From Roseateles sp. (GTDB taxonomy: Bacteria > Pseudomonadota > Gammaproteobacteria > Burkholderiales > Burkholderiaceae): 64,000 bases of DNA. The number at the start of each line of letters is the position of its first letter. Position 1 is the stretch's first letter. The stretch spans positions 1 through 64,000 of the forward strand of contig JAFAMW010000028.1 of assembly GCA_019232985.1 (NCBI GenBank), read 5' to 3'. The translations under genes were made by a program, and so were the position numbers. Positions 1 through 64,000 of this stretch are shown one piece after another. The notes under the pieces are model-generated. The model was not told the origin of the DNA. It did not search any database and saw only the letters and a program-made list of their open reading frames with translations.

Positions 1-54
1 GCGGCCGCCGTGCGCGCGCTGCCGCGGCGCGATCGGCGCGGCAACCAGGCCTAG
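1..54 (+). CDS. 3' end of an unidentified gene (partial)
   Basis: Frame 1 reads openly from the window edge to a TAG at 52-54, giving 17 residues rich in Arg and Ala. It runs toward the inverted repeat at 76-98, which would end it, and it converges with the small secreted-protein gene on the other strand. Only the tail is present, so the product cannot be named, and this may be chance open frame in GC-rich DNA. Confidence 0.35.
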   Translation, partial: AAAVRALPRRDRRGNQA

Positions 55-75
55 GCGCCAAGGCCCGGAAACGAC

Positions 76-98
76 AAAGCCCCGCGACGCGGGGCTTT
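76..98. terminator. bidirectional intrinsic terminator
   Basis: Perfect 11-bp arms (76-86 and 88-98) start with AAA and end with TTT around a GC core, the usual shape of a two-way rho-independent terminator. It lies between a plus-strand gene end at 54 and the minus-strand gene end at 129, so it serves both converging transcripts. Confidence 0.85.
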
Positions 99-128
99 GC
101 TCTGCGAGACGCGTATGGAAGTAGCGAA

Positions 129-470
129 TTACTTCTTGCTGTCGTCCTTGCGGTCCTTCGCGTCCTTGAGCGTCGGGCGGCCGGCGGCGGTCGGGTAGGC
201 GTTCATCACGCGGACCGGGTCGACGGTCTCGAGGTAGGCGACGTACTGGTGCTCGCTGCACGGCAGGGCCTTGCCGGCCTGGGCTTCGCCGCGGTACTCG
301 CCCTTGGAGTAGACGAACTGGTACTCGTTCTCGGCGGCGGCCTCGGTCTTCACGACATGCTTGGCCGCGCATTCGCTCTTCAGCGAAGCGACCGCGGCGG
401 TGTCATCGGCGTGGGCGAGCGAGCAGGCGGCGGCCAGCGTCAGCGCGGCGGCGGTCAGGATGCGGTTCAT
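129..470 (-). CDS. small secreted protein of unknown function
   Basis: 113 residues. The N-terminus MNRILTAAALTLAAACSLAHA is a clear Sec signal peptide with an AHA cleavage site, so the mature protein of about 90 residues is probably periplasmic. It has two cysteines (one in SECAAKH, one in LPCSEHQY) that could form a disulfide, and a very charged C-terminal tail of Lys and Asp. I do not recognise a named domain. It follows cobA on the same strand after a gap of 101 bases, which is enough for its own promoter, and it ends just before a strong terminator. No link to nitrate assimilation is visible beyond position. Confidence 0.75.
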   Translation of the reverse strand: MNRILTAAALTLAAACSLAHADDTAAVASLKSECAAKHVVKTEAAAENEYQFVYSKGEYRGEAQAGKALPCSEHQYVAYLETVDPVRVMNAYPTAAGRPTLKDAKDRKDDSKK

Positions 471-571
471 GTCGGGTCCCCTCTTGGGTGGTGGTGCGAA
501 TGGAGCAAAGCGTATCAAAGCCATCCGGCCATGCCCACCCGTGACTGCGGGGTCGAGCCGCCGGAATCGGG

Positions 572-1393
572 TTATCCCCCAGAAACCGCGCCCTGCGCAA
601 AATAGCCCTGCTGCTCGCGCGGCGCTGGCGCCGTGGCCGCGACCTGCGCGGCGACGCGCTCGACGCAGCGCCCGATCACGAGCAACGCCGGGCTCGCGAG
701 CCCCTCGCGCGCGATGCAGTCGGGCAGGCCGGCGAGCGTCGTGTACGCATGGCGCTGCTGCGGCGTGTGCGCGGCGCAGATCACGGCGGCCGGCGTGGCG
801 GCCGCGAGGCCGCCGTCGACGAGGCCCGCGACGATGGTCTCGGCGCGCGCGAGGCCCATGTAGACGACCAGCGTGAGGCCGCAGCGCGCGAGCGCGGCCC
901 AGTCGGGCTCGGCCCGATCGGCGTGGTCGACGCCCGGGTGCCCGGTAACGAGCACGACGCCGCTCGCCGCGCGCCGGTCGGTCACCGACAGGCCCAGCGC
1001 GGCCGGGCCCGCGAGGCCGGCCGTGAGGCCGCTGACGACCTCGACCTCGAGGCCGGCCGCGCGCAGCGCGTCGGCCTCCTCGGCGCCGCGGCCGAACACG
1101 AAGGGGTCGCCGCCCTTGAGGCGCACGACGCGCCGGCCCGCGCGCGCCTCGCGGATCATCAGCTCGTGGATGAAGCGCTGGTCGGTCGACGGCCGGCCGC
1201 CGCGCTTGCCGACCTCGAGCACGCGCGCGCTCGGCGCGATCAGCGCGCGCACCCGGGCGTCGACGAGGTCGTCGATCAGCACGACCTCGGCGGCCTCGAG
1301 GCGCTTCAAGGCCTTGACGGTCAGCAGCTCGGGGTCGCCGGGGCCCGCGCCGACGAGCGAGATCAGGGGCTTGATGTTGCTGTTGACGTTCAT
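572..1393 (-). CDS. cobA: uroporphyrinogen-III C-methyltransferase
   Basis: 273 residues, the usual length of a stand-alone SUMT. It transfers two methyl groups from S-adenosylmethionine to uroporphyrinogen III to make precorrin-2, the precursor of siroheme. Visible motifs are VGAGPGDPELLTVKA near the N-terminus, RLKGGDPFVFGRGAEE (the SAM and substrate loop) and VTGHPG. There is no fused dehydrogenase/ferrochelatase domain, so siroheme must be completed by another enzyme. The ATG overlaps the nasA stop as ATGA, implying translational coupling. Siroheme is the prosthetic group of NirB, encoded in the same cluster, which explains its place here. Confidence 0.95.
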   Translation of the reverse strand: MNVNSNIKPLISLVGAGPGDPELLTVKALKRLEAAEVVLIDDLVDARVRALIAPSARVLEVGKRGGRPSTDQRFIHELMIREARAGRRVVRLKGGDPFVFGRGAEEADALRAAGLEVEVVSGLTAGLAGPAALGLSVTDRRAASGVVLVTGHPGVDHADRAEPDWAALARCGLTLVVYMGLARAETIVAGLVDGGLAAATPAAVICAAHTPQQRHAYTTLAGLPDCIAREGLASPALLVIGRCVERVAAQVAATAPAPREQQGYFAQGAVSGG

Positions 1394-4194
1394 ACGACCA
1401 ACTCCACGGGGGTGGCTTCGACGAGCCGGCGCAGCGCCGGCAGACAGGATCCGCATTGGGTGCCGCAGCGCAATTGCCGCTGCAACGCGGCGAGGCGTTC
1501 GGCCGCGCTGCCGGCGCAGTCGCGCAGCACCGCCTCGATGCGGTCCTGACGGACGTCGAGGCAGTTGCAGACCTGCGGGCTGCGCGGCGCGACGGGCGCG
1601 GCGCCGCCCTCGGGCGCGAGCAGGCGGCGGCCCAGCGGCGCGGCCGACTCGGCGCCGCGCCAGAGCTCGACGAGCCAGCCCGCGTCGGCCTCGCCGGCGC
1701 TGAGCAGCGCGACGATGCGGCCCGCGGCATCGAGGCGCAGCAGGCGCAGGCGGCCGCGCCGCGTGTCGGCGTAGCGCAGCGTGCCCGTTGCATCGAGGCC
1801 CAGGGCCGCGACGAGGCGTGCGAGCAGCGCGGGCGCGGCCGGCTGCGCGCAGGCGGCTTCGAACTGCTCGCCGACGCTCGCGGCACCGGCGACACCCTGT
1901 GCGCCGACACCCGCGCCGGCCCTGCCCAGCGTCTCCGGCCCGCTGACGGGATGTCGCCACGCATAGTCGAACTCGCCGAGCAAGGCCGCGAGCGCCGCAC
2001 CGTCGACGCCCCAGCCCGCGGCGACGACGCGCCAGGGCAGCTCGGCGCGCTCGACCGCGACGGCCGCGGCCTTGAGCTCGGGCTGCTGCGAGTCGGGGCA
2101 GCGCGCGCGCGTCGTCAGCGCGTTCACGCCGCGCAGCGGCGCGCCGTCGGCGCCGCGGCCCGCGAGGAACTCGGGGCCCCAGTGCATGGGCACGAACACG
2201 CTCGAAGGTGCTTGCGCCGCGTCGCCGCGCACCGCGAGCACGAGCTCGCCGCGGCGCGAGCGCAGGCGCACGAGCGCGCCGTCTGCGAGCCCGCGCCGCG
2301 CCATGTCCTGCGGGTGCATGGCGACCTGCGGCCGGCCCGCGTGCTCGAACAGGCGGCCGAGCCGACCCGTGCGGCTCATGCCATGCCATTGGTCGCGCAG
2401 GCGGCCGGTGTTCAGCGTGAACGGGTGGCGCGCGTCGCGGCGCTCGTCGGGCGGCGCGTAGGCCACGGCCTGGAAGCACGCGCGGCCGTCGCTTGTGGCG
2501 AAGCGGCCGTCGGCGTAGAGCCGCTGCGTGCCGCCGGCCGCCCCCTCGGGGTAGGGCCATTGCTGCGGGCCAGCGGCGTCGAGCGTCGCGTAGCTCAGGC
2601 CGGTGATGTCGAGGTCGCGGCCGCGCGTGGCCTCGCGGTGCTCGAGCCACAGGTCCTCGGCCGATTCGGCCGCGAACACGCTGGCCTGGCGCGCCGGGTG
2701 CAGCCGCGCCTCGAGCGCACGGCCGAGGTCGCGCGCGATGCGCCAGTCGGCGCGCGCCGCGCCCGGCGCCGGCACCGCCGCGCGCACGCGGCTGATGCGG
2801 CGCTCGCTGTTCGTGACCGTGCCCTCTTTCTCGCCCCAGCTCGCGGCCGGCAGCAGCACGTCGGCGAGCGCGGCCGTCGCGGTGTCGGCGTAGGCCTCCT
2901 GGACGATCACGAGCTCGCAGCGCGCGAGCGCGCGCCGCACGAGGGCTTGGTCGGGCAGCGACTGCGCGGGGTTGGTACAGGCTATCCACAACACGCGGAC
3001 CTCGCCGCGCGCGGCCGCCTCGAAGATCTCGAGCGCCGTCATGCCGGGCCGGTCGGGCAGCGCGCTCGATGCGTCCAGGCCCCACAGCCGCGCGACCTCG
3101 GCGCGGTCGGCCGCGCTCGCCGGGTCGCGGTGGCCGGGCAGCAGCGTCGCCATGCCGCCGACCTCGCGGCCGCCCATCGCGTTGGGCTGGCCGGTCAGCG
3201 AGAACGGCCCCGTGCCGGGCCGGCCGATCTGGCGCGTCGCGAGGTGCAGATTGATCAGCGCGCTGTTCTTCGCCGTGCCGGCCGTGCTCTGGTTCAGGCC
3301 CATGCTGTACAGCGACAGGGTCGCGGCCGAGCGCGCGAACAGCCGCGCGGCCTCGAGGATCTGCGCCTCGGGCACGCCGCAGACGCGCGCGGCCTGGGCG
3401 GGCGTCATCGCGCGCACGCGCTGCTTGAGCGCGTCGAAGCCCTGCGTGTGCGCTTCGATGAACTCCGTGTCGAGCCAGCCCTCCCAGATGCACGCGTGCA
3501 GCATGCCGTGCAGCAGCGCGACGTCGCTGCCGGGCTGGATCGCGAGGTGCAGGTCGGCGAGCTCGGCCGTCTCGGTGCGGCGCGGGTCGACGACGACGAT
3601 CCTCATGTCGGGGCGCGCCGCGCGCGCGGCCTCGACGCGGCGGAACAGCACCGGGTGCGCCCAGGCCGGGTTCGCGCCCGCGATGAACAGGCAGTCGGCC
3701 TGCTCGACGTCTTCGTAGCTCGCCGGCGGGGCGTCGGCGCCGAGCGTCTTCTTGTAGGCGCTGACGGCCGAGCTCATGCACAGGCGAGAGTTCGAGTCGA
3801 TATGCGGCGTGCCGATCACGCCGCGCGCGAGCTTGTTGAACGCGTGGTAGTCCTCGGTCAGCAGCTGGCCCGAGACGTAGAACGCGACGGCCTCGGGGCC
3901 ATGCTGGGCGACGACGTCGGCGATGCGCGCGGCGAGCCGTTCGTTCAGCGCGTCCCAGCCGATCGTCTCGGGCGCCGCGCCGCGCGCGGGCCGCCATTGC
4001 GGCTCGCGCAGGCGCTGCCGCATCGCGACCGGCGCGGCCGTCAGGTGCAGCGTCGAGCCCTTGGTGCACAGGCGGCCGAAGTTGGCCGGGTGTTCGGGGT
4101 CGCCGCGCACGCCGCGGATCTGCGCGCCGTCGTGCTCGATGATGACGCCACACCCCACGCCGCAATAAGGACACGTCGATCGGGTCTCGGCCAT
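1390..4194 (-). CDS. nasA: assimilatory nitrate reductase, catalytic subunit
   Basis: 934 residues. This cytoplasmic molybdenum enzyme reduces nitrate to nitrite. The N-terminus carries a 4Fe-4S site (Cys8, Cys11, Cys15, Cys43), followed by the bis-MGD binding domains with ISHR-free motifs such as GMGLNQSTAGTAKNSALINL and a molydopterin-binding C-terminal domain (NTGRLRDQWHGMSRTGR). A BFD-like 2Fe-2S domain with Cys at about 876, 878, 910, 914 and 917 is fused at the C-terminus, as in Klebsiella NasA. No signal peptide is present, which fits the assimilatory rather than the periplasmic type. AGGAG stands 7 bases before the ATG. It follows nirD by 14 bases and overlaps cobA by 4. Confidence 0.95.
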   Translation of the reverse strand: MAETRSTCPYCGVGCGVIIEHDGAQIRGVRGDPEHPANFGRLCTKGSTLHLTAAPVAMRQRLREPQWRPARGAAPETIGWDALNERLAARIADVVAQHGPEAVAFYVSGQLLTEDYHAFNKLARGVIGTPHIDSNSRLCMSSAVSAYKKTLGADAPPASYEDVEQADCLFIAGANPAWAHPVLFRRVEAARAARPDMRIVVVDPRRTETAELADLHLAIQPGSDVALLHGMLHACIWEGWLDTEFIEAHTQGFDALKQRVRAMTPAQAARVCGVPEAQILEAARLFARSAATLSLYSMGLNQSTAGTAKNSALINLHLATRQIGRPGTGPFSLTGQPNAMGGREVGGMATLLPGHRDPASAADRAEVARLWGLDASSALPDRPGMTALEIFEAAARGEVRVLWIACTNPAQSLPDQALVRRALARCELVIVQEAYADTATAALADVLLPAASWGEKEGTVTNSERRISRVRAAVPAPGAARADWRIARDLGRALEARLHPARQASVFAAESAEDLWLEHREATRGRDLDITGLSYATLDAAGPQQWPYPEGAAGGTQRLYADGRFATSDGRACFQAVAYAPPDERRDARHPFTLNTGRLRDQWHGMSRTGRLGRLFEHAGRPQVAMHPQDMARRGLADGALVRLRSRRGELVLAVRGDAAQAPSSVFVPMHWGPEFLAGRGADGAPLRGVNALTTRARCPDSQQPELKAAAVAVERAELPWRVVAAGWGVDGAALAALLGEFDYAWRHPVSGPETLGRAGAGVGAQGVAGAASVGEQFEAACAQPAAPALLARLVAALGLDATGTLRYADTRRGRLRLLRLDAAGRIVALLSAGEADAGWLVELWRGAESAAPLGRRLLAPEGGAAPVAPRSPQVCNCLDVRQDRIEAVLRDCAGSAAERLAALQRQLRCGTQCGSCLPALRRLVEATPVELVV

Positions 4195-4208
4195 GCCGTA
4201 CTCCTACG

Positions 4209-4643
4209 TCACTCCCCCCTCGCGGAGGGGGGCAGGGGGGAGCTCCATGTCGAGCCCAGGGCAGGCCCGCATGGGCCTGCGCGAACCGGCTCGACGTCGA
4301 TCGCCACCGTGTCGAGCTCGCTCTGCAGCAGCGCGACCTCGCCGCCCTCGACGCGCACCGCGAAGCGCGGCGTCGTGCCTTCGTCGGGGCCGCGCGCGCA
4401 ACCGCTCGCGAGCTCGATCGTCCAGTTGTGCAGCGGGCACGCGACCGCGGCGCCGAACACGATGCCCTGCGACAGCGGCCCCGCGCGGTGCGGGCAGCGG
4501 TCGAGCAGCGCGTAGACCGCGTCGTCGGCGGTGCGGAACAGGGCGACCTGCGGGCCCTGCGCGCGCTGCACGCGGCGCGCGCCGAGGCGCGGGATCTCGT
4601 CGACGCGGCAGACCCGGGTCCAGACTTGTTGCTGCTCGCTCAT
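4209..4643 (-). CDS. nirD: nitrite reductase (NADH) small subunit
   Basis: 144 residues, longer than the usual 105-115. It is a Rieske-like subunit of assimilatory nitrite reductase and partner of NirB. The Rieske-type motifs are CPHRAGPLSQG and CPLHNWTIEL; unlike many short NirD proteins both Cys-x-His pairs are kept here. Its ATG overlaps the nirB stop (ATGA). The last 30 or so residues, rich in Pro, Ser and Gly, are read through two perfect GC hairpins (4214-4232 and 4261-4280), so they look like acquired read-through sequence rather than part of the fold. Confidence 0.93.
   Translation of the reverse strand: MSEQQQVWTRVCRVDEIPRLGARRVQRAQGPQVALFRTADDAVYALLDRCPHRAGPLSQGIVFGAAVACPLHNWTIELASGCARGPDEGTTPRFAVRVEGGEVALLQSELDTVAIDVEPVRAGPCGPALGSTWSSPLPPSARGE
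4214..4280. repeat. paired GC hairpins inside the nirD 3' end
   Basis: Two perfect inverted repeats lie close together. One has 8-bp arms at 4214-4221 and 4225-4232 with a 3-base loop. The other has 8-bp arms at 4261-4268 and 4273-4280 with a 4-base loop. The first resembles the C-run/G-run repeats at 38831 and 58333, so it may belong to a dispersed family. Both are translated as the tail of NirD and sit just upstream of nasA. Confidence 0.6.
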
Positions 4644-7078
4644 CGCGCGGCCTCCAAGGCGTTGAATTGGCGCAGGTCGACCTTCGCGCGGTCGAAGTCG
4701 AACCAGGGGTCGGGCTCGCCGTCGAGCGCGAACTGCAGCTCGGCCCACAGCGCGCGGCGGCCCTCGGCGTCGTCGAGGACGCGGCGCTTCACGTGGTCCA
4801 TGCCGACGCGGCCGACGTAGTGGCAGGTGCGCTCGAGGTACCAGCCCTCCTTGCGGTAGAGCTGCAGGAACGCGCCCGAGACCTCGAGCACTTCATCGGC
4901 CGTCTTGACCTTGCACAGGAACTGCGCGACCTCGGTCTTGATGCCGCCGTTGCCGGCGATGTAGAGCTCCCAGCCGCTGTCCACGCCGATGATGCCGACG
5001 TCCTTGATGCCCGACTCCGCGCAGTTGCGCGGGCAGCCCGACACCGCGAGCTTGACCTTGTGCGGCGCGTACATGCGCCACAGCGCGCGCTCGAGCGCCT
5101 TGCCCATATGGGTGCTGTCCTGCGTGCCCATGCGGCACCACTCGGAACCCACGCAGGTCTTCACCGTGCGCAGCGCCTTCGCGTAGGCGTGGCCCGAGGG
5201 CATGCCGATCTCGGCCCAGACGGCCGGCAGGTCTTCTTTCTTGACGCCGAGCAGGTCGATGCGCTGGCCGCCGGTGACCTTGACGGTCGGGATCTTGTAC
5301 TTGTCGACGACGTCGGCGATGCGGCGCAGCTCGGACGCGTTGGTCTCGCCGCCCCACATGCGCGGAATCACCGAATAGGTGCCGTCCTTCTGGATGTTCG
5401 CGTGCGAGCGCTCGTTGATGAAGCGCGCCTGCGGGTCGTCCTGCGCCTCCTTGGGCCAGGACGACAGCAGGTAGTAGTTGAGCGCGGGGCGGCAGGTCGC
5501 GCAGCCGTCGGGGCTGGCCCACGCGAGCGTCGCGTAGACCGCGGGCAGCGAGGTCAGGTGCTCCTTGAAGATCGCGTCGCGGACCTCCTGGTGGCTCAGG
5601 TCGGTGCAGCCGCACAGCGCCTTCTTGCGCGGCGCGCTCGAGTAGTCGCCGCCGGCCGTGGACATGATCAGCTGCTCGACGAGGCCCGTGCACGAACCGC
5701 AGGACGCGCTCGCCTTGGTGTGGCGGCGCACCTCCTCGAGCGTGAACAGGCCCTTGTCCTTGATCGCCTTGCAGATCGCGCCCTTGGAGACGCCGTTGCA
5801 GCCGCAGACCTCGTCGCTGTCGGCCATCGCGGCGGCGCGGCTCTGGCCCTGATGGCCGGTGTCGCCGATGTTCGACTCGCCGAACATCAGCTTGTCGCGG
5901 ATGTCGGCGATCTTGCGGCCCTCGCGCAGCAGCTTGAAGTACCAGCCGCCGTCGACGGTGTCGCCGTACAGGCAGGCGCCGACGAGCCGGTCGTCGCGGA
6001 TCACGAGCTTCTTGTAGACGCCGCCGAAGGGGTCGCTCATGACGATCTCCTCGGTGTCCTCGCCGCCCATGAAGTCGCCGGCCGAGAACAGGTCGATGCC
6101 GGTGACCTTGAGCTTGGTCGAGACCTGCGAGCCCTCGTAGCGGCCGATGCCGAACTGCGCGAGGTGCGTCGCACAGACCTTGGCCTGCTCGAACAGCGGC
6201 GCGACGAGGCCGTAGGCGACGCCGCGGTGCGCCGCGCATTCGCCGACCGCGTAGACGCGCGGGTCGGTCACGCTCTGCAGCGTGTCGCTGACCTTCACGC
6301 CGCGCTCGCACAGCAGGCCCGCGCTCTCGGCGAGCGCGGTGTTCGGGCGGATGCCCGCGGCCATCACGACGAGGTCGGCCGGGATCTCGCGGCCGTCCTT
6401 GAAGCGCACGGCCATGACGCGGCCGTCCTTGTCGGGGATCAGCGCCTCGGTCTGCGCGCCGAGCAGGAACTTCAGGCCGCGCGCCTCGAGCGACTGGCGC
6501 AGCAGCGCGCCGGCCTGGTCGTCGAGCTGGCGCTCCATCAGCCAGCCTGCAAGGTGCACGACGCTGACCTGCATGCCGCGCAGCATCAGGCCGTTCGCGG
6601 CCTCGAGGCCCAGAAGGCCGCCGCCGACGATCACGGCGTGGCGGTAGCGCGTCGCGGCGTCGATCATCGCCTCGGTGTCGGCGATGTCGCGGTAGGCGAT
6701 CACGCCCTCGAGCTCGCGGCCCGGCACCGGCAGCATGAAGGGGTTCGAGCCGGTCGCGATCAGCAGGCGGTCGTACTCGGCGACCGTGCCGTCGGCCGCG
6801 ACGACGCGGCGGCGGCGCCGGTCGATCTCGGTCACGGTCTTGCCCAGGTGCAGCGTGATGCCGTTGTCGGCGTACCACGACAACGGGTTCAGGACGATCT
6901 CATCGATGGTTTGCTCGCCGGCGAGCACCGGGCTCAGCAGGATGCGGTTGTAGTTCGGGTGCGGCTCGGCGCCGAACACCGTGATGTCGTAGAGGCCGGG
7001 GGCGATCTTGAGCAGCTCCTCGAGCGTGCGCACGCCCGCCATGCCGTTGCCGATCAGCACGAGTCTGGATTTCTTCAT
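4640..7078 (-). CDS. nirB: nitrite reductase (NADH) large subunit
   Basis: 812 residues (E. coli NirB has about 847). It reduces nitrite to ammonium with NADH in the cytoplasm. In order there is an FAD/NAD-binding domain starting LVLIGNGMAGVRTLEEL, two BFD-like 2Fe-2S segments (CGCNGVSKGAICKAI with SCGSCTGL, and CGCTDLSHQEVRDAI), the nitrite/sulfite reductase ferredoxin-like half, and the siroheme/4Fe-4S cysteines in CVGSEWCRMG and SGCPRNCAESG. I chose the second of two adjacent ATGs (7078) because GGAG lies 6 bases before it. An upstream in-frame GTG at 7090 is less likely. Only 29 bases separate it from a divergent gene, so its promoter is not in that gap. Confidence 0.95.
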   Translation of the reverse strand: MKKSRLVLIGNGMAGVRTLEELLKIAPGLYDITVFGAEPHPNYNRILLSPVLAGEQTIDEIVLNPLSWYADNGITLHLGKTVTEIDRRRRRVVAADGTVAEYDRLLIATGSNPFMLPVPGRELEGVIAYRDIADTEAMIDAATRYRHAVIVGGGLLGLEAANGLMLRGMQVSVVHLAGWLMERQLDDQAGALLRQSLEARGLKFLLGAQTEALIPDKDGRVMAVRFKDGREIPADLVVMAAGIRPNTALAESAGLLCERGVKVSDTLQSVTDPRVYAVGECAAHRGVAYGLVAPLFEQAKVCATHLAQFGIGRYEGSQVSTKLKVTGIDLFSAGDFMGGEDTEEIVMSDPFGGVYKKLVIRDDRLVGACLYGDTVDGGWYFKLLREGRKIADIRDKLMFGESNIGDTGHQGQSRAAAMADSDEVCGCNGVSKGAICKAIKDKGLFTLEEVRRHTKASASCGSCTGLVEQLIMSTAGGDYSSAPRKKALCGCTDLSHQEVRDAIFKEHLTSLPAVYATLAWASPDGCATCRPALNYYLLSSWPKEAQDDPQARFINERSHANIQKDGTYSVIPRMWGGETNASELRRIADVVDKYKIPTVKVTGGQRIDLLGVKKEDLPAVWAEIGMPSGHAYAKALRTVKTCVGSEWCRMGTQDSTHMGKALERALWRMYAPHKVKLAVSGCPRNCAESGIKDVGIIGVDSGWELYIAGNGGIKTEVAQFLCKVKTADEVLEVSGAFLQLYRKEGWYLERTCHYVGRVGMDHVKRRVLDDAEGRRALWAELQFALDGEPDPWFDFDRAKVDLRQFNALEAAR

Positions 7079-7107
7079 CATCAACTCCACAAGCAGAATG
7101 CGCGGCC

Positions 7108-8814
7108 ATGCATCTCGACATCGCCGCAGGACTGGCGAGCGCGGCCGGACCGCGCGCCATCAACGAGGACTACGCCGCCGTGCAGCGCCCCGCGCCGGCG
7201 GACGCCGCGACGCGCGGCTGGATCGCCGCGCTCGCCGACGGCGTGTCGGGCCCAGAACCCGGGGCCGGCGAGGGCCGCATGGCCGCGCAGAGCACCGTGC
7301 GCGCGCTGCTGCGCGACTACTACGCGGTGCCCGCGAGCTGGGACACGAGCGCCGCGCTCGAGCGCCTGATCGGCGCGCAGAACCAATGGCTCGCCGCGCA
7401 CAACCGGCGTTGCGCCGCGGCCGCCCTGACGACGCTGAGCTGCGTCGTGCTGCGCGGCCAGAGCTTCGTGCTCGGCCATGTCGGCGACAGCCGCATCTGG
7501 CTGCTGCGCGACGGCGCCTGCCTGCAGCTGACCGAAGACCACGCGCTGCCGCAGCGCGACTTCGCGCGCGTCACGCGCGCCGTGGGCCTCGACGCGGCCG
7601 TGCACGTCGACTTCCGGCACGGCGAGCTGCGCGTCGGCGACCGCCTGCTGCTCACGAGCGACGGCGTGCACGGCGTGCTCGGCGCGGCCAAGCTCGGCGC
7701 GTTGCTCGGCGCGCACGACGACGCCCAGGCCGCGGCCGACGCGATCGTCGCGGCCGCGCTCGCCGCCGGCACGCGCGACAACGCGAGCGCGCTCGTGCTC
7801 CAGGTGCGCGGCCTCGCGGCGCTGGGCTTCGACGACGTGCGCGGCGCGGCCGAGCGCCTGCCCGTCCCGCAGCGGCTGCGCGTCGGCGCGCGGATCGACG
7901 CGTTCACCGTCACGGCGCTCGTCGCCGACAACGGCGTGCACCGGCTGTGCCAGGCGCGCGACGCCGACGGCCGCCTCGTCGCGCTCAAGATGCTTTGCGA
8001 GGCGCGCGCGAACGACGCCGAGGAGCGCGCGATGCTCGCCCACGAGGGCTGGCTCGGCCAGCGCTTCGCGGGCCTCGCGGGCTTTGTCGCGGTGCGGCCG
8101 GTGGCCGAGCCGAGCGCGTTCTACCTGTGCTTCGACTGGCACGCGGGGCGCACGCTCGAGCAGCTGATCGCGGCGCGCGAGCGGCCCGCGCTCGACGACT
8201 TCGTCGCCGCCGCGCGCGCGCTCGGCCACGCGCTCGGCCGCCTGCACCGCGCGGGCGTGGTCCACCGCGACGTCAAGCCCGCGAACCTGCACCGCGGCGA
8301 CGACGGCGAATGGCGGCTGCTGGACCTCGGCGTCGCGCTGTCCGAGCGCTCGCCGGCCGCCGCGCGCGAGCTCCACGCGGGCACGCCCAGCTATATGAAC
8401 CCCGAGCAATGGGACGACCCGCCGCGCCCCGCCGACGCGGGCAGCGACCTGTTCGCGCTCGGCGCGAGCCTGTACCGGTGGCTGACCGGCCACCTGCCCT
8501 ACGGCGAGGTCGCGCCCTACCAGCGCGGCCGCTACCGGCGCGACCCCAAGCCGCCGTCGCGCTTCGACGCGCGCGTGCCGGCCTGGCTCGACCGCGTCCT
8601 GCTCAAGGCCGTCGCGCTCGACCCCGCACAGCGCTTCGAGACGGCCGAAGAGTTCGCGCTCGCGCTCGAACGTGGCGCCGCGCGCGCGCTGCCCGAGCTC
8701 GGCGCGACGCCGCTCGCGCGCCGCGACCCGCTCGCGCTGTGGCAGATCGGCCTCGGCGTCTCGCTGCTGCTCAACGCGCTGCTGATCGTCTGGCTGCTGT
8801 TCCTGCCGCGCTGA
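7108..8814 (+). CDS. bifunctional PP2C phosphatase/Ser-Thr protein kinase, membrane anchored
   Basis: 568 residues. Residues 1-240 form a PP2C phosphatase: RAINEDYAAV, ALADGVSG, HVGDSRIWLL, LLLTSDGVHG and a closing TRDNASAL supply the metal-binding Asp residues. Residues 255-520 form a Hanks-type kinase with VALK (Lys294), the catalytic loop VVHRDVKPAN (Asp388), DLG in place of DFG, and GTPSYMNPEQW; the glycine loop is degenerate. A transmembrane segment ends the protein (WQIGLGVSLLLNALLIVWLL), so both enzymes face the cytoplasm. This fusion is often found beside nitrate assimilation genes in betaproteobacteria; its substrate is unknown. Here it lies on the strand opposite to narK and nirB and between them. 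Confidence 0.93.
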   Translation: MHLDIAAGLASAAGPRAINEDYAAVQRPAPADAATRGWIAALADGVSGPEPGAGEGRMAAQSTVRALLRDYYAVPASWDTSAALERLIGAQNQWLAAHNRRCAAAALTTLSCVVLRGQSFVLGHVGDSRIWLLRDGACLQLTEDHALPQRDFARVTRAVGLDAAVHVDFRHGELRVGDRLLLTSDGVHGVLGAAKLGALLGAHDDAQAAADAIVAAALAAGTRDNASALVLQVRGLAALGFDDVRGAAERLPVPQRLRVGARIDAFTVTALVADNGVHRLCQARDADGRLVALKMLCEARANDAEERAMLAHEGWLGQRFAGLAGFVAVRPVAEPSAFYLCFDWHAGRTLEQLIAARERPALDDFVAAARALGHALGRLHRAGVVHRDVKPANLHRGDDGEWRLLDLGVALSERSPAAARELHAGTPSYMNPEQWDDPPRPADAGSDLFALGASLYRWLTGHLPYGEVAPYQRGRYRRDPKPPSRFDARVPAWLDRVLLKAVALDPAQRFETAEEFALALERGAARALPELGATPLARRDPLALWQIGLGVSLLLNALLIVWLLFLPR

Positions 8815-8835
8815 CATCGCCGGGCTCCGACTTCT

Positions 8836-10113
8836 TCAGACCCGCGTGCCGAGCGTGGGCGCGCGGTAGTCGACCTCGGCCTCGGCCGGCGTCGGACGCG
8901 CCCGCCCCCCTCGCTCCGCCCAAGTCCTGGTCCAGCGAATCTGCGCGACGCGCAACATGAACAGCATGGCGAGCGCGAGCAGCGCGAACGCGACGAAGCC
9001 CCACAGATAGCTGCCGCCGTACTGCCTGGACAGGCCCATCGCGTTCGGGATGAAGCCGCCGCCGAGCGCGCCGACCTCGCCGATCATCGAACCCGCGACG
9101 GCCGTCGCGAGCGGCCAGCGCAGCGGCACGAGCTGGAACAGCGCGCCGTTGCCCGCGCCGAGCGCGGCGAAGCACAGCATGAACAGCAGCGTCGTCGCGA
9201 CGAGCGAGCCGCCCGACAGCCCGCACAGCAGCAGCGACACGGCGACGAGCGCGAGCACGGCCGTCAGCGTCGTCACGCCGCCGACGCGGTCCGAGATATG
9301 GCCGCCGACCGCGCGGATCACCGAGCCCATCAGCGCCGCGAGCATGGTCAGCTGGCCGGCCTGGACCTTGGTGACGTGGAACTGGTCGTAGAAATAGCTG
9401 GGCAGGAAGCTCGACAGGCCGACGAAGCCGCCGAAGGTCACGACGTAGATCAGGCTGAACGCCCAGCCGTCCTTCTCCCACAGGCAGGACAGGTGCTCGC
9501 GCAGCGACTGGTGCTCTCGGTCCGGCGGCTCCTTCGCGCAGAACCACATCACGGCCATCGGCAGCAGCATGGTCGCGGCGGCGACGCCGTAGACGGCCTG
9601 CCAGCCGTAGGCCGTCGCGAGCGGCGGCGCGAACAGCACGGCGAGCACGGTGCCGGAGTTGCCGGCGCCCGCGATGCCCATCGCGAGGCCCTTGTAGCGC
9701 GGCGGGTACCAGCCCGAGCCGAGGCTCAGCGCGACGCCGAAGCTCGCGCCGGCGATGCCGAGCAGCACGCCCATCGCGAGCACGCGGTCGTAGCTGTCGA
9801 CGCAGAAGTAACCGAACAGCAGGGCGGCGACGATCAGCGCCATCTCGACCATCGCCGCGCTCTTGCGGCCGATGTACTGCGACAGCACGCCGAGCGGGAA
9901 GCGCATCAGCGCGCCCGCGAGGATGGGCACCGAGATCATGAAGCCCTTGTGGGCTGCGTCGAGCGCAAAGCTCTCGCCGATGAACGGCGCCATCGCGCCG
10001 TTGAGCACCCAGACCGCGAAGCTGAAGTCGAAGTACAGGAACGCGGCGAGCAGGGTCGGCCAATGGCCGGCCTGGGCGAACGCGCGGAACGGGCGGGAAG
10101 CAAGGGGAACCAT
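8836..10113 (-). CDS. narK: nitrate/nitrite transporter, major facilitator family
   Basis: 425 residues with about 12 hydrophobic segments. It belongs to the NarK/NasA-type nitrate-nitrite porters of the inner membrane. Family features include the RFPLGVLSQYIGRKSAAM loop after the second helix and the glycine-rich nitrate signature in GLAMGIAGAGNSGT, with a related LGAGNGALFQ in the second half. GGAGG lies 7 bases before the ATG. It is the first gene of the minus-strand nitrate set. The leader upstream holds a sigma-54 promoter, a hexaloop hairpin and an attenuator-like hairpin. No terminator is visible between its stop and the converging kinase gene. Confidence 0.95.
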   Translation of the reverse strand: MVPLASRPFRAFAQAGHWPTLLAAFLYFDFSFAVWVLNGAMAPFIGESFALDAAHKGFMISVPILAGALMRFPLGVLSQYIGRKSAAMVEMALIVAALLFGYFCVDSYDRVLAMGVLLGIAGASFGVALSLGSGWYPPRYKGLAMGIAGAGNSGTVLAVLFAPPLATAYGWQAVYGVAAATMLLPMAVMWFCAKEPPDREHQSLREHLSCLWEKDGWAFSLIYVVTFGGFVGLSSFLPSYFYDQFHVTKVQAGQLTMLAALMGSVIRAVGGHISDRVGGVTTLTAVLALVAVSLLLCGLSGGSLVATTLLFMLCFAALGAGNGALFQLVPLRWPLATAVAGSMIGEVGALGGGFIPNAMGLSRQYGGSYLWGFVAFALLALAMLFMLRVAQIRWTRTWAERGGRARPTPAEAEVDYRAPTLGTRV

Positions 10114-10125
10114 GTGCGAGCCTCC

Positions 10126-10169
10126 AAAAGCAGATGGCCATGTCGAGCACCGGGCTCGGCATGGCCATC
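10126..10169 (-). terminator. attenuator-like hairpin in the narK leader
   Basis: On the minus strand, 10-bp perfect arms (10160-10169 and 10133-10142) continue after one mismatch into 5 more pairs (10054-free inner arms 10154-10158 and 10144-10148) around a 5-base loop. TGC and then four T residues (10129-10126) follow. The narK ribosome site GGAGG starts at the next base. A strong stem plus a short T run immediately before the first gene is what an antiterminator-controlled leader would have. The T run is short, so termination efficiency is uncertain. Confidence 0.7.
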
Positions 10170-10193
10170 GAGAACGAACTGAAATGGTGGGCT

Positions 10194-10213
10194 GCAGCGC
10201 GCCTTTGCGCCAC
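10194..10213 (-). promoter_or_regulatory. ANTAR-type hexaloop hairpin (P1) in the narK leader
   Basis: On the minus strand the arms GCGC (10210-10207) and GCGC (10200-10197) enclose the hexaloop AAAGGC, and three more pairs extend the stem to 10213/10194. ANTAR proteins recognise hexaloops with A at position 1 and G at position 4, and this loop has both. It lies right at the predicted transcript start and upstream of the terminator-like hairpin. The second hexaloop hairpin that ANTAR targets normally have was not found with confidence. Confidence 0.6.
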
Positions 10214-10223
10214 GGCCCGATCC

Positions 10224-10240
10224 TTGCAAGCAGCGTGCCA
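10224..10240 (-). promoter_or_regulatory. sigma-54 (-24/-12) promoter of narK
   Basis: Read on the minus strand the sequence is TGGCACG, 4 bases, then TTGCA, a full match to the sigma-54 consensus with the GG and GC in correct spacing. It predicts a transcript start near 10214, so the leader to the narK ATG is about 100 nt. Sigma-54 control means activation by an NtrC-type enhancer protein when nitrogen is short. Confidence 0.85.
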
Positions 10241-10252
10241 GGAGGGGCGCCG

Positions 10253-11512
10253 ATGGCGGCGTCCCCGCTCAGCCGCTCTATGAAGTCCGCCTCCGCCGCC
10301 CCGCCCGCCGCCCCGCCCGTGCTGCTGCTCGCCGCGCCCGAAATCCCGGCGCCGGTGCTGCGCCGCACCATCATCGACCGCTGTTCATGCGACGACTTGG
10401 TGCAGCGCGCGGCGCGCGCGCCCGACGCAGCGCTGCTGCTGATCGCGACGGCCGAGGCGCTACCCGCCTGGCTGGCCGCGCTCGACGCGCTGGTCGGCCG
10501 CGCCATGCTCGCCCTCGTGCCCGGCGCCGACGCGGCCGCGCTCGACCGGCTCGCCGCGCTCGGCGCGCATTGGCTCGACCGGGCCCCGGCCGACTGGGAC
10601 GCCGCGCTCGGCTGGGCCGCGCGCGTGCACGCCCGCGAGGCCGGCTGGCGCGAGCGCCTCGACGAGCGCCGCTGGACCGAGCGCGCCAAGGGCGTGCTGA
10701 TGCTCGCCCAGGGCCTGGGCGAGGACGCCGCGCACCGGCTGCTGCGCGAGACCGCGATGCACGCGCGCCTCAAGCTCGCCGAGCTCGCGCGCGGCGTCGT
10801 CGCGGCGGCCGAGGGCGCCGAGGCCGTGAACCTCGCGGGCCAGCAGCGCTTTCTGTCGCAGCGCCTCGTCAAGCTGGTCGCGCAGCGCGCGGCCGCGATC
10901 GAGCCGCGCCGCGCGAAGACGCTGCAGGACGCGTCGGCCGCGCGCATCGACGCCAACCTCGCGCGGCTCGCCGAGCTTGCGCCCGCGGGCAGCGCGGCCG
11001 GTCTCGCCGCGGTCCGCGCGGCCTGGCAGGCGCTGCAGCCGCTGCTCGCGGGCAAACCGACGGCCGAGGTGCTCAAGCGCGCCGACGCGGCCGCCGAGAC
11101 CCTGCTCGAGCGCTCCGAGGCGCTCGCGCGCGCCGTCGAGGCCGGCGGCGCGCACCGCAGCCTCGCGCTGGTGAATCTATGCGGCCGCCAGCGCATGCTG
11201 AGCCAGCGCCTCGCCAAGCAGGCGCTGCTCGCCGACCTGCTGCCCGGCGAGGTCGCCGTCGACGCGGCGCTGTTCGCGGCCTGCGAGGCCGGGCTCGCGA
11301 GCCTCGAGGCCGCGCCGCTCACGAGCGACGCGATCCGCGCGCTCCAGGCCGAGGTGCGCGCCGAATGGCTGCACCTCGTGCGCAGCCTGCGCGACGCCCA
11401 TGGCCGCGAGGCCGCGGCCGGGCTCGCGCGCAGCAGCGAGGCGCTGCTCGATCAGCTCGACCGCCTGACCGCGCTGTACCAGCAAAGCCTGCAGCTCGTG
11501 CTCGGCCACTGA
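10253..11512 (+). CDS. ANTAR-domain nitrate-responsive antiterminator with two PilJ-like sensor halves
   Basis: 419 residues. Residues 1-120 resemble a degenerate receiver, residues about 125-180 form the ANTAR RNA-binding domain (RRWTERAKGVLMLAQGLGE, then helices), and two type IV pili methyl-accepting (PilJ) segments follow, beginning NLAGQQRFLSQRL at residue 193 and NLCGRQRMLSQRL at residue 308. PilJ segments are related to the nitrate-sensing P-box type domains. The protein has no transmembrane segment, so it would sense in the cytoplasm. It is likely the functional counterpart of NasR/NasT, binding the narK leader and preventing termination when nitrate is present. GGAGG lies 7 bases before the chosen ATG. 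It is divergent from narK across a shared control region of 139 bases. Confidence 0.9.
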   Translation: MAASPLSRSMKSASAAPPAAPPVLLLAAPEIPAPVLRRTIIDRCSCDDLVQRAARAPDAALLLIATAEALPAWLAALDALVGRAMLALVPGADAAALDRLAALGAHWLDRAPADWDAALGWAARVHAREAGWRERLDERRWTERAKGVLMLAQGLGEDAAHRLLRETAMHARLKLAELARGVVAAAEGAEAVNLAGQQRFLSQRLVKLVAQRAAAIEPRRAKTLQDASAARIDANLARLAELAPAGSAAGLAAVRAAWQALQPLLAGKPTAEVLKRADAAAETLLERSEALARAVEAGGAHRSLALVNLCGRQRMLSQRLAKQALLADLLPGEVAVDAALFAACEAGLASLEAAPLTSDAIRALQAEVRAEWLHLVRSLRDAHGREAAAGLARSSEALLDQLDRLTALYQQSLQLVLGH

Positions 11513-11587
11513 GCGCGGCGCAGTTATCCTCACAGGCATTGGCGACCAAGCCGCCGTTTCCAGGCGGCGCCGACGGAGGGCCTGGCG

Positions 11588-12439
11588 ATGCAGGGTGGAT
11601 CGCTGCGACGGTGGCTGGCGCTGCTGACGCTTTGCAGCGTCGCGGCGTGGCCCGGCATGCCGGCGCAGGCGTCACAAACGGCCCGCGCCCGCGCCGCGTC
11701 CGCCCCGGCGGCGGCCCCGACCGCGAGCGCGCCGACCATCACCCTGCACCTCGCGCGCAACGGCAACGCGGTCGTCCAGGTCGTCGCGGGCAAGCTGCTG
11801 CGCGAGCTCTACGCACGCCTCGGCGTCGCGATCGAGATCGAGCCGCTGCCGGGCAAACGCGCGACGCTGATGGTCATGGCCGCCGACGGCCGGCTCGACG
11901 GCGAGGTCGCGCGCGTGTCCGCCTACGCCGACGCGAACCCGTCGCTGATCCGCGTCGACCCGCCCTATTACAGCCTAAGCTCGAGCGTGTTCGTGCGGCG
12001 CGGCTTCGCGACCCCCATCCGCCGCGCCGAGGATCTCGCGGGCCTGCGCGTCGGCGTGTTCGGCGGTGCGACCCACGCCGAGCTCGCCGCCAAGCATGCG
12101 CTGAGCGTTGTCGAACTCGCGTCCTTCGAGCAGCTGTACAAGATGCTCGCGGCCGGCCGCGTCGACGTCGTCATCGACGCCGGCATCAACGGCGACGCCG
12201 AACTCCGCCGGCTCGGCCTCGACGCGCTGATCGAGCACCAGGGCGACCTCGCGCGGCTCGACCTCCATGCCATCCTCGTCGCGCGCCACGCGGCGCTCGC
12301 GCAAAGCCTCGGCGCCGAGATCCGCGCGCTGCGCGCCTCGGGCGAGCTGCAGGCACTGACCGCGCGCTACGAGCGCGAGACGCTCGCCGCCTGGGCCCAG
12401 GCGCCGCCACCACCGTCGGCGAGCGCGCCGTCGCGCTGA
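11588..12439 (+). CDS. periplasmic solute-binding protein, family 3
   Basis: 283 residues. A Sec signal peptide (WLALLTLCSVAAWPGMPAQA) precedes a low-complexity Ala/Pro linker and then a bacterial extracellular solute-binding domain of the amino-acid type, with motifs IEIEPLPGKRATLMVMAADG, LAGLRVGVFGGATHAEL and MLAAGRVDVVIDAG. It lies 75 bases after the ANTAR gene on the same strand and is probably cotranscribed. No permease or ATPase is next to it, so it may act as a sensor or partner protein rather than a transport component. Its ligand is unknown. Confidence 0.85.
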   Translation: MQGGSLRRWLALLTLCSVAAWPGMPAQASQTARARAASAPAAAPTASAPTITLHLARNGNAVVQVVAGKLLRELYARLGVAIEIEPLPGKRATLMVMAADGRLDGEVARVSAYADANPSLIRVDPPYYSLSSSVFVRRGFATPIRRAEDLAGLRVGVFGGATHAELAAKHALSVVELASFEQLYKMLAAGRVDVVIDAGINGDAELRRLGLDALIEHQGDLARLDLHAILVARHAALAQSLGAEIRALRASGELQALTARYERETLAAWAQAPPPPSASAPSR

Positions 12440-12554
12440 CAATCGCGCGGCCGCGCTGTACTCTTGGCCCGCGAGCCGGACTGTCCTCCTCGCGGCCCGG
12501 GCCCCTGACTACAGTGAGCCGGCCCGCGACGAACGCGAGACGGAGATATTCATC

Positions 12555-14869
<2,315 letters not shown>

Positions 14870-14873
<4 letters not shown>

Positions 14874-16309
14874 CGCGCGCAGTCGGCCGCGAGCTTGCCG
14901 ACCATGATCACGGCCCGCTCGATGTCCTTTGTCCACGCCATGCTGTAGTTCAGGCGGATGAAGTGGCGGTAGTCGCCCGCGCACGAGAACATATGGCCCG
15001 GGCCGATCGTGATGCCGCGCTCGAGCGCGAGCTGGTAGAGCACCATCGCGTCGACCTGCGGCGGCAGCTCGACCCACAGCACGTAGCCGCCGGCCGGCTC
15101 GGACACCTTGGTGCCCGCCGGAAAGAAGCGCAGCACGACGTTGCGCATCAGGCTGGCCTGCTGCGCGTAGCTCTTGCGCACGCGGCGAAGATGGTGCTCG
15201 TAGCCCTCGCGCTCGAGGAACTCGGCGAGCGCGAGCTGCGGGATCGGCGGCGTCGTCAGCGTGTTCAGGAACTTGAGCTTCTCGACCTGGTCGCGGTAGC
15301 GCCCGGGCAGCGCCCAGCCGATCCGGTAGGCCGCGGTCAGCGTCTTCGAGAACGACGCGCAGTGCAGCACGAGGCCCTGGCGATCGAAGGACTTCAGCGT
15401 CGTCGGGAAGCGCGCGCCGTAGTGCAGCTCGTTGTAGACGCCGTTCTCGACGATCGGGATGCCCGCGCGCGCCGCGAACTCGACGAGCGCCTGCTTGCGC
15501 GCGTCGGGCATCTGGAAGCCGAGCGGGTTCTGGAAGTTCGGCATGACCATGCAGGCCGCGATCGGCTGGGTGCGCGCGATCGCCGCGAGCGCGTCGACCT
15601 CGATGCCCTGCTGCGGGTCGGTCGGCACCTCGACCGCGCGCATGCCCATGCGCTCGATCGCGTGCAGCATCGCGTAGAAGGTCGGCGATTCGACGGCGAC
15701 CACGTCGCCGGGCCTCGCGACGGCCTGCAGGCACAGATTGATCGCCTCGGTCGCGCCGACCGTCACGATGATCTCGCCCGGGTCGACGGCGAGGCCCTTG
15801 TCGAGGTAGCGCCGCGCGATCTGGCGGATCAGCTTGGGGTGGCCCGGCGGCAGCGCGTTGCGCAGGCCGCGCACCGACTCGTCGCGGCCGGCCGCGCAGG
15901 CATAACGGTTGAGCTTGGCGGACGGGAACGCGGCCGTGTCCGGGTACGGCGAGCCCAGCGGCACCGCGTCGTCGACCGAGATCGAGCGCAGCGTCGACAG
16001 CACGAGCCGGCTCACGTCGACGGCCGAGGTCACCGGCGGGCGCGCCGGCCGCGCGACCGGGGCCTCGGGTGCGGCGTCCCTGCCCTGCAGGTTCACGAAG
16101 AAGCCCGACTGCGGCCGGCTCTCGATCAGGCCGCGGCTCTCGAGCAGCAGATACGCGCGCACGACCGTCGTGATGCTGAGCTTGCGCTGCGCGCTCGTCT
16201 CGCGCACCGACTGCAGGCGGTCGCCGTGGCGGAACACGCCGCGGCGGATCTGGCGCTCGACGTCGTCGGCGAGCTGTTCGTAGAGCTTTTTGTTCTTGAC
16301 GGTCGTCAC
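14870..16309 (-). CDS. MocR-type GntR regulator with aminotransferase domain
   Basis: 479 residues from a GTG start (GAGG 6 bases upstream). Residues 1-75 form a GntR winged helix (YEQLADDVERQIRRGVFRHG, SVRETSAQRKLSITTVVRAY). Residues about 95-475 form a class-I aminotransferase-like domain, with GATEAINLCLQAV, VMPNFQNPLGFQMP and the PLP lysine in SFSKTLTAAYR (Lys322). MocR proteins sense PLP or amino acids and control transcription in the cytoplasm. It converges with the YdeP-type gene. Its own target is not evident from the sequence. Confidence 0.92.
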
Positions 16310-16422
16310 GCGCGGCCTCGCAGGCGCCCGGCGTCGCGCGGCACGGCGGCGGCCGTGCAGCACAGTTCGGGCGGATCCGCGCGACTGTACGCTCAGGGAT
16401 TCTCTGCATAACCCTGGTGCCA

Positions 16423-16671
16423 TCAGCCCCGCGTCGCGAGCCGCGCGCGATGCTCGCGCCGGCCCTGCTCGAGCAGGCCCTTCTGATCGACCGGCGGCGG
16501 CGCCGATTCGGCCGGCAGCGGGGTCGGCGAGCTTGTCGACGCGGGCGCCGCACAGCGCCGGCGCAGGCGGTCGGCGGCCAGCACGCCGCCGACCAGGCAC
16601 AGCAGGGACAGGACGCCGAGCATGAGGCGCCATGCGGCGGGGATCAGGGCTTCTTGCTTCCGTCGTGTCAT
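16423..16671 (-). CDS. small membrane or secreted protein, unknown
   Basis: 82 residues. One hydrophobic helix (WRLMLGVLSLLCLVGGVLAA) lies near the N-terminus, followed by a basic stretch, a Pro/Ser linker and a charged tail (LEQGRREHRARLATRG). It could be a type II anchored protein or have a cleaved signal. No family is recognised. An 8-bp inverted repeat (16674-16697) lies immediately upstream of the ATG and may control its translation. It precedes the MocR gene on the same strand with a gap of 113 bases. Confidence 0.55.
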   Translation of the reverse strand: MTRRKQEALIPAAWRLMLGVLSLLCLVGGVLAADRLRRRCAAPASTSSPTPLPAESAPPPVDQKGLLEQGRREHRARLATRG

Positions 16672-16673
16672 GT

Positions 16674-16697
16674 CATTCAGCCTGGGTGCGCTGAATG
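16674..16697. repeat. inverted repeat at a gene start
   Basis: Perfect arms CATTCAGC and GCTGAATG are separated by 8 bases and end 2 bases before the ATG at 16671. In the minus-strand transcript this hairpin would cover the ribosome binding region of the small membrane-protein gene. It could also be a protein operator. Confidence 0.5.
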
Positions 16698-16878
16698 AAA
16701 TCGCTTGCAGGATTTGCTCGATATCACCGGCGCTGTCTCGAATAATGGCGCCACAGGCGACCTCATCAAGAGTACAGACGGGTGAGATTCAAAGAGCACA
16801 GATGGATGGCCCGGATCTGTTCGGGCACCTCGCGTAAACTGCCGCACGACGCGGGCGCCATCGCCTCAGGGAGCGTGC

Positions 16879-17862
16879 ATGAAGAAGATCCAGGCCTTCC
16901 TCGCCTTTGTTCTCCTCGCCCTGTGCATCGCCGCGCCCGCCGCGGCGGCACCGCCCGCGCAGGTCCAGGCGCTCAAGATCACGATCCTGTCGACCATGGT
17001 CGCCGACTACGGCACGCAGGCCGAATGGGGCTTCTCGGCGCTTGTCGAGGCCGACGGCCACAAGCTGCTTGTCGACACGGGCGCGGCACCGGGCACCGTG
17101 CTCGCGAACGCGAAGGCGCTCGGCATCGACCTGTCCGACGTCGAGGATGTCGTGCTCACGCACAACCACGACGACCACACCGCGGGCCTGATCTCGCTGC
17201 GCGAAGCGCTGATGGCGAAGAACCCGCGCGCGATGAGCCGCGTCCACGTGGCCTCGCAGATCTTCCTGAGCCGGCCCGAGGACGGCGGCAAGGGCGCCGA
17301 GGGCAACTACGTGCTGCTGCACCGCGCCGAGATGGCGAAACTCGGCATCCGTTTCGTCGTCCACGACGCGCCGGCCGAGCTCGCCCCCGGCGTCTGGTTC
17401 ACGGGCCCGGTGCCGCGCCAGTACCCCGAGCGCAACTGGTCGGGCCGCGGCGTGATGGTCGTCGACGGCAAGGTCGTCGACGACAACATCCCCGAGGACT
17501 CGTCGATCGCGTTCAACACCGCGAGCGGCACCGTGCTGCTGTCGGGCTGCGGCCACGCGGGGGTCGTCAACACGATGACCTACGTCCACGAGCGCCTGCT
17601 GCCCGACCAGCCCATCGTCGCGCTCGTCGGCGGCTTCCACCTGTTCGGCCTCGACGACGAGCGCCTCGACTGGACCGGCGAGCAGATGCGCAAGTTCGGC
17701 GTGAAGACCCTGCTCGGCGCCCATTGCACGGGCTTCGAGGCGGTCTACCACCTGCGCCGCCAGCTGAACCTGCCGCGCTCGGCCGCGATCGTCGCCGCGG
17801 TCGGCTCGCGCTACAGCCTCAAGGACGGCATCAGCGCCGGCAGCACCGGCCTGAACCGCTAG
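16879..17862 (+). CDS. secreted metallo-beta-lactamase-fold hydrolase
   Basis: 327 residues. A Sec signal peptide (AFLAFVLLALCIAAPAAAA) is followed by an MBL domain with the zinc motif HNHDDHTAG starting at residue 95, LLSGCGHAGVVNT as the third histidine region and LLGAHCTGFEA near the end. It most resembles the COG1237 group, annotated as 7,8-dihydropterin-6-yl-methyl-4-aminobenzene 5'-phosphate synthase-like. The signal peptide argues for a periplasmic hydrolase instead of pterin synthesis. The substrate is unknown. AGGGAG precedes the ATG. A VOC-family gene starts 8 bases after its stop and is probably cotranscribed. Confidence 0.88.
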   Translation: MKKIQAFLAFVLLALCIAAPAAAAPPAQVQALKITILSTMVADYGTQAEWGFSALVEADGHKLLVDTGAAPGTVLANAKALGIDLSDVEDVVLTHNHDDHTAGLISLREALMAKNPRAMSRVHVASQIFLSRPEDGGKGAEGNYVLLHRAEMAKLGIRFVVHDAPAELAPGVWFTGPVPRQYPERNWSGRGVMVVDGKVVDDNIPEDSSIAFNTASGTVLLSGCGHAGVVNTMTYVHERLLPDQPIVALVGGFHLFGLDDERLDWTGEQMRKFGVKTLLGAHCTGFEAVYHLRRQLNLPRSAAIVAAVGSRYSLKDGISAGSTGLNR

Positions 17863-17870
17863 GAGCCGCC

Positions 17871-18386
17871 ATGCCCGCCAAGAACACGATCTGCCTCTGG
17901 TACGACCGCAGCGCGCTCGACGCCGCGCAGTTCTACGCCGCGACCTTCCCCGACAGCGCCGTGCACGCGGTGCACCGCGCGCCCGGCGACTATCCGTCGG
18001 GCAAGGAAGGCGACGTGCTGACCGTTGAATTCAGCGTCATCGGCATCCCCTGCCTGGGCCTCAACGGCGGCCCGGGCGTCCAGCCGAACCACGCGTTCTC
18101 GTTCCAGATCTCGACCGAGGACCAGGCAGAGACCGACCGCCTGTGGCACGCGATCGTCTCGAACGGCGGCCAGGAAAGCGCCTGCGGCTGGTGCCGGGAC
18201 CGCTGGGGCCTGTCGTGGCAGATCACGCCGCGCGCGCTCATGGAGGCGCTCGCCGACCCCGACCGCGCGGCGGCGAAGCGCGCGTTCAACGCGATGATGC
18301 AGATGCGCAAGATCGACATCGCGGCGATCGAGGCGGCGCGTCGCGCCGCGGCCGAGATCGTCTCGGTCAACACAGGCAGAGATTGA
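17871..18386 (+). CDS. VOC-superfamily PhnB/3-demethylubiquinone methyltransferase-like protein
   Basis: 171 residues of the 3-dmu-9_3-mt (PhnB-like) family, a glyoxalase/VOC fold. Visible features are the N-terminal strand with FYAATFPDS, GLNGGPGVQPNHAFSF, and the conserved CGWCRDRWGLSWQITP. The name methyltransferase is historical for this family and no such activity is shown. It is cytoplasmic. GGAG lies 6 bases before the ATG. It sits 8 bases behind the MBL-fold gene. Confidence 0.9.
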   Translation: MPAKNTICLWYDRSALDAAQFYAATFPDSAVHAVHRAPGDYPSGKEGDVLTVEFSVIGIPCLGLNGGPGVQPNHAFSFQISTEDQAETDRLWHAIVSNGGQESACGWCRDRWGLSWQITPRALMEALADPDRAAAKRAFNAMMQMRKIDIAAIEAARRAAAEIVSVNTGRD

Positions 18387-18403
18387 AATTCGCTAGGAAT
18401 GCC

Positions 18404-18646
18404 ATGACGCATCAAAACGCGAGCGAATTTCTGTTGTGGTGCACGGTGCTCAACTACGCAGTTCTGATGGCCTGGTTTGGCGCCTTCGTATTTGCGCACG
18501 CTTGGATGCGCAGGCTTCACGGACGATGGTTCCGGATATCGGACGAATGCTTCGACGGCATCCACTACGCAGGGATGACCCTTTACAAAGTCGGCATCCT
18601 GCTGCTCTGCCTTGTGCCCTACCTTGCCCTTCGCATCCTGGGATGA
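18404..18646 (+). CDS. DUF6868 small membrane protein
   Basis: 80 residues with two transmembrane helices. The pattern FLLWCTVLNY, AHAWMRRLHGRWF, CFDGIHYAGMTLYKVGI and LVPYLALRILG matches the DUF6868 family of short proteobacterial membrane proteins, from memory of that family. The function is unknown. TAGGAATGCC before the ATG offers a modest ribosome site. It follows the VOC gene by 17 bases. Confidence 0.85.
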   Translation: MTHQNASEFLLWCTVLNYAVLMAWFGAFVFAHAWMRRLHGRWFRISDECFDGIHYAGMTLYKVGILLLCLVPYLALRILG

Positions 18647-18730
18647 CCTTGAGTTCCGGATGCGGCCACGACCGGTCGATTCCGCCGCACGATGGCCCGT
18701 GCATTTCGCATGGGCGGCAAGCGCTGACTT

Positions 18731-20938
18731 TCAGTCGGTGCCGAGCGGCAAGAGCAGGCGCTCCAGCTCCTCGGCACTGAACTTCAGCGCAGCGCCCGAG
18801 TCGGTGCCAAGCACGGTCCCCGCCAGCCGGTGTTTGCGCTCCTGCAGTTCCAGCATGCGCTCCTCGATGGAGCCGGCCACCACCAGGCTGTAGACGAAGA
18901 CCGGCTTGCCCTGCCCGATGCGGTGCGCCCGCGCGCTGGCCTGGGCCTCGACGGCCGGGTTCCACCAGGGGTCGAAGTGGATGACGGTGTCGGCCGCCGT
19001 CAGCGTCAGGCCCAAGCCACCGGCCTTGAGGCTGGCCAGCAGCACCGGAACCTCGCCGTTCTGGAAGCGCCGCACCAGCTCGCCGCGCTCGGCCACGGCG
19101 GTCTCGCCGGTCAGGACGAGGTGCGGCAGGTCCAGCGCCTCCGTGATCAGGCCCAGCATCTCCGTGAACTGCGAGAACACCAGCACCCGGTGTCCTTCGG
19201 CCACCAGGGCCGGCAGCATCTCCAGCAGCAGGTCGAGCTTGGCCCGCTCCATCGGCGCCTCCAGCCCTTTGACCAGCCGTGGGTCGCAGCAGACCTGGCG
19301 CAGCTTGAGCAGGGCGTCCAGCACCGTGATCAGGTGGCCCTGGAAGCCGGCGCGCTCCAGCGTGCGGCGCATCTGCTTGTCGGCCGCCACGCGCACACTC
19401 TCGTAAAGCTCTCGCTGGGCGCCGACCAGCTCGACGCGCCGGACCACGGCGGTCAGTGGCGGCAGCTCGACGGCCACCTCGGCCTTGGAGCGGCGCAGCA
19501 CGAAGGGCCGGATGCGCTCGGCCAGTTGCTGCGCTCGCAGCGTCTCGCCGCCTTCCTCGATGGGCTTGCGCCAGCGGCGGTGGAAACTACGCGCGTCGCC
19601 GAGAAAGCCGGGCATCAGGAAATCGAACTGCGCCCAGAGTTCCAGCAGGTGGTTCTCCATCGGCGTGCCGGTCAGGCACAGGCGGTGGCGGGCTTCGATG
19701 CGGCGCACGGCGCGGGCAGCGCGGCCGCTGGCATTCTTGACCACCTGCGCCTCGTCGAGGATCAGCAGATGCCAGGGCCGGCGGCGGTAGTGGTCGAGGT
19801 CGCGCCATAGCAGCGGGTAGCTGGTCAGGACGAGATCGGCGTTGGCGATCTGGTCGAACCGGGGCAAACGGTCAGTGCCTTGCAAGCTCAAAACCCGCAG
19901 CCCGGGTGCCACGCGCGCGGCTTCGGCGGCCCAGTTGAAAAGCAGAGAGCTGGGCAAGACAGCCAGTGCGGGGGTGTCGAGCCTGCCGGCCTCCTTCTCC
20001 ATCAGCACATGGGCCAGGGCCTGGGCGGTCTTGCCCAGACCCATGTCGTCAGCCAGGATGCCAGCCAGGCCTTGCGCGCGCAGGTGCTGGAGCCAGGCGA
20101 GGCCAGCCAGCTGGTAGGGCCGCAGCGTGATGGCCAGACCTGCGGGTGGGGCGACGGCAGGCGGGCTGCCGGTGCGCAGCAAGCGCTCGGCCAACTGGCG
20201 CAGGTCGCCCTCGCCGTGGAACTGCCAACCGGCGCGGCTGTCAAACCCGGCCAGGCGCGCAGCGTCCCAGTCGGAGAGCGGCAGCGGGCCCGGCTTCGGG
20301 TCGCACAGGAGGTCCACCATGGCGCCGACCACGGGCTTGAGCAGGTGCGCCCGCGCTTCGATGCGGCGCCCGCCCGGCGCGTGCAGCAGCACCAACTCCT
20401 CGTCCTCGATGCTGGCGATGGCGTCCAGGTACAGCCAGCGCCGGTCGCGGTTCAGCAGGTCGGCCAGGAGCGGCGCGAGGTCCAGGCTCTCGCCCTCGAT
20501 CACGAGGCCCAGGCTCAGCAGCCAGGAGCCTCGGCGGCGGTCGCCGGTCAGGCGCTTGACCTCCATGCTCAGGCCCTGGGCCGCCACGGGCAGGTGGGCA
20601 AAGCCCGGCAGCGCCTCGAACTGCCAGCCGGAGGCCTGCAGCCGCGGCACCTGCTCGACCCAGAAGGCGGGGAATAGCTCCTCGTGGCCCAGGGTCCAGA
20701 GCTCTTCCAGGCGGCTCTTCGACGCCACGGCGCCGCGCCATTGAAGCTCGGCCGGGTCCAGCGGCTCGAGGCCGAGCGCCGTCAGCTGCTCGCGCACGGC
20801 GACGTCGCTGGGGCTCCTCAGCCGCACCACGCTGACGGGCGCGGCGCGCGGCCCGAGGGCGCCATGCCTGCGCATGCCCAGCAGGCCGTCGCCGCGGCCG
20901 AGGCTCAGCAGTTCGAGGCGCAGGATGGGTGTGGACAT
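18731..20938 (-). CDS. SNF2-family DEAD/DEAH helicase-like ATPase
   Basis: 735 residues. The N-terminal third is a variable bacterial SNF2-associated region. The ATPase core has motif I DDMGLGKTAQALAHV (Lys303), motif II LLILDEAQVVKN and RLCLTGTPMENHL, then the C-terminal helicase lobe with VLVFSQFTEML and FDPWWNPAVEAQASARAHR. It would translocate on DNA and remodel protein-DNA or RNA polymerase complexes. Many bacterial SNF2 proteins have an N-terminal SWIM zinc finger, which is absent here. Codon use is a little less extreme than in its neighbours. It stands alone, converging with the DUF6868 gene. Confidence 0.93.
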   Translation of the reverse strand: MSTPILRLELLSLGRGDGLLGMRRHGALGPRAAPVSVVRLRSPSDVAVREQLTALGLEPLDPAELQWRGAVASKSRLEELWTLGHEELFPAFWVEQVPRLQASGWQFEALPGFAHLPVAAQGLSMEVKRLTGDRRRGSWLLSLGLVIEGESLDLAPLLADLLNRDRRWLYLDAIASIEDEELVLLHAPGGRRIEARAHLLKPVVGAMVDLLCDPKPGPLPLSDWDAARLAGFDSRAGWQFHGEGDLRQLAERLLRTGSPPAVAPPAGLAITLRPYQLAGLAWLQHLRAQGLAGILADDMGLGKTAQALAHVLMEKEAGRLDTPALAVLPSSLLFNWAAEAARVAPGLRVLSLQGTDRLPRFDQIANADLVLTSYPLLWRDLDHYRRRPWHLLILDEAQVVKNASGRAARAVRRIEARHRLCLTGTPMENHLLELWAQFDFLMPGFLGDARSFHRRWRKPIEEGGETLRAQQLAERIRPFVLRRSKAEVAVELPPLTAVVRRVELVGAQRELYESVRVAADKQMRRTLERAGFQGHLITVLDALLKLRQVCCDPRLVKGLEAPMERAKLDLLLEMLPALVAEGHRVLVFSQFTEMLGLITEALDLPHLVLTGETAVAERGELVRRFQNGEVPVLLASLKAGGLGLTLTAADTVIHFDPWWNPAVEAQASARAHRIGQGKPVFVYSLVVAGSIEERMLELQERKHRLAGTVLGTDSGAALKFSAEELERLLLPLGTD

Positions 20939-21187
20939 GGCGCGCGATTGTCCTCGCCTGCGGATGTGGTCTGACCGCCTCAGTCAGATTTGAGCGCCCC
21001 CGGCGCGCTCACGCCTGGGGTATTTGAAGCGCGTGGACTGAAGGTCTATGACTGCGTTTCGTAAACAAAACTAAACCACCTCCGGATTTCGGTCTGCGCC
21101 GCCCGTCGGCGGCGATGCTTGCATAGACTCGCGCGCCCGGATATCTGCACCGGCCTGCCATCGCCTCGCTCACGCTCTACCGCCCCT
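20939..21187. promoter_or_regulatory. divergent intergenic region, SNF2 gene/GH31 gene
   Basis: 249 bases without a gene. It has an AT-rich patch, unusual here, at 21050-21080 that includes the inverted repeat GTTTCGTAAAC (21056-21066), a candidate operator for the GH31 gene. No clear -35/-10 pair or sigma-54 site was found. Confidence 0.4.
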
Positions 21188-23620
21188 ATGCCGTCTGAAC
21201 GCCCCCCCTCATCCCACCTGCTGACCGCCCTGGCGCTGCTGCTCGCCACCGCATCGCTACACGCCGAGACCGCCGAGCGTTTCGAGCTCACCCAACGCGG
21301 CGTCGCACTCGAGGTGTCGGCGCCGGCGCCGGGCATCGTCCGCATCCGCATGGGCCGCGGTCAGCTGCCCGAAGACGCGTCCTGGGCCGTACCGGCGAGC
21401 GCGCGACACGCGCTCCAGCCGCTGCAGGTCACGCGCAGCGGCGCCCGGGTCGAACTGCGCGCCGCGGATATCGGCGTGCGCATCGACGCGCGGACGCTGC
21501 GCACCGACGTTCTCGACGCCGACGGCCAGCCACTATTCACCGACCTCGCGGGCGCCGCCGCGCTGCCGGCCGACGGCCGCGCCCTGCGCCTGCGCGAGCG
21601 CATGAGCGGGGCCGACCATGTCTTCGGCCTCGGCGACAAGACCGGCGGCTTTGACCGCCAAGGCGGGGCGTACGCGCTGTGGAACTCGGACAGCTACAAG
21701 TTCACACAGGCGACCGACCCGCTCTACAAGGCCATCCCCTTCTTCCTGGCCGTCGGCGACCGCGGGCGCGCCTATGGCTTCTTTCTCGACAACACCTGGC
21801 GAACCACCTTCGACTTCGGCAAGACCGAGCGCGGCGTGCTTGCCGTCGGCGCCGAGGGTGGGCCGCTCGACTACTACGTGATGGCAGGGCCGACGCCCAA
21901 GGACGTGCTGCGCGAGTACGCGGCGCTGACCGGCACGCCGCCGCTGATGCCCGCGTGGGCGCTCGGCTTCCAGCAGTCCAAGTGGAGCTACAAGACCGAC
22001 GCCGAGGTCCGCGCGGTCGCCGCGCGCCTGCGCCGTAAGCGCCTGCCCGCCGACGCGATCTACATGGACATCGACTACCAGGACCGGGCGCGCCCGTTCA
22101 CGGTCAATCGCGCGGCGTTTCCCGACCTCGCCTTGCTGGCACGCGACCTGCGCGAACAGGGCATCCGCCTCGTCCTGATCACCGACCCCCATATCGCCGA
22201 CGCGCCCGACCAGAATTACGCCCCGTACGACAGCGGTATCGCGCAGGACCTGTTCCTCAAGCGGCCCGACGGCCGGCGGTATACGGGCGAGGTCTGGCCG
22301 GGTCCCGCGGTGTTTCCCGACTTCAGCCGCGCGACGGTCCGGCGCTGGTGGGGCGCGCTCTATGCCGACTTCGTCGGCGCCGGCGTCGCGGGCTTCTGGA
22401 ACGACATGAACGAGCCCTCGGTCTTCAACGTGCCGAGCAAGACCATGCCGCTCGATGTCGTGCACCGGATCGACAGCGACGATTTCCGCGCGCGTGCGGC
22501 ACGCCATGCCGAGATGCACAACGTCTACGGCCAGCTCAATTCGCGCGCAACCTTCGAAGGCCTGACCCGGCTGCAGCCCGATCAACGCCCCTTCGTGCTG
22601 ACCCGCGCGAGCTACGCCGGGGGCCAGCGCTACGCGGCAACCTGGACCGGCGACAACGTCTCGAGCTGGCAGCACCTGAAGATGGGCGTCCACCAGCTCG
22701 TCAACCTCGGCCTCAGCGGCTTCGCCTACGCCGGCAACGACGTCGGCGGCTACGCCGGTGAGGCACCCTCGCCCGAGCTGCTGACGCGCTGGTTCGAGAT
22801 CGGCGCGTTCATGCCGCTGTTCCGCGCCCATGCCGAGACCGGCCGTCCCGACCAGGGTCCCTGGGTCGGCGATGCCGCTCAGGTCGAGATCCGCCGCCGC
22901 TTCATCTCGGAGCGCTACCGGCTGATGCCCTATCTCTACGCCGCGGCGGCCGAGGCCAGCCGTAGCGGCCTGCCGCTGTTGCGCCCGGTGTTCCTGAACT
23001 TTCCGGCCGTGCTGGCCAAAGGCGACCGGCTCGGCGGCAGCGAGGACCAGTTCATGGTCGGCGACGACCTGCTCGTCGCGCCCTCGCCGACGCTGGAATC
23101 GGCGGGCGACTACGGCATCGAGCTGCCCGACACCGGCTGGTACGACTACTGGACCGGGCGGCGCCTGCCCGATGCGAAGCTGACGCTCACGCCCCAGCTC
23201 GCCGAGCTGCCGGTCTATGTCCGCCCCGGCGCGATCGTGCCCAGGCAGCCGCTTGTGCAAAGCACGGCGATCGTGCCGACCGGACGGCTCGAGCTGCACG
23301 TCTACCCGGGTCCCGACTGCCACGGCGAGATCTATGCCGACGACGGCGTGAGCCTGGCCTACCGGCGCGGCGAGTTCCTGCGCCAGCAGATCCGCTGCGA
23401 GGACGGGCCGACGGGCTTGCAAGTTCGCTTCGAACCGCGCGAGGGTCGATGGCAGCCGTGGTGGAACGGCGTCACGCTCTACGTCCACGGGTGGCAGGGT
23501 GCCGCGCCGCGGGCGAGCGCAGGTGGCCTTGCGCTAGCGACCTCGGTCGATGCGACTCAGGCGGCTGCGGTGATTCTGGCGCCCGACATTGTCGACGGGC
23601 AGGTGTCGATCAACCGGTAA
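21188..23620 (+). CDS. secreted GH31 alpha-glycosidase
   Basis: 810 residues. The start at 21188 gives a good signal peptide (LLTALALLLATASLHA). The N-terminal beta domain (21-200) precedes the GH31 barrel with MDIDYQDRARPFTVN, the nucleophile in FWNDMNEPSVF (Asp406), the acid/base in WTGDNVSSW (Asp489) and GNDVGGYAGE, then C-terminal beta domains. The sequence is closest to bacterial alpha-glucosidases of GH31 rather than the YicI xylosidase type, so it probably releases glucose from alpha-glucans in the periplasm. It stands alone between a SNF2 gene and a toxin-antitoxin pair. Palindromes at 23640-23685 lie just after its stop. Confidence 0.92.
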   Translation: MPSERPPSSHLLTALALLLATASLHAETAERFELTQRGVALEVSAPAPGIVRIRMGRGQLPEDASWAVPASARHALQPLQVTRSGARVELRAADIGVRIDARTLRTDVLDADGQPLFTDLAGAAALPADGRALRLRERMSGADHVFGLGDKTGGFDRQGGAYALWNSDSYKFTQATDPLYKAIPFFLAVGDRGRAYGFFLDNTWRTTFDFGKTERGVLAVGAEGGPLDYYVMAGPTPKDVLREYAALTGTPPLMPAWALGFQQSKWSYKTDAEVRAVAARLRRKRLPADAIYMDIDYQDRARPFTVNRAAFPDLALLARDLREQGIRLVLITDPHIADAPDQNYAPYDSGIAQDLFLKRPDGRRYTGEVWPGPAVFPDFSRATVRRWWGALYADFVGAGVAGFWNDMNEPSVFNVPSKTMPLDVVHRIDSDDFRARAARHAEMHNVYGQLNSRATFEGLTRLQPDQRPFVLTRASYAGGQRYAATWTGDNVSSWQHLKMGVHQLVNLGLSGFAYAGNDVGGYAGEAPSPELLTRWFEIGAFMPLFRAHAETGRPDQGPWVGDAAQVEIRRRFISERYRLMPYLYAAAAEASRSGLPLLRPVFLNFPAVLAKGDRLGGSEDQFMVGDDLLVAPSPTLESAGDYGIELPDTGWYDYWTGRRLPDAKLTLTPQLAELPVYVRPGAIVPRQPLVQSTAIVPTGRLELHVYPGPDCHGEIYADDGVSLAYRRGEFLRQQIRCEDGPTGLQVRFEPREGRWQPWWNGVTLYVHGWQGAAPRASAGGLALATSVDATQAAAVILAPDIVDGQVSINR

Positions 23621-23639
23621 GGGCAGCCTTTCAAGCCAG

Positions 23640-23685
23640 CAAGCGCTTGAGTCGCCTTGATTTTGTGTAATCGATCGATTACACA
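23640..23685. promoter_or_regulatory. two palindromes upstream of the toxin-antitoxin pair
   Basis: A 10-bp palindrome CAAGCGCTTG (23640-23649) has the AANCGNTT core typical of LacI-family operators. A 22-bp perfect palindrome follows at 23664-23685, with core TAATCGATCGATTA and flanking TGTG/CACA. It ends 6 bases before the toxin GTG and is the likely autoregulatory operator of the pair. Confidence 0.6.
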
Positions 23686-23691
23686 CGAATC

Positions 23692-23985
23692 GTGTTCAGC
23701 GTCAAAGCGCTCCCCGAGTTCACCTCGTGGCTGGACCGTCTTGCGGACGCTGCGGTTCGAGGTGTGGTGGTCGCTCGCATCAAGCGCCTGGAACGAGGTC
23801 TTTTCGGCGACGTGGTGTCTGTCGGGGATGGCGTCTCCGAGCTTCGCATCCATATCGGTGCCGGGTGGCGCGTGTATTTCACTGAACGCGGCGGTCAGAT
23901 CATCGTCCTGCTGGCGGGAGGGTCCAAGCGCACGCACAGAGGTGATATCGAGCGCGCAAAGGCGCTGGCGGCACGACTGGACTGA
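23692..23985 (+). CDS. RelE/ParE-superfamily toxin, HigB-like
   Basis: 97 residues from a GTG start. The sequence matches the phage-derived Gp49-like/HigB addiction module killer group: FTSWLDRLADAAVRGVVVARI, RLERGLFGDVVSVGDGVSELRIH, GWRVYFTERGG and LLAGGSKRTHRGDIERA. The family cleaves mRNA at the ribosome. No ribosome site is visible before the GTG, and the palindromic operator ends 6 bases upstream, so the message may be leaderless or the start may differ. The antitoxin gene starts 14 bases downstream. Confidence 0.9.
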   Translation: MFSVKALPEFTSWLDRLADAAVRGVVVARIKRLERGLFGDVVSVGDGVSELRIHIGAGWRVYFTERGGQIIVLLAGGSKRTHRGDIERAKALAARLD

Positions 23986-23999
23986 CAAAGGAAACGCTT

Positions 24000-24308
24000 A
24001 TGAACAAGCGCATCAATACAGAAGGCTTGCCGGCCTTCGACGCGGCACCTTACCTCGATAGCGAGGAAGCGATTGCCTCGTATCTGACTGACATCCTGGA
24101 GGCTCGCGACGCGGGTCTGCTTGCCGCAGCGCTGGGCGACATCGCACGTGCCCGCGGCATGACCGACATTGCCAGGCAGGCAGGCATTACCAGGGAAGCG
24201 CTGTACAAGGCACTGAGGCCGGGTAGCGAGCCGCGTTTCGACACCGTTATCCGCGTGTGCGCCGCCCTTGGGGTGCGTCTGGTCGTGCAGCCGATGCAAG
24301 CGGCCTGA
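24000..24308 (+). CDS. HigA-like antitoxin, putative addiction module antidote
   Basis: 102 residues. The family hallmark is an N-terminal stretch (FDAAPYLDSEEAIASYLTDI) followed by a Cro-like helix-turn-helix (MTDIARQAGITREALYKALR) and VIRVCAALGVRLVVQP. It should neutralise the toxin encoded just upstream and repress the operon by binding the 22-bp palindrome at 23664-23685. AAAGGA precedes the ATG. The toxin-first order fits higBA-type modules. Confidence 0.9.
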   Translation: MNKRINTEGLPAFDAAPYLDSEEAIASYLTDILEARDAGLLAAALGDIARARGMTDIARQAGITREALYKALRPGSEPRFDTVIRVCAALGVRLVVQPMQAA

Positions 24309-24319
24309 TCGGCACGCGT

Positions 24320-24727
24320 TCAGCGGGACGACTCGACGCCCAGGTTCTTCGCCGCGGGAACGTCCTTGACCGGCAGCGCAAACACCTTGCCCAGGCCTGC
24401 TTCCAGGAAGACGTAGTGGTTCTCGATGCTGCTGTGGACGGTGATCACCGCGGTATCGAGCAGCTTGGCCTTGTCGCCGACACGCTGGACCAGCACGAAG
24501 TCGCCGTGGGGCATGCCGGCCAGCACGTAGCGGTCGCGGCCCGGAACCCCCGGCGCGGGCCCCAGATTGGCCACCCGGATCGCGTCGGCGTGCCAGCCGG
24601 GCGTGAACGAGTCGCTGTCGGCCGGCGGCGGCGCGGTGGCGGCCGACGCGGTCGCCAGCAAGGCGCCGGCGGTCAGCGCGCAGAACACGAGGCGCGTGTT
24701 GCGGATGGACGTACGCAGGCTGTTCAT
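24320..24727 (-). CDS. secreted protein of unknown function
   Basis: 135 residues. A signal peptide (FCALTAGALLATASA) precedes a mature part of about 105 residues with VLAGMPHGDFVLVQRVGDKAKLLD and SSIENHYVFLEAGLGKVFALP, which look like a small beta-rich domain. No family is recognised. It is encoded alone, converging with the antitoxin gene 12 bases away. Confidence 0.65.
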   Translation of the reverse strand: MNSLRTSIRNTRLVFCALTAGALLATASAATAPPPADSDSFTPGWHADAIRVANLGPAPGVPGRDRYVLAGMPHGDFVLVQRVGDKAKLLDTAVITVHSSIENHYVFLEAGLGKVFALPVKDVPAAKNLGVESSR

Positions 24728-24984
24728 GGTGAGACCGCTCCCTGGCGCTTGTACCGCGGCAAATGCCGCCTCTGCCGGGCGACAGCCCGCGCTGCGATGT
24801 TGCGCCTTTGCGCCCGCATTGTGCGGGCGCAACGACGACTCTTTACGAGGTAGGGACCACAGCCCAGGTGGACGGATCTGATCTGCTCTTTTGAAGGAGA
24901 TCTGAGCCTGGGCCCAGCCGCCAGGATCGGGCACAGTCCGGTCCGATATGGATCGCGTCAAGCAATAGCCCGGAAGTACCCGAA
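24728..24984. other. intergenic region with a strong hairpin
   Basis: 257 bases hold a perfect 11-bp inverted repeat (24808-24818 and 24822-24832, 3-base loop) and, at 24880-24905, an AT-richer stretch with CTTTTGAAGGAG. No protein was supported here. The hairpin has no T run on either strand, so it is probably not a terminator. Confidence 0.5.
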
Positions 24985-25110
24985 ATGATGGATTGGTTCC
25001 CTATCGTCTTCATCGTGTTCAAGCTCGTCGTGCTCGGCACGGGCATGTTCTTCGCGATCAAGTGGCATCACGAGAAAGCGAAGAAAGAGAAGCAGAACAA
25101 CAAGGAATGA
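24985..25110 (+). CDS. 41-residue single-pass membrane protein
   Basis: A short open frame starts with two ATGs (24985, 24988) and encodes MMDWFPIVFIVFKLVVLGTG, continuing through MFFAIKWHHEKAK to a very basic tail KKEKQNNKE. One transmembrane helix and a positively charged cytoplasmic end make a convincing small membrane protein. Similar proteins are common in Burkholderiales as hypotheticals, from memory. Its function is unknown. It converges with the LysR gene 25 bases downstream. Confidence 0.7.
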   Translation: MMDWFPIVFIVFKLVVLGTGMFFAIKWHHEKAKKEKQNNKE

Positions 25111-25135
25111 CGAAGAGGCCGACGGACTGCCGGCG

Positions 25136-26092
25136 TCAGGCCGCCCGCCCCGGCAGCGCCGCGGCGGCCGCGCGCAGCATCTCGAGCGTCGCCGCCGCAC
25201 CCGGCGACAGCTGGTGCTGGCGCCGCGTGACGATGCCGTAGGCGTCCATGCGCAGGCCCAGGTCGAAAGGCAGCACGGCGAGCAGGCCCGCGTCGAGGTA
25301 AGGCTGGACGAGCTCCTCGGGCAGCGCGGCGATCATGTCGCTGCGCATCAAGAGGCTCGTCGTGACCGGCATCGCGAGCGTCTCGACCGATTCGATCGGC
25401 TGGTCGAGCCCGGCCGACAGGAATAGCGCGGTCAGTCGGTCGCGCAGGATGCTGCCGCCCGGCGGCAGGATCCAGCTCTGCTGGGCCAGGTCGGCGAGGC
25501 GCAGCGCGTCGGCGCGCGCGAGCAGCGGGTGGCCCGGGCGCAGGATCACGCTGTGCGGCTCGTCGGTCACGGTCTCGAAACTGAGCTCGGCGGCCGACTC
25601 GCTGTCGAGCACGCGGCCGATCACGATGTCGAGTTCGCCGCCGCGCAGGCGCTGGATCAGCAGCTTGCTCGTGTCCACGCTGATCGACACGCGCACGCGC
25701 GGATGCTCGGCCTTGAGGCGCTGGATCACGGCCGGCAGCAGGCTCGTCGACGGCGTCAGCACGGTGCCGATCGCGACGCGGCCGCTCAGGCCAGAGAGCA
25801 GTTCCATGACCTCCTGGTGGCCCGCGTCGAGCTCGGCGAGCGCGGCACCCGCGCGCCGGATCATGACCTCGCCGTACCAGGTCGGTGCGACGCCGCGCGG
25901 CAGGCGCTCGAACAGCTGGACGCCCAGCGCGTGCTCGAGCTCCGACAGCAGCTTGGACGCGGCCGGCTGGGTCAGGTTCGCGGCCTCGGCCGCGCGCAGG
26001 ATCGAGCCATGCCGGCCGAGCTCGACGAGCAGCACGAGCTGGCGCGTCTTCAGGTGCGAGCGGACGAAGCGGTTGGCACGGGCGTCGGACAT
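25136..26092 (-). CDS. LysR-family regulator, GbpR-like (galactose/arabinose use)
   Basis: 318 residues. An N-terminal winged helix (RQLVLLVELGRHGSILRAAEAAN, LTQPAASKLLSELEHALGV) precedes a ligand-binding domain with VAIGTVLTPSTSLLPAVIQ. The closest type known to me is GbpR, the LysR regulator of sugar-binding protein genes in Azospirillum and Agrobacterium. It is the last gene of the galactan run, 30 bases after the sugar dehydrogenase, so it likely controls that run in response to a galactose- or arabinose-derived ligand. Unlike most LysR genes it is not divergent from its likely targets. Confidence 0.88.
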   Translation of the reverse strand: MSDARANRFVRSHLKTRQLVLLVELGRHGSILRAAEAANLTQPAASKLLSELEHALGVQLFERLPRGVAPTWYGEVMIRRAGAALAELDAGHQEVMELLSGLSGRVAIGTVLTPSTSLLPAVIQRLKAEHPRVRVSISVDTSKLLIQRLRGGELDIVIGRVLDSESAAELSFETVTDEPHSVILRPGHPLLARADALRLADLAQQSWILPPGGSILRDRLTALFLSAGLDQPIESVETLAMPVTTSLLMRSDMIAALPEELVQPYLDAGLLAVLPFDLGLRMDAYGIVTRRQHQLSPGAAATLEMLRAAAAALPGRAA

Positions 26093-26122
26093 GGACGGCG
26101 GTTGCGGCGGCAGCGGCGGCGA

Positions 26123-26890
26123 CTACTCGTGATAAAGCTGCGAGCGGCCGCCGTCGATCAGGATGTCGGTGGCGTTGATGAAGCGCGCCTCATCGCTGGC
26201 CAGGAACAGCGCAGTGTAGGCAACTTCGTCGGGCTCGCCGACGCGCTTGCACGGCAGCAGGTCGACCTGGCGCTGCGCGTCGGCCGCGGGCAGCGAGTCG
26301 AGCCAGGCCTGCACGCGCTCGCTGCGGATCAGGCCCGGCGAGATCGAGTTCACGCGCACGCCGCGCGCCGCGTACTCGATGCCCAGCGAACGCGTGAGCC
26401 CGATCAGCGCGTGCTTGGCGACCGGGTAGGGGAAGCAGCCCGGGATGATCTTGTGGCCGTGCACCGACGCGATATTGACGATGCTGCCCGCGCCCTTCGC
26501 GAGCATGCCCGGCAGCACCGCGCGGCAGCAATGCCAGGCGCCCTCGAGGTCGATCGCGAAGCAGCGCTGCCATTGCTCGGGCGTCAGCGCGAGCGGGTCG
26601 TCGAACATGTCGACGCCGGCGTTGTTCACGAGCACGTCGACGGGCCCGAAATGCGCGGCCGCGCGCTCGACCATTTCGTTCACGGCGTCGGCGTCGGCGA
26701 CGTCGGCCGCGACGAACAGCGCCTTGTCGCCGAGCTCCGCGCGCAGCGCCGCGGCGGCCGCGTCGTCGCGATGGCTGTTGAACACGACGCGCGCGCCCTC
26801 GGCCGCAAAGCGCCGCACGATGGCCTTGCCGATGCCGAGCGTCGAGCCGGTGACGAGCGCCACCTTGTTATGGAGTCTTTTGCTGGTCAT
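26123..26890 (-). CDS. SDR-family sugar 1-dehydrogenase (probable D-galactose or L-arabinose)
   Basis: 255 residues, a classical short-chain dehydrogenase with the cofactor motif TGSTLGIGKAI, NNAGVDMFDD, the Ser in NIASVHG and the YPVAK catalytic Tyr/Lys. A cytoplasmic enzyme oxidising galactose to galactonolactone with NAD(P)+ fits the neighbours: lactonase, DgoD, DgoK and DgoA are all in the same run, and rhizobial galactose dehydrogenase is an SDR of this size. L-arabinose is an alternative substrate. It begins 6 bases after the GH53 stop. Confidence 0.85.
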   Translation of the reverse strand: MTSKRLHNKVALVTGSTLGIGKAIVRRFAAEGARVVFNSHRDDAAAAALRAELGDKALFVAADVADADAVNEMVERAAAHFGPVDVLVNNAGVDMFDDPLALTPEQWQRCFAIDLEGAWHCCRAVLPGMLAKGAGSIVNIASVHGHKIIPGCFPYPVAKHALIGLTRSLGIEYAARGVRVNSISPGLIRSERVQAWLDSLPAADAQRQVDLLPCKRVGEPDEVAYTALFLASDEARFINATDILIDGGRSQLYHE

Positions 26891-26896
26891 GGCGGA

Positions 26897-28525
26897 TCAG
26901 GAGGTCTGGGTCAGAGGCAGGGCCGGCGCGTGGTCGCGCCAGACGTCGAGCACGGGCAGCGCGCGGCCCTTGAAGTCGAACAGCGTCGTGTTCGCGACGA
27001 CGTTCGCGCCGGGCTTCGCGTCGCCCTCGTGCAGTGCCCAGCCGACGCCCGGGCAGTCGATCATGATCGGATCCCAGTAGAGCACGCCGAGCACGCGGCC
27101 CGCCGCCTTCAGGCCGTTGAAGAGCTCGTCGATCCAGTCGCGCTGGCCGGCCGGCGAGCTCTTCTCGGGCGGGTAGGGGCCGTTGTCGGCGAGCTGGCCG
27201 GGCCAGCCGTTCGGCAGCGTCGGCGCGAAGTTGAAGCCCGCTTCCATGATCATCAGGTCGCGGTCGTAGCGCGCGGTCACGTCGCGCGCGAACGCGACGA
27301 CGTCGTCGACGCGGCGCCTGGTCCAGAACGGGTAGTACGAGGCGCCGATCACGTCCCAGTCGACGCCCTGCGCGCGCGCCGCGTCGAACCAGCCGTGGTA
27401 CTTGGCGAGGTTGCCCGCGTCGTCGAGGTGCAGGATCACGCGCGCGTCGGGCAGCACCGCCTTGACGGCCGCGTGGCCGGCCTTGAGCAGCGCGCCGAGG
27501 CGCGGCCAGTTCGCGGCCGTCGCGGCGCCGTACGGATACAGCATGCCGGCCTCGATCTCGTTGCCGAGCGAGACGAACTGCGGCGGCGTGCCCTGGGCCT
27601 TGAGCGCCGCGAGCACCTCGCGCGTGCGCGCGCCGACGAGCTCGACGAGGCGCGCGAAGCGTGCCGATTCGTCGGGCAGCGCATCGAGCTCGCGCGTCCA
27701 CGCGTGCGGCGGCGTCTGCGTCTTCGCGTTGGTCCAGAAGTCGCTGTAGTGAAACGTGAGCTCGATCTGCAGTCCGAGCGTGGCCGAGCGGCGCGCAAGG
27801 CCCAGCAGGTCGCCGAGGTCCATGCAATGCGCGGGCCAGTACCAGTCGTCGACGCCATGGCCGCTGCCAGGCGATTCATACAGACGCAGGCGCACGATGC
27901 TGTGGCCCGCGTCCTTGAGGATCTGCAGCGCGTCGCGCTCGCGGCCCTGGCGGTCGGCGTAGCGCGCGCCGGCCTGATCCATCCAGCTGAGCACCGAGAC
28001 GTCGCCGCCCGCGAGGAACGGCCGCGCGACGGCGTCGCGCTGCAGCGCGATGTCGGCGAGCTCCGCCCATTGGCCGCCGCGCGCGTCCGAGTGCAGGCCC
28101 AGCGCGAGCCGGCCGTCGGCGCCGACCGGGATGCCCGGGATCACGAGCTCGCGCGGCTCGGCGCTCGCGAGCGGATGCGTGCGCGCGAGGCTGTGACCGG
28201 CGACGCGCGCGAACGCGAACACCGAGGGCTGGCCGCCGCTGCTGCGCGCCTTCGCACGCAGCGTGTAGCTGCCGGGCGCCAGGCCTTCGAGCATGCGGTA
28301 GCTCGTCACGCGATAGTCGGCCGCGGCCTCGTGGCGCAGCGCGAGCTTGGGGTTGCGGTTCAGCGCCGCGGTGTTCGACGCGGCGGTGTCGCCCTGGTCT
28401 TGCCAGTCGCCGGGCGCATCGGCAGCGCCGGTGCTGCCGCCTGCCGATGCGGCGCCGTCGGCCGCGCGCGCCGCGAGCGGCAGCAGCGCCGCCGCGGCCG
28501 CGACGAACGTGCGCCGCTCAAGCAC
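26897..28525 (-). CDS. GH53 arabinogalactan endo-beta-1,4-galactanase
   Basis: 542 residues from a GTG start. An N-terminal Tat/Sec-like signal (RRTFVAAAAALLPLAARA) leads to a beta-rich carbohydrate-binding type domain (about 40-165), then the GH53 barrel with the acid/base Glu323 in SLGNEIEAG and the nucleophile Glu428 in IMEAGFN. The enzyme cuts beta-1,4-galactan side chains of pectin to galacto-oligosaccharides, outside the cytoplasm. Its start overlaps the permease stop by 8 bases. Placing a secreted galactanase between the importer and the dehydrogenase ties the whole run to galactan. Confidence 0.93.
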   Translation of the reverse strand: MLERRTFVAAAAALLPLAARAADGAASAGGSTGAADAPGDWQDQGDTAASNTAALNRNPKLALRHEAAADYRVTSYRMLEGLAPGSYTLRAKARSSGGQPSVFAFARVAGHSLARTHPLASAEPRELVIPGIPVGADGRLALGLHSDARGGQWAELADIALQRDAVARPFLAGGDVSVLSWMDQAGARYADRQGRERDALQILKDAGHSIVRLRLYESPGSGHGVDDWYWPAHCMDLGDLLGLARRSATLGLQIELTFHYSDFWTNAKTQTPPHAWTRELDALPDESARFARLVELVGARTREVLAALKAQGTPPQFVSLGNEIEAGMLYPYGAATAANWPRLGALLKAGHAAVKAVLPDARVILHLDDAGNLAKYHGWFDAARAQGVDWDVIGASYYPFWTRRRVDDVVAFARDVTARYDRDLMIMEAGFNFAPTLPNGWPGQLADNGPYPPEKSSPAGQRDWIDELFNGLKAAGRVLGVLYWDPIMIDCPGVGWALHEGDAKPGANVVANTTLFDFKGRALPVLDVWRDHAPALPLTQTS

Positions 28526-29483
28526 GCCCGCCCCGGCTGTGCAGCTGGTCGAGCAGCACGGCGGCGAGCAGGATCAGGCCGCGCATCAGGTACTGGTAGA
28601 ACACGTCCACGTTGAGCAGGTTCATCACGTTCGCGAGCGTGCCCATGATCAGCACGCCGACGAGCACGCCGAAGATGCGCGCCTTGCCGCCGGCCAGCGA
28701 CACGCCGCCGAGCACGCAGGCCGAGATCACGTCGAGCTCGAAGCCCTGGGCCGCGTTGGGCTGGCCGCTCGTGATGCGCGCCGCGAGCATCAGCCCGGCC
28801 ATCGCCGTGACGAGGCCCTGCAGCGCGAAGATCCACACGCGCAGGCGCTCGACGCGCACGCCGGCGAGGCGTGCGGCTTCGGGGTTGCCGCCGATCGCGA
28901 GGGTGTTGCGGCCGAACACCGTGTGGTTGAGCAGTACGCCGAACACGACAAAGCAGCCGCCCGCGAGCAGCACCGGCGCTGGCAGGCCCGCGACCTGCGC
29001 GTCGCCGAAGCCGATGAACGTTGCGTCGGCGATGCCGACCGACTGGCCATGCGAGACGATGAACGCGAGGCCGCGCACCATCAGCATGGTCGCGAGTGTC
29101 GCGATCAGCGCGTTGATGCGCAGATAGGCGATCAGCGCGCCGTTCAGGGCGCCGATCAAGGCGCCCGCGACGAGGCCGCCGCCGATCGCGATCGCGAGGC
29201 TGTGGGTCTGCTGGAGCAGCAAGGCGCCGAGCACGCCGCTGAACGCGATCAATGAGCCGACCGAGAGGTCGAAGTCGCGCGAGGCGAGGCACAGCATCAT
29301 CGTGCACGCGACCATGCCGATCTGCGCGACCGACAGCAGCAGGCCGACGATGTTCACGGCCGAGAAGAAGCCGTCGACGCTTAGCGCGAGCAGGACGAAC
29401 AGCACCGCGTAGCCGAGCGGCAGGCTGTAGTCCTGCCAGAAGGTCGAGCGGCCGGGCAGCTTGGCCAGGGTCTGGGTGGTCAT
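28518..29483 (-). CDS. araH: sugar ABC transporter permease, AraH-type
   Basis: 321 residues with about 8-10 membrane helices. The family signatures [59 protein letters not shown] and [13 protein letters not shown] align closely with E. coli AraH. It would form the inner-membrane channel for L-arabinose or D-galactose. ATGA overlap joins it to the ATPase gene. The substrate named is by similarity; context favours galactose as well. Confidence 0.92.
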
Positions 29484-31018
29484 TGGGGGGCTCCGGAATT
29501 CTTCGTCGTCGTCATGTCGGGCAGCGCGAGGCTCAGCACCGCCGCCTCGTTGGCCTGCGCGCGCGGCAGCTCGCCGCTGATTGCGCCGTCGCGCATCACG
29601 ATTACGCGGTCGGCGATGCCGAGCACCTCAGGCAGCTCGCTCGAGATCACGATCACGCAGCAGCCGCTCGCGGCGACCTCGTGGATGAGGCCGTAGATCT
29701 CGTTCTTCGCGCCGACGTCGATGCCGCGCGTCGGCTCGTCGAGGATCAGCACCTTGAGGCCGGGTTCGGCGAGCCAGCGTGCGAGGATGACCTTCTGCTG
29801 GTTGCCGCCCGACAGCAGGCGGATCTGCTGATGCCGGTCGGGCGTCTTCACGCGCAGGCGCTTGATGAACGCGTCGGCGCGCTCGGCCTCGCGGCGATGG
29901 CGCAGGAACAGGCCGGCGCGCAGCTCGTGGCGGCGCACGCTGATATTGATGTTCTCGGCGATCGAGGCCTGGGCCAGGATGCCCTGCTCCTTGCGGTCTT
30001 CGGGGCACAGCACGATGCCGGCCTCGATCGCGGCGCGCGGGCCCGCGGTGGCCACCGCCGCACCGTCGAGCCGCACCTCGCCGCCCGCGCGCGCGTCGGC
30101 GCCGTAGAGCAGGCGCATCAGCTCGCTGCGGCCCGCGCCGACGAGGCCGAAGAAGCCGAGCACCTCGCCCGCGTGGACGCTGAAGTCCTGGCCCTCGGCG
30201 ATCGGGCCGCCGACCGCGCTGCGCAGGCCGCGCACCTCGAGCCGCGGCGCGCCGCGCGGACGCGCGCGGTAGTCGTAGATGTCGCTGAGCTCGCGGCCGA
30301 CCATGTCGGCGATCAGGCGCTCGCGCGGCACGTCGGCCATGACCGGATGCGCCGCGACCTTGCGGCCGTCGCGGAAGATCGTGCACGAATCGCAGAGCGC
30401 GTAGAGCTCCTCGAGCCGGTGCGAGATATAGATCAGCGTGCGCCCCTGGTCGCGCAGGCTGCGCACGAGGCGGAACAGGATCTCGGTCTCGCGGTGCGAG
30501 AGGCTGCTCGTCGGCTCGTCGAACGCGATCACGCGCGCGTCCTGCAGCACGGCTTTGCAGATCTCGACCATCTGGCGCTGCGCGATCGACAGCGTCGCGA
30601 GGCGCGCGTCGGGATCAAGGTCGACGCCGGTCTCGCGCAGGCAGGCCGCGACGCGTTCGCGCGCGGCGCGCCGGTCGACGAACAGCCCGGCGCGGCGCGG
30701 CAGGCGGCCGAGCAGCATGTTCTCGGTGACGGTCAGGTCGGCGACGTACTGGAGTTCCTGGTGGATCACGGCGACGCCCGCGCGGATCGCGTCGCCGGCG
30801 CTCGCGAAGCGGCATTCCTCGCCGTCGAGCAGCAGGCGCCCGCCGTCGGGCCGGTACTGGCCGCCGAGGATCTTCAGCAGCGTCGACTTGCCCGCGCCGT
30901 TCTCGCCGAGCAGGCCGTGGACCCGGCCGGCCTCGGCCGCGAAGCTCACGCCGTCGAGCGCGCGCACGCCGGGAAAGCGCTTGCTGACCTGGTCGAACTG
31001 GAGTGCGGGCATCGTCAT
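29480..31018 (-). CDS. araG: sugar ABC transporter ATP-binding protein, AraG-type
   Basis: 512 residues with two tandem nucleotide-binding domains, normal for the ribose/arabinose class. The first has [25 protein letters not shown] and [12 protein letters not shown]. The second has the usual degenerate Walker A ([16 protein letters not shown]), [14 protein letters not shown] and [18 protein letters not shown]. It powers import through AraH. ATGA overlaps join it to both the binding-protein gene before it and the permease gene after it. Confidence 0.94.
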
Positions 31019-32022
31019 AGGCCGAGCTTCCGGCGCACCTCGGCGAGGTTCGCGCGCGTGACCACGATGCCCGTGGTGAGCGTGAGCGGCGGCGGCGCCT
31101 CGCCCGTGGTGATCCAGCGGTACATGTCGATCGAGGTTTCGTAGCCGTGGCGGCGCGGGCTGATCAGCACCGTGCCGGCGAAGCCCGTGAGGTCGGGCCG
31201 CGCGAATTCGTTGAGCGCGGTCTGGCTGCCGCCGATGCCGATGCCGGCGACCGCGTCGGCGCGCAGGCCGCGGCCCTCGGCCGCGCGCACGCCGCCGAGC
31301 ACCATCTCGTCGTTCATCGCGAACACGAACCAGCGCTTGAAGCGCGGGTTCTTGGTCAGCGCGATCGTCGCCGCGTTGAACGCGTTCTCGGTGTCGCTCT
31401 TGGACGAGGGCGCGTCGACGATCTGCGCGGCCGGGAAGCCCGCCTCGACGAGCGCGTCGACCGCGCCGCGCGTGCGCTCGCGCGCCGTCGGCAGCTCGTC
31501 GAACGCGATGCGCATCGCGCCGACCTCGGCGAGCGACCAGCCGCCCGCCTGCGCCGCGTCGAGCAGGCCGCGGCCGACCTGGCGGCCGATCTCGTAGGCC
31601 GAGATGCCCATGTGCGGGATTGCCTCGATCGGGTGGCCGAGGCCGTCGACGAGGCGGTCGTCGACCGACATCACCTTGATTCCGTAGCGCCGCGCCGTGC
31701 GCTCGATCGCGGTGCCGAGCTTGACGTCGGGCGCGCAGATCACGAAGCCCTGGGCGCGCAGCGCCGCGAGCGTCGCGATCGCGTCGAGCGTCTTCTCGCC
31801 GCCGGGCACGCCGATCCTGATCAGCGCGAAGCCCTTCTCGGCGGCGGCCTCGCCCGCGTAGCGCCATTCGTCCTGGAACCAGGGTTCCTCGGCCTGCTTC
31901 ACGAGGAAGCCGATGCGGACCGGTGCGGTCGATGCCTGCGCAGTCGGCAGCGCCAGGCCGAGCCCCAGGCCGAGGCCCGTGCCCAGGCAGGCGCGGCGTG
32001 AATAGTTCTTTGCGGCGCTCAT
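31015..32022 (-). CDS. araF: sugar ABC transporter substrate-binding protein, AraF-type
   Basis: 335 residues. A twin-arginine-like signal ([18 protein letters not shown]) leads to a periplasmic type I binding protein. The start [20 protein letters not shown] and [15 protein letters not shown] match E. coli AraF closely, as do [17 protein letters not shown] and [11 protein letters not shown]. AraF binds L-arabinose and, more weakly, D-galactose, so it could serve both sugars released from arabinogalactan. ATGA overlaps link it to the lactonase gene and to araG. Confidence 0.92.
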
Positions 32023-32930
32023 GCGCTCACCTCGTCGTCGTCGAACAGCGCGTCGGCCAGCGCGAGCGCCGTCGGCAGCTTGAGGCCGAACAGGCTGCCC
32101 GACAAGGGCTGCGCGGCGAGCGCCTCGCGGCTCAATTCGCTGCGCGCGGTCGTCGCCATCAGCCAGTCGCCGTCGGGCCCGCCGAGCGCCGGGGAGCTGC
32201 TGTGCGCGGCCGGCGCCAGGTAGTCGGCGATCGCGCGGCCGTCGGGCGCGTAGCGGCGCACGCGGCCCGCGCCCCATTGGGCGTTCCACAAACAGCCCTC
32301 GCGGTCGATCACCGAGCCGTCGGGCCAGCCGCGGCCGTCGTCGACGCGCGCGAACGGCCGCAGGTTCGCGACCTGCGCGCTCTCGGCGTCGTAGTCGCAG
32401 CGCTGGATCGCGCCGGTCACCGTGTCGGCGAAGTACATGGTCGCGCCGTCGGGGCTGAAGCAGATGCTGTTGGCGATCGCGACGGCCGGCAGCGGCAGGC
32501 GGCGCAGGCCGTGGCGACGCGAGTATTGATAAAAGCTGCCGATAGTCCGGCGCTCGGCCGCGTGCTCGTTCATCGTGCCGAACACGAAGTAACCGCGCCG
32601 GTCGGTGCGGCCGTCGTTGACGCGCGTGCGCGGCTCCGCCGCGTCGACGGGCGCGAGCGAATCCACGCGCTCGAGCTGCGGCGCGTCGCCGAGCGTCGCG
32701 AACGCGAGCCGCTTCGCGAGGCCCAGCAGCAGCCGGCCCGAGCGCGTATGCGCGAAGCAGCCGAGCCGGTCGGGCAGGACCCAGCTCTGCGCGGCCGCCT
32801 GGCCCGGCGCCCACGCGTGCAGGCGCGCGCCCTCGATGTCGGTCCACCACCAGCGGCCGGCCTGCCACTGCAGGCCTTCGCCGAGCTGCGCGTCGCCGCG
32901 CAGCGCAAGTTCGAGTCCGGCCTCGGGCAT
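32019..32930 (-). CDS. SMP-30/gluconolactonase-family sugar lactonase
   Basis: 303 residues forming a six-bladed propeller of the SMP-30 family. Family motifs are [19 protein letters not shown] at the start, [35 protein letters not shown] and [20 protein letters not shown], which include the metal-binding Glu, Asn and Asp. It would open galactono- or arabinono-lactone made by the SDR dehydrogenase in the cytoplasm. Its ATG overlaps the stop of the TonB receptor gene (TGATG) and its stop overlaps araF. Confidence 0.9.
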
Positions 32931-35593
32931 CACAGGTCCATGTGCAGGCTCAGCGCGTAACGGCGGTCGTCGCCGTAGTTGCCCATCGGCTGGTCGTTCA
33001 CGCCGTAGTAGCTGCGGCGCACCGTGCGCGTGATGTTGTTGACCTCGAACGCGACCTTCAGGTGTGAGCTGATCGAGTAGCTCGCATAGCCGTCGAGGAT
33101 GCCGTAGCCCTTCATGTAGATCGGGGTCTGCGCGATGGTGTTGCCGTTGTCGGGATAGTAGTTGCCCGTCGTCGACAGGTAGCGGCCGCGGTAGGTGTAC
33201 GCGAGGCGCAGCGACACGTCGTCGTAGTCGTACATGCCGATCAGGTTGTAGCTCGTGCGCGAGAGGCCCTGCAGCGCCGTGCGCTGGCCCGCGAGCACGC
33301 CGGGAGCGCTGCTGTCGACGAGCGTGAAGTTGGCCTGCATGCCGAAGCCCTTGAGCCAGCCCGGCAGGCTCGTCGCGAAGCCCTGGTAGCCGAGCTCCAG
33401 GCCCCTGATCGTGCCGTCCTCGCCGTTCGTCGGCGTCGACACCGTGTAGGTCGTGCCCTTGTAGACGAGCGGGATCGTGCTGGTCTGGATGAAGCCGTTG
33501 ACCTTTTTGTAGAACGCCGTGCCGTAGACGAAGTCGCTGCGCGTCAGGTAGTACTCGAGCGCCGCGTCGACCTGCTTGGCCGTGAGCGCCTTGAGCGCCG
33601 GGTTGCCGAGGTAGCCGGTCAGGTCGTTCGCGTTCAGCGACAGGCTCGGTGTGAGCTGGTCGAAGTTGGGCAGCGTCATGACCTTGCTCGCCGACACGCG
33701 CGCGACGAGCTTGGACGTGAGGTCGAAGCGCATGTTCAGGCTCGGCAGAGCGTAGTTGCTGCTCGCGTCGATGCTGCGCGGCGTCGCCGTGCCGCTCGAG
33801 ATCTCGGTGTAGTTGCGGTGGTCTCTGACGTCGACGTAGCGCAGGCCGAGGTTGCCCGACCAGGGGATGCCGCCAAGCGCGCTGTCGAAGTCGACGACGC
33901 CGTACACGGCGCTCGTCTTCTCGCTCAGCGAGAAGCGCTCGGGGTCGTCGAAGCTCGGCACGGTCAGGCCGAGGTCGGCGCGGAAGGTGGCCGGGTCGCG
34001 CAGCAGGTTCATGTCGGTGACCGCGAGCCACTGACGCGGGAAGGTGCCGCTGCCGCCGTCGCGCAGCAGGTTGCTGAACGGGATCAGGCCGACCGAGTTC
34101 GCGACCGAGGACACGAGGCCGCCGATATTGCTCGTCGCCGCACCGCTCCAGATGCTGTCGATCGTGTTGATCTCGGCGCTGTCGGCGCTGCGGTCGCTCA
34201 GGCGCACGCCGGCGCGCAGGCGCGTGAACGGGCCGTCGCCGTCGAGGCGGTGCTCGACGTCGCCGCGCCAGCTCGTCTCGCTGCCGTTGTTCTGCTGGCG
34301 GAAGTACAGCGCCTTGCTCGCGTAGTACTGGGCCGGGTTGGTGAGGTCGGTCGGCGCGCCGAGCACCGGGTTGCCCGACGGCGTTTCGGTCGACAGGTCG
34401 TAGCGGTACTGCGCGTTATTGGTCCAGGCGCCGAGGCGCGCCTCCTCGTACAGGCGCGCGTAGTCGCTCGTCGTGTACGCGAGCTCGGACTTGTAGGTCC
34501 AGCCGTCCAGCTTGTAGCTGCCGCCGAGCGCGTACTGCGAGGTGCGCGTCTGATCGTCGGCGATGTACGAGGACGTCGTCATCTGCGCGCCCCAGAACGA
34601 ACCCGACACGAAGTTGCCGTTCGCGTCGGTCTTGATCGTGCCCGCGACGGGCCACAGCGCGCCGAGGTTGGTGCCCGCGCTCCAGTTCGCCCAGTACGGC
34701 GAGCCGTAGTAGCCGTAGGTGTCGGTGCGCGTCTTGAGCTCGGTGTGGTCGACGTCGAGGTAGACCTCGGCGGCCGCGCTCGGGCGGTACTGCAGGCTCG
34801 CCGTGATGCCGGTGCGGTCGCGCGAGCCGAGCTCGTAGGACAGCCACTGGCCGACCGGCGCGTAGGTGCCGGAGCCGTCCGCGAGCTGGGCGGGCGCGCC
34901 CATTTCCTCGGTGTCGGCGCGGTAGCTGCGCTTTTGCTTGGCGACGCTGAGCAGCGCGCCGAAGTCGCCGCCGCCCTCGAGCTTCCAGCGCTCGCTGACG
35001 AGGAAGGAGCCCTCGGGGTTGCGCTTGCCGGCGAGGTCGGCGTAGGTCTCCTTCACCGTGCCCGCGAGCTTGAGGCCCGTGAAGTCGAGCGGGCGGTGCA
35101 TGCGCAGGTCGATCACGCCGCCGATGCCGCCTTCGATCTGGTCGGCGACCGGGGTCTTGTAGACGTCGGCGCCCGCGATCAGCTCGGCCGGCACGTCCTG
35201 GAACGACAGGCCGCGCTCCTTGCCGGCGGTGAAGATGTCGCGACCGTTGAGCAGGGTCTCGGTCTCGCTGAGGCCGCGCACCTGGACCTGGTCGCCCTCG
35301 CCGCGGTTGCGCGACACCTGCACGCCGGTCACGCGCTGCAGCGCCTCGGCGACGTTCGCGTCGGGCAGCTTGCCGATGTCGTCGGCGACGATGGTGTCGA
35401 CGATCTGGTCGGCGTTGCGCTTGCGGTCCTGGGCCTTCTCGAGGCTCGCGCGCATGCCGGTCACGACGACGGTGTCGAGCTGGTCGGGCTTGGCGCCAGC
35501 GGCGTCGTCGGCCCAGGCGGGCAGCGTGCAGGCGAGGCCTGCGGCGCAGGCGATCAGGCGCAATCGGGGCGCGGTGGCGTGGCGAGTGCTCAT
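32930..35593 (-). CDS. TonB-dependent outer-membrane receptor
   Basis: 887 residues of the TonB-Xanthomonas/Caulobacter type (TIGR01782). A signal peptide (LIACAAGLACTLPAWA) is followed by the TonB box DTVVVTGMRASLEKAQ, the plug (LPDANVAEALQRVTGVQVSR, VDLRMHRPLDF-like end) and a 22-strand barrel ending YALSLHMDL, with a terminal aromatic-free Leu. By context it imports galacto-oligosaccharides produced by the GH53 enzyme into the periplasm. A gap of 111 bases upstream offers room for its own promoter. GGAG lies 10 bases before the ATG. Confidence 0.92.
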   Translation of the reverse strand: MSTRHATAPRLRLIACAAGLACTLPAWADDAAGAKPDQLDTVVVTGMRASLEKAQDRKRNADQIVDTIVADDIGKLPDANVAEALQRVTGVQVSRNRGEGDQVQVRGLSETETLLNGRDIFTAGKERGLSFQDVPAELIAGADVYKTPVADQIEGGIGGVIDLRMHRPLDFTGLKLAGTVKETYADLAGKRNPEGSFLVSERWKLEGGGDFGALLSVAKQKRSYRADTEEMGAPAQLADGSGTYAPVGQWLSYELGSRDRTGITASLQYRPSAAAEVYLDVDHTELKTRTDTYGYYGSPYWANWSAGTNLGALWPVAGTIKTDANGNFVSGSFWGAQMTTSSYIADDQTRTSQYALGGSYKLDGWTYKSELAYTTSDYARLYEEARLGAWTNNAQYRYDLSTETPSGNPVLGAPTDLTNPAQYYASKALYFRQQNNGSETSWRGDVEHRLDGDGPFTRLRAGVRLSDRSADSAEINTIDSIWSGAATSNIGGLVSSVANSVGLIPFSNLLRDGGSGTFPRQWLAVTDMNLLRDPATFRADLGLTVPSFDDPERFSLSEKTSAVYGVVDFDSALGGIPWSGNLGLRYVDVRDHRNYTEISSGTATPRSIDASSNYALPSLNMRFDLTSKLVARVSASKVMTLPNFDQLTPSLSLNANDLTGYLGNPALKALTAKQVDAALEYYLTRSDFVYGTAFYKKVNGFIQTSTIPLVYKGTTYTVSTPTNGEDGTIRGLELGYQGFATSLPGWLKGFGMQANFTLVDSSAPGVLAGQRTALQGLSRTSYNLIGMYDYDDVSLRLAYTYRGRYLSTTGNYYPDNGNTIAQTPIYMKGYGILDGYASYSISSHLKVAFEVNNITRTVRRSYYGVNDQPMGNYGDDRRYALSLHMDL

Positions 35594-35704
35594 GTTCTTT
35601 TGTCTCCGTTTTATCTGTCTATGGAATCGGACGTTGCAAAGTTACCGAGCGGGAACAAACGCCACCAATGAAAGATTTGGTTTTTGCTATCTCGGGTTCG
35701 CATA
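35594..35704 (-). promoter_or_regulatory. AT-richer gap upstream of the TonB receptor gene
   Basis: 111 bases between the GH35 stop and the receptor start are clearly richer in A and T than their surroundings. On the minus strand TTGCAA near 35640 is followed after about 17 bases by AGATAA, a weak -35/-10 candidate. This may be an internal promoter that lets the receptor and import genes be expressed apart from the dgo genes. Confidence 0.35.
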
Positions 35705-38095
35705 TCAGCGGATCTGCGCGGCGTAGACCGGGTGCAGCGTCACGCCACGGAGTTGCGCGAACTGTTGCGCGCCCGCGAAATCGGGCCGGTGCGCGCGGTC
35801 AAGGTAGATCGGCGCGTCGGCACGCAGCGGCAGCACGCTCAGCGTGAGCGGGCCTTGCGGTGCATGGGCGAGGCCACGCAGGCCGATCTGCCATGGCTGG
35901 CCGTTGAAGTACCAGTCGTCGAGCATCGTCGTGCCGTCGAACAGGCGCGCGATGTCGCCGGTGAAGTCGGGTTCGATCAGCACGTCGGCGAGGCCGTCGA
36001 GCGCGTGCGACGGCAGCGTGACAGTCCAGGCGGCCGACGCCTTGAAGGCTTCGGGGATCGGCGCGAGCGCGGCGCCCGCGAGGCCGCCCTTGAGCACGGG
36101 CGGCGCGTCGCCGGCGGCGCGCAGCGGCGTGACCTCGGCCTTCAGCGCCCGGGCGGGCCAGTGCAGCGCGAGGGTCTGGAACGCGCCGTCCATCGCGACC
36201 GCGGCCTTCGCACCCTGTGCCTGCGGGTGTGCAAGTGCCGGGAACACGGCGACGCGCTGCTCGGCGGCGTCGGTCGAGCGCAGCTGCAAGCCCTTGGCGT
36301 CGAACCAGGCCTGGGTCTCGCTGAGCACGAGGCGCGTGCGGCCTTCGAGCGTGCCGACGAGCAGCGTGCGCGATTGCTCGGGTGTCAACACGAGCAGGCT
36401 CAACGGCCGGCCGCCAACCCGGCCGACCTCGTGCAGCGCCAGCCCCGGCGCGACGGTCTGCGCCGCCGCGTCGCCGACCGCGAACTCGGCCGGCACGCCG
36501 GCGCTCGCGGCGAACACGTAGACCACGCCCGCCTTGCCCGCGTCGATGCGCGTGAGCGGCTGCGCCGTCGCGTAGCGGAGCAGCGTGCCGTCCAGGTCGA
36601 AGTTGAACGGCCAGATGAAATACGCGCCGTCGGCGAGCGTCACGGGCTGGCTCGGGAAGCTCCGCGTCTCGCCCTTGAGCCTGACCTCGAAGCGCACGCC
36701 CGGCGGCGCGGCCATCGCGTACTGGCGCACATGGTTGTTCACGAACACGAAGCCATGGCCGGCGCCGTCCGCGCGCACCGACCAGCGCGGCGTCGTCAGG
36801 TCCGCCGGTGAAGCGGGCACCGCGTCGGGGCGGCGCACCGTCATCGGCGCGAGGCGCTCGCCGAAGGCCGCGAGGAACAGGTGGAACGGACGCAGGCGCG
36901 CGAGCACCTCGCGCTGCTCGCCGTCGGGCCCCAGCGGCGCGTTGAAGTCGTACGTAATGCGCGGCGTGTCGTTGTAGCCGCCGCTGCCGCTGCTCTCCTC
37001 GAGCGAGGGGCTCGCCACGGGGTTGCGGCCGCCGTGGAACATGTAATAGCCCATCAGGTTCACGCCCGAGCCGAGCTGCACGGGCAGCATCGCCGCGATG
37101 TCGTCGGCCGACACGAGCGTGCGGCGCCGGTACATCGCGGGCAGGCCCGCGCCGAACTCGGCGCCGAGGAAGGGCGTGCGCGCGGCGTCGCGCTCGGCCG
37201 TGCCCGGCGCGTGCGCGGCGGTCTGCGCGCCGAGGTCGCCGCTCACGCGGCTGTCGAAGCGGAACGCGTAGGTCTCCTTGGGCGGCAGCTCGGCGGTCGA
37301 CGTGCCCCAGGGCTCGTCGGGGTAGCCGCCGAACACCGGCGTGACCTCGCCCGACGGGTAGACCGCGCCGTCCCAGCCCGTCACCGTATAGAACGGTGCG
37401 TCGAGGCCGGCCGCGCGCGCAAGCTTCTTCAGCGTCGCGATGTGCTGCGCGCCCTGGCCCGGGCCGTCGAGGTTGTATTCGTTCTCGATCTGCACGCCGA
37501 CGACGGGGCCGCCGTCCTTCCACATCAGGCCGTGCAGCTGCGCGCCGATCTGCTCGTAGAGGCGCGCGACGTAGTGCAGATAGCTCGGGTCGTCGCGGCG
37601 CGTCGGCATCGCGTCGACGACCCAGTCGGGCACGCCGCCGAAGCGCGCCTCGGCGTGGTCCCAGGGGCCGACGCGCACGACGACCTCAAGGCCCGCCGCG
37701 GCGGCGAGCTGCACGAAGCGGCGCAGGTCGCGGTTGCCGCGCCAGTCGAAGCGGCCGGGCGTCGCCTCGTGGTGGTTCCAGATCACGTAGGTCGAGACGA
37801 TCGTGACGCCGGCCGCCTTCATCTTGCGCAGCTCGTCGGCCCAGCTTGGCGCCGGGCTGCGGCTGTAGTGGAACTCGCCCATCACGGGCAGCCAGGGGCG
37901 GCCGTTGCGCGTCAGGTAGCGGCTGTTCGCGCCGAGCGTCGTGCCGTCGGGCGCGACCGCGCTGCCCAGGTGCAGCACGCCTTCGAGCGGCGCCGCCACG
38001 GGCGCGCTCGCGTCGACGCCGAGCACGGTCGCTTGCTGCCCGAGCGCCGCGCCGGCCAGACTCAGGCCGGCCCAGATGATGGCCCATCGCTTCAT
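35705..38095 (-). CDS. GH35 beta-galactosidase, secreted
   Basis: 796 residues. A signal peptide (WAIIWAGLSLAGAALG) precedes the GH35 barrel with GEFHYSRSPAPSWADELRKM, the acid/base Glu206 in GVQIENEYN and the nucleophile Glu313 in FLGAEFGAG, then beta domains. It should split galactose from galacto-oligosaccharides in the periplasm after the TonB receptor admits them. AGGAGA lies 7 bases before the ATG. It follows dgoA after 68 bases. Secretion separates it from the cytoplasmic LacZ type. Confidence 0.93.
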   Translation of the reverse strand: MKRWAIIWAGLSLAGAALGQQATVLGVDASAPVAAPLEGVLHLGSAVAPDGTTLGANSRYLTRNGRPWLPVMGEFHYSRSPAPSWADELRKMKAAGVTIVSTYVIWNHHEATPGRFDWRGNRDLRRFVQLAAAAGLEVVVRVGPWDHAEARFGGVPDWVVDAMPTRRDDPSYLHYVARLYEQIGAQLHGLMWKDGGPVVGVQIENEYNLDGPGQGAQHIATLKKLARAAGLDAPFYTVTGWDGAVYPSGEVTPVFGGYPDEPWGTSTAELPPKETYAFRFDSRVSGDLGAQTAAHAPGTAERDAARTPFLGAEFGAGLPAMYRRRTLVSADDIAAMLPVQLGSGVNLMGYYMFHGGRNPVASPSLEESSGSGGYNDTPRITYDFNAPLGPDGEQREVLARLRPFHLFLAAFGERLAPMTVRRPDAVPASPADLTTPRWSVRADGAGHGFVFVNNHVRQYAMAAPPGVRFEVRLKGETRSFPSQPVTLADGAYFIWPFNFDLDGTLLRYATAQPLTRIDAGKAGVVYVFAASAGVPAEFAVGDAAAQTVAPGLALHEVGRVGGRPLSLLVLTPEQSRTLLVGTLEGRTRLVLSETQAWFDAKGLQLRSTDAAEQRVAVFPALAHPQAQGAKAAVAMDGAFQTLALHWPARALKAEVTPLRAAGDAPPVLKGGLAGAALAPIPEAFKASAAWTVTLPSHALDGLADVLIEPDFTGDIARLFDGTTMLDDWYFNGQPWQIGLRGLAHAPQGPLTLSVLPLRADAPIYLDRAHRPDFAGAQQFAQLRGVTLHPVYAAQIR

Positions 38096-38163
38096 CGTCT
38101 TGTCTCCTGATGTTTTATGGGTCGCGGCCGCATTCGGGCGACCGCGCCTGCGCGCGAGGCGCT

Positions 38164-38796
38164 TCAGCCCGCGCGCCACGCGGCGACGAAGTCGCGCGCC
38201 CGCGCCGCGACCTCGGCCGCGTCCATGCCCGGCGCGTACAGCGCCGAACCGAGGCCGAAGCCGGCGGCGCCGGCCGCGCGGTACGCGGCCATGCCGACCG
38301 GCGTGATGCCGCCGACCGGCAGCAGCGCGAGCCCGCGCGGCAGCACGGCGCGCATCGCGCGCAGCACGCTCGGCGTGACGAGCTCGGCCGGGAACAGCTT
38401 CAAGGCGTCGGCGCCGGCCGCGACGGCCGCGAAGGCCTCGGTCGGCGTCGCGGCGCCCGGCACGCAGACGAGGCCCGCGGCCTTGGCCGCGGCGATCACG
38501 GCGGTATCCGCATGCGGCATCACGATCAGCTGGCCGCCGGCCGCGGCGACGGCGTGGACGGTCGCGACGTCGAGCACCGTGCCCGCGCCGAGCAGCGCGT
38601 CGGCCGGCAGGGCCTTGGCGAGCCGCGCGATCGACGCGAGCGCGTCGGGCGAGTTCATCGGCACCTCGATCAGGCGGAAGCCCGCGGCGTAAAGCCCGAG
38701 CGCGATCGGCTCGACCTCGGCCGGCGTGACGCCGCGCAGGATCGCGACGAGCGGGAGCGCGGCGAAGGCGGCGGTGAATCGGGGGTCAGGAGTCAT
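38164..38796 (-). CDS. dgoA: 2-dehydro-3-deoxy-6-phosphogalactonate aldolase
   Basis: 210 residues of the KDPG/KDPGal aldolase family, cytoplasmic. It splits 2-keto-3-deoxy-6-phosphogalactonate into pyruvate and glyceraldehyde-3-phosphate. The family motifs are LVAILRGVTPAEVEP, LLGAGTVLDVATV and the Schiff-base lysine in GADALKLFPAE. Assignment to galactonate rather than gluconate rests on the adjacent dgoK and dgoD. A hairpin repeat lies between it and dgoK. Confidence 0.93.
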   Translation of the reverse strand: MTPDPRFTAAFAALPLVAILRGVTPAEVEPIALGLYAAGFRLIEVPMNSPDALASIARLAKALPADALLGAGTVLDVATVHAVAAAGGQLIVMPHADTAVIAAAKAAGLVCVPGAATPTEAFAAVAAGADALKLFPAELVTPSVLRAMRAVLPRGLALLPVGGITPVGMAAYRAAGAAGFGLGSALYAPGMDAAEVAARARDFVAAWRAG

Positions 38797-38846
38797 GTCA
38801 GTGGCGCCCGGCCGCCCGAAGCCACTGACCGCCCCCTCGGGGGGCA
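38797..38846. repeat. hairpin repeat between dgoK and dgoA
   Basis: Perfect 9-bp arms GTCAGTGGC (38797-38805) and GCCACTGAC (38821-38829) enclose 15 bases, and a C-run/G-run hairpin (38831-38846) follows directly. The second part resembles the units at 4214 and 58333. It may be a dispersed REP-like element and could act on mRNA stability between the two genes. Confidence 0.6.
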
Positions 38847-38883
38847 GAGAGGTCGAGCGCCAGCGAGGGCGAACGTGGGGGTT

Positions 38884-39918
38884 TCATGTGAGGAGTTCCA
38901 GCGAACGGGCGAGGCGGACGAGGCCCTCGGGCGCCGTGTTGGCGAGCAGCAGCGGGTTCGTCACGCCGAAGCGCGCGAGCGCTCGCGCGTAGCGTGCGCC
39001 GAGCGCGGGCTCGGCGACCACGACGAGCCGGCCGGCCGCGCGCCGCTCGAGGCCCGCGCGCAGCTCGTGGCCGATCAGCAGGCCGCTCAGGTAATCGGGC
39101 AGCTCGGCGGCGTCGCGCCGGCCGCTCAGGCCCAGCGTGCGCACGGCGAAGAGCTGGTGGGCAAGGCCCGCCGCGCCCGCGTCGCGCGCGGCGTCGACGC
39201 CGGCCTCGAACGCACCGGGGCCCGACGCCGCGGCGATCGGCCCCGCGACCGCGGGCGCCGCGGCGCTCGTGCCGGCCGTGGGAGCTGCAGCGATTGCGCC
39301 GACTGCGGTCGCCGCGCCTCCCGCGCCGGCGACGCCGCCCGCGTCATCGGCGGGCATCAGCCGCGCGAGCACCGACCGGTGGCGCAAGAGCGCGTAGAGT
39401 TCGCCCGTCATGTGCGTGGCGAAGCTGGTCACGCGGCCGCACTCGACGCCGGCCCATTTCGAATGCGTGCCGGGCAGGATCAGGCAGGCCGCGTCGGCGA
39501 GCTCGGGGTGGCGCTGCAGCGCGCCGAGGATCTGCGTCTCCTCGCCGCGCATCACGTCGGGCACGCCCGCACGGTCCTCGCATTGCAGGCCCGGCACGAT
39601 GCGCGGGCCACCGGGCACTTGCACCGTGCGCGCGGCGAGCTCGGCCGCGCCGGCCGGGCAGTCGGCGTAGGGCGCCTCGCGCCAGCCGTGGCGTGCGCCG
39701 ACCATGCCGCAGGCGAGCACCGGCAGCGCCGCGTCCCAGGGGCCGCGCACCTGCGCGAGCGCCGCGACGAAGGCCGCCTCGCCCGCGAGCGTCGACGCGC
39801 CGAGCCCCGCCGCGCTGCGCTCGCCGTGCAGCGCACCGTCGGCGCCGATCAGGTAGGCGCGCAGGCCCGTACTGCCCCAGTCGAGGCCGATCAGGCGCGG
39901 CGTCGTCGAGCCCGTCAT
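38884..39918 (-). CDS. dgoK: 2-dehydro-3-deoxygalactonokinase
   Basis: 344 residues; E. coli DgoK has 292. It phosphorylates 2-keto-3-deoxygalactonate with ATP. Family motifs are IGLDWGSTGLRAYLIG at the start, ACGMVGARHGW, CEDRAGVPDVMRGEETQ and LPGTHSKWAGVE. The extra length is mostly an Ala/Gly low-complexity insert of about 45 residues (from nt about 39215 to 39355), which looks like a loop expansion. The ATG overlaps the dgoD stop (TGATG). Confidence 0.93.
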   Translation of the reverse strand: MTGSTTPRLIGLDWGSTGLRAYLIGADGALHGERSAAGLGASTLAGEAAFVAALAQVRGPWDAALPVLACGMVGARHGWREAPYADCPAGAAELAARTVQVPGGPRIVPGLQCEDRAGVPDVMRGEETQILGALQRHPELADAACLILPGTHSKWAGVECGRVTSFATHMTGELYALLRHRSVLARLMPADDAGGVAGAGGAATAVGAIAAAPTAGTSAAAPAVAGPIAAASGPGAFEAGVDAARDAGAAGLAHQLFAVRTLGLSGRRDAAELPDYLSGLLIGHELRAGLERRAAGRLVVVAEPALGARYARALARFGVTNPLLLANTAPEGLVRLARSLELLT

Positions 39919-41066
39919 CACCATTCGGCGATGCTGCCGTCGGCGTGGCGCCAGACCGGGTTGCGCCAGTCGGGCGCATTGGCGCTCGCGGCGACCACGC
40001 GCGCTTCGTCGATCTCGACGCCGAGGCCCGGCTTGGGCAGCGGCCTGATATAGCCGGCGTCGAGGCGGAAGTCCTCGCGGTTCACGACGTAGTCGAGCAG
40101 CTCGGCGCCCTGGTTGTAGTGGATTCCCATGCTCTGCTCCTGCAGCACGGCGTTGTGGGCGACGAAGTCGACCTGCAGGCAGGCCGCGAGTGCGACCGGG
40201 CCGAGCGGGCAATGCGGCGCGAGCGCGACGTCGTAGGCCTCGGCCATCGCGGCGATCTTCACGCATTCGGTGATGCCGCCCGCGTGCGAGAGGTCGGGCT
40301 GGAGGATGCTGATGCCGCCGCGCTCGAACACCGGCTTGAAGTCGAAGCGCGAGTACATGCGCTCGCCGGCCGCGAGCGGGATGCTCGTCGCCGCGGCGAG
40401 GCGCGGGTAGGCTTCAGCCTGCTCGGCGAGCACGGGCTCCTCGACGAACAGCGGCCGGTAGGGCTCGAGCTCGCGCAAGAGCACGCCGGCCATCGGCGCG
40501 GCGACGCGGCCGTGGAAGTCGATGCCGAACTCGATCTCGTTGCCGAAGGCCTCGCGGATCTCGGCGATGCGCGCGACCGCCGCGTCGACGGCCTTTGCGC
40601 TGTCGACGAGGCCGAGCTCCTCGGTGCCGTTCATCTTGAAGGTGTCGAAGCCGGCCTCGCGCAGGCGCCGGATGTCGCGGATCACGTCGGCCGGGCGGTC
40701 GCCGCCGACCCAGGAGTAGGTCTTCATGCGGTCGCGCACGAGGCCGCCGAGCAGCTCGTAGACCGGCTGGCCGAGCGCCTTGCCCTTGATGTCCCACAGC
40801 GCCTGGTCGATGCCCGCGATCGCGCTCATCAGGATCGGGCCGCCGCGGTAAAAGCCCGCGCGGTACATCATCTGCCAGAGGTCGTTGATGCGGCGCGGGT
40901 CCTGGCCGATCAGGTAGTCGCCGAGCTCGTGGACGGCGGCCTCGACGGTGCGCGCGCGGCCTTCGACGACCGGCTCGCCCCAGCCGACGATGCCCGCGTC
41001 GGTCTCGATCTTGAGGAACATCCAGCGGGGCGGCACACGGTAGGTCTGCAGCTTGGTGATTCGCAT
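39918..41066 (-). CDS. dgoD: D-galactonate dehydratase
   Basis: 382 residues, the same length as E. coli DgoD. An enolase-superfamily enzyme of the mandelate racemase group, it converts galactonate to 2-keto-3-deoxygalactonate. The sequence starts [19 protein letters not shown] and has the metal ligands in [16 protein letters not shown] and LAAGERMY, and the catalytic His in [14 protein letters not shown]. It is the first gene of the minus-strand galactan run and is divergent from yicI across 202 bases. Confidence 0.96.
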
Positions 41067-41078
41067 GTCGGGCAGCAA

Positions 41079-41268
41079 CGGGTCAACTTGATGCGGTCAA
41101 TGTACGGTTGGGGCCCTTCGGGGAGCTATGAATTCGCGCGGCCGACGTATACGACTATCCGATAGCAGCGCGCTCAAGCCCTGCCGTTTCCCTGGTTTGC
41201 AGGGCTAGTCCTCAATCGATTTAACGGTAAATATGTGAGAATACCCCGAGACCCCTGCAAGGACCCCG
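41079..41268. promoter_or_regulatory. divergent control region dgoD/yicI
   Basis: About 190 bases without a gene. It holds a repeated GGTCAA (around 41085 and 41095), the palindrome CGTATACG (41146-41153) with CTATC-C-GATAG (41155-41165) right beside it, an 8-bp-arm inverted repeat (41177-41184 and 41199-41206), and AATCGATT (41214-41221), which fits the LacI-type core. These are candidate sites for the GbpR-like LysR and LacI regulators encoded elsewhere in the window. Confidence 0.5.
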
Positions 41269-43578
41269 ATGAAATTCACTGACGGCCAATGGATGCTGCA
41301 GCCCGGCGTGACCGCGCATTACGCGGCCGAGGCCTACGCCGTGGAGGCGCATGGCGACCGGCTCGTGATCCTCGCGACAACGCGCCCGATCAAGCACCGC
41401 GGCGACACGCTGCAGGGCCCGACGCTGACGGTCACGCTGAGCTCGCCGCTGCCCGGCGCGATCCGCGTGAGCGTCGAGCACCATAGCGAGGCCGGCCCCG
41501 CGCGCCTGCACGTGCCGCAGCCCGGCGCCGTGGCCGCCCCGGTCGAGATCGAGGACACCGCCACCCACGCGACGCTGCGCTCGGGCGCGCTCAGCGTCGA
41601 GGTGCGCAAGGGCGAGGGCTGGTCGCTGGTGTTCCGCGAGGGCCACGGCGCCGACGCGCGCGAGCTCACGCGCAGCGACTGGCGCGCCCTCGGCTACCTG
41701 CAGGCCGCGGGCCGCGGCGCCTATGTGCACGAGCAGCTGAACCTCGGCGTCGGCGAGTACGTGTACGGCCTCGGCGAGCGCTTCACGCCCTGGATCAAGA
41801 ACGGCCAGGTCGTCGAGAACAGCAACCGCGACGGCGGCACCGCCTGCGAGCAGGCCTACAAGAGCGTGCCCTTCTACCTGACGAGTCGCGGCTACGGCGT
41901 GCTCGTCGACGAGGCGGGCCCGGTCTCGTTCGAGGTCGCATCGGAGAAGACCGCGCGCGTGCAGTTCAGCCGCGCGGGCGAGAGCCTCGCCTACCTCGTG
42001 ATCGCGGGCCCGCGCCCCAAGGACGTGCTGCAGCGCCTGACCGCGCTGACCGGCCGCGCGCCGCTGCCGCCGGCCTGGAGCTTCGGCCTGTGGATGACGA
42101 CCTCGTTCACGACCCAGTACGACGAGGCCACGGCCACGCATTTCATCGACGAGATGAAGCGTCGCGAGCTGCCGCTCGCGGTCTTCCATTTCGACTGCTT
42201 CTGGATGCGCGAGTTCCACTGGTGCGACTTCGAGTGGGACCGCCGCGGCTTCCCCGAGCCCGAGGCCATGCTCGCGCGGCTCAAGGCGCGCGGCCTGCGC
42301 GTGAGCCTCTGGATCAACCCCTATGTCGCGCAGCGCTCGGCGCTGTTCGCCGAGGGCGCGGCCCAGGGTTTCTTCATCAAGCGCGCGAGCACGGGCAAGA
42401 CCTGGCAGACCGACCAGTGGCAGCCCGGCATGGCGATCGTCGACTTCACCAACCCCGCGGCCGCGCGCTGGTACCAGGGCCACCTGCGCCGCCTGCTCGC
42501 GATGGGCGTCGACTGCTTCAAGACCGACTTCGGCGAGCGCATCCCCGACCAGGATGTAAGTTACTTCGACGGCAGCGACCCGGTCGAGATGCACAACCTG
42601 TACGCGCTCAAGTACAACGAATGCGTGTTCGAGCTGCTGCGCGAGGCGCGCGGCGCGGCCGAGGCCATGGTGTTCGCGCGCTCGACCTACGCGTCGGGCC
42701 AGCGCTTCCCGGTGCACTGGGGCGGCGACTGCTGGTCGACCTTCGAGTCCATGGCCGAGAGCCTGCGCGGCGGCCTGTCGCTCACGAGCTGCGGCTTCGC
42801 GTTCTGGAGTCACGACATCGGCGGCTTCGAGGGCAACCCGCCGCCGGCCGTCTACAAGCGCTGGATCCAGTTCGGCCTGCTGTCCTCGCACAGCCGCCTG
42901 CACGGCAGCAGCAGCTACCGCGTGCCATGGCTCGTCGACGAGGAGAGCTGCGCGGTGCTGCAGGCGTTCACGCGCCTCAAGCACCGCCTGATGCCCTACC
43001 TGTACGCGAAGGCCGTCGAGGCGACCGAGACCGGCGTGCCGCTGATGCGCGCGATGGTCGTCGAGCATCCCGACGACCCGGCCTGCGCGACGCTGGACCG
43101 CGAGTACCAGCTCGGCGAGGCGCTGCTCGTCGCGCCGGTGTTCAGCGAATCGGGCGAGGTCGACGTGTACCTGCCGCCGGGCCATGGCGACGGGCGCTGG
43201 ACCCATCTGCTCAGCGGCGCACAGGCCGCCGGCGGCCGCTGGCACCGCGAGGTGCACGACTTCATGAGCCTGCCGCTCTACGTCGCGCCGCACACGGTGC
43301 TGCCCTGGGGCGCCGACGGCGAGACGCCCGGGTACGACTACGCGCGCGGCCTCACGCTGCGCGTGTTCGAACTCGCCGAGGGGCAGCCGGCGGCGTTCAC
43401 CGTGGTCGGTGTCGACGGCCAGGTCGCGGCGCGCGGCCACGTCACGCGCGAGGGCCGGCGCTTCACGGCCAAGGTCGCGAGCGGTGCGCTCCACGACTGG
43501 AGCGTCGAGCATCGCGGCCGCCGCAGCGCGGTGCAGGCCGAAGGGGCGACGCTGGTCTGGGATGATCCGGGGGTCTGA
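41269..43578 (+). CDS. yicI: GH31 alpha-xylosidase, cytoplasmic YicI type
   Basis: 769 residues, nearly the length of E. coli YicI, with close agreement along the whole chain: PPAWSFGLWMTTSFTTQYDE, FHFDCFWMREFHWCDFEWD, the nucleophile Asp420 in CFKTDFGERIP and the acid/base Asp487 in HWGGDCWSTFESMAESLRGG. It removes alpha-1,6 xylose from the ends of xyloglucan oligosaccharides (isoprimeverose). No signal peptide is present, so it acts on imported oligosaccharides. It fits with the GH74, GH95 and GPH symporter genes 8-20 kb away although it lies next to the galactan run. Confidence 0.95.
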   Translation: MKFTDGQWMLQPGVTAHYAAEAYAVEAHGDRLVILATTRPIKHRGDTLQGPTLTVTLSSPLPGAIRVSVEHHSEAGPARLHVPQPGAVAAPVEIEDTATHATLRSGALSVEVRKGEGWSLVFREGHGADARELTRSDWRALGYLQAAGRGAYVHEQLNLGVGEYVYGLGERFTPWIKNGQVVENSNRDGGTACEQAYKSVPFYLTSRGYGVLVDEAGPVSFEVASEKTARVQFSRAGESLAYLVIAGPRPKDVLQRLTALTGRAPLPPAWSFGLWMTTSFTTQYDEATATHFIDEMKRRELPLAVFHFDCFWMREFHWCDFEWDRRGFPEPEAMLARLKARGLRVSLWINPYVAQRSALFAEGAAQGFFIKRASTGKTWQTDQWQPGMAIVDFTNPAAARWYQGHLRRLLAMGVDCFKTDFGERIPDQDVSYFDGSDPVEMHNLYALKYNECVFELLREARGAAEAMVFARSTYASGQRFPVHWGGDCWSTFESMAESLRGGLSLTSCGFAFWSHDIGGFEGNPPPAVYKRWIQFGLLSSHSRLHGSSSYRVPWLVDEESCAVLQAFTRLKHRLMPYLYAKAVEATETGVPLMRAMVVEHPDDPACATLDREYQLGEALLVAPVFSESGEVDVYLPPGHGDGRWTHLLSGAQAAGGRWHREVHDFMSLPLYVAPHTVLPWGADGETPGYDYARGLTLRVFELAEGQPAAFTVVGVDGQVAARGHVTREGRRFTAKVASGALHDWSVEHRGRRSAVQAEGATLVWDDPGV

Positions 43579-43613
43579 TAGCGCAACCAATCCAAAACCC
43601 GGAGACCGCCGCC

Positions 43614-44399
43614 ATGCCCCTGCCCCGCCCTGCCCGCCTGAGTCCGATCGACACGCGCACCGGCGCCATCGGCGTCGCGGCCGCCGCCTTGCTGAGCCTT
43701 GCCGCGACCGTGGCGTCGGCCGCGCCCGCCTGCGGCCCCGACGCGCTCGGCACCGCGCGCGTGATCACGCTGCCGCGCGAGGCCGCGGCCTGGGGCGCAC
43801 CGCAGCACCAGGCGCTGCCGATGCTGAGTCCCAAGGAGGTCGTCGTGACCTTCGACGACGGCCCGCATCCGGGCTCGACGCCGAGCATCCTCGCGACGCT
43901 GGCCTCGCAATGCGTGAAAGCGACCTTCTTCGAGGTCGGTGCCGAGGTCGAGGCGCACCCCGAGATCGCGCGCGCCGTGCGCGATGCGGGTTACGCGATC
44001 GGCGGCCACGGCTACCACCACGAGCATTTCCCGCAGCTCTCGCCCGAGGCCCAGCTCGCCGACCTCGGCAAGCTCAAGGCCGCGCTCAAGACAGAGCTCG
44101 GCATCGAGCTCGTCGCCTACCGCTTCCCTTTCCTCGAAGAGACCCAGACGCTGAAGGACGCGCTCGCGGCGCAGAGGACGACCATCATGTCGATCGACGT
44201 CGCGATCGACGACTGGCTGCCCGACCAGACCGCCGAGATGCTCGCCGCGCGCCTGCTCGAGCGCCTGAAGGCCAGCCCCGGCCACGGCCATATCCTGCTG
44301 TTCCACGACGCGTTCGACGGCACGGCCAAGGCGCTGCCGCTGCTGCTCGAGACGCTCAGGAAGGGCGGGTATTCGGTGGTGCAGCTGCGATGGGAGTGA
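43614..44399 (+). CDS. secreted polysaccharide deacetylase (CE4)
   Basis: 261 residues. A signal or anchor (GAIGVAAAALLSLAATVASA) is followed by a NodB homology domain: VVVTFDDGPHPGSTPSIL (motif 1), the metal-binding GHGYHHEHF (motif 2, His-x3-His), YRFPFLEE (motif 3) and ILLFHDAF (motif 5). Enzymes of this family remove N- or O-acetyl groups from chitin, peptidoglycan or xylan. The target here is not certain. GGAG lies 9 bases before the ATG. It follows yicI by 35 bases and may be cotranscribed. Confidence 0.88.
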   Translation: MPLPRPARLSPIDTRTGAIGVAAAALLSLAATVASAAPACGPDALGTARVITLPREAAAWGAPQHQALPMLSPKEVVVTFDDGPHPGSTPSILATLASQCVKATFFEVGAEVEAHPEIARAVRDAGYAIGGHGYHHEHFPQLSPEAQLADLGKLKAALKTELGIELVAYRFPFLEETQTLKDALAAQRTTIMSIDVAIDDWLPDQTAEMLAARLLERLKASPGHGHILLFHDAFDGTAKALPLLLETLRKGGYSVVQLRWE

Positions 44400-44675
44400 G
44401 GGGCGAGACGACCCAGGCGCTGCAACCGGGCCTTGTCCGGATCGGCGGAGAAGTCCTGCGCCACAGGGCGTCGGTGATCTCGACGGGCCGTGTGCGCTCG
44501 CCCTCGATCTTGTTGGAGTAATAGGAGTTCATCGCCCGCAACAGGCTCACGAGCTCGTCTTTGGCCGATCCTTGGCACTGACCGGCGAGCCGCTCCGCGG
44601 TTCGGATCAGGTCGTAGGCCTTCTCGAGCAGAGGCTCGGCTTGAGCTTCTCGAGGCAGCAGGGGCTCGAGCGGCC
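44400..44675 (-). pseudogene. decayed fragment of a Fic-family protein
   Basis: On the minus strand LEPLLPREAQAEPLLEKAY and LLRAMNSYYSNKIEGERTRP match the N-terminal part of Fic (AMPylator) proteins. The expected continuation (AQDFSADPDKARLQRL) is present but in another frame, so a frameshift lies near 44465. The catalytic HPFxxGNG region is missing because the sequence ends against the deacetylase gene. Its product would be non-functional. Confidence 0.55.
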
Positions 44676-44689
44676 TCGTGCTCGTATCG

Positions 44690-44938
44690 ACGCCGGGCCG
44701 CCCGATGGGCGAGCTCTTGCGCGCGGAGTTGACGGCCAATCCGGCCAACGCCCCGATCCTGCCGAGCGCGCGGGCCGCGATCGACGAGTTCTCCTACGAT
44801 CCGCGCCGCCTCGTGGCGGGCGTGAAGAAGCCGGTGCTCGTTGTTCAGGGGCTGCGCGACCTGCAGGTGAGCAAGCAGGATGCCCGGCTCATCCACGACG
44901 CCGACCCGGGGTCCGGGCTGGTGCTGCTGCCGGCCTTA
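44690..44938 (+). pseudogene. fragment of an alpha/beta hydrolase
   Basis: The plus strand reads GRPMGELLRAELTANPANAP, a stretch typical of the lid of alpha/beta hydrolases, then jumps to VKKPVLVVQGLRDLQVSKQD and IHDADPGSGLVLLP, which belong about 50-60 residues further on in such proteins. Both ends and the middle are missing, including the catalytic Ser and His. It abuts the Fic fragment and the methyltransferase gene. Confidence 0.5.
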
Positions 44939-45712
44939 TTGAGCCGGCTTCCTGAACCGGAACACGAAGCGGTCCGTCTTGCCGCGAATCGCCGGGTCGA
45001 ACACCTTCAGGCTGTGATCGTCGGCCGGGTTGGCCAGCACCTTGATCTCGCCGTCGAAGACGAAGCCGGCCTTCTCGACCTCGGCCTTCACGGCTTCAGG
45101 GTCGATGCGGTGCAGGTCTTCGGTGTTCTTCAGCCCCGAGCCGGCCGCGGCGGCGTGGTCGCCGATCACGTAGTAGCCGCCGGGCTTCAACATCCTGAAG
45201 ACCGCCTGGTTGAACGCGCCCACGTCGGCGCCCTTCATGAAGCTATCGTGGAGGTCGTGATAGTTCTCGAAGGTCCAGACGACGTCGACGCTGTTGTCGG
45301 TCGACGCGGGCCGCGGCTGCGCCAGCGGCAGCGAGACCTCTTCGACATTGCCATGGCCCGCTTCCGACGCGATGGCCTTGGCCAGGGCGATCGGGTCGGA
45401 CTTCAATCCGGCCAGCTCGGCCGGCACGTACGCGTAGACCTTGCCCTGCGGCCCCACGATCGTGGAGAAGATCCGCGTCCAGTAGCCGCGCCCCGGCACG
45501 GCGTCGACGACGGCGTCGCCGGCCTTCACCTTCGAGAAGGCGAGCAGCTCGGCAGGGTGGCGCAACGCGTCCTGCTGGGTATCCGTTTCGGGGCGCGTCG
45601 GGTCGCCGATCGCGGCGGTGATCGTGGCCGGCTGCGCCTGTGCCAGCATCGGCGCGGACAGCAGGGCGCCAAGGGCGGCCATGGCGGCGACGGCGAGAGT
45701 GCGATGTTTCAT
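44936..45712 (-). CDS. secreted class-I SAM methyltransferase-like protein
   Basis: 258 residues. A clear signal peptide (VAAMAALGALLSAPMLAQA) precedes a methyltransferase fold of the COG4798 kind: GDAVVDAVPGRGYWTRIFST in place of the glycine-rich SAM loop, VDVVWTFENYHDL and AVFRMLKPGGYYVIGDHAA. A SAM enzyme in the periplasm is unexpected because SAM is cytoplasmic, so the fold may serve another role. It stands alone, and 226 bases separate it from the divergent oxidoreductase gene. Confidence 0.85.
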   Translation of the reverse strand: MKHRTLAVAAMAALGALLSAPMLAQAQPATITAAIGDPTRPETDTQQDALRHPAELLAFSKVKAGDAVVDAVPGRGYWTRIFSTIVGPQGKVYAYVPAELAGLKSDPIALAKAIASEAGHGNVEEVSLPLAQPRPASTDNSVDVVWTFENYHDLHDSFMKGADVGAFNQAVFRMLKPGGYYVIGDHAAAAGSGLKNTEDLHRIDPEAVKAEVEKAGFVFDGEIKVLANPADDHSLKVFDPAIRGKTDRFVFRFRKPAQ

Positions 45713-45938
45713 GGACCAGATCCTTGCTCGAGTGATGCGGTACCGGGCCTGCGCCCCCTGCGGGACTATCGCCGAATGCGTGGCCGGTATCTAAAGTCAT
45801 CCCTCTTCGCGGAGGACGCGCCGCGGCGGCCTCGGGCTCAGTCCATCGCGCGCATGAACTCCTGCACCACCTGCAGTCGGCGCGGTGACCGGGCGGCGGG
45901 CAGAATCGCCGCTCCGACATCACTGCAACGGACTCCCC

Positions 45939-47000
45939 ATGCTTCGCATCGGTCTGCTGGGCTTCGGCTATGCGAGCCAGACATTTCACGCCCCGCTCAT
46001 CCAGGCCGTCCCGGGTCTGCGAATCAAGGCGGTGAGCAGCAGCGATCCCGCCAAGGTCCATCGCGCGCTCGGCACGGACGTGCAGGTCTACGGCCAGGCC
46101 GAGGCCTTGATCGCCCAGGCCGACGTGGACCTGGTCGTCATCGCCACGCCCAACCTCACCCACCACGCGCTGGCCCGCGCGGCGCTATCGGCCGGCAAGC
46201 ATGTGGTGGTGGACAAGCCGTTCACCTCGACCGCCGCGCAGGCGGCCGAGCTGATCGCCCTGGCGAACGCGCGGCGGCGCCACCTGAGCGTCTTCCACAA
46301 CCGGCGCTGGGACAGCACCGCCCTGACGGTCCGCAAGCTGCTGCGCGACGCTGCGCTGGGCCCGATCCGCCACGCGCGCATGCATTTCGACCGCTATCGC
46401 CCGCAACCCAGGGTGCGCTGGCGCGAGGCCGAGGGCCAGGGCGGCGGCCTGTGGATGGACCTCGGCCCGCATTTGCTCGACGAAGCGCTGCTGTACTTCG
46501 GCTGGCCGGAGGCGATCCAGCTGGATCTCGCCATGCTGCGGCCGCAGGCGCAGATCGACGACCATTTCCAGGCGGTATTGCGTTACGCCGACGGCTTGCG
46601 GGTGACGCTGCACGCGAGCTGCGTGGCCGCCGTTCCGGGCCCGCGCATCGAGCTGCACGGCCTGAAGGGCAGCTACGTCAAGCGCGGCATGGACCAGCAG
46701 GAAGACGCCTTGAAGGCCGGCCTGCTGCCGAAGCTCGAAGACCTGTCCGCATGGGGTGTCGATCCCGACGACGGCGAGCTCGTGGTCCAGGAGGGCGACG
46801 CGCTGGTCCGGCGGACGGTCGCCACCGAACGAGGCGCCTACCCCGAGTACTACCGGCAGATGCGCGACTGCATTCTGGGAACGGGCAACAACCCGGTGCC
46901 GGCCGACGAGGCGCTCAAGGTCATGCGCCTGCTCGACCTCGGGATCGTCAGTGCGCGAACGAGACGCGAAGCCGGAGCGACCGGCGCGTCGCACGCCTAG
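45939..47000 (+). CDS. Gfo/Idh/MocA-family oxidoreductase
   Basis: 353 residues. An N-terminal Rossmann fold (IGLLGFGYASQTFHAPLI, VVIATPNLTHHALARAAL) with the conserved DKPF in HVVVDKPFTSTAAQ is followed by the substrate domain (FHNRRWDSTALTVRKLL, GGGLWMDLGPHLLDEAL). It is NAD(P)-dependent and cytoplasmic. Its substrate is probably a sugar, inositol or related polyol; the sequence resembles YdgJ/YhhX-type enzymes. Its stop overlaps the converging DUF1330 gene by 4 bases. Confidence 0.9.
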   Translation: MLRIGLLGFGYASQTFHAPLIQAVPGLRIKAVSSSDPAKVHRALGTDVQVYGQAEALIAQADVDLVVIATPNLTHHALARAALSAGKHVVVDKPFTSTAAQAAELIALANARRRHLSVFHNRRWDSTALTVRKLLRDAALGPIRHARMHFDRYRPQPRVRWREAEGQGGGLWMDLGPHLLDEALLYFGWPEAIQLDLAMLRPQAQIDDHFQAVLRYADGLRVTLHASCVAAVPGPRIELHGLKGSYVKRGMDQQEDALKAGLLPKLEDLSAWGVDPDDGELVVQEGDALVRRTVATERGAYPEYYRQMRDCILGTGNNPVPADEALKVMRLLDLGIVSARTRREAGATGASHA

Positions 47001-47287
47001 CCGGCATCGACGACGAACATCCGCGCGCGCTGCGCTTCGCGGCGCTCGGCCTTGATCGGGGCGTAGCGCTCCGAGGCGTAGAAATCCAGCGCCGCGGCAA
47101 GCGTCGGGAACTCGAACACGCCGGCGAGCGGCAGCGGCTCGTCGTCGCCTTCGAGCACCCGGGCCACGGGGCCGAAGTGGAGGATGCGGCCGCCGGCTTC
47201 CGCAAGTGCGGCCGCGAAGCGCGGCGCGAGCGCCGCCTGCTTGACCGGATCGATGACGCTCAGATTGATGTGGACGAAGGCTGGCAT
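46997..47287 (-). CDS. DUF1330-type small protein
   Basis: 96 residues with a dimeric alpha/beta-barrel pattern: FVHINLSVIDPVKQAALAPR, GGRILHFGPVARVLEGDD and FEFPTLAAALDFYASERYAP match DUF1330/EthD-like proteins. The function is unknown. It is divergent from a marR gene, with a shared MarR-type palindrome between them, so it is likely under that repressor's control. Confidence 0.8.
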   Translation of the reverse strand: MPAFVHINLSVIDPVKQAALAPRFAAALAEAGGRILHFGPVARVLEGDDEPLPLAGVFEFPTLAAALDFYASERYAPIKAERREAQRARMFVVDAG

Positions 47288-47299
47288 GGCGCTTGTGAA

Positions 47300-47322
47300 A
47301 ATAATGTATTTGCATCATTATT
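47300..47322. promoter_or_regulatory. MarR-type operator
   Basis: An inverted repeat AATAATG (47300-47306) and CATTATT (47316-47322) with a 9-base spacer lies in the 66-base gap between the divergent DUF1330 and marR genes. It is strikingly AT-rich for this DNA and probably overlaps both promoters, as is usual for MarR autoregulation. Confidence 0.65.
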
Positions 47323-47353
47323 GGCGCCGGAATTTTCTTGTCAAGGATGAACG

Positions 47354-47821
47354 GTGAGCGAACTCGACCCGTCGCAGCTCAAGCGCATCGCCGCGCAATG
47401 CCCGGGGCTGCAGGCCCGCGCCACGGCACGCGCGCTGACGCGCTTCTACAGCGCCTGCTTCAACCCGCTCGGGCTGACGGCCGAGCAGTTCGCGCTGTTG
47501 GTCGGCATCGGCGCCGCGGACGGGGCGAGCGTCGTCGACCTGGCGGCGAGCGCCGGCGTCGACGCCACGACGCTCAGCCGCAGCGTGCAGGCGCTGGAGC
47601 AGCGAGGCCTGGTCCAGGCCGTCGGCGGCCGCGGTCGCGCGGGCAAGCGCTTGAGCCTGAGCGCGTCCGGCCAGGCCTTGATGCTCGAGGCGGTGCCCGT
47701 GTGGCGGCGCGCCCGGGCGAGCCTGTCGCGGCGCCTGGGCCAGGCGACGGTGCAGGCGACGCGACAGGCGATGAAGGACCTCGCCGACGCGGTGGTCGAC
47801 CTCGATCGCGCGCCGTCCTGA
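47354..47821 (+). CDS. MarR-family transcriptional regulator
   Basis: 155 residues from a GTG start with AAGGA 6 bases upstream. A winged helix-turn-helix is visible in LTAEQFALLVGIGAADGAS, VVDLAASAGVDATTLSRSVQ and LEQRGLVQAVGGRGRAGKR, the last being the wing. It would repress its own gene and the divergent DUF1330 gene through the palindrome at 47300-47322, and perhaps the alpha/beta hydrolase gene that follows 41 bases downstream. The ligand is unknown. Confidence 0.88.
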   Translation: MSELDPSQLKRIAAQCPGLQARATARALTRFYSACFNPLGLTAEQFALLVGIGAADGASVVDLAASAGVDATTLSRSVQALEQRGLVQAVGGRGRAGKRLSLSASGQALMLEAVPVWRRARASLSRRLGQATVQATRQAMKDLADAVVDLDRAPS

Positions 47822-47862
47822 GCAAGGCTGTTGACTGAACTCTTGAGCACGGAGCATGTGAG

Positions 47863-48756
47863 ATGACGTTTACGACGACGGCTACGGTCTCGACCGGCCT
47901 GCTGGACATCGGCTTCGAAGCAGCGGGCCCGAGCGACGGCCCGGTGGCCGTCCTGCTGCACGGCTTTCCCTATGACGTGCGCTGCTACGACGGCGTTGCC
48001 GCACGCCTCGCCGCCCAGGGCGTTCGCGTCATCGCGCCGTATCTGCGCGGCTTCGGGCCGACGCGGTTCCGCGCGGCCACGACGCCGAGATCGGGGCAGC
48101 AAGCGGCGCTCGGCCAGGATCTGCTCGACTTGCTCGACGCGCTCGAGCTCGATCGCGCCGTCGTCGGCGGCTTCGATTGGGGCGGGCGGGCCGCCTGCAT
48201 CGCGGCGGCCGTCGCGCCCGATCGAATCAAGGGCCTCGTCACCGTGGGCGGCTACAACGTGCAGGACATCGCGAACGCGAACCGGCCGAGCCCGCCCGAG
48301 TTCGAGAGCGCCGCCTGGTACACCCATTACTTCATGACCGAGCGAGGCCGGCAGGGCCTGGAGCGCTACCGCGACGCGCTGTGCAAGCTGCTGTGGACGC
48401 AGTGGTCGCCGGGCTGGCGCGATGCCGAGGCGGCATTTGGCGCGACGGCCCCGAGCCTGGCGAACCCCGACTTCGTCGAGTTGGTGATCCACTCCTATCG
48501 CCACCGCCGCCAGGCCGCGGCAGGCGACCCGCGCTACGCCGCACTGGAGGCCCGGCTTGCCGAGCGGCCCCGGATCGGCGTGCCGACCATCGCCCTGGAC
48601 GCGTTGGCCGACGGCCTTGGCGCCGACGACTCCGAGGACGATCGCGCGATGTTCACCGGGCGCTTCGAGATTCGCCGCCTCGACGGTGTCGGGCACAACC
48701 CGCCTCAGGAGCAAGCCGACGCGTTTGCCGATGCGGTGCTGGCGCTGCTGAAGTAG
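47863..48756 (+). CDS. alpha/beta-fold hydrolase
   Basis: 297 residues. The oxyanion motif is LLHGFPYD and the nucleophile is an Asp (Asp105) in GGFDWGGRAAC, which points to the haloalkane dehalogenase/epoxide hydrolase group. The acid region is poorly defined, and the catalytic His lies in GVGHNPPQEQ near the end. It is cytoplasmic. The substrate is unknown. It is the second gene behind marR and may be induced with it. Confidence 0.87.
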   Translation: MTFTTTATVSTGLLDIGFEAAGPSDGPVAVLLHGFPYDVRCYDGVAARLAAQGVRVIAPYLRGFGPTRFRAATTPRSGQQAALGQDLLDLLDALELDRAVVGGFDWGGRAACIAAAVAPDRIKGLVTVGGYNVQDIANANRPSPPEFESAAWYTHYFMTERGRQGLERYRDALCKLLWTQWSPGWRDAEAAFGATAPSLANPDFVELVIHSYRHRRQAAAGDPRYAALEARLAERPRIGVPTIALDALADGLGADDSEDDRAMFTGRFEIRRLDGVGHNPPQEQADAFADAVLALLK

Positions 48757-49138
48757 GCCAGAATGCTCGAGACCGCTGCCCGCCGGGATTTACGCGACGA
48801 ATGACGAGGCCGGCCCCTCGGGGTCGCGCAGCGCCGCCAGTCAGGGCACCCGGCGGTCAAGCCCATCCCTCGATATCGCAGCGTTGATCTTTGCGAAGCG
48901 GATGACCCCGTTGATGTTCCGCGTCCTGTCGAAGACGGTGAAATAGTTTTTCATCAAGGGCAGCCGGGCCAGCGACGCCGACGTCCGCTCCCCCATCGAA
49001 TCCGGACCTTGCGCCGGCGAACCTACCGTCGCCCGAATGACTGCGACGCGGCCGAGACCGTGAGCTCGGCTGCCGGCGCCGACCGACCGCGTTCTCTGCA
49101 AAGCCGCCGTCGGTTCGGCCCGCGAACCCACTTGTCGC
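48757..49138 (-). pseudogene. gene-poor stretch with a pepsin-like protease fragment
   Basis: 382 bases hold no intact gene. On the minus strand, about 48895-48985, MKNYFTVFDRTRNINGVIRF is followed by a few more residues. This resembles the conserved C-terminal strand of pepsin-family (A1) aspartic proteases, in which a long chain ends with a phrase like YYTVFD...GFA. The sequence before it is not protease-like, so it looks like a truncated remnant. The rest shows nothing recognisable. Confidence 0.3.
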
Positions 49139-50836
49139 TCACGTGCGATCAATGCTGGCCTTGTCGAGGACTCTTGACTCCCGCGCATCGATCGCTCGAT
49201 AGGCGAAGCCCCGCACCCGCACGCCGCCACCCGCGCCAACGCTGAACACCCCAACCCGCAAGCTCACAAAGCCCCCAAAGCTGTTGTGATGCAGCCCCGA
49301 CACCTCCATGCACCACGGATGCCGGATCCAGTGCGCGCCGTCGCTCGAGTACTCGAAGCTCACCACGTTCGCGCGATTGCGCACGCGCAGCCACACGCGC
49401 GGCCCCGCGAACGGCGTGCGCATCCAGGTGTGCTCCTGGCCGTAGTTGTACGTGAACATCTGCGTCGCGCTGAAGCCGACGCCGACGAACGCGCGCTCGT
49501 TGTAGAACAGCGTGAGCCCGCCCTGCGCGGCGCCGCCCATCTCCAGCTCGACGCTGGCCTCGTAGCCATGGTCGCCGACGCTGCACAGCAACGGCGAGCC
49601 GTCGGCGAGCGTCGTGCCCTTGGCGGCGATCACGAGCGCGCGGTCCTCAAAGCGCAGGCGCTCGAGCTCCCTGGGGCCCGGCGCGTGGAAGCTCCATTGC
49701 GTGCCGAGCCGCGGCGTCGAGAAATCGTCCGATAGCGCGGGCGCGGCGGCCGAGCGCCGACCGCAGCGCGGGCATGGCAGGGGCTTGTCCAGCGTGCCGC
49801 CGAGCGCGCGGAACCAGCCGTCTTCCGTCCAGCGGATCGGCTCGAGCAGGGTCTGGCGGCCCAGCGTCCGGTAGCCGTTCTCGTAGCCGTGATAGACAAG
49901 CCACCAGCCGCCTTCCCCTTCCAATCCAGGCCCCTCGACCACGCTCGCGTGGCCGCGCGACCACCAGGGCTCGGCCGCGCTCGCGGTGTACACGATCGGG
50001 TTGTGCGGGCAGTCCTCCCAGGGGCCGTGGACCGAACGCGAGCGCGCGAGCGTGACCATGTGGCTGGTCGGCGGGCCCGAGGTGCCGCCGACGGCCGAGA
50101 CCAGGTAGAACCAGGCGCCGCGCCGGAAGAGCTTGGGGCCCTCGGGCGCGAACATCTCGACCTCCCAGTCGGCCGGGTACTGCCATGGCGTCCACGCGTT
50201 CGCGTCGAGTGGGCCCGCGGTTGCGAGGCCATCGGCACGCAGGCGCACGCGCCGGCCGCCGTTGCCGAACAGGTAGCGCGCGCCGTCCTCGCCGACCACG
50301 TGACCCGGGTCGATGCAGCCGGGCAGGCCGAGGTTGACGGGTGCGCTCCAAGGGCCGGCGATCGCGTCGGCGTGGATCGCGTAGATCGCGGTGCCGCCGT
50401 CCTGCAGCACCGGGATGTAGATGAAGTAACGCCCCTCGTGCTTGACGAGGTCCATCGCCCAGACCGTGCCGATCGGCTCGTGCAGCGCCGCGCCGATGGG
50501 CGCCCAGTTCACGAGGTCGGTCGAGTGCCAGATCACGGCGCCCGGGTAGGCGTCGAAGGACGAAAACGTCATGTAGTAGTCGGCGCCGTCCTTCAACACC
50601 GTCGGGTCCGGGTGGTCGCCGGCGACGATCGGGTTCAGGTAGCTGCCGTCGCCACGGTCGGCGCGGCGCTGGCCTTCGACGCCGACACCGTGCTGGGCCG
50701 GAGACGGGCCGCACGCGGCCGCCTCGTGAGTGCGAGGCGCCGTGGCTGCGGCGGCGGCTGTCTCGGCGCCGACGGCGAGGCCTAGCGAGCCCAGCGCGGC
50801 GGTCTTCTTGAGCCAGGTGCGGCGCGGCAGCGTCAT
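49139..50836 (-). CDS. GH43 beta-xylosidase/arabinofuranosidase, secreted
   Basis: 565 residues. A twin-arginine signal (PRRTWLKKTAALGSLGLAVG) precedes a five-bladed GH43 propeller (about 65-360): the general base Asp in NPIVAGDHPDPTVLKDG, the middle Asp in GTVWAMDLVKHEG and the acid Glu in GHASVVEGPGLEG. A C-terminal concanavalin-like domain (about 375-550) with HSFGGFVSLRVGVFSVGAGG-type strands follows. It removes xylose or arabinose side residues in the periplasm. It is the last gene of the hemicellulose run, 13 bases after the GH39 gene. Confidence 0.9.
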   Translation of the reverse strand: MTLPRRTWLKKTAALGSLGLAVGAETAAAAATAPRTHEAAACGPSPAQHGVGVEGQRRADRGDGSYLNPIVAGDHPDPTVLKDGADYYMTFSSFDAYPGAVIWHSTDLVNWAPIGAALHEPIGTVWAMDLVKHEGRYFIYIPVLQDGGTAIYAIHADAIAGPWSAPVNLGLPGCIDPGHVVGEDGARYLFGNGGRRVRLRADGLATAGPLDANAWTPWQYPADWEVEMFAPEGPKLFRRGAWFYLVSAVGGTSGPPTSHMVTLARSRSVHGPWEDCPHNPIVYTASAAEPWWSRGHASVVEGPGLEGEGGWWLVYHGYENGYRTLGRQTLLEPIRWTEDGWFRALGGTLDKPLPCPRCGRRSAAAPALSDDFSTPRLGTQWSFHAPGPRELERLRFEDRALVIAAKGTTLADGSPLLCSVGDHGYEASVELEMGGAAQGGLTLFYNERAFVGVGFSATQMFTYNYGQEHTWMRTPFAGPRVWLRVRNRANVVSFEYSSDGAHWIRHPWCMEVSGLHHNSFGGFVSLRVGVFSVGAGGGVRVRGFAYRAIDARESRVLDKASIDRT

Positions 50837-50849
50837 CCCGCGACCTCCG

Positions 50850-52442
50850 TCACAAGCGCCGCACGCTCACGCGCAGCACGTCGTGCTCGCGCAGCGTGAG
50901 CTCGATCGTCGCGCGGCCGTCGGCGCCGACTTCGATGTCGCGCTGCTGCTCGGGCGCGTCCGCCGTCAGGGCCTGCAGCTTCGCGAGCGCCGCGGCGTCG
51001 AGGTCCTTGGGCGCGCCCATCTCCAGATAGACCGTGTACGCGTCGTTCGCGCGGTAGCCGCAGCGGTGCACGGCGAGGCGGTACCTGCCCGCCGGCAGGT
51101 TCTTGAGCGCGAGCCGCGCGACCGGCACCTCGACGCTGGGCCGCGGCTTGCCGAAGAAGTCGCGGTTGCTCTGCGCGCCCATCGCCACGGGGCGCTGGTC
51201 CCACAGCAGGGCCTCGACGTTTGTGCCGGCGTCGTCGACGCTGGCCCACACCGCCGCGTCCGCACAGGGGATCTCGCGGCCGCGCAGCGCCTGCAGGTAG
51301 CGGTACGCGAACCACGCGGGCTTGCGGAGGCCGTCGCGCGTCATCAGGCCGAAGCCGCCGTGGAAGGCGCGGTCGGGCGGGCCCGGCTCCTCGAACAGGT
51401 CGGTGTAGGTCCAGTAGCTCATCGACTGGGCGAGGCCCTGGCAGGCCTTGAGCCTGGCGAGGATCCAGGCCGCGCTCTGATACGCGTCGTGGACCTTGTC
51501 GCGCGGGTTGTAGCTCGTGCTCCACTCGGTGAAGAACAGCGGCAGGCCGGGCCGGTGCGAGGCCTCGATCTGCGCGCGCACGCGCCGCACGTCGCCGACG
51601 ATCGCGTCGGGCGAGGCCGACAGTTTCGTGTCCTGCTCGCCCTTCTCGTCGAGAAAGCCGCCGTCGACGCCGTACGAATGCGTGCTCACGAAGTCGATCG
51701 GCACGTCGTGCGCCTTCACATGCGCAAGCAGCTCGGCCACCCAGGCCGCGCCGGCCGTCGCGGGGCCGCCGACCTTCAACGCCGGGTCGATGGACTTGAG
51801 CACGCGCGCGCTGCGCGTGTAGAGGTCGAAATACGCGGCCTGGTCGGCGCCCTCCCAGAAGCCCGCGAGGTTGGGTTCGTTCCAGACCTCGAAGTACCAG
51901 TGCCGCACTTCCTCCACGCCGTAGCGACCGCGCACGAACGCGACGAACGCGCGCAGCAGCCGTTCCCAGCCCTCGGGCTGCGGGTGCGAGGTATTGCCGG
52001 CCCAGTAGAAGATCGTCTGCGCCGAGCTTGCGAGCGCGGCCGGCGTGAAGCCGAGCTCGACGAGCGGGCGGATGCGCTTGGCGAGCAGCGCGTCGTAGAG
52101 CTTCGCGACGCCGCTGAAGTCGAACGTCAGCGTGCCGTCGGCCGCGCGCCGCACCGTGTGCAGCACGTCGTGGAAGATGCCGTGCATGCGCAGGTAGCGA
52201 AAGCCCAGCTCGTCGACCGCGGTCTTCAGCTGCGCCTGGCAGTCGTCGCGCTGCGTCGTGCCCGGGTAGTCGGCGCCGACGCAATGGTCGAAGAAGCGGT
52301 CGACGGGGTGCTCGGCGCGCGCGATGTCGAGTTCGATCATGCGGGGCGGCTCCGGGGTGGCGGAGAAGGCTTGCGGCAGCAGCAGGCCCGCGCCGGTCGC
52401 GAGCGAGGTCTGGCGCAGCCAGTCGCGGCGGGTGGATGTCAT
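50850..52442 (-). CDS. GH39 beta-xylosidase, secreted
   Basis: 530 residues. An N-terminal twin-arginine-like signal (TRRDWLRQTSLATGAGLLLP) leads to the GH39 barrel with acid/base Glu189 in YFEVWNEPNLAGFW and nucleophile Glu306 in FFTEWSTSYNPRD, plus a C-terminal beta domain. It hydrolyses beta-xylosides; some GH39 members act on other sugars. It is encoded 10 bases after the symporter gene and just before GH43. Confidence 0.92.
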   Translation of the reverse strand: MTSTRRDWLRQTSLATGAGLLLPQAFSATPEPPRMIELDIARAEHPVDRFFDHCVGADYPGTTQRDDCQAQLKTAVDELGFRYLRMHGIFHDVLHTVRRAADGTLTFDFSGVAKLYDALLAKRIRPLVELGFTPAALASSAQTIFYWAGNTSHPQPEGWERLLRAFVAFVRGRYGVEEVRHWYFEVWNEPNLAGFWEGADQAAYFDLYTRSARVLKSIDPALKVGGPATAGAAWVAELLAHVKAHDVPIDFVSTHSYGVDGGFLDEKGEQDTKLSASPDAIVGDVRRVRAQIEASHRPGLPLFFTEWSTSYNPRDKVHDAYQSAAWILARLKACQGLAQSMSYWTYTDLFEEPGPPDRAFHGGFGLMTRDGLRKPAWFAYRYLQALRGREIPCADAAVWASVDDAGTNVEALLWDQRPVAMGAQSNRDFFGKPRPSVEVPVARLALKNLPAGRYRLAVHRCGYRANDAYTVYLEMGAPKDLDAAALAKLQALTADAPEQQRDIEVGADGRATIELTLREHDVLRVSVRRL

Positions 52443-52452
52443 CGCGGCCTCC

Positions 52453-53913
52453 TCAGACGCAGCCGCGCCGCGCCTCGAGCGCCCGGCGGATCTCGAGCAT
52501 GCGTGCCTCGCTGAGCTCGAAGCGCGAGAGCGAGATCAGCGCGAGCACGAGGCCCGTGACCGGAATGCCCGTGAGCAGGATGCGGATCATGAAGATCGCG
52601 TGCTCGGTCTGCACCGGGTGGTGCGCGTCGAAGCCCGTGAACTGCAGGATCCAGCCCGACGCGCCGACGCCCAGCGCGATGCCGACCTTGGAGATCCAGG
52701 CCTGGCAGGCCGAGAACGAGCCCTCGCGGCGCTGGCCGGTCTGCAGCTCGTCGTAGTCGATCACGTCGCCGATCATTGAGCCATAGAGGATCCAGAAGCC
52801 CGCGCCCGTGAACGCGACGAAGCCGCAGGCGAACAGCTGCAGAACCGGCTGCGTCGGGTCGTAGAGCCACCAGTCGCCGACGAAGGCCGCGATCGCGAGC
52901 GCGAGCACGATCGTGAGCCCGGCGCGCTTGCCGTGGCGCCGCGCGATCCAGTTGAAGAACGGGATGCCGAGAAAGCCGAAGCCCATCCCGGCGAGGCCCA
53001 TCGCGGTATTCCAGCGCGCGCCGAGCGCCACGTCGCCGTGGCACACGTAGTAGATCGTCGCGTAGTAGCCGAGCGCGGCGACCATCGCCGTGCCCATGCC
53101 GTAGGCCATCATCACGCCGAGGATGAAGCGGAACGGCCGGCAGCGCAGCGTGCGCCACAGCGTGTCGGTCAGCGGAATATGGCTTTGCGTCTTCGCGACG
53201 ACGGCCTCGTAGTAACGCTCGCGCACGAGCACGAAGATCGCGATCGCGGCGAAGACCATCACGGCGCCGAGGATCAGGCTATAGGCCTGGGCGCCGCGCA
53301 GGATGTCGGGCTTGCCGTGCGCGTCCCGGAAGATCGCGAGCGTCGTGAACTGCGCGGCGAAGAACATCGCGAGCTCGGGCAGCTTCTGCACCGCGTTGCG
53401 GATCGACATCACGCTCGTGCGCTCGTGGTAGTCGGGCGTCATCTCGGCGCCGAGGCTCGACCACGGCATGTTGAAACAGCTCATCACGGGCACGTAGAGC
53501 GCGACGCTGACGAGCATGAACCAGAAGTACTCGGTGTCGCTCCAGCCGCGGCCCACCGCGAACATCAGCGGCAGGCCGATGCCCGCGAGGACGCCGCCAA
53601 CGAGGATGTAGGGCCGACGCCGGCCGAAGCGCGTGCGCGTGTTGTCCGAAAGCCAGCCGAACAGCGCGTCCGAGACCGCGTCGATCAACACCTTGATCAT
53701 CTGCACGGTCGAGATCAGCCCCGGCGCGACGCCGAGAAAGATGTTGAAGACCTGGAAGGCCAGCGCCGGATAGAGCCAATGGCCCCACATGTCGACGAAG
53801 GCGCCGAGGCCGTAGCCGAGCTTGCGCGGCAGCGGCACGCGGTCGGCGCGCGGCGCATCGAGCGATGTATCGATAAATCGCTCGGATGGAGCGAGGGGCG
53901 TGGTGGCGCTCAC
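52453..53913 (-). CDS. GPH-family glycoside/pentoside:cation symporter
   Basis: 486 residues with about 12 transmembrane helices. The glycoside-pentoside-hexuronide family shows in KVLIDAVSDALFGWLSDNTR, GRRRPYILVGG, PDYHERTSVMSIRNAVQKL and MIGDVIDYDELQTGQRREG. It would bring xyloglucan-derived sugars or oligosaccharides across the inner membrane for the cytoplasmic YicI and GH1. It lies 21 bases after the LacI gene. Confidence 0.93.
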   Translation of the reverse strand: MSATTPLAPSERFIDTSLDAPRADRVPLPRKLGYGLGAFVDMWGHWLYPALAFQVFNIFLGVAPGLISTVQMIKVLIDAVSDALFGWLSDNTRTRFGRRRPYILVGGVLAGIGLPLMFAVGRGWSDTEYFWFMLVSVALYVPVMSCFNMPWSSLGAEMTPDYHERTSVMSIRNAVQKLPELAMFFAAQFTTLAIFRDAHGKPDILRGAQAYSLILGAVMVFAAIAIFVLVRERYYEAVVAKTQSHIPLTDTLWRTLRCRPFRFILGVMMAYGMGTAMVAALGYYATIYYVCHGDVALGARWNTAMGLAGMGFGFLGIPFFNWIARRHGKRAGLTIVLALAIAAFVGDWWLYDPTQPVLQLFACGFVAFTGAGFWILYGSMIGDVIDYDELQTGQRREGSFSACQAWISKVGIALGVGASGWILQFTGFDAHHPVQTEHAIFMIRILLTGIPVTGLVLALISLSRFELSEARMLEIRRALEARRGCV

Positions 53914-53934
53914 GGGCTATGTCTCCTGGGGGAA

Positions 53935-55056
53935 TCAGGGCAGGACGATCTGCGTCGTCCTTGCCTCGGCGAGGGTCTGACCGGAAACGACTTCGGTCGG
54001 GAATACGGTGTTGCCGGGCGCGCGCCAGGCCGTGCCCTTGAGCTTGGCCTCGATCTGGCCGACGAGCAGCTGCACGGCGCGGTGGCCCATCTCGCGCAGC
54101 GGCTGGCGCACCGTGGACAGGTGCGCGCTGCGGGCGATCGCGGTGTCGTCGAAGCCCGCGACCGAGATGTCGGCCGGCACGCGCAGGCCGCGCGCGAGCA
54201 GGGTGTCCATGCAGCCGAGCGCGATCGCGTCGCTGCCGCCGAAGATCGCGTCGGGCAGCGGCTTGCCCGCGTGCGCGGCGAGCCAGGCCTCGAGGCCGCT
54301 GCGGCCCCAGTCGAAGGTGTAGTTGCCGTGCGCGAGGTAGTCCTTGGGCGGCTCGACGCCGGCCTCGCGGTGCGCGCGCCGCCAGCCTGCGACGCGGCGC
54401 TGCGCGCCGATCGAGTCGGCCGGGCCGGCCAGGTGCAGGATGCGGCGGTGGCCGAGCGCGAGCATCTGCGCGACGAGCGCGTGCGCGCCGGTCTCTTCGT
54501 CGGACTCGAGGTTGGGCACGCCGGGCAGCTGGTTGTTCGCGTGCACCGACACGAAGGGCGTGTGCTCGGGCAGCTGGACCGACTCGAGCAGCGGCGCGAG
54601 CAGGATCAGGCCGTCGATGCGGCCGTCGCAGAACTGCGGCACCCGGGTCGCGCCCTCGGCCCAGTCGCCGAGCGCGAACACCGTGGTGTTCTGGCCGGCC
54701 TCGGCCGCGCTCTCCATCACGCCGTTGAAGACTTCGAGGAAGTACTGGTTGAGCTCGTTGCGCGCGAGCGTCGTGACCACGCCGATCGTGTTCATGCGCC
54801 GGTCGGCGAGCGCGCGCGCGGCCGCGTTGGGCCGGTAGTTGAGCTTGCGCGCGGCCTCGACGATGCGCACGCGCGTCTCGGCCGAGATCCGCGAGGAGGT
54901 CTTCGAGCCGTTGATCACGGCCGAGGCCGCCATCACCGAGACCCCGGCCTCGCGCCCGACGTCGGCGAGCGTCGCCGCATGCGGGGTGCGGCGCGCGCGC
55001 GCCGGCTTCGGGGCAGCGGCGTCGGGCGTGGCGGTCTTCTTGGGTTTGTCGGCCAT
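53935..55056 (-). CDS. LacI-family transcriptional regulator
   Basis: 373 residues. After a basic N-terminal extension of about 25 residues the helix-turn-helix is ATLADVGREAGVSVMAASAV followed by the hinge NYRPNAAARALADRRMNTIG, and then a periplasmic-binding-like sugar domain (IFGGSDAIALGCMDTLLARG, SVAGFDDTAIARSAHLSTV). It lies inside the hemicellulose run, so it likely controls it in response to a released sugar. Gaps to both neighbours are under 30 bases, so it is probably cotranscribed with its targets. Confidence 0.92.
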   Translation of the reverse strand: MADKPKKTATPDAAAPKPARARRTPHAATLADVGREAGVSVMAASAVINGSKTSSRISAETRVRIVEAARKLNYRPNAAARALADRRMNTIGVVTTLARNELNQYFLEVFNGVMESAAEAGQNTTVFALGDWAEGATRVPQFCDGRIDGLILLAPLLESVQLPEHTPFVSVHANNQLPGVPNLESDEETGAHALVAQMLALGHRRILHLAGPADSIGAQRRVAGWRRAHREAGVEPPKDYLAHGNYTFDWGRSGLEAWLAAHAGKPLPDAIFGGSDAIALGCMDTLLARGLRVPADISVAGFDDTAIARSAHLSTVRQPLREMGHRAVQLLVGQIEAKLKGTAWRAPGNTVFPTEVVSGQTLAEARTTQIVLP

Positions 55057-55081
55057 GGCGATGGGCGTGGGGGGGGCGGCC

Positions 55082-56440
55082 TCAGACGATGCAGCGCGTC
55101 CTCAGCACTTCCGCGTAATAGCGCGCCGACAGCTTGGGCGTGCGCGCCTGGGTCGCGTAGTCGCAATGGACGATGCCGAAGCGGCGCTGGTAGCCGTCCT
55201 CCCACTCGTAGTTGTCGATAAAAGACCAGAGAAAGTAGCCGTCGATGGGCACGCCGTCGGCGACCGCGCGGTGGATCTCGCGCAAATGGTTGCGCAGGAA
55301 ATCGCGGCGGTGGAGGTCCCAGACCTCGCCGTTGACGACGGGCTCGTCGTTATAGCCGCAGCCATTCTCCGTGATGTAGATCGAGCCCGCGCCGTAGAGC
55401 TCCGCGCACAGGCGCGGCGCCCAGTAGATCGCCTGCGGCACGAGGTGCAGCCAGGGGCTGTCGGCGCGCGGGTACTGGGCCGGCAGCGCAAGCACTTCCC
55501 ACGGCTGCCCGTCGCGGCCCGCGCGCACATAGGTCGCCGTGTAGATGTTCAGGCCGAGGAAGTCGGTCGGCAGGCTGATCAGCTCGAAGTCGCCGGGCGC
55601 GACCTTGGGCGCGGCCGCGCCGCAGCGGTCGAGGTAGGCCTTCGCGTAGCCGCCCGCGTGGATCGCGCCGAGCACGTGCAGGTTCTTGTCGGCGAACCAG
55701 GCCTTGGCCGCGGCGATGTCGGCCGGCGTCTCGGTCACGGGCACGGCGACGTCGCAGTTGTCGGTGAGGCCGACCTGGGCGCCCGGGCCGCCGTAGGTGC
55801 GCACCGCGCGGACCGCGTGGCCGTGGCACAGCAGCGCGTGGTGGAAGGTCTGGTTTACGACGGCGTCGCTCTCGCGCCGGCCCGGTGCCTTGGTGCCGGC
55901 GCCGTAGCCGAGCCAGGTGAAGCAGCGGATCTCGTTGAGCGTGATCCAGTGCTTGACCTCGTTCGAGAAGGCCTGGACGACGGTGTCGGCGTAGCGCGCA
56001 AACGCGCCGACCGTCTCGCGCGAGGTCCAGCCGCCGCGCTCCTCGAGCGCCTGCGGCAGGTCCCAGTGGAACAGCGTGACCCAGGGCTTGATGCCGTGGC
56101 GCTGCATGCTCGCGAACAGGCGGCGGTAGAAGTCGATGCCGGCCTGGTTCACGGGGCCGTCGCCGTTCGGGAAGATGCGCGGCCAGGCGATCGAGAGCCG
56201 GTAGTCGCGGATGCCCAGCGAGGCCATCAGCGCGAAGTCAGCGTCGAAGCGGTGGTAATGGTCGCAGGCGGTGTCGAGCGTGTCGCCGTCGTGGACCTTG
56301 CCGGGCGTGCGGCTGAAGCGGTCCCAGATCGACTCGCCCTTGCCGTCGGCCTGCGCGGCGCCCTCGATCTGTGGTGCGGCGGCGGCGACGCCGAGGACGA
56401 AGTCTTGCGGGAAGGAGCTCGAATAGGTGATCGGGTTCAT
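55082..56440 (-). CDS. GH1 beta-glucosidase
   Basis: 452 residues, the normal GH1 length, without a signal peptide. The acid/base Glu170 lies in HWITLNEIRCF and the nucleophile Glu358 in IYITENGCGYND; the start FPQDFVLGVAAAAPQIEGA is typical. It cleaves beta-linked glucose from cello- or deglycosylated xyloglucan oligosaccharides in the cytoplasm, after YicI removes xylose. Its ATG overlaps the esterase gene (ATGA). Confidence 0.93.
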   Translation of the reverse strand: MNPITYSSSFPQDFVLGVAAAAPQIEGAAQADGKGESIWDRFSRTPGKVHDGDTLDTACDHYHRFDADFALMASLGIRDYRLSIAWPRIFPNGDGPVNQAGIDFYRRLFASMQRHGIKPWVTLFHWDLPQALEERGGWTSRETVGAFARYADTVVQAFSNEVKHWITLNEIRCFTWLGYGAGTKAPGRRESDAVVNQTFHHALLCHGHAVRAVRTYGGPGAQVGLTDNCDVAVPVTETPADIAAAKAWFADKNLHVLGAIHAGGYAKAYLDRCGAAAPKVAPGDFELISLPTDFLGLNIYTATYVRAGRDGQPWEVLALPAQYPRADSPWLHLVPQAIYWAPRLCAELYGAGSIYITENGCGYNDEPVVNGEVWDLHRRDFLRNHLREIHRAVADGVPIDGYFLWSFIDNYEWEDGYQRRFGIVHCDYATQARTPKLSARYYAEVLRTRCIV

Positions 56441-57879
56441 GGGGCGACGGCGGAAGCGGCGGCCTGCGGGGCAGGAACGAGAGTGGGAACGAAAGGCGCG
56501 GCGCCCGGCGTGAGCGGCGGCGCGGCAAGCAGCGCCTGCAGCGTCGGCGCCATCGCGTCGGCCCAGAGGGCGTAGCCGCGCTCGTTGGGGTGGAGCAGGT
56601 CCGGCATGATGTCGCGCGACAGGCCGCCGGCGGCGTCGGTGAACGCCTCGTCGATGTTCAGGAAGAACACCGCGCGGCCGTCGGCGAGGCCCGAGATCAG
56701 GCCGTTGACCTCATTGTTCAGGCGACGCAGCGGGTCCTCGGCGCGCTCGCCGCGCGGGAACACGGCGAGCAGCAGGATGCGGGTGGCGGGCAGGCGCTCG
56801 CGCAGCGCGGCGACGATGCGGCGCACGCCGGCGGCGGTCATGCGCGGGTCCTCCTGGCGGTCGCCGGTATTGTTGGTGCCGATCATCACGACGGCGACCT
56901 TCGGCGCGATGCCGTCGACCTCGCCATGCTCGAGCCGCCACAGCACGTTCTCGGTCTTGTCGCCGCCGAAGCCGAGGTCGAGCCCGTGCAGCGGCGCGTA
57001 GCGCTGGGCCCAGACCGCGGCGCCGTCCTTCTCCCAGTTGTGCGTGATCGAGTCGCCGACGAAGACGAGGTCGGTCGGCTCGTGCGCGGCGGCGCGGCGC
57101 CGGATCTCGGCGAGCTTTTCCTCGTGGCGCGGCAGCCACCATTCGAGCGACCAGACCTGGATCAGCGGGCCCGGCGTGACCGACTCCCGGCGGTAGTCGG
57201 GGCAGTCCTGCACGGCCTCGCCGGCGCGGCGCGCGCGGATGCGCAGGTTCGCGATCGAGAGCTCGCCGCTGCCGCTGGTCTCGGCCGTGAAGGGCTGGGG
57301 CACGGCGCTGAAGTCGTCGCCGTCGCGCACGAAGCAGGCGAGCGGGAACGCGAGGGGCTGCCAGCCCTTGCCTTCGAGCGCGCGGGCGCGCAGCAGATAG
57401 TTCACCTTGCGCTCGCAGCCCTTGCCGCACGAGAGCTTGACGTTGAGCCCGCCCTTGGCGAGGTCGACGACGTTCAGGTCGAAGGCGAGCACGCCGTCGG
57501 CGAGGTAGGGCCGCAGGTCGAGCGGCGCGCCGCCCTCGAAGCCGAGGCTCGCGTACCAGGCCTCGTGCCAGGCGAGCGTGACGGCGTTCTTGCGGCCGTC
57601 GCGGCTGCCGCGGTAGGCGCCAACGCTGCTCGCCGGGACGCGCGGCGTGGCTGGTTTGGGTACGGCGACGCGCTTGCCGCTGAGCACCGCGTGCCCCTCG
57701 AAGTCGCCGATCGCGATCTGGGCCTTGGGACGGGCATGGCCGTCGAAGATCACGAGGTCGGCCGGGGCCGCCGACGCGGCTTGCGCGGCCAATGCGGGCG
57801 GAGCAGCGAAGGTGGTCGTGGCGCCGAGGGCGGCGGCGACCAGCGCGGCGCTGGCGAGGAATCTAGACGGGATCGACAT
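56437..57879 (-). CDS. SGNH/GDSL esterase with N-terminal ExoP-like galactose-binding domain
   Basis: 480 residues. A signal peptide (FLASAALVAAALGATTTFA) is followed by a beta-rich domain (about 40-215) resembling the C-terminal ExoP domain of GH3 enzymes, including AWHEAWYASLGFEGG and GKGCERKVNYLL. An SGNH hydrolase of the PAF-acetylhydrolase type then has the block I Ser in DLVFVGDSITHNW, Gly in GFGGDKTENVLWRLEHGE, Asn in MIGTNNTGDR and the His in MPDLLHPNERGYALWADAM. It probably deacetylates plant polysaccharide, given its neighbours. It overlaps GH95 (TGATG) and GH1 (ATGA). Confidence 0.9.
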   Translation of the reverse strand: MSIPSRFLASAALVAAALGATTTFAAPPALAAQAASAAPADLVIFDGHARPKAQIAIGDFEGHAVLSGKRVAVPKPATPRVPASSVGAYRGSRDGRKNAVTLAWHEAWYASLGFEGGAPLDLRPYLADGVLAFDLNVVDLAKGGLNVKLSCGKGCERKVNYLLRARALEGKGWQPLAFPLACFVRDGDDFSAVPQPFTAETSGSGELSIANLRIRARRAGEAVQDCPDYRRESVTPGPLIQVWSLEWWLPRHEEKLAEIRRRAAAHEPTDLVFVGDSITHNWEKDGAAVWAQRYAPLHGLDLGFGGDKTENVLWRLEHGEVDGIAPKVAVVMIGTNNTGDRQEDPRMTAAGVRRIVAALRERLPATRILLLAVFPRGERAEDPLRRLNNEVNGLISGLADGRAVFFLNIDEAFTDAAGGLSRDIMPDLLHPNERGYALWADAMAPTLQALLAAPPLTPGAAPFVPTLVPAPQAAASAVAP

Positions 57880-60452
57880 CAGGGCGTTCCAGCTGGGGCG
57901 TTCGCTCGCGCGTCGGCCAGGGTCTTGAGTTGCGCGTCGAGCCCGCGAGTCTCGCCGGGCCGCAGATTCAGGTCGACGCAATGGCCCGCGTCGCAGGCGC
58001 GGCCGCCGCCGGGGCCGGCCGCGGCGCGCACGGTGACCGCGCGCAAGCGCCCTTGCGACCACGCGATATCCACCTCGAAGCCGCCGCGCGCGCGCAGGCC
58101 GCGCACGGCGCCCTCGGGCCAGGCCGCGGGCAGCGCGGGCAGCAGCTCGATCGCGCCGTCCTGCGACTGCAGCAGCATCTCGGCGATCGCGGCGGTCGCG
58201 CCGAAGTTGCCGTCGATCTGGAACGGCGGGTGCGCGTCGAGCATATTCGGGTAGGTGCCGCCGGCGTTGTTGGCTTCGAGGCCGGGGCCCTTCTGCGGCG
58301 GCGCCGCGCCGGGCCGCCCCAAGCAAGCCGCCGTCCCCTCGGGGGACCGCCGGCCGCATTTGGGCCGGCGAGGGGCAAACAATTCAGCGGCTCGGGCGCC
58401 CGGCTCGGCGAGCAGGCCGCGCAGCATCAGGCGCGCGTGCTCGCCGTCGCGCAGGCGCGCCCAGTAGGCCATCTTCCACGCCATCGACCAGCCGGTGCCC
58501 GCGTCACCGCGCGCCTCGAGCGTGCGCCGCGCCGCGGCGGCGAGCGCGGGCGTGCGCGCGACCGAGATCTGGTGGCCCGGGAACAGCGCGAACAGCTGCG
58601 ATACATGGCGGTGCGTGTCCTGCGGCGTGTCGAGCACTGCGTCGTGCAGCTCCGTCGGCCATTCGAGCAGCTGGCCCCAGCTGCCGACGCCGGGCACGGC
58701 GAGGCGGTCGCGCACGGCGACGAAGGGCTGCGGGTCCTCGCCAAGCGCGGCCGCGGCCCGGGCCGCGTTGTCGAACAGGTCCCAGAGGATCTCCTGGTCG
58801 AACGCGACGCCGTCGAGCACCGGCCCGTGCTCGGGCGACCAGCCCTGCGGCGCGACGAGCCGGCCGTCGGCGCGCGCGACGAGCAGGTCGCGCCAGAACG
58901 TGCAGACCTCGCTCAGCATCGGCCAGGCCTCGCGGCGCAGGAAGTCGCGGTCCTGCGTGTAGGCGTAATGCTCCCAGTATTGGCGCGCGTACCAGGCGTT
59001 GCCGGTCTTGTTCCACAGGTAGCCGAGCGCGCCGAAGGGGTTGCTCTCGGTGCGCAGGGCCCAGCCGCGCGCGGGCCGGCCGTCGGCGCGCACAAAGGTC
59101 TCGGGCGGCGGCACGAAATGCTCGCCCCAGGGCGTGATCTCGGGCGGCCGCGGCCGGCCGGCCGCGGCGTCGGCCGCGCGCGCGGCGACCACGGCGCGCC
59201 AGGCCGGCGCGAGGCTGTCGACGAAGCCGAAGAAGGGCTGGCTGAGCTCGGCGAGGTTGGCGGGCTCGGCCGGCCAGTAGTTCATCTGCAGGTTGATGTT
59301 GGTGTGATAGTCGGCGTTCCACGGCGGCGTCGCGCTCATGTTCCACAGGCCCTGCAGGTTCGCGGGCAGCGCGTCGCGCGAGCTGCTGATCAGCAGGTAG
59401 CGGCCGTACTGGAAGTACAGCGCCTCGAGCTCGCGGTCCATGCCGTCGCGCGTGTAGGCGCGGATGCGCGCGTCGGTCGGCAGCGCGCGGCGCGCGGCCG
59501 GGCTCGCGCCGAGGTTCAGCGCGACGCGGCCGAACAGCGCCTGGTAGTCGCGTTCGTGAGCCTCGCGCAGGGCGGCAAAACCGCGCGCGGCGGCCGCGTC
59601 GACCTCGGCGGCGACACGCGGCAGCGGCGCCGCCGCGGCGTCGATGAAGTGCCGCGACGCGTCGGCCACGTAGTTCGTGCGCGCGCCGAGCACGAGCGTC
59701 AGCGCGTCGCAGCCCTCGAAGCGCAGCGTGCCGTCGGCGTCGACGCGCGCGCGGCCGCCCTCGTGCAGCATGCGCAGCCGCGCGGCGTAGCGCAGGCCAT
59801 TTGGCAGCACGGCGTCGAAATCGAGCGCAGCGCGGTCGTCCGGGTCGCCCTCTGCGTGCTCGCGGCCCTCGCCGACGCCGCCGGTTACCGCGCGCGGCGC
59901 GGCTGCATGCGCATCGGCGAGACGAATGCGGCCCGTATAGCGGCCCTTGGCGTCGGCGCCAAGGCGCAGCACGATGACCTGATCCGGGTGGCTCGCGAAC
60001 GCCTCGCGCCGATAGGCAACGCCGGCCTGCACATAGCGCAGACGCTGCACGCCGGCTGCGAGGTCCAGCGTGCGCTCGTACTGCGTGACCGCCGCGCCCG
60101 ACCCTGCCGCGCCGTCGAGTTCGATCCGCACGTCGCCGAACGGCTGGTACGCGCCCATCGCCTGCGCGTCGCCGGTCCACAGCGTGATCTCGTTGAACTG
60201 CACATGCTCGCGCGCGACCTGGCCGAACAGCATCGCGCCGATGCGGCCGTTGCCGATCGGCAGCGCCTCGCGCTCCCAGCCGGCCGGCGTGTCGGGCGCG
60301 GGGGCGGCGTAACGCAGCGCGAGCTCGTTCGCCGCGGGCGCGTCCGTCGCCGACGCGACGGGGGCGCAGCCCTCGGCCGCCGCATGCGCGCTTGCTGCGC
60401 CGCCTGCGCCGAGCGCGGCGAGCAGCAGGATCGCGAACCAGCAGCGGCTCAT
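57879..60452 (-). CDS. GH95 alpha-L-fucosidase, secreted
   Basis: 857 residues. A signal peptide ([19 protein letters not shown]) is followed by the N-terminal beta domain ([28 protein letters not shown]) and an (alpha/alpha)6 barrel with the catalytic Asn-rich strand [34 protein letters not shown] and the Asp in [20 protein letters not shown]. It takes fucose from xyloglucan side chains, or L-galactose in related enzymes. A repeat-derived peptide (residues about 694-721) is inserted in frame before the conserved [11 protein letters not shown] region. ATGA overlap joins it to GH74. Confidence 0.92.
58290..58380. repeat. GC hairpin repeat embedded in the GH95 gene
   Basis: Two perfect hairpins are adjacent: GTCCCC/GGGGAC (58333-58338 and 58342-58347, loop TCG) and GCCGGCC/GGCCGGC (58349-58355 and 58363-58369). 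The sequence context (GCCGGGCCGCCCCAAGCAAG before it) is like dispersed repeats in Burkholderiales genomes, from memory. It is read in frame as a Pro/Arg/Gly-rich peptide. Confidence 0.7.
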
Positions 60453-62635
60453 CGCGGCTTGCCGACGAGCACGCCGCGGCCGTGCGCGGCGACGTAGACC
60501 GTGCCGTAGTCGAGCGGGTCGGCCGCCAGCGACAGCACGTAGCCCCAGCGATGCCGGTCGTCGTTGACGCGCGTGAAGGACGCTGCCGCGCCCGCGTCGT
60601 CGGCGCGGAAGATGCCCTCGACGAGCTGGCCGGCCCGCCAGACCCTGCCCCAGACGTAGAGGCTCTGCGGCGCGTCGTCGCTCGGGCCCTTGCCGAGCGC
60701 GACGAGCCAGGCCTCGGCGACGAACTTGTTCTGCTTCATCGGCGCGTCGGCGCCCGCGAAATGCACGAGCCCGTCGGGCAGCGCGAGCCAGAGCCGGCGC
60801 AAGCCCGCCTTGCCGCTGACGAGGCAGGCCTTCTGGTCGTTGCGCAGCGTGCCGAGGCCGGTCACGGCCGCGGTGAACGTGCGGCCGCCGTCGGCGCTGA
60901 CGCGCAGCTCGCCGAGCGCGGGGTCGAACACATGGAACACGCCGTCGACCGCGCGGTCGGCGACGGGCACGAGCTCGTGCTCGCGCGTCGCGGGCCAGCC
61001 TTCGACGGCGGCCCAGGTGCGGCCGAGGTCGTGCGAGACCAGCGCGGCCTGCTTCTCGGGCGCCCACAGCAGCGCCGTGCCCTTGGCCGAAACCGCGACA
61101 TGGCCCGAGGGCCGCTTCGCGTCGCGCAGCGCCGTCGCCCCGAACGGCCGCCAGCTCGCCGAGCCGTCGAGCGACACATAGCCGCCGGTCGGGGTGTCGG
61201 CCGTGCGCGCGATCAGGGCCGGGCGCGCCTCGGCGTAGTCGACCGAGCGATTGGTCTGGTAGCTCGGCCGGAACAGGCCGGCCGCGGGCGGCTTCGCCAC
61301 GTCGTCCCAGGCGGCGCCGGCCACGTCGCCCATCGCCGCGAGCAGGGTCGCGCCGCCCGACGGGCTCTTGATGTCGAGCGTCGCGGTTTCTTCGAAGCCC
61401 GCGACCGTGAAGTCCCAGTCGACGCGGCCGCCCTTGAGCGCGGCGCCGAGATTGCGGCTGAACCACAGGCCGTAGCCGGTGCCGTAGACCGCGCGCTCGG
61501 GGTCGAAGGGGTCGAGCTTGACGTCGGCGAGCCAGTGGCCCATGCGGTCCTGGCCCTTCATGTAGTCGACGAGCCAGGGATAGGGGCTCGCGTCGTGGCG
61601 CGAGCGCGCGCCGAGCGCGGTCCAGCTGCGGCCGTCGTCGGTCGAGAGGAACAGCTCGTCGCCCTCGGTCCAGCGCTCGATCGTCGAGACGATGATGCGA
61701 CCCGGCCGCTGCACGTCGACGTCGACGCCCGAGTAGCCGAAGCCGAACTCGCCCCGGCCCGGCCGGACCGGCGTGATCTCGGTCCACGCGCCCGCGGGGC
61801 TGCGCTTCCACACGCCGCCCTCGAGCGCGTTGCCGGGGTTGGTCGCGAAGTCCTTCGGGCCCAGCGCGAAGCTCACGTAAAGCGTGCCGTCGGCGCCGAA
61901 GGCCGCGCGCTGCGGCACCTGGGCCGGCGTGCCGGGCTCGCGCGCGAAGCTCGCGCCGCCGTCGCGCGAGGCATAGAGGCCCGGCGCGTCGTGGCTGCCC
62001 GCGTAGACGGTCTTCGCATCGCGCGGGTCGAGCACTACGAGCGACACATGGCGCACGGCGAGCGGCGCGGCCGTGAACGCGCGGCCGCCGTCGGCGCTGC
62101 GCCACAGGCCGTCCTTGCTCGTGCCGAGCCAGAGCTGCTGGCCGTCGTGCGGCGAGACCTGCAGGCGCTCGCCGGTGCCGCGGCCCGGCTCGTTGCCACC
62201 GAGCTTGAACGGCAGCTCGTTGATCTGCCAGGTCGCGCCGCGGTCGCTCGACGCGAGCAGCGCGGCCTGGCGCGACCACTGGCCCGTGTAGATGCCGCAG
62301 GCCGCATAGACGCGCTTCGCGTCGTTCGCGTCGACGGCGAGCGCGAGCACGCCCATCAGGTCGCCGTCGGCGCGGCCGAGGAAGTCGAGCAGCGGCGTCC
62401 AGCTGTGCGTCGCGGGCTCGTAGCGGTAGGCACCGCCGATGTCGGTGCGCGCGTAGAGCAGGCCCGGCTCGCGCGGGTGGTAGACGAAGCCGTCGACGAA
62501 GCCGCCCGCGCCGAAGGGCAGGCTGCGCCACGCGTAGGGCGCGTCGGCGGCGCGCGCGGCGCCAGGTGCGAGCGACAGCGATGCCGCGGGCAGCAGGGCG
62601 CCGAGGCCCTGCACGAACTGGCGACGGTCGATCAT
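60449..62635 (-). CDS. GH74 endo-xyloglucanase, secreted
   Basis: 728 residues. A twin-arginine-type signal ([20 protein letters not shown]) precedes two seven-bladed propellers. The catalytic Asp residues are Asp65 in [14 protein letters not shown] and Asp371 in [16 protein letters not shown], followed by [14 protein letters not shown]. The enzyme cuts the beta-1,4-glucan backbone of xyloglucan in the periplasm or outside. BNR-type repeats such as [14 protein letters not shown] and [13 protein letters not shown] are visible. It overlaps both the following GH95 and the preceding GH35 gene by ATGA. Confidence 0.93.
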
Positions 62636-64000
62636 CGGTAATGCCCCATCCGCACCCGCAGCACGACGGGTCGTTCGGTGAAGTTCAGGCCCCAGTCGAC
62701 CTGGTCGCCGTTCCAGCGGCGCTCGGTGATCCAGCGGCCCTGGGCGTCGAAACGCCCCTCGTCGGCGCTGACGAGCAGCGCGTTGGCCGCGCCATCGGCG
62801 GGCTCGAAGCGCACGCGCGCGTGCTCGCCCGTGACGATGAACTCGTCGGGGCCGATCTGCGCGACGGCGACGCCGCCGGACGGCTGCTCGGCGCCCGGCG
62901 GCACCTTGTCCTTGAGCTGCGGCCAGCTGCGCTCGCCGAACTGCCATTCGCCGTAGCTCACGCGCGCCTGCCAGGCGCCGAGCGCGATCGTCTGCGGCTT
63001 GCGGTCCTCGCCCTCGGCGACGCCGTGGGTGCGGCCTTCGCCGGCCCATTGCGCCCATTGGGGCTGCATCGAAGCGAAGGCCGCGTAGGCCGGCGCGAAC
63101 GGCGCGACCACGCCGGCGTCGCGCGCGGGCGCGCCGAGCGGGTAGTTCGAGTAGTCGGCGGAATCGATGCCGAAGGGCACGACGCCGAGGGCACCGCGGC
63201 CGAGGATCGCGTAGACATAGCGCGCGTAGCCGGGCGCGTTGCCCATCTCGGGCACGAACAGCGCGTTGTCGGGGCGCTGGAACTGGCCGAGCACCGCGTC
63301 GACCTCGGCCCAGTCGGGCCGGTAGATGTCGGGGCCGACGATGTCGATATGCGGCGCGACGGCCTTGTAGATGGGAATCGCGTCGTAGGTCGGGCCGCCG
63401 CTCGCGAAGTCGGCGTGCCAGGGCGCGAGCGCGTCGAGCGGGTTGCGCAGCGCGTTGTTCACGTAGACCGGCAGCTCGTGCTCGGCGCGGCCGGCCTGGG
63501 CGATCGCCTCGAGGTAGCGCGCGATCGCCCAGGCGTGGAAATACTCGTCCGCGTCCTCGCCGTAGACCGCGCGCCAGGAGCCCTGGGCGACACCGCTCGC
63601 GGGCGGCTTCGCGCGCAGCACCTCGGCCGGCACGGCTTGGGCGAACGCGGCCTCGGCCGCCGCGCCATGGTCGCGCGCGAGGCCGTAGGTGCCGACCTCG
63701 TTCTCGACCTGGACCAGGATCACCGTGTGCTCTTTCGCGTCGACCGCGTGCAGGTGGCGCATCAGCGCCGTGAACGCGCGGCGGTCGGCGGCCAGCGTGG
63801 CCGCGCCGAACGGCGACAGGCAGTAGCTCGGCTTCGCGTCGGCGTCGCGCATGCGCGGGAAGCGCCGGTCGTCGAGCTTGACCCAGTCGGGCGTGTACTG
63901 CGGGCTCGTATTCTTCCAGGTACCGAACCACAGCAGGCCGACGCGCACGCGGTTCGCGCGGGCCTGCTGCAGCAGCGCGTCGACGAACGCGAAGTCGAAG
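62632..64000 (-). CDS. GH35 beta-galactosidase with C-terminal DUF5597-like domain (5' end missing)
   Basis: The frame is open to the window edge, so only the C-terminal 455 or so residues are seen. GH35 features are [20 protein letters not shown], the acid/base Glu in [12 protein letters not shown] and the nucleophile Glu in [14 protein letters not shown]. The C-terminal beta domain ([20 protein letters not shown]) is the DUF5597 kind found in this GH35 branch. By context it removes galactose from xyloglucan side chains. Its stop overlaps the GH74 start (ATGA). Signal peptide and start codon lie outside. Confidence 0.9.

Follow-up and report, generated by a model that had tools for sequence, protein, structure and literature searches.

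A predicted sigma-54 and ANTAR-PilJ control region with a single hexaloop hairpin in front of narK in Roseateles

How might a single control region make the uptake of nitrate depend on both nitrogen shortage and nitrate itself, and how many RNA hairpins would it need? This question is raised by the short region between narK and the divergent gene of a predicted ANTAR-PilJ regulator in Roseateles sp. (contig JAFAMW010000028.1). We analyzed a 64,000-nt stretch of this contig (hereafter, the window), for which a first-pass annotation made from the sequence alone had proposed a sigma-54 promoter, an ANTAR hexaloop hairpin and an attenuator stacked in front of narK. By their domains, the minus-strand genes behind narK fit nirB and nirD as well as an assimilatory nitrate reductase and a uroporphyrinogen methyltransferase; by sequence, this is a nitrate assimilation cluster. 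The features of the control region and of the two flanking genes are listed in Table 1.

Table 1. Coordinates of the narK control region and of its flanking genes in the window
Feature	Position	Strand	Basis or remark
NtrC-like dyad TGCACCAAGTCGTCGCA	10388..10404	minus	10 of 12 matches; inside ANTAR-PilJ coding sequence
Sigma-54 promoter, TGGCACG-ctgc-TTGCA	10240-10225	minus	perfect consensus, 0 mismatches
P1 hairpin, GTGGCGC-AAAGGC-GCGCTGC (predicted ANTAR site)	10213-10194	minus	~+2 to +21
Linker from P1 to terminator-like hairpin, without second R1/G4 hexaloop hairpin	10170..10193	minus	24 nt; enumeration
Terminator-like hairpin, GATGGCCATG-c-CGAGC-CCGGT-GCTCG-a-CATGGCCATC	10169-10133	minus	15 bp, one mismatch, loop CCGGT
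Short U tract, UUUU	10126..10129	minus	three bases (TGC) after stem
Shine-Dalgarno GGAGG of narK	10121..10125	minus	
narK start codon, ATG	10113-10111	minus	
narK, MFS nitrate/nitrite transporter	8836..10113	minus	Pfam MFS_1
ANTAR-PilJ regulator, 410 aa	10280..11512	plus	Pfam; database copy P0001 of 410 aa; structure model
ANTAR domain of the regulator	about 10649-10801	plus	Pfam, 62.2 bits
Two PilJ four-helix bundles of the regulator	about 10811-11509	plus	Pfam, model

Relatives of the regulator were collected by a scan of genome contigs, from which 79 loci were kept, and by a search of 399 genomes sampled evenly across a single bacterial family, 79 of which had an ANTAR-PilJ match. The 80 places found in this second search comprised 30 that came as loci, 45 that were fetched, four already in the set and one fragment. 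Excluding regulator matches that ended before residue 230, we used 120 locus records, the window included and a few genomes present twice. The gene divergent from the regulator was narK in 82 records and nirB in 28, together 110 of the 120. Among the other ten, five stop at the end of their contig within 800 bases, four have neither gene in the stretch covered, and one (L037) has the regulator and narK co-directional. The contig of L037 is labelled Pantoea, a label that may be wrong, and its best likeness is to Burkholderiales loci. The 110 divergent loci gave 106 distinct leaders, of which 96 were testable for hairpins, having a sigma-54 site with at most three mismatches and a leader of at least 100 nt.

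Other genes surround this core. A phosphatase-kinase fusion gene (7108-8814, plus strand) lies between narK and nirB, so that a narK-nirB transcript would cross it antisense; the order narK, phosphatase-kinase, nirB recurs in 28 of 37 loci with a divergent narK, and nirB is out of view in three more. On the plus strand, the regulator is followed by a gene for a family-3 binding protein (11588-12439; its SBP_bac_3 match is below the curated cut-off) and by a molybdopterin oxidoreductase gene (12555-14873). Neither the binding-protein gene, at E ≤ 1e-8, nor the oxidoreductase gene, as a close relative, was found again in the 79 loci, and the former was dropped as a candidate part of the switch.

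The sigma-54 site proposed at 10224-10240 is a perfect match to the consensus, although it ends one base short of that, at 10225. It is the only site without mismatches in the 64 kb (0.01 expected); at up to two mismatches the window holds 10 sites for 9.4 expected, so only the perfect site stands out. Across the 106 distinct leaders, the best sigma-54 site had at most two mismatches in 97, against 3.8 expected from dinucleotide shuffles. Taking the C of the -12 GC as reference, narK transcription is predicted to begin near 10214, which would place the P1 hairpin right at the 5' terminus of the RNA.

The -24/-12 consensus is accompanied in the window by an upstream activator dyad, the combination that marks an NtrC-type promoter. 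The dyad is centered ~182 nt before the predicted narK start, within the coding sequence of the regulator. Matching at least 10 of the 12 positions of TGCACY-N5-RGTGCA, such a dyad occurs in 52 of 103 regions upstream of the sigma-54 site (5.8 expected), with no excess in three control regions (1, 6 and 0, against 5.0, 6.2 and 4.8 expected). The reversed dyad was found 10 times in the same upstream region (6.2 expected) and 21 times at 600-820 nt upstream (8.4 expected), so that this control is not clean. A spacer of five gave 23 loci with a good right half, against 0 to 6 for other spacers; permuted right-half words (up to 60) at the same spacer averaged 1.3 loci, but one reached 24, and this control is not clean either.

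As 40 of 51 dyad sites lie in the frame that encodes a conserved C/R-x-x-L/M-V peptide of the regulator, conservation of the protein could mimic a dyad, and an echo of the peptide C-x-x-L-V was a serious alternative. The codon usage argues against it. The peptide was recovered at 58 of 103 loci; all 58 use GTG for its valine, and in all 58 the codon before it ends in TG. In the same reading frames overall, by contrast, GTG accounts for 62% of valine codons, and CTC and CTT together for 20% of leucine codons. The invariant GTG points to constraint on the DNA, with the reservation that related genomes are not independent. A likely enhancer of the target gene would then sit inside the coding sequence of its regulator and bear signs of synonymous constraint.

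The hairpin annotated at the 5' end of the leader, with an A1/G4 hexaloop, is present and is found at the same place in most relatives. Its stem has 7 bp including two G-U pairs, and its loop, AAAGGC, has A at position 1 and G at position 4 and is closed by C:G; a C:G-closed hexaloop with A1 and G4 is likewise described for the EutV/eut leaders and the general dual-hexaloop ANTAR RNA in passages of PMC3369931 and PMC7496416. Hairpins whose loop has a purine in position 1 and G in position 4, on a stem of at least 6 bp, begin 20-36 nt after the start of the sigma-54 site in 84 of the 96 testable leaders, where 0.5 would be expected. Position 1 of the P1 loop is A in 64 of 87 leaders and G in 23 (for example L018, L028, L043 and L131); the latter depart from the A1 rule, and 16 of these 23 have a U-G closing pair.

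In 62 non-redundant leaders, 94.9% of the cells of the P1 stem are paired and 85 cells are changed on both sides, compared with 31.7 in shuffles and 4 to 35 in slid registers; since rows entered the alignment by having a hexaloop hairpin of 5 bp or more, the share of paired cells is biased, and the covariation is affected less. We built a covariance model of P1 from 62 of 64 non-redundant leaders, holding out the window but keeping its relatives (L103 was omitted for length). It ranked the window site first, with 47 bits and an E-value of 1e-9, the next match scoring 16.1. Over 16 genomes, the top match of the P1 model R1 was the narK or nirB leader beside the ANTAR-PilJ gene in 14, 12 of these leaders being in the training set, and an nrtA leader, from outside the training set, in two. 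The 101-nt leader of the window folds at -43.4 kcal/mol (z -2.35), and 4 of 200 shuffles reach as low an energy. The fold energy of the leader alone is modest support; the comparative evidence is strong.

The predicted partner of P1 has the order pseudo-receiver, ANTAR, two PilJ repeats, its start being placed at 10280 after a database copy of the same length. Its ANTAR domain has the RNA-contact residues, whose positions were mapped. In the tandem PilJ part both GxxR nitrate motifs are kept, and their arginines, R182 and R297, which align to R61 of McpN, are invariant across all 25 aligned proteins, that of the window among them. Judged from these motifs, the PilJ pair is likely a nitrate sensor. 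Pfam matches in the regulator are to ANTAR and PilJ only, with none to NIT, in line with the first-pass description of the sensor as PilJ-based instead of NIT-based. The fold closest to the modeled sensor is nevertheless that of the NIT sensor of NasR (none of the Foldseek E-values is significant, the best being 0.019), so that the sensor differs from NIT in family more than in design. In the open-access literature searched, we found no paper that names both an ANTAR and a PilJ domain and no description of the fusion or of its leader; in the passages of PMC7074706, "antar" occurs only within a species name. Viral contigs searched for the regulator contained no confirmed relative. The protein would define a predicted family of nitrate-sensing antiterminators in which ANTAR is fused to PilJ repeats.

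Downstream of P1, the window carries a GC-rich hairpin whose U tract was rightly noted as standing directly before GGAGG, although it follows the stem only after three bases. Because the T tract is short, no terminator was called in the leader of the window by a simple scan; a looser scan recovered the hairpin. With this looser scan, a GC-rich hairpin with a T-rich tail precedes narK or nirB in L025 and in 10 of the 13 leaders that make up the window's group, as defined by the regulator tree below. Over 87 leaders it found a clear intrinsic terminator in 14 (2.6 expected), 11 of which are those of the window's group plus L025; such terminators are rare outside this group (3 of 14), and the output step may thus differ among groups. 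Nine aligned relatives read GGCCUUUU at the U tract, which in the window is broken and reads UGCUUUUGG. Among ten of 11 copies aligned (L085 was omitted for length), 3 of 13 pairs of the hairpin are changed on both sides, and in the window one internal mismatch has turned into a pair. With its broken U tract, the terminator-like hairpin of the window is a candidate terminator. Across eight leaders, some 27 to 71 nt separate P1 from the terminator hairpin; four leaders gave no value and L003 was left out as a wrong match.

In known ANTAR leaders, according to sections of PMC3369931 and PMC8934654, there are two hexaloops, and the second of them (P2) overlaps the terminator. In the leader of the window, enumeration found no second A1/G4 hexaloop on a stem of at least 3 bp. 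A second hexaloop hairpin at the expected spacing is present in 24 of 86 leaders, and the P2 loop follows the P1 loop by 44-45 nt in 19 of 25 leaders counted. In the tree of the regulators, all 24 fall in one group of 36 (100/100), 12 members of which are without P2; the window belongs to a group of 13 (100/100), none of which has P2. The conserved second hexaloop that the first-pass annotation had proposed to look for in related narK leaders is therefore real in one group, and missing from the one to which the window belongs. Counting any second hexaloop of at least 5 bp, the group of 36 has 26 such leaders (2.8 expected) and the remainder 3 of 50 (2.4 expected).

In preselected rows, 94% of the cells of the P2 stem are paired, and three pairs are changed on both sides; when the whole structure of the P2 group was tested, two of five measures did not exceed shuffles. 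A GCAC/GTGC helix with changes on both sides (columns 37-40 with 77-80 of alignment A3) encloses P2 in this group, and many rows have a GTGCCTCC-like stretch after it. A spacer hairpin between P1 and P2 was rejected: in the register tried 29.6% of cells pair, and RNAalifold prefers the helix around P2.

Five genomes of the window's group (loci L185, L186, L187, L188 and L189) have, within about 12 kb of the ANTAR-PilJ gene, a second ANTAR gene together with an nrtA-type gene that has a two-hexaloop leader. The second ANTAR gene adjoins nrtA in four of them, and in the fifth the two are about 4.5 kb apart; this gene was matched by the ANTAR-PilJ query in four of five stretches and by Pfam (G008 and others), and one example encodes 211 aa with a receiver-like part and an ANTAR part. 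P1 and P2 are both present in all five nrtA leaders, P2 having the form GGAC-AANGGC-GTCC. The six narK leaders compared with them have P1 only, bar one match, GTTGCG in L189, which overlaps the gene start and looks like chance. The absence of P2 thus belongs to the ANTAR-PilJ leaders and not to the organisms, and the five genomes offer a natural test of ANTAR antitermination, with a two-hexaloop nrtA leader and a one-hexaloop narK leader side by side.

On this evidence we consider it probable that the region exerts two-input control of nitrate uptake, in which NtrC and sigma-54 start transcription and ANTAR-PilJ antiterminates it through a lone P1. Sequence comparison establishes the sigma-54 site, the fixed place of P1, the NtrC-like dyad, a terminator hairpin with compensatory changes in the window's group and the two GxxR motifs. 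When nitrogen is short, NtrC and sigma-54 RNA polymerase would start transcription of narK. Nitrate, likely the signal, would be bound by the tandem PilJ domains of the ANTAR-PilJ protein, and this neighbor, likely the protein that binds P1, would grip the hexaloop right where the nascent RNA begins. Its binding would likely prevent termination, and polymerase would pass the terminator-like hairpin just before narK. Several findings speak against this reading: the window is without P2, though EutV needs both hexaloops; its U tract is broken (UGCUUUUGG) and the usual terminator scan is empty; few leaders (14 of 87) have a clear intrinsic terminator; and the Foldseek E-values fall short of significance. 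The second ANTAR protein encoded a few kb away in the five relatives could also bind P1.

Two-input control is known from other nitrate assimilation systems. Passages of PMC5424462 and PMC3369936 describe Ntr control together with nitrate-sensing ANTAR antitermination by NasR in the nasF leader of Klebsiella oxytoca, and PMC5424462, in the part available, describes ANTAR antitermination by NasS-NasT together with NtrBC in Azotobacter. Ntr control and a nitrate-sensing one-protein ANTAR antiterminator are common to nasF and, as predicted, to the window. NasR, however, has NIT followed by ANTAR, whereas the window protein has pseudo-receiver, ANTAR and two PilJ repeats, and the nasF leader has P1 and P2 where the window has P1 only. 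The stacking of NtrC/sigma-54 activation with ANTAR attenuation, as first proposed, is strongly supported by the comparison; the accompanying claim that the elements are combined in the same way as in nasF does not hold, as nasF has the second hexaloop. The region most likely works like Klebsiella nasF, with a PilJ-based sensor and a single hexaloop. In NasS-NasT (Azotobacter, Pseudomonas, Paracoccus) the sensor NasS is a separate protein, whereas in the window the predicted sensor is fused to ANTAR; at this locus no separate NasS gene lies beside the regulator, the next gene being the sub-threshold SBP_bac_3 match. A NasT-like layout is seen in a relative, where a receiver-ANTAR gene precedes nrtA with its two-hexaloop leader a few kb from ANTAR-PilJ.

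What is new is therefore a one-hexaloop leader within the NasR/NasT kind, the logic first proposed being otherwise well supported, and the single hexaloop is the part of the finding worth an experiment. According to passages of PMC8934654, EutV needs both hexaloops in vivo and a linker longer by 20 nt abolishes antitermination, a requirement for two hexaloops at short spacing that sections of PMC3369931 also describe; the window leader has one. Should a leader with one hexaloop work, displacement of the terminator by P2, as in the accepted model, cannot be the whole story; here ANTAR-PilJ would have to act from P1 without remodeling of P2. How it would do so can be proposed only tentatively: nitrate-bound ANTAR-PilJ may load on P1, modify or ride the polymerase, and pass a terminator some 27 to 71 nt downstream as a distance-tolerant antiterminator. 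If so, ANTAR regulation in this lineage would have switched from RNA refolding to processive antitermination.

Alternatively, P2 could be disguised. The motif AWGGCC, with which the terminator arm starts at its base, still has A1 and G4 and might be contacted by the second ANTAR domain as a single strand or a very weak hairpin. It begins the terminator arm in 8 of 10 rows of alignment A4, the window included, and four of the five nrtA leaders with a true P2 have the loop AAAGGC. We think this unlikely, as no flanking stem forms in the window, and in the relatives the A residues are accounted for by their pairing with the U tract, so that no second site need be invoked.

It is quite unlikely, in our view, that the switch acts on translation, with termination minor and access of the ribosome to narK governed by the hairpin or by a bound protein. 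Such a switch would fit the place of the window hairpin, which nearly abuts GGAGG (7 nt before the Shine-Dalgarno), and its poor U tract, as well as the absence of a clear U-tract terminator from most leaders outside the window's group; actinobacterial ANTAR RNAs, according to parts of PMC8164766, frequently extend over the ribosome binding site and are able to repress translation. It fits less well with the closest relatives, whose canonical terminator (GGCCUUUU) lies some distance upstream of the start codon, with the compensatory changes in the hairpin, and with the place of P1, about 80 nt from the start codon of narK. That P1 has nothing to do with the neighboring gene, serving instead as the target of the second ANTAR protein encoded at the nrt locus or as a mere mRNA-stabilizing 5' hairpin, is improbable: R1 does find P1 in nrtA leaders near the second ANTAR gene, but the conservation of loop positions 1 and 4 goes far beyond what a stabilizer would need, and the divergent pairing of ANTAR-PilJ with a narK or nirB leader holds in P1-only and P1-P2 groups alike.

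In Rfam, the printed consensus sequences of RF03032 ("narK RNA") and RF00625 ("P11") both contain sigma-54-like letters (GGCAC..UGC) and an A1/G4 hexaloop of P1. Both also have a GAC-AAAGRC-GUC hairpin, which we read as P2 and which is absent from the window; RF00625 has a terminator-like helix too. From their consensus, both families look like sigma-54 promoters followed by dual-hexaloop ANTAR leaders rather than stand-alone RNAs. Neither gave a gathering match in the window leader, where at E ≤ 1 RF03032 had one weak match on the other strand (16.8 bits, E 0.5). Below its cut-off, RF03032 also matched the nrtA leaders of G017, G153 and G182, at the places found by R1. Loci L175, L176, L179 and L171 are those in which the likeness to RF03032 and RF00625 was observed, and RF03032 has matches in 54 of 200 genomes.
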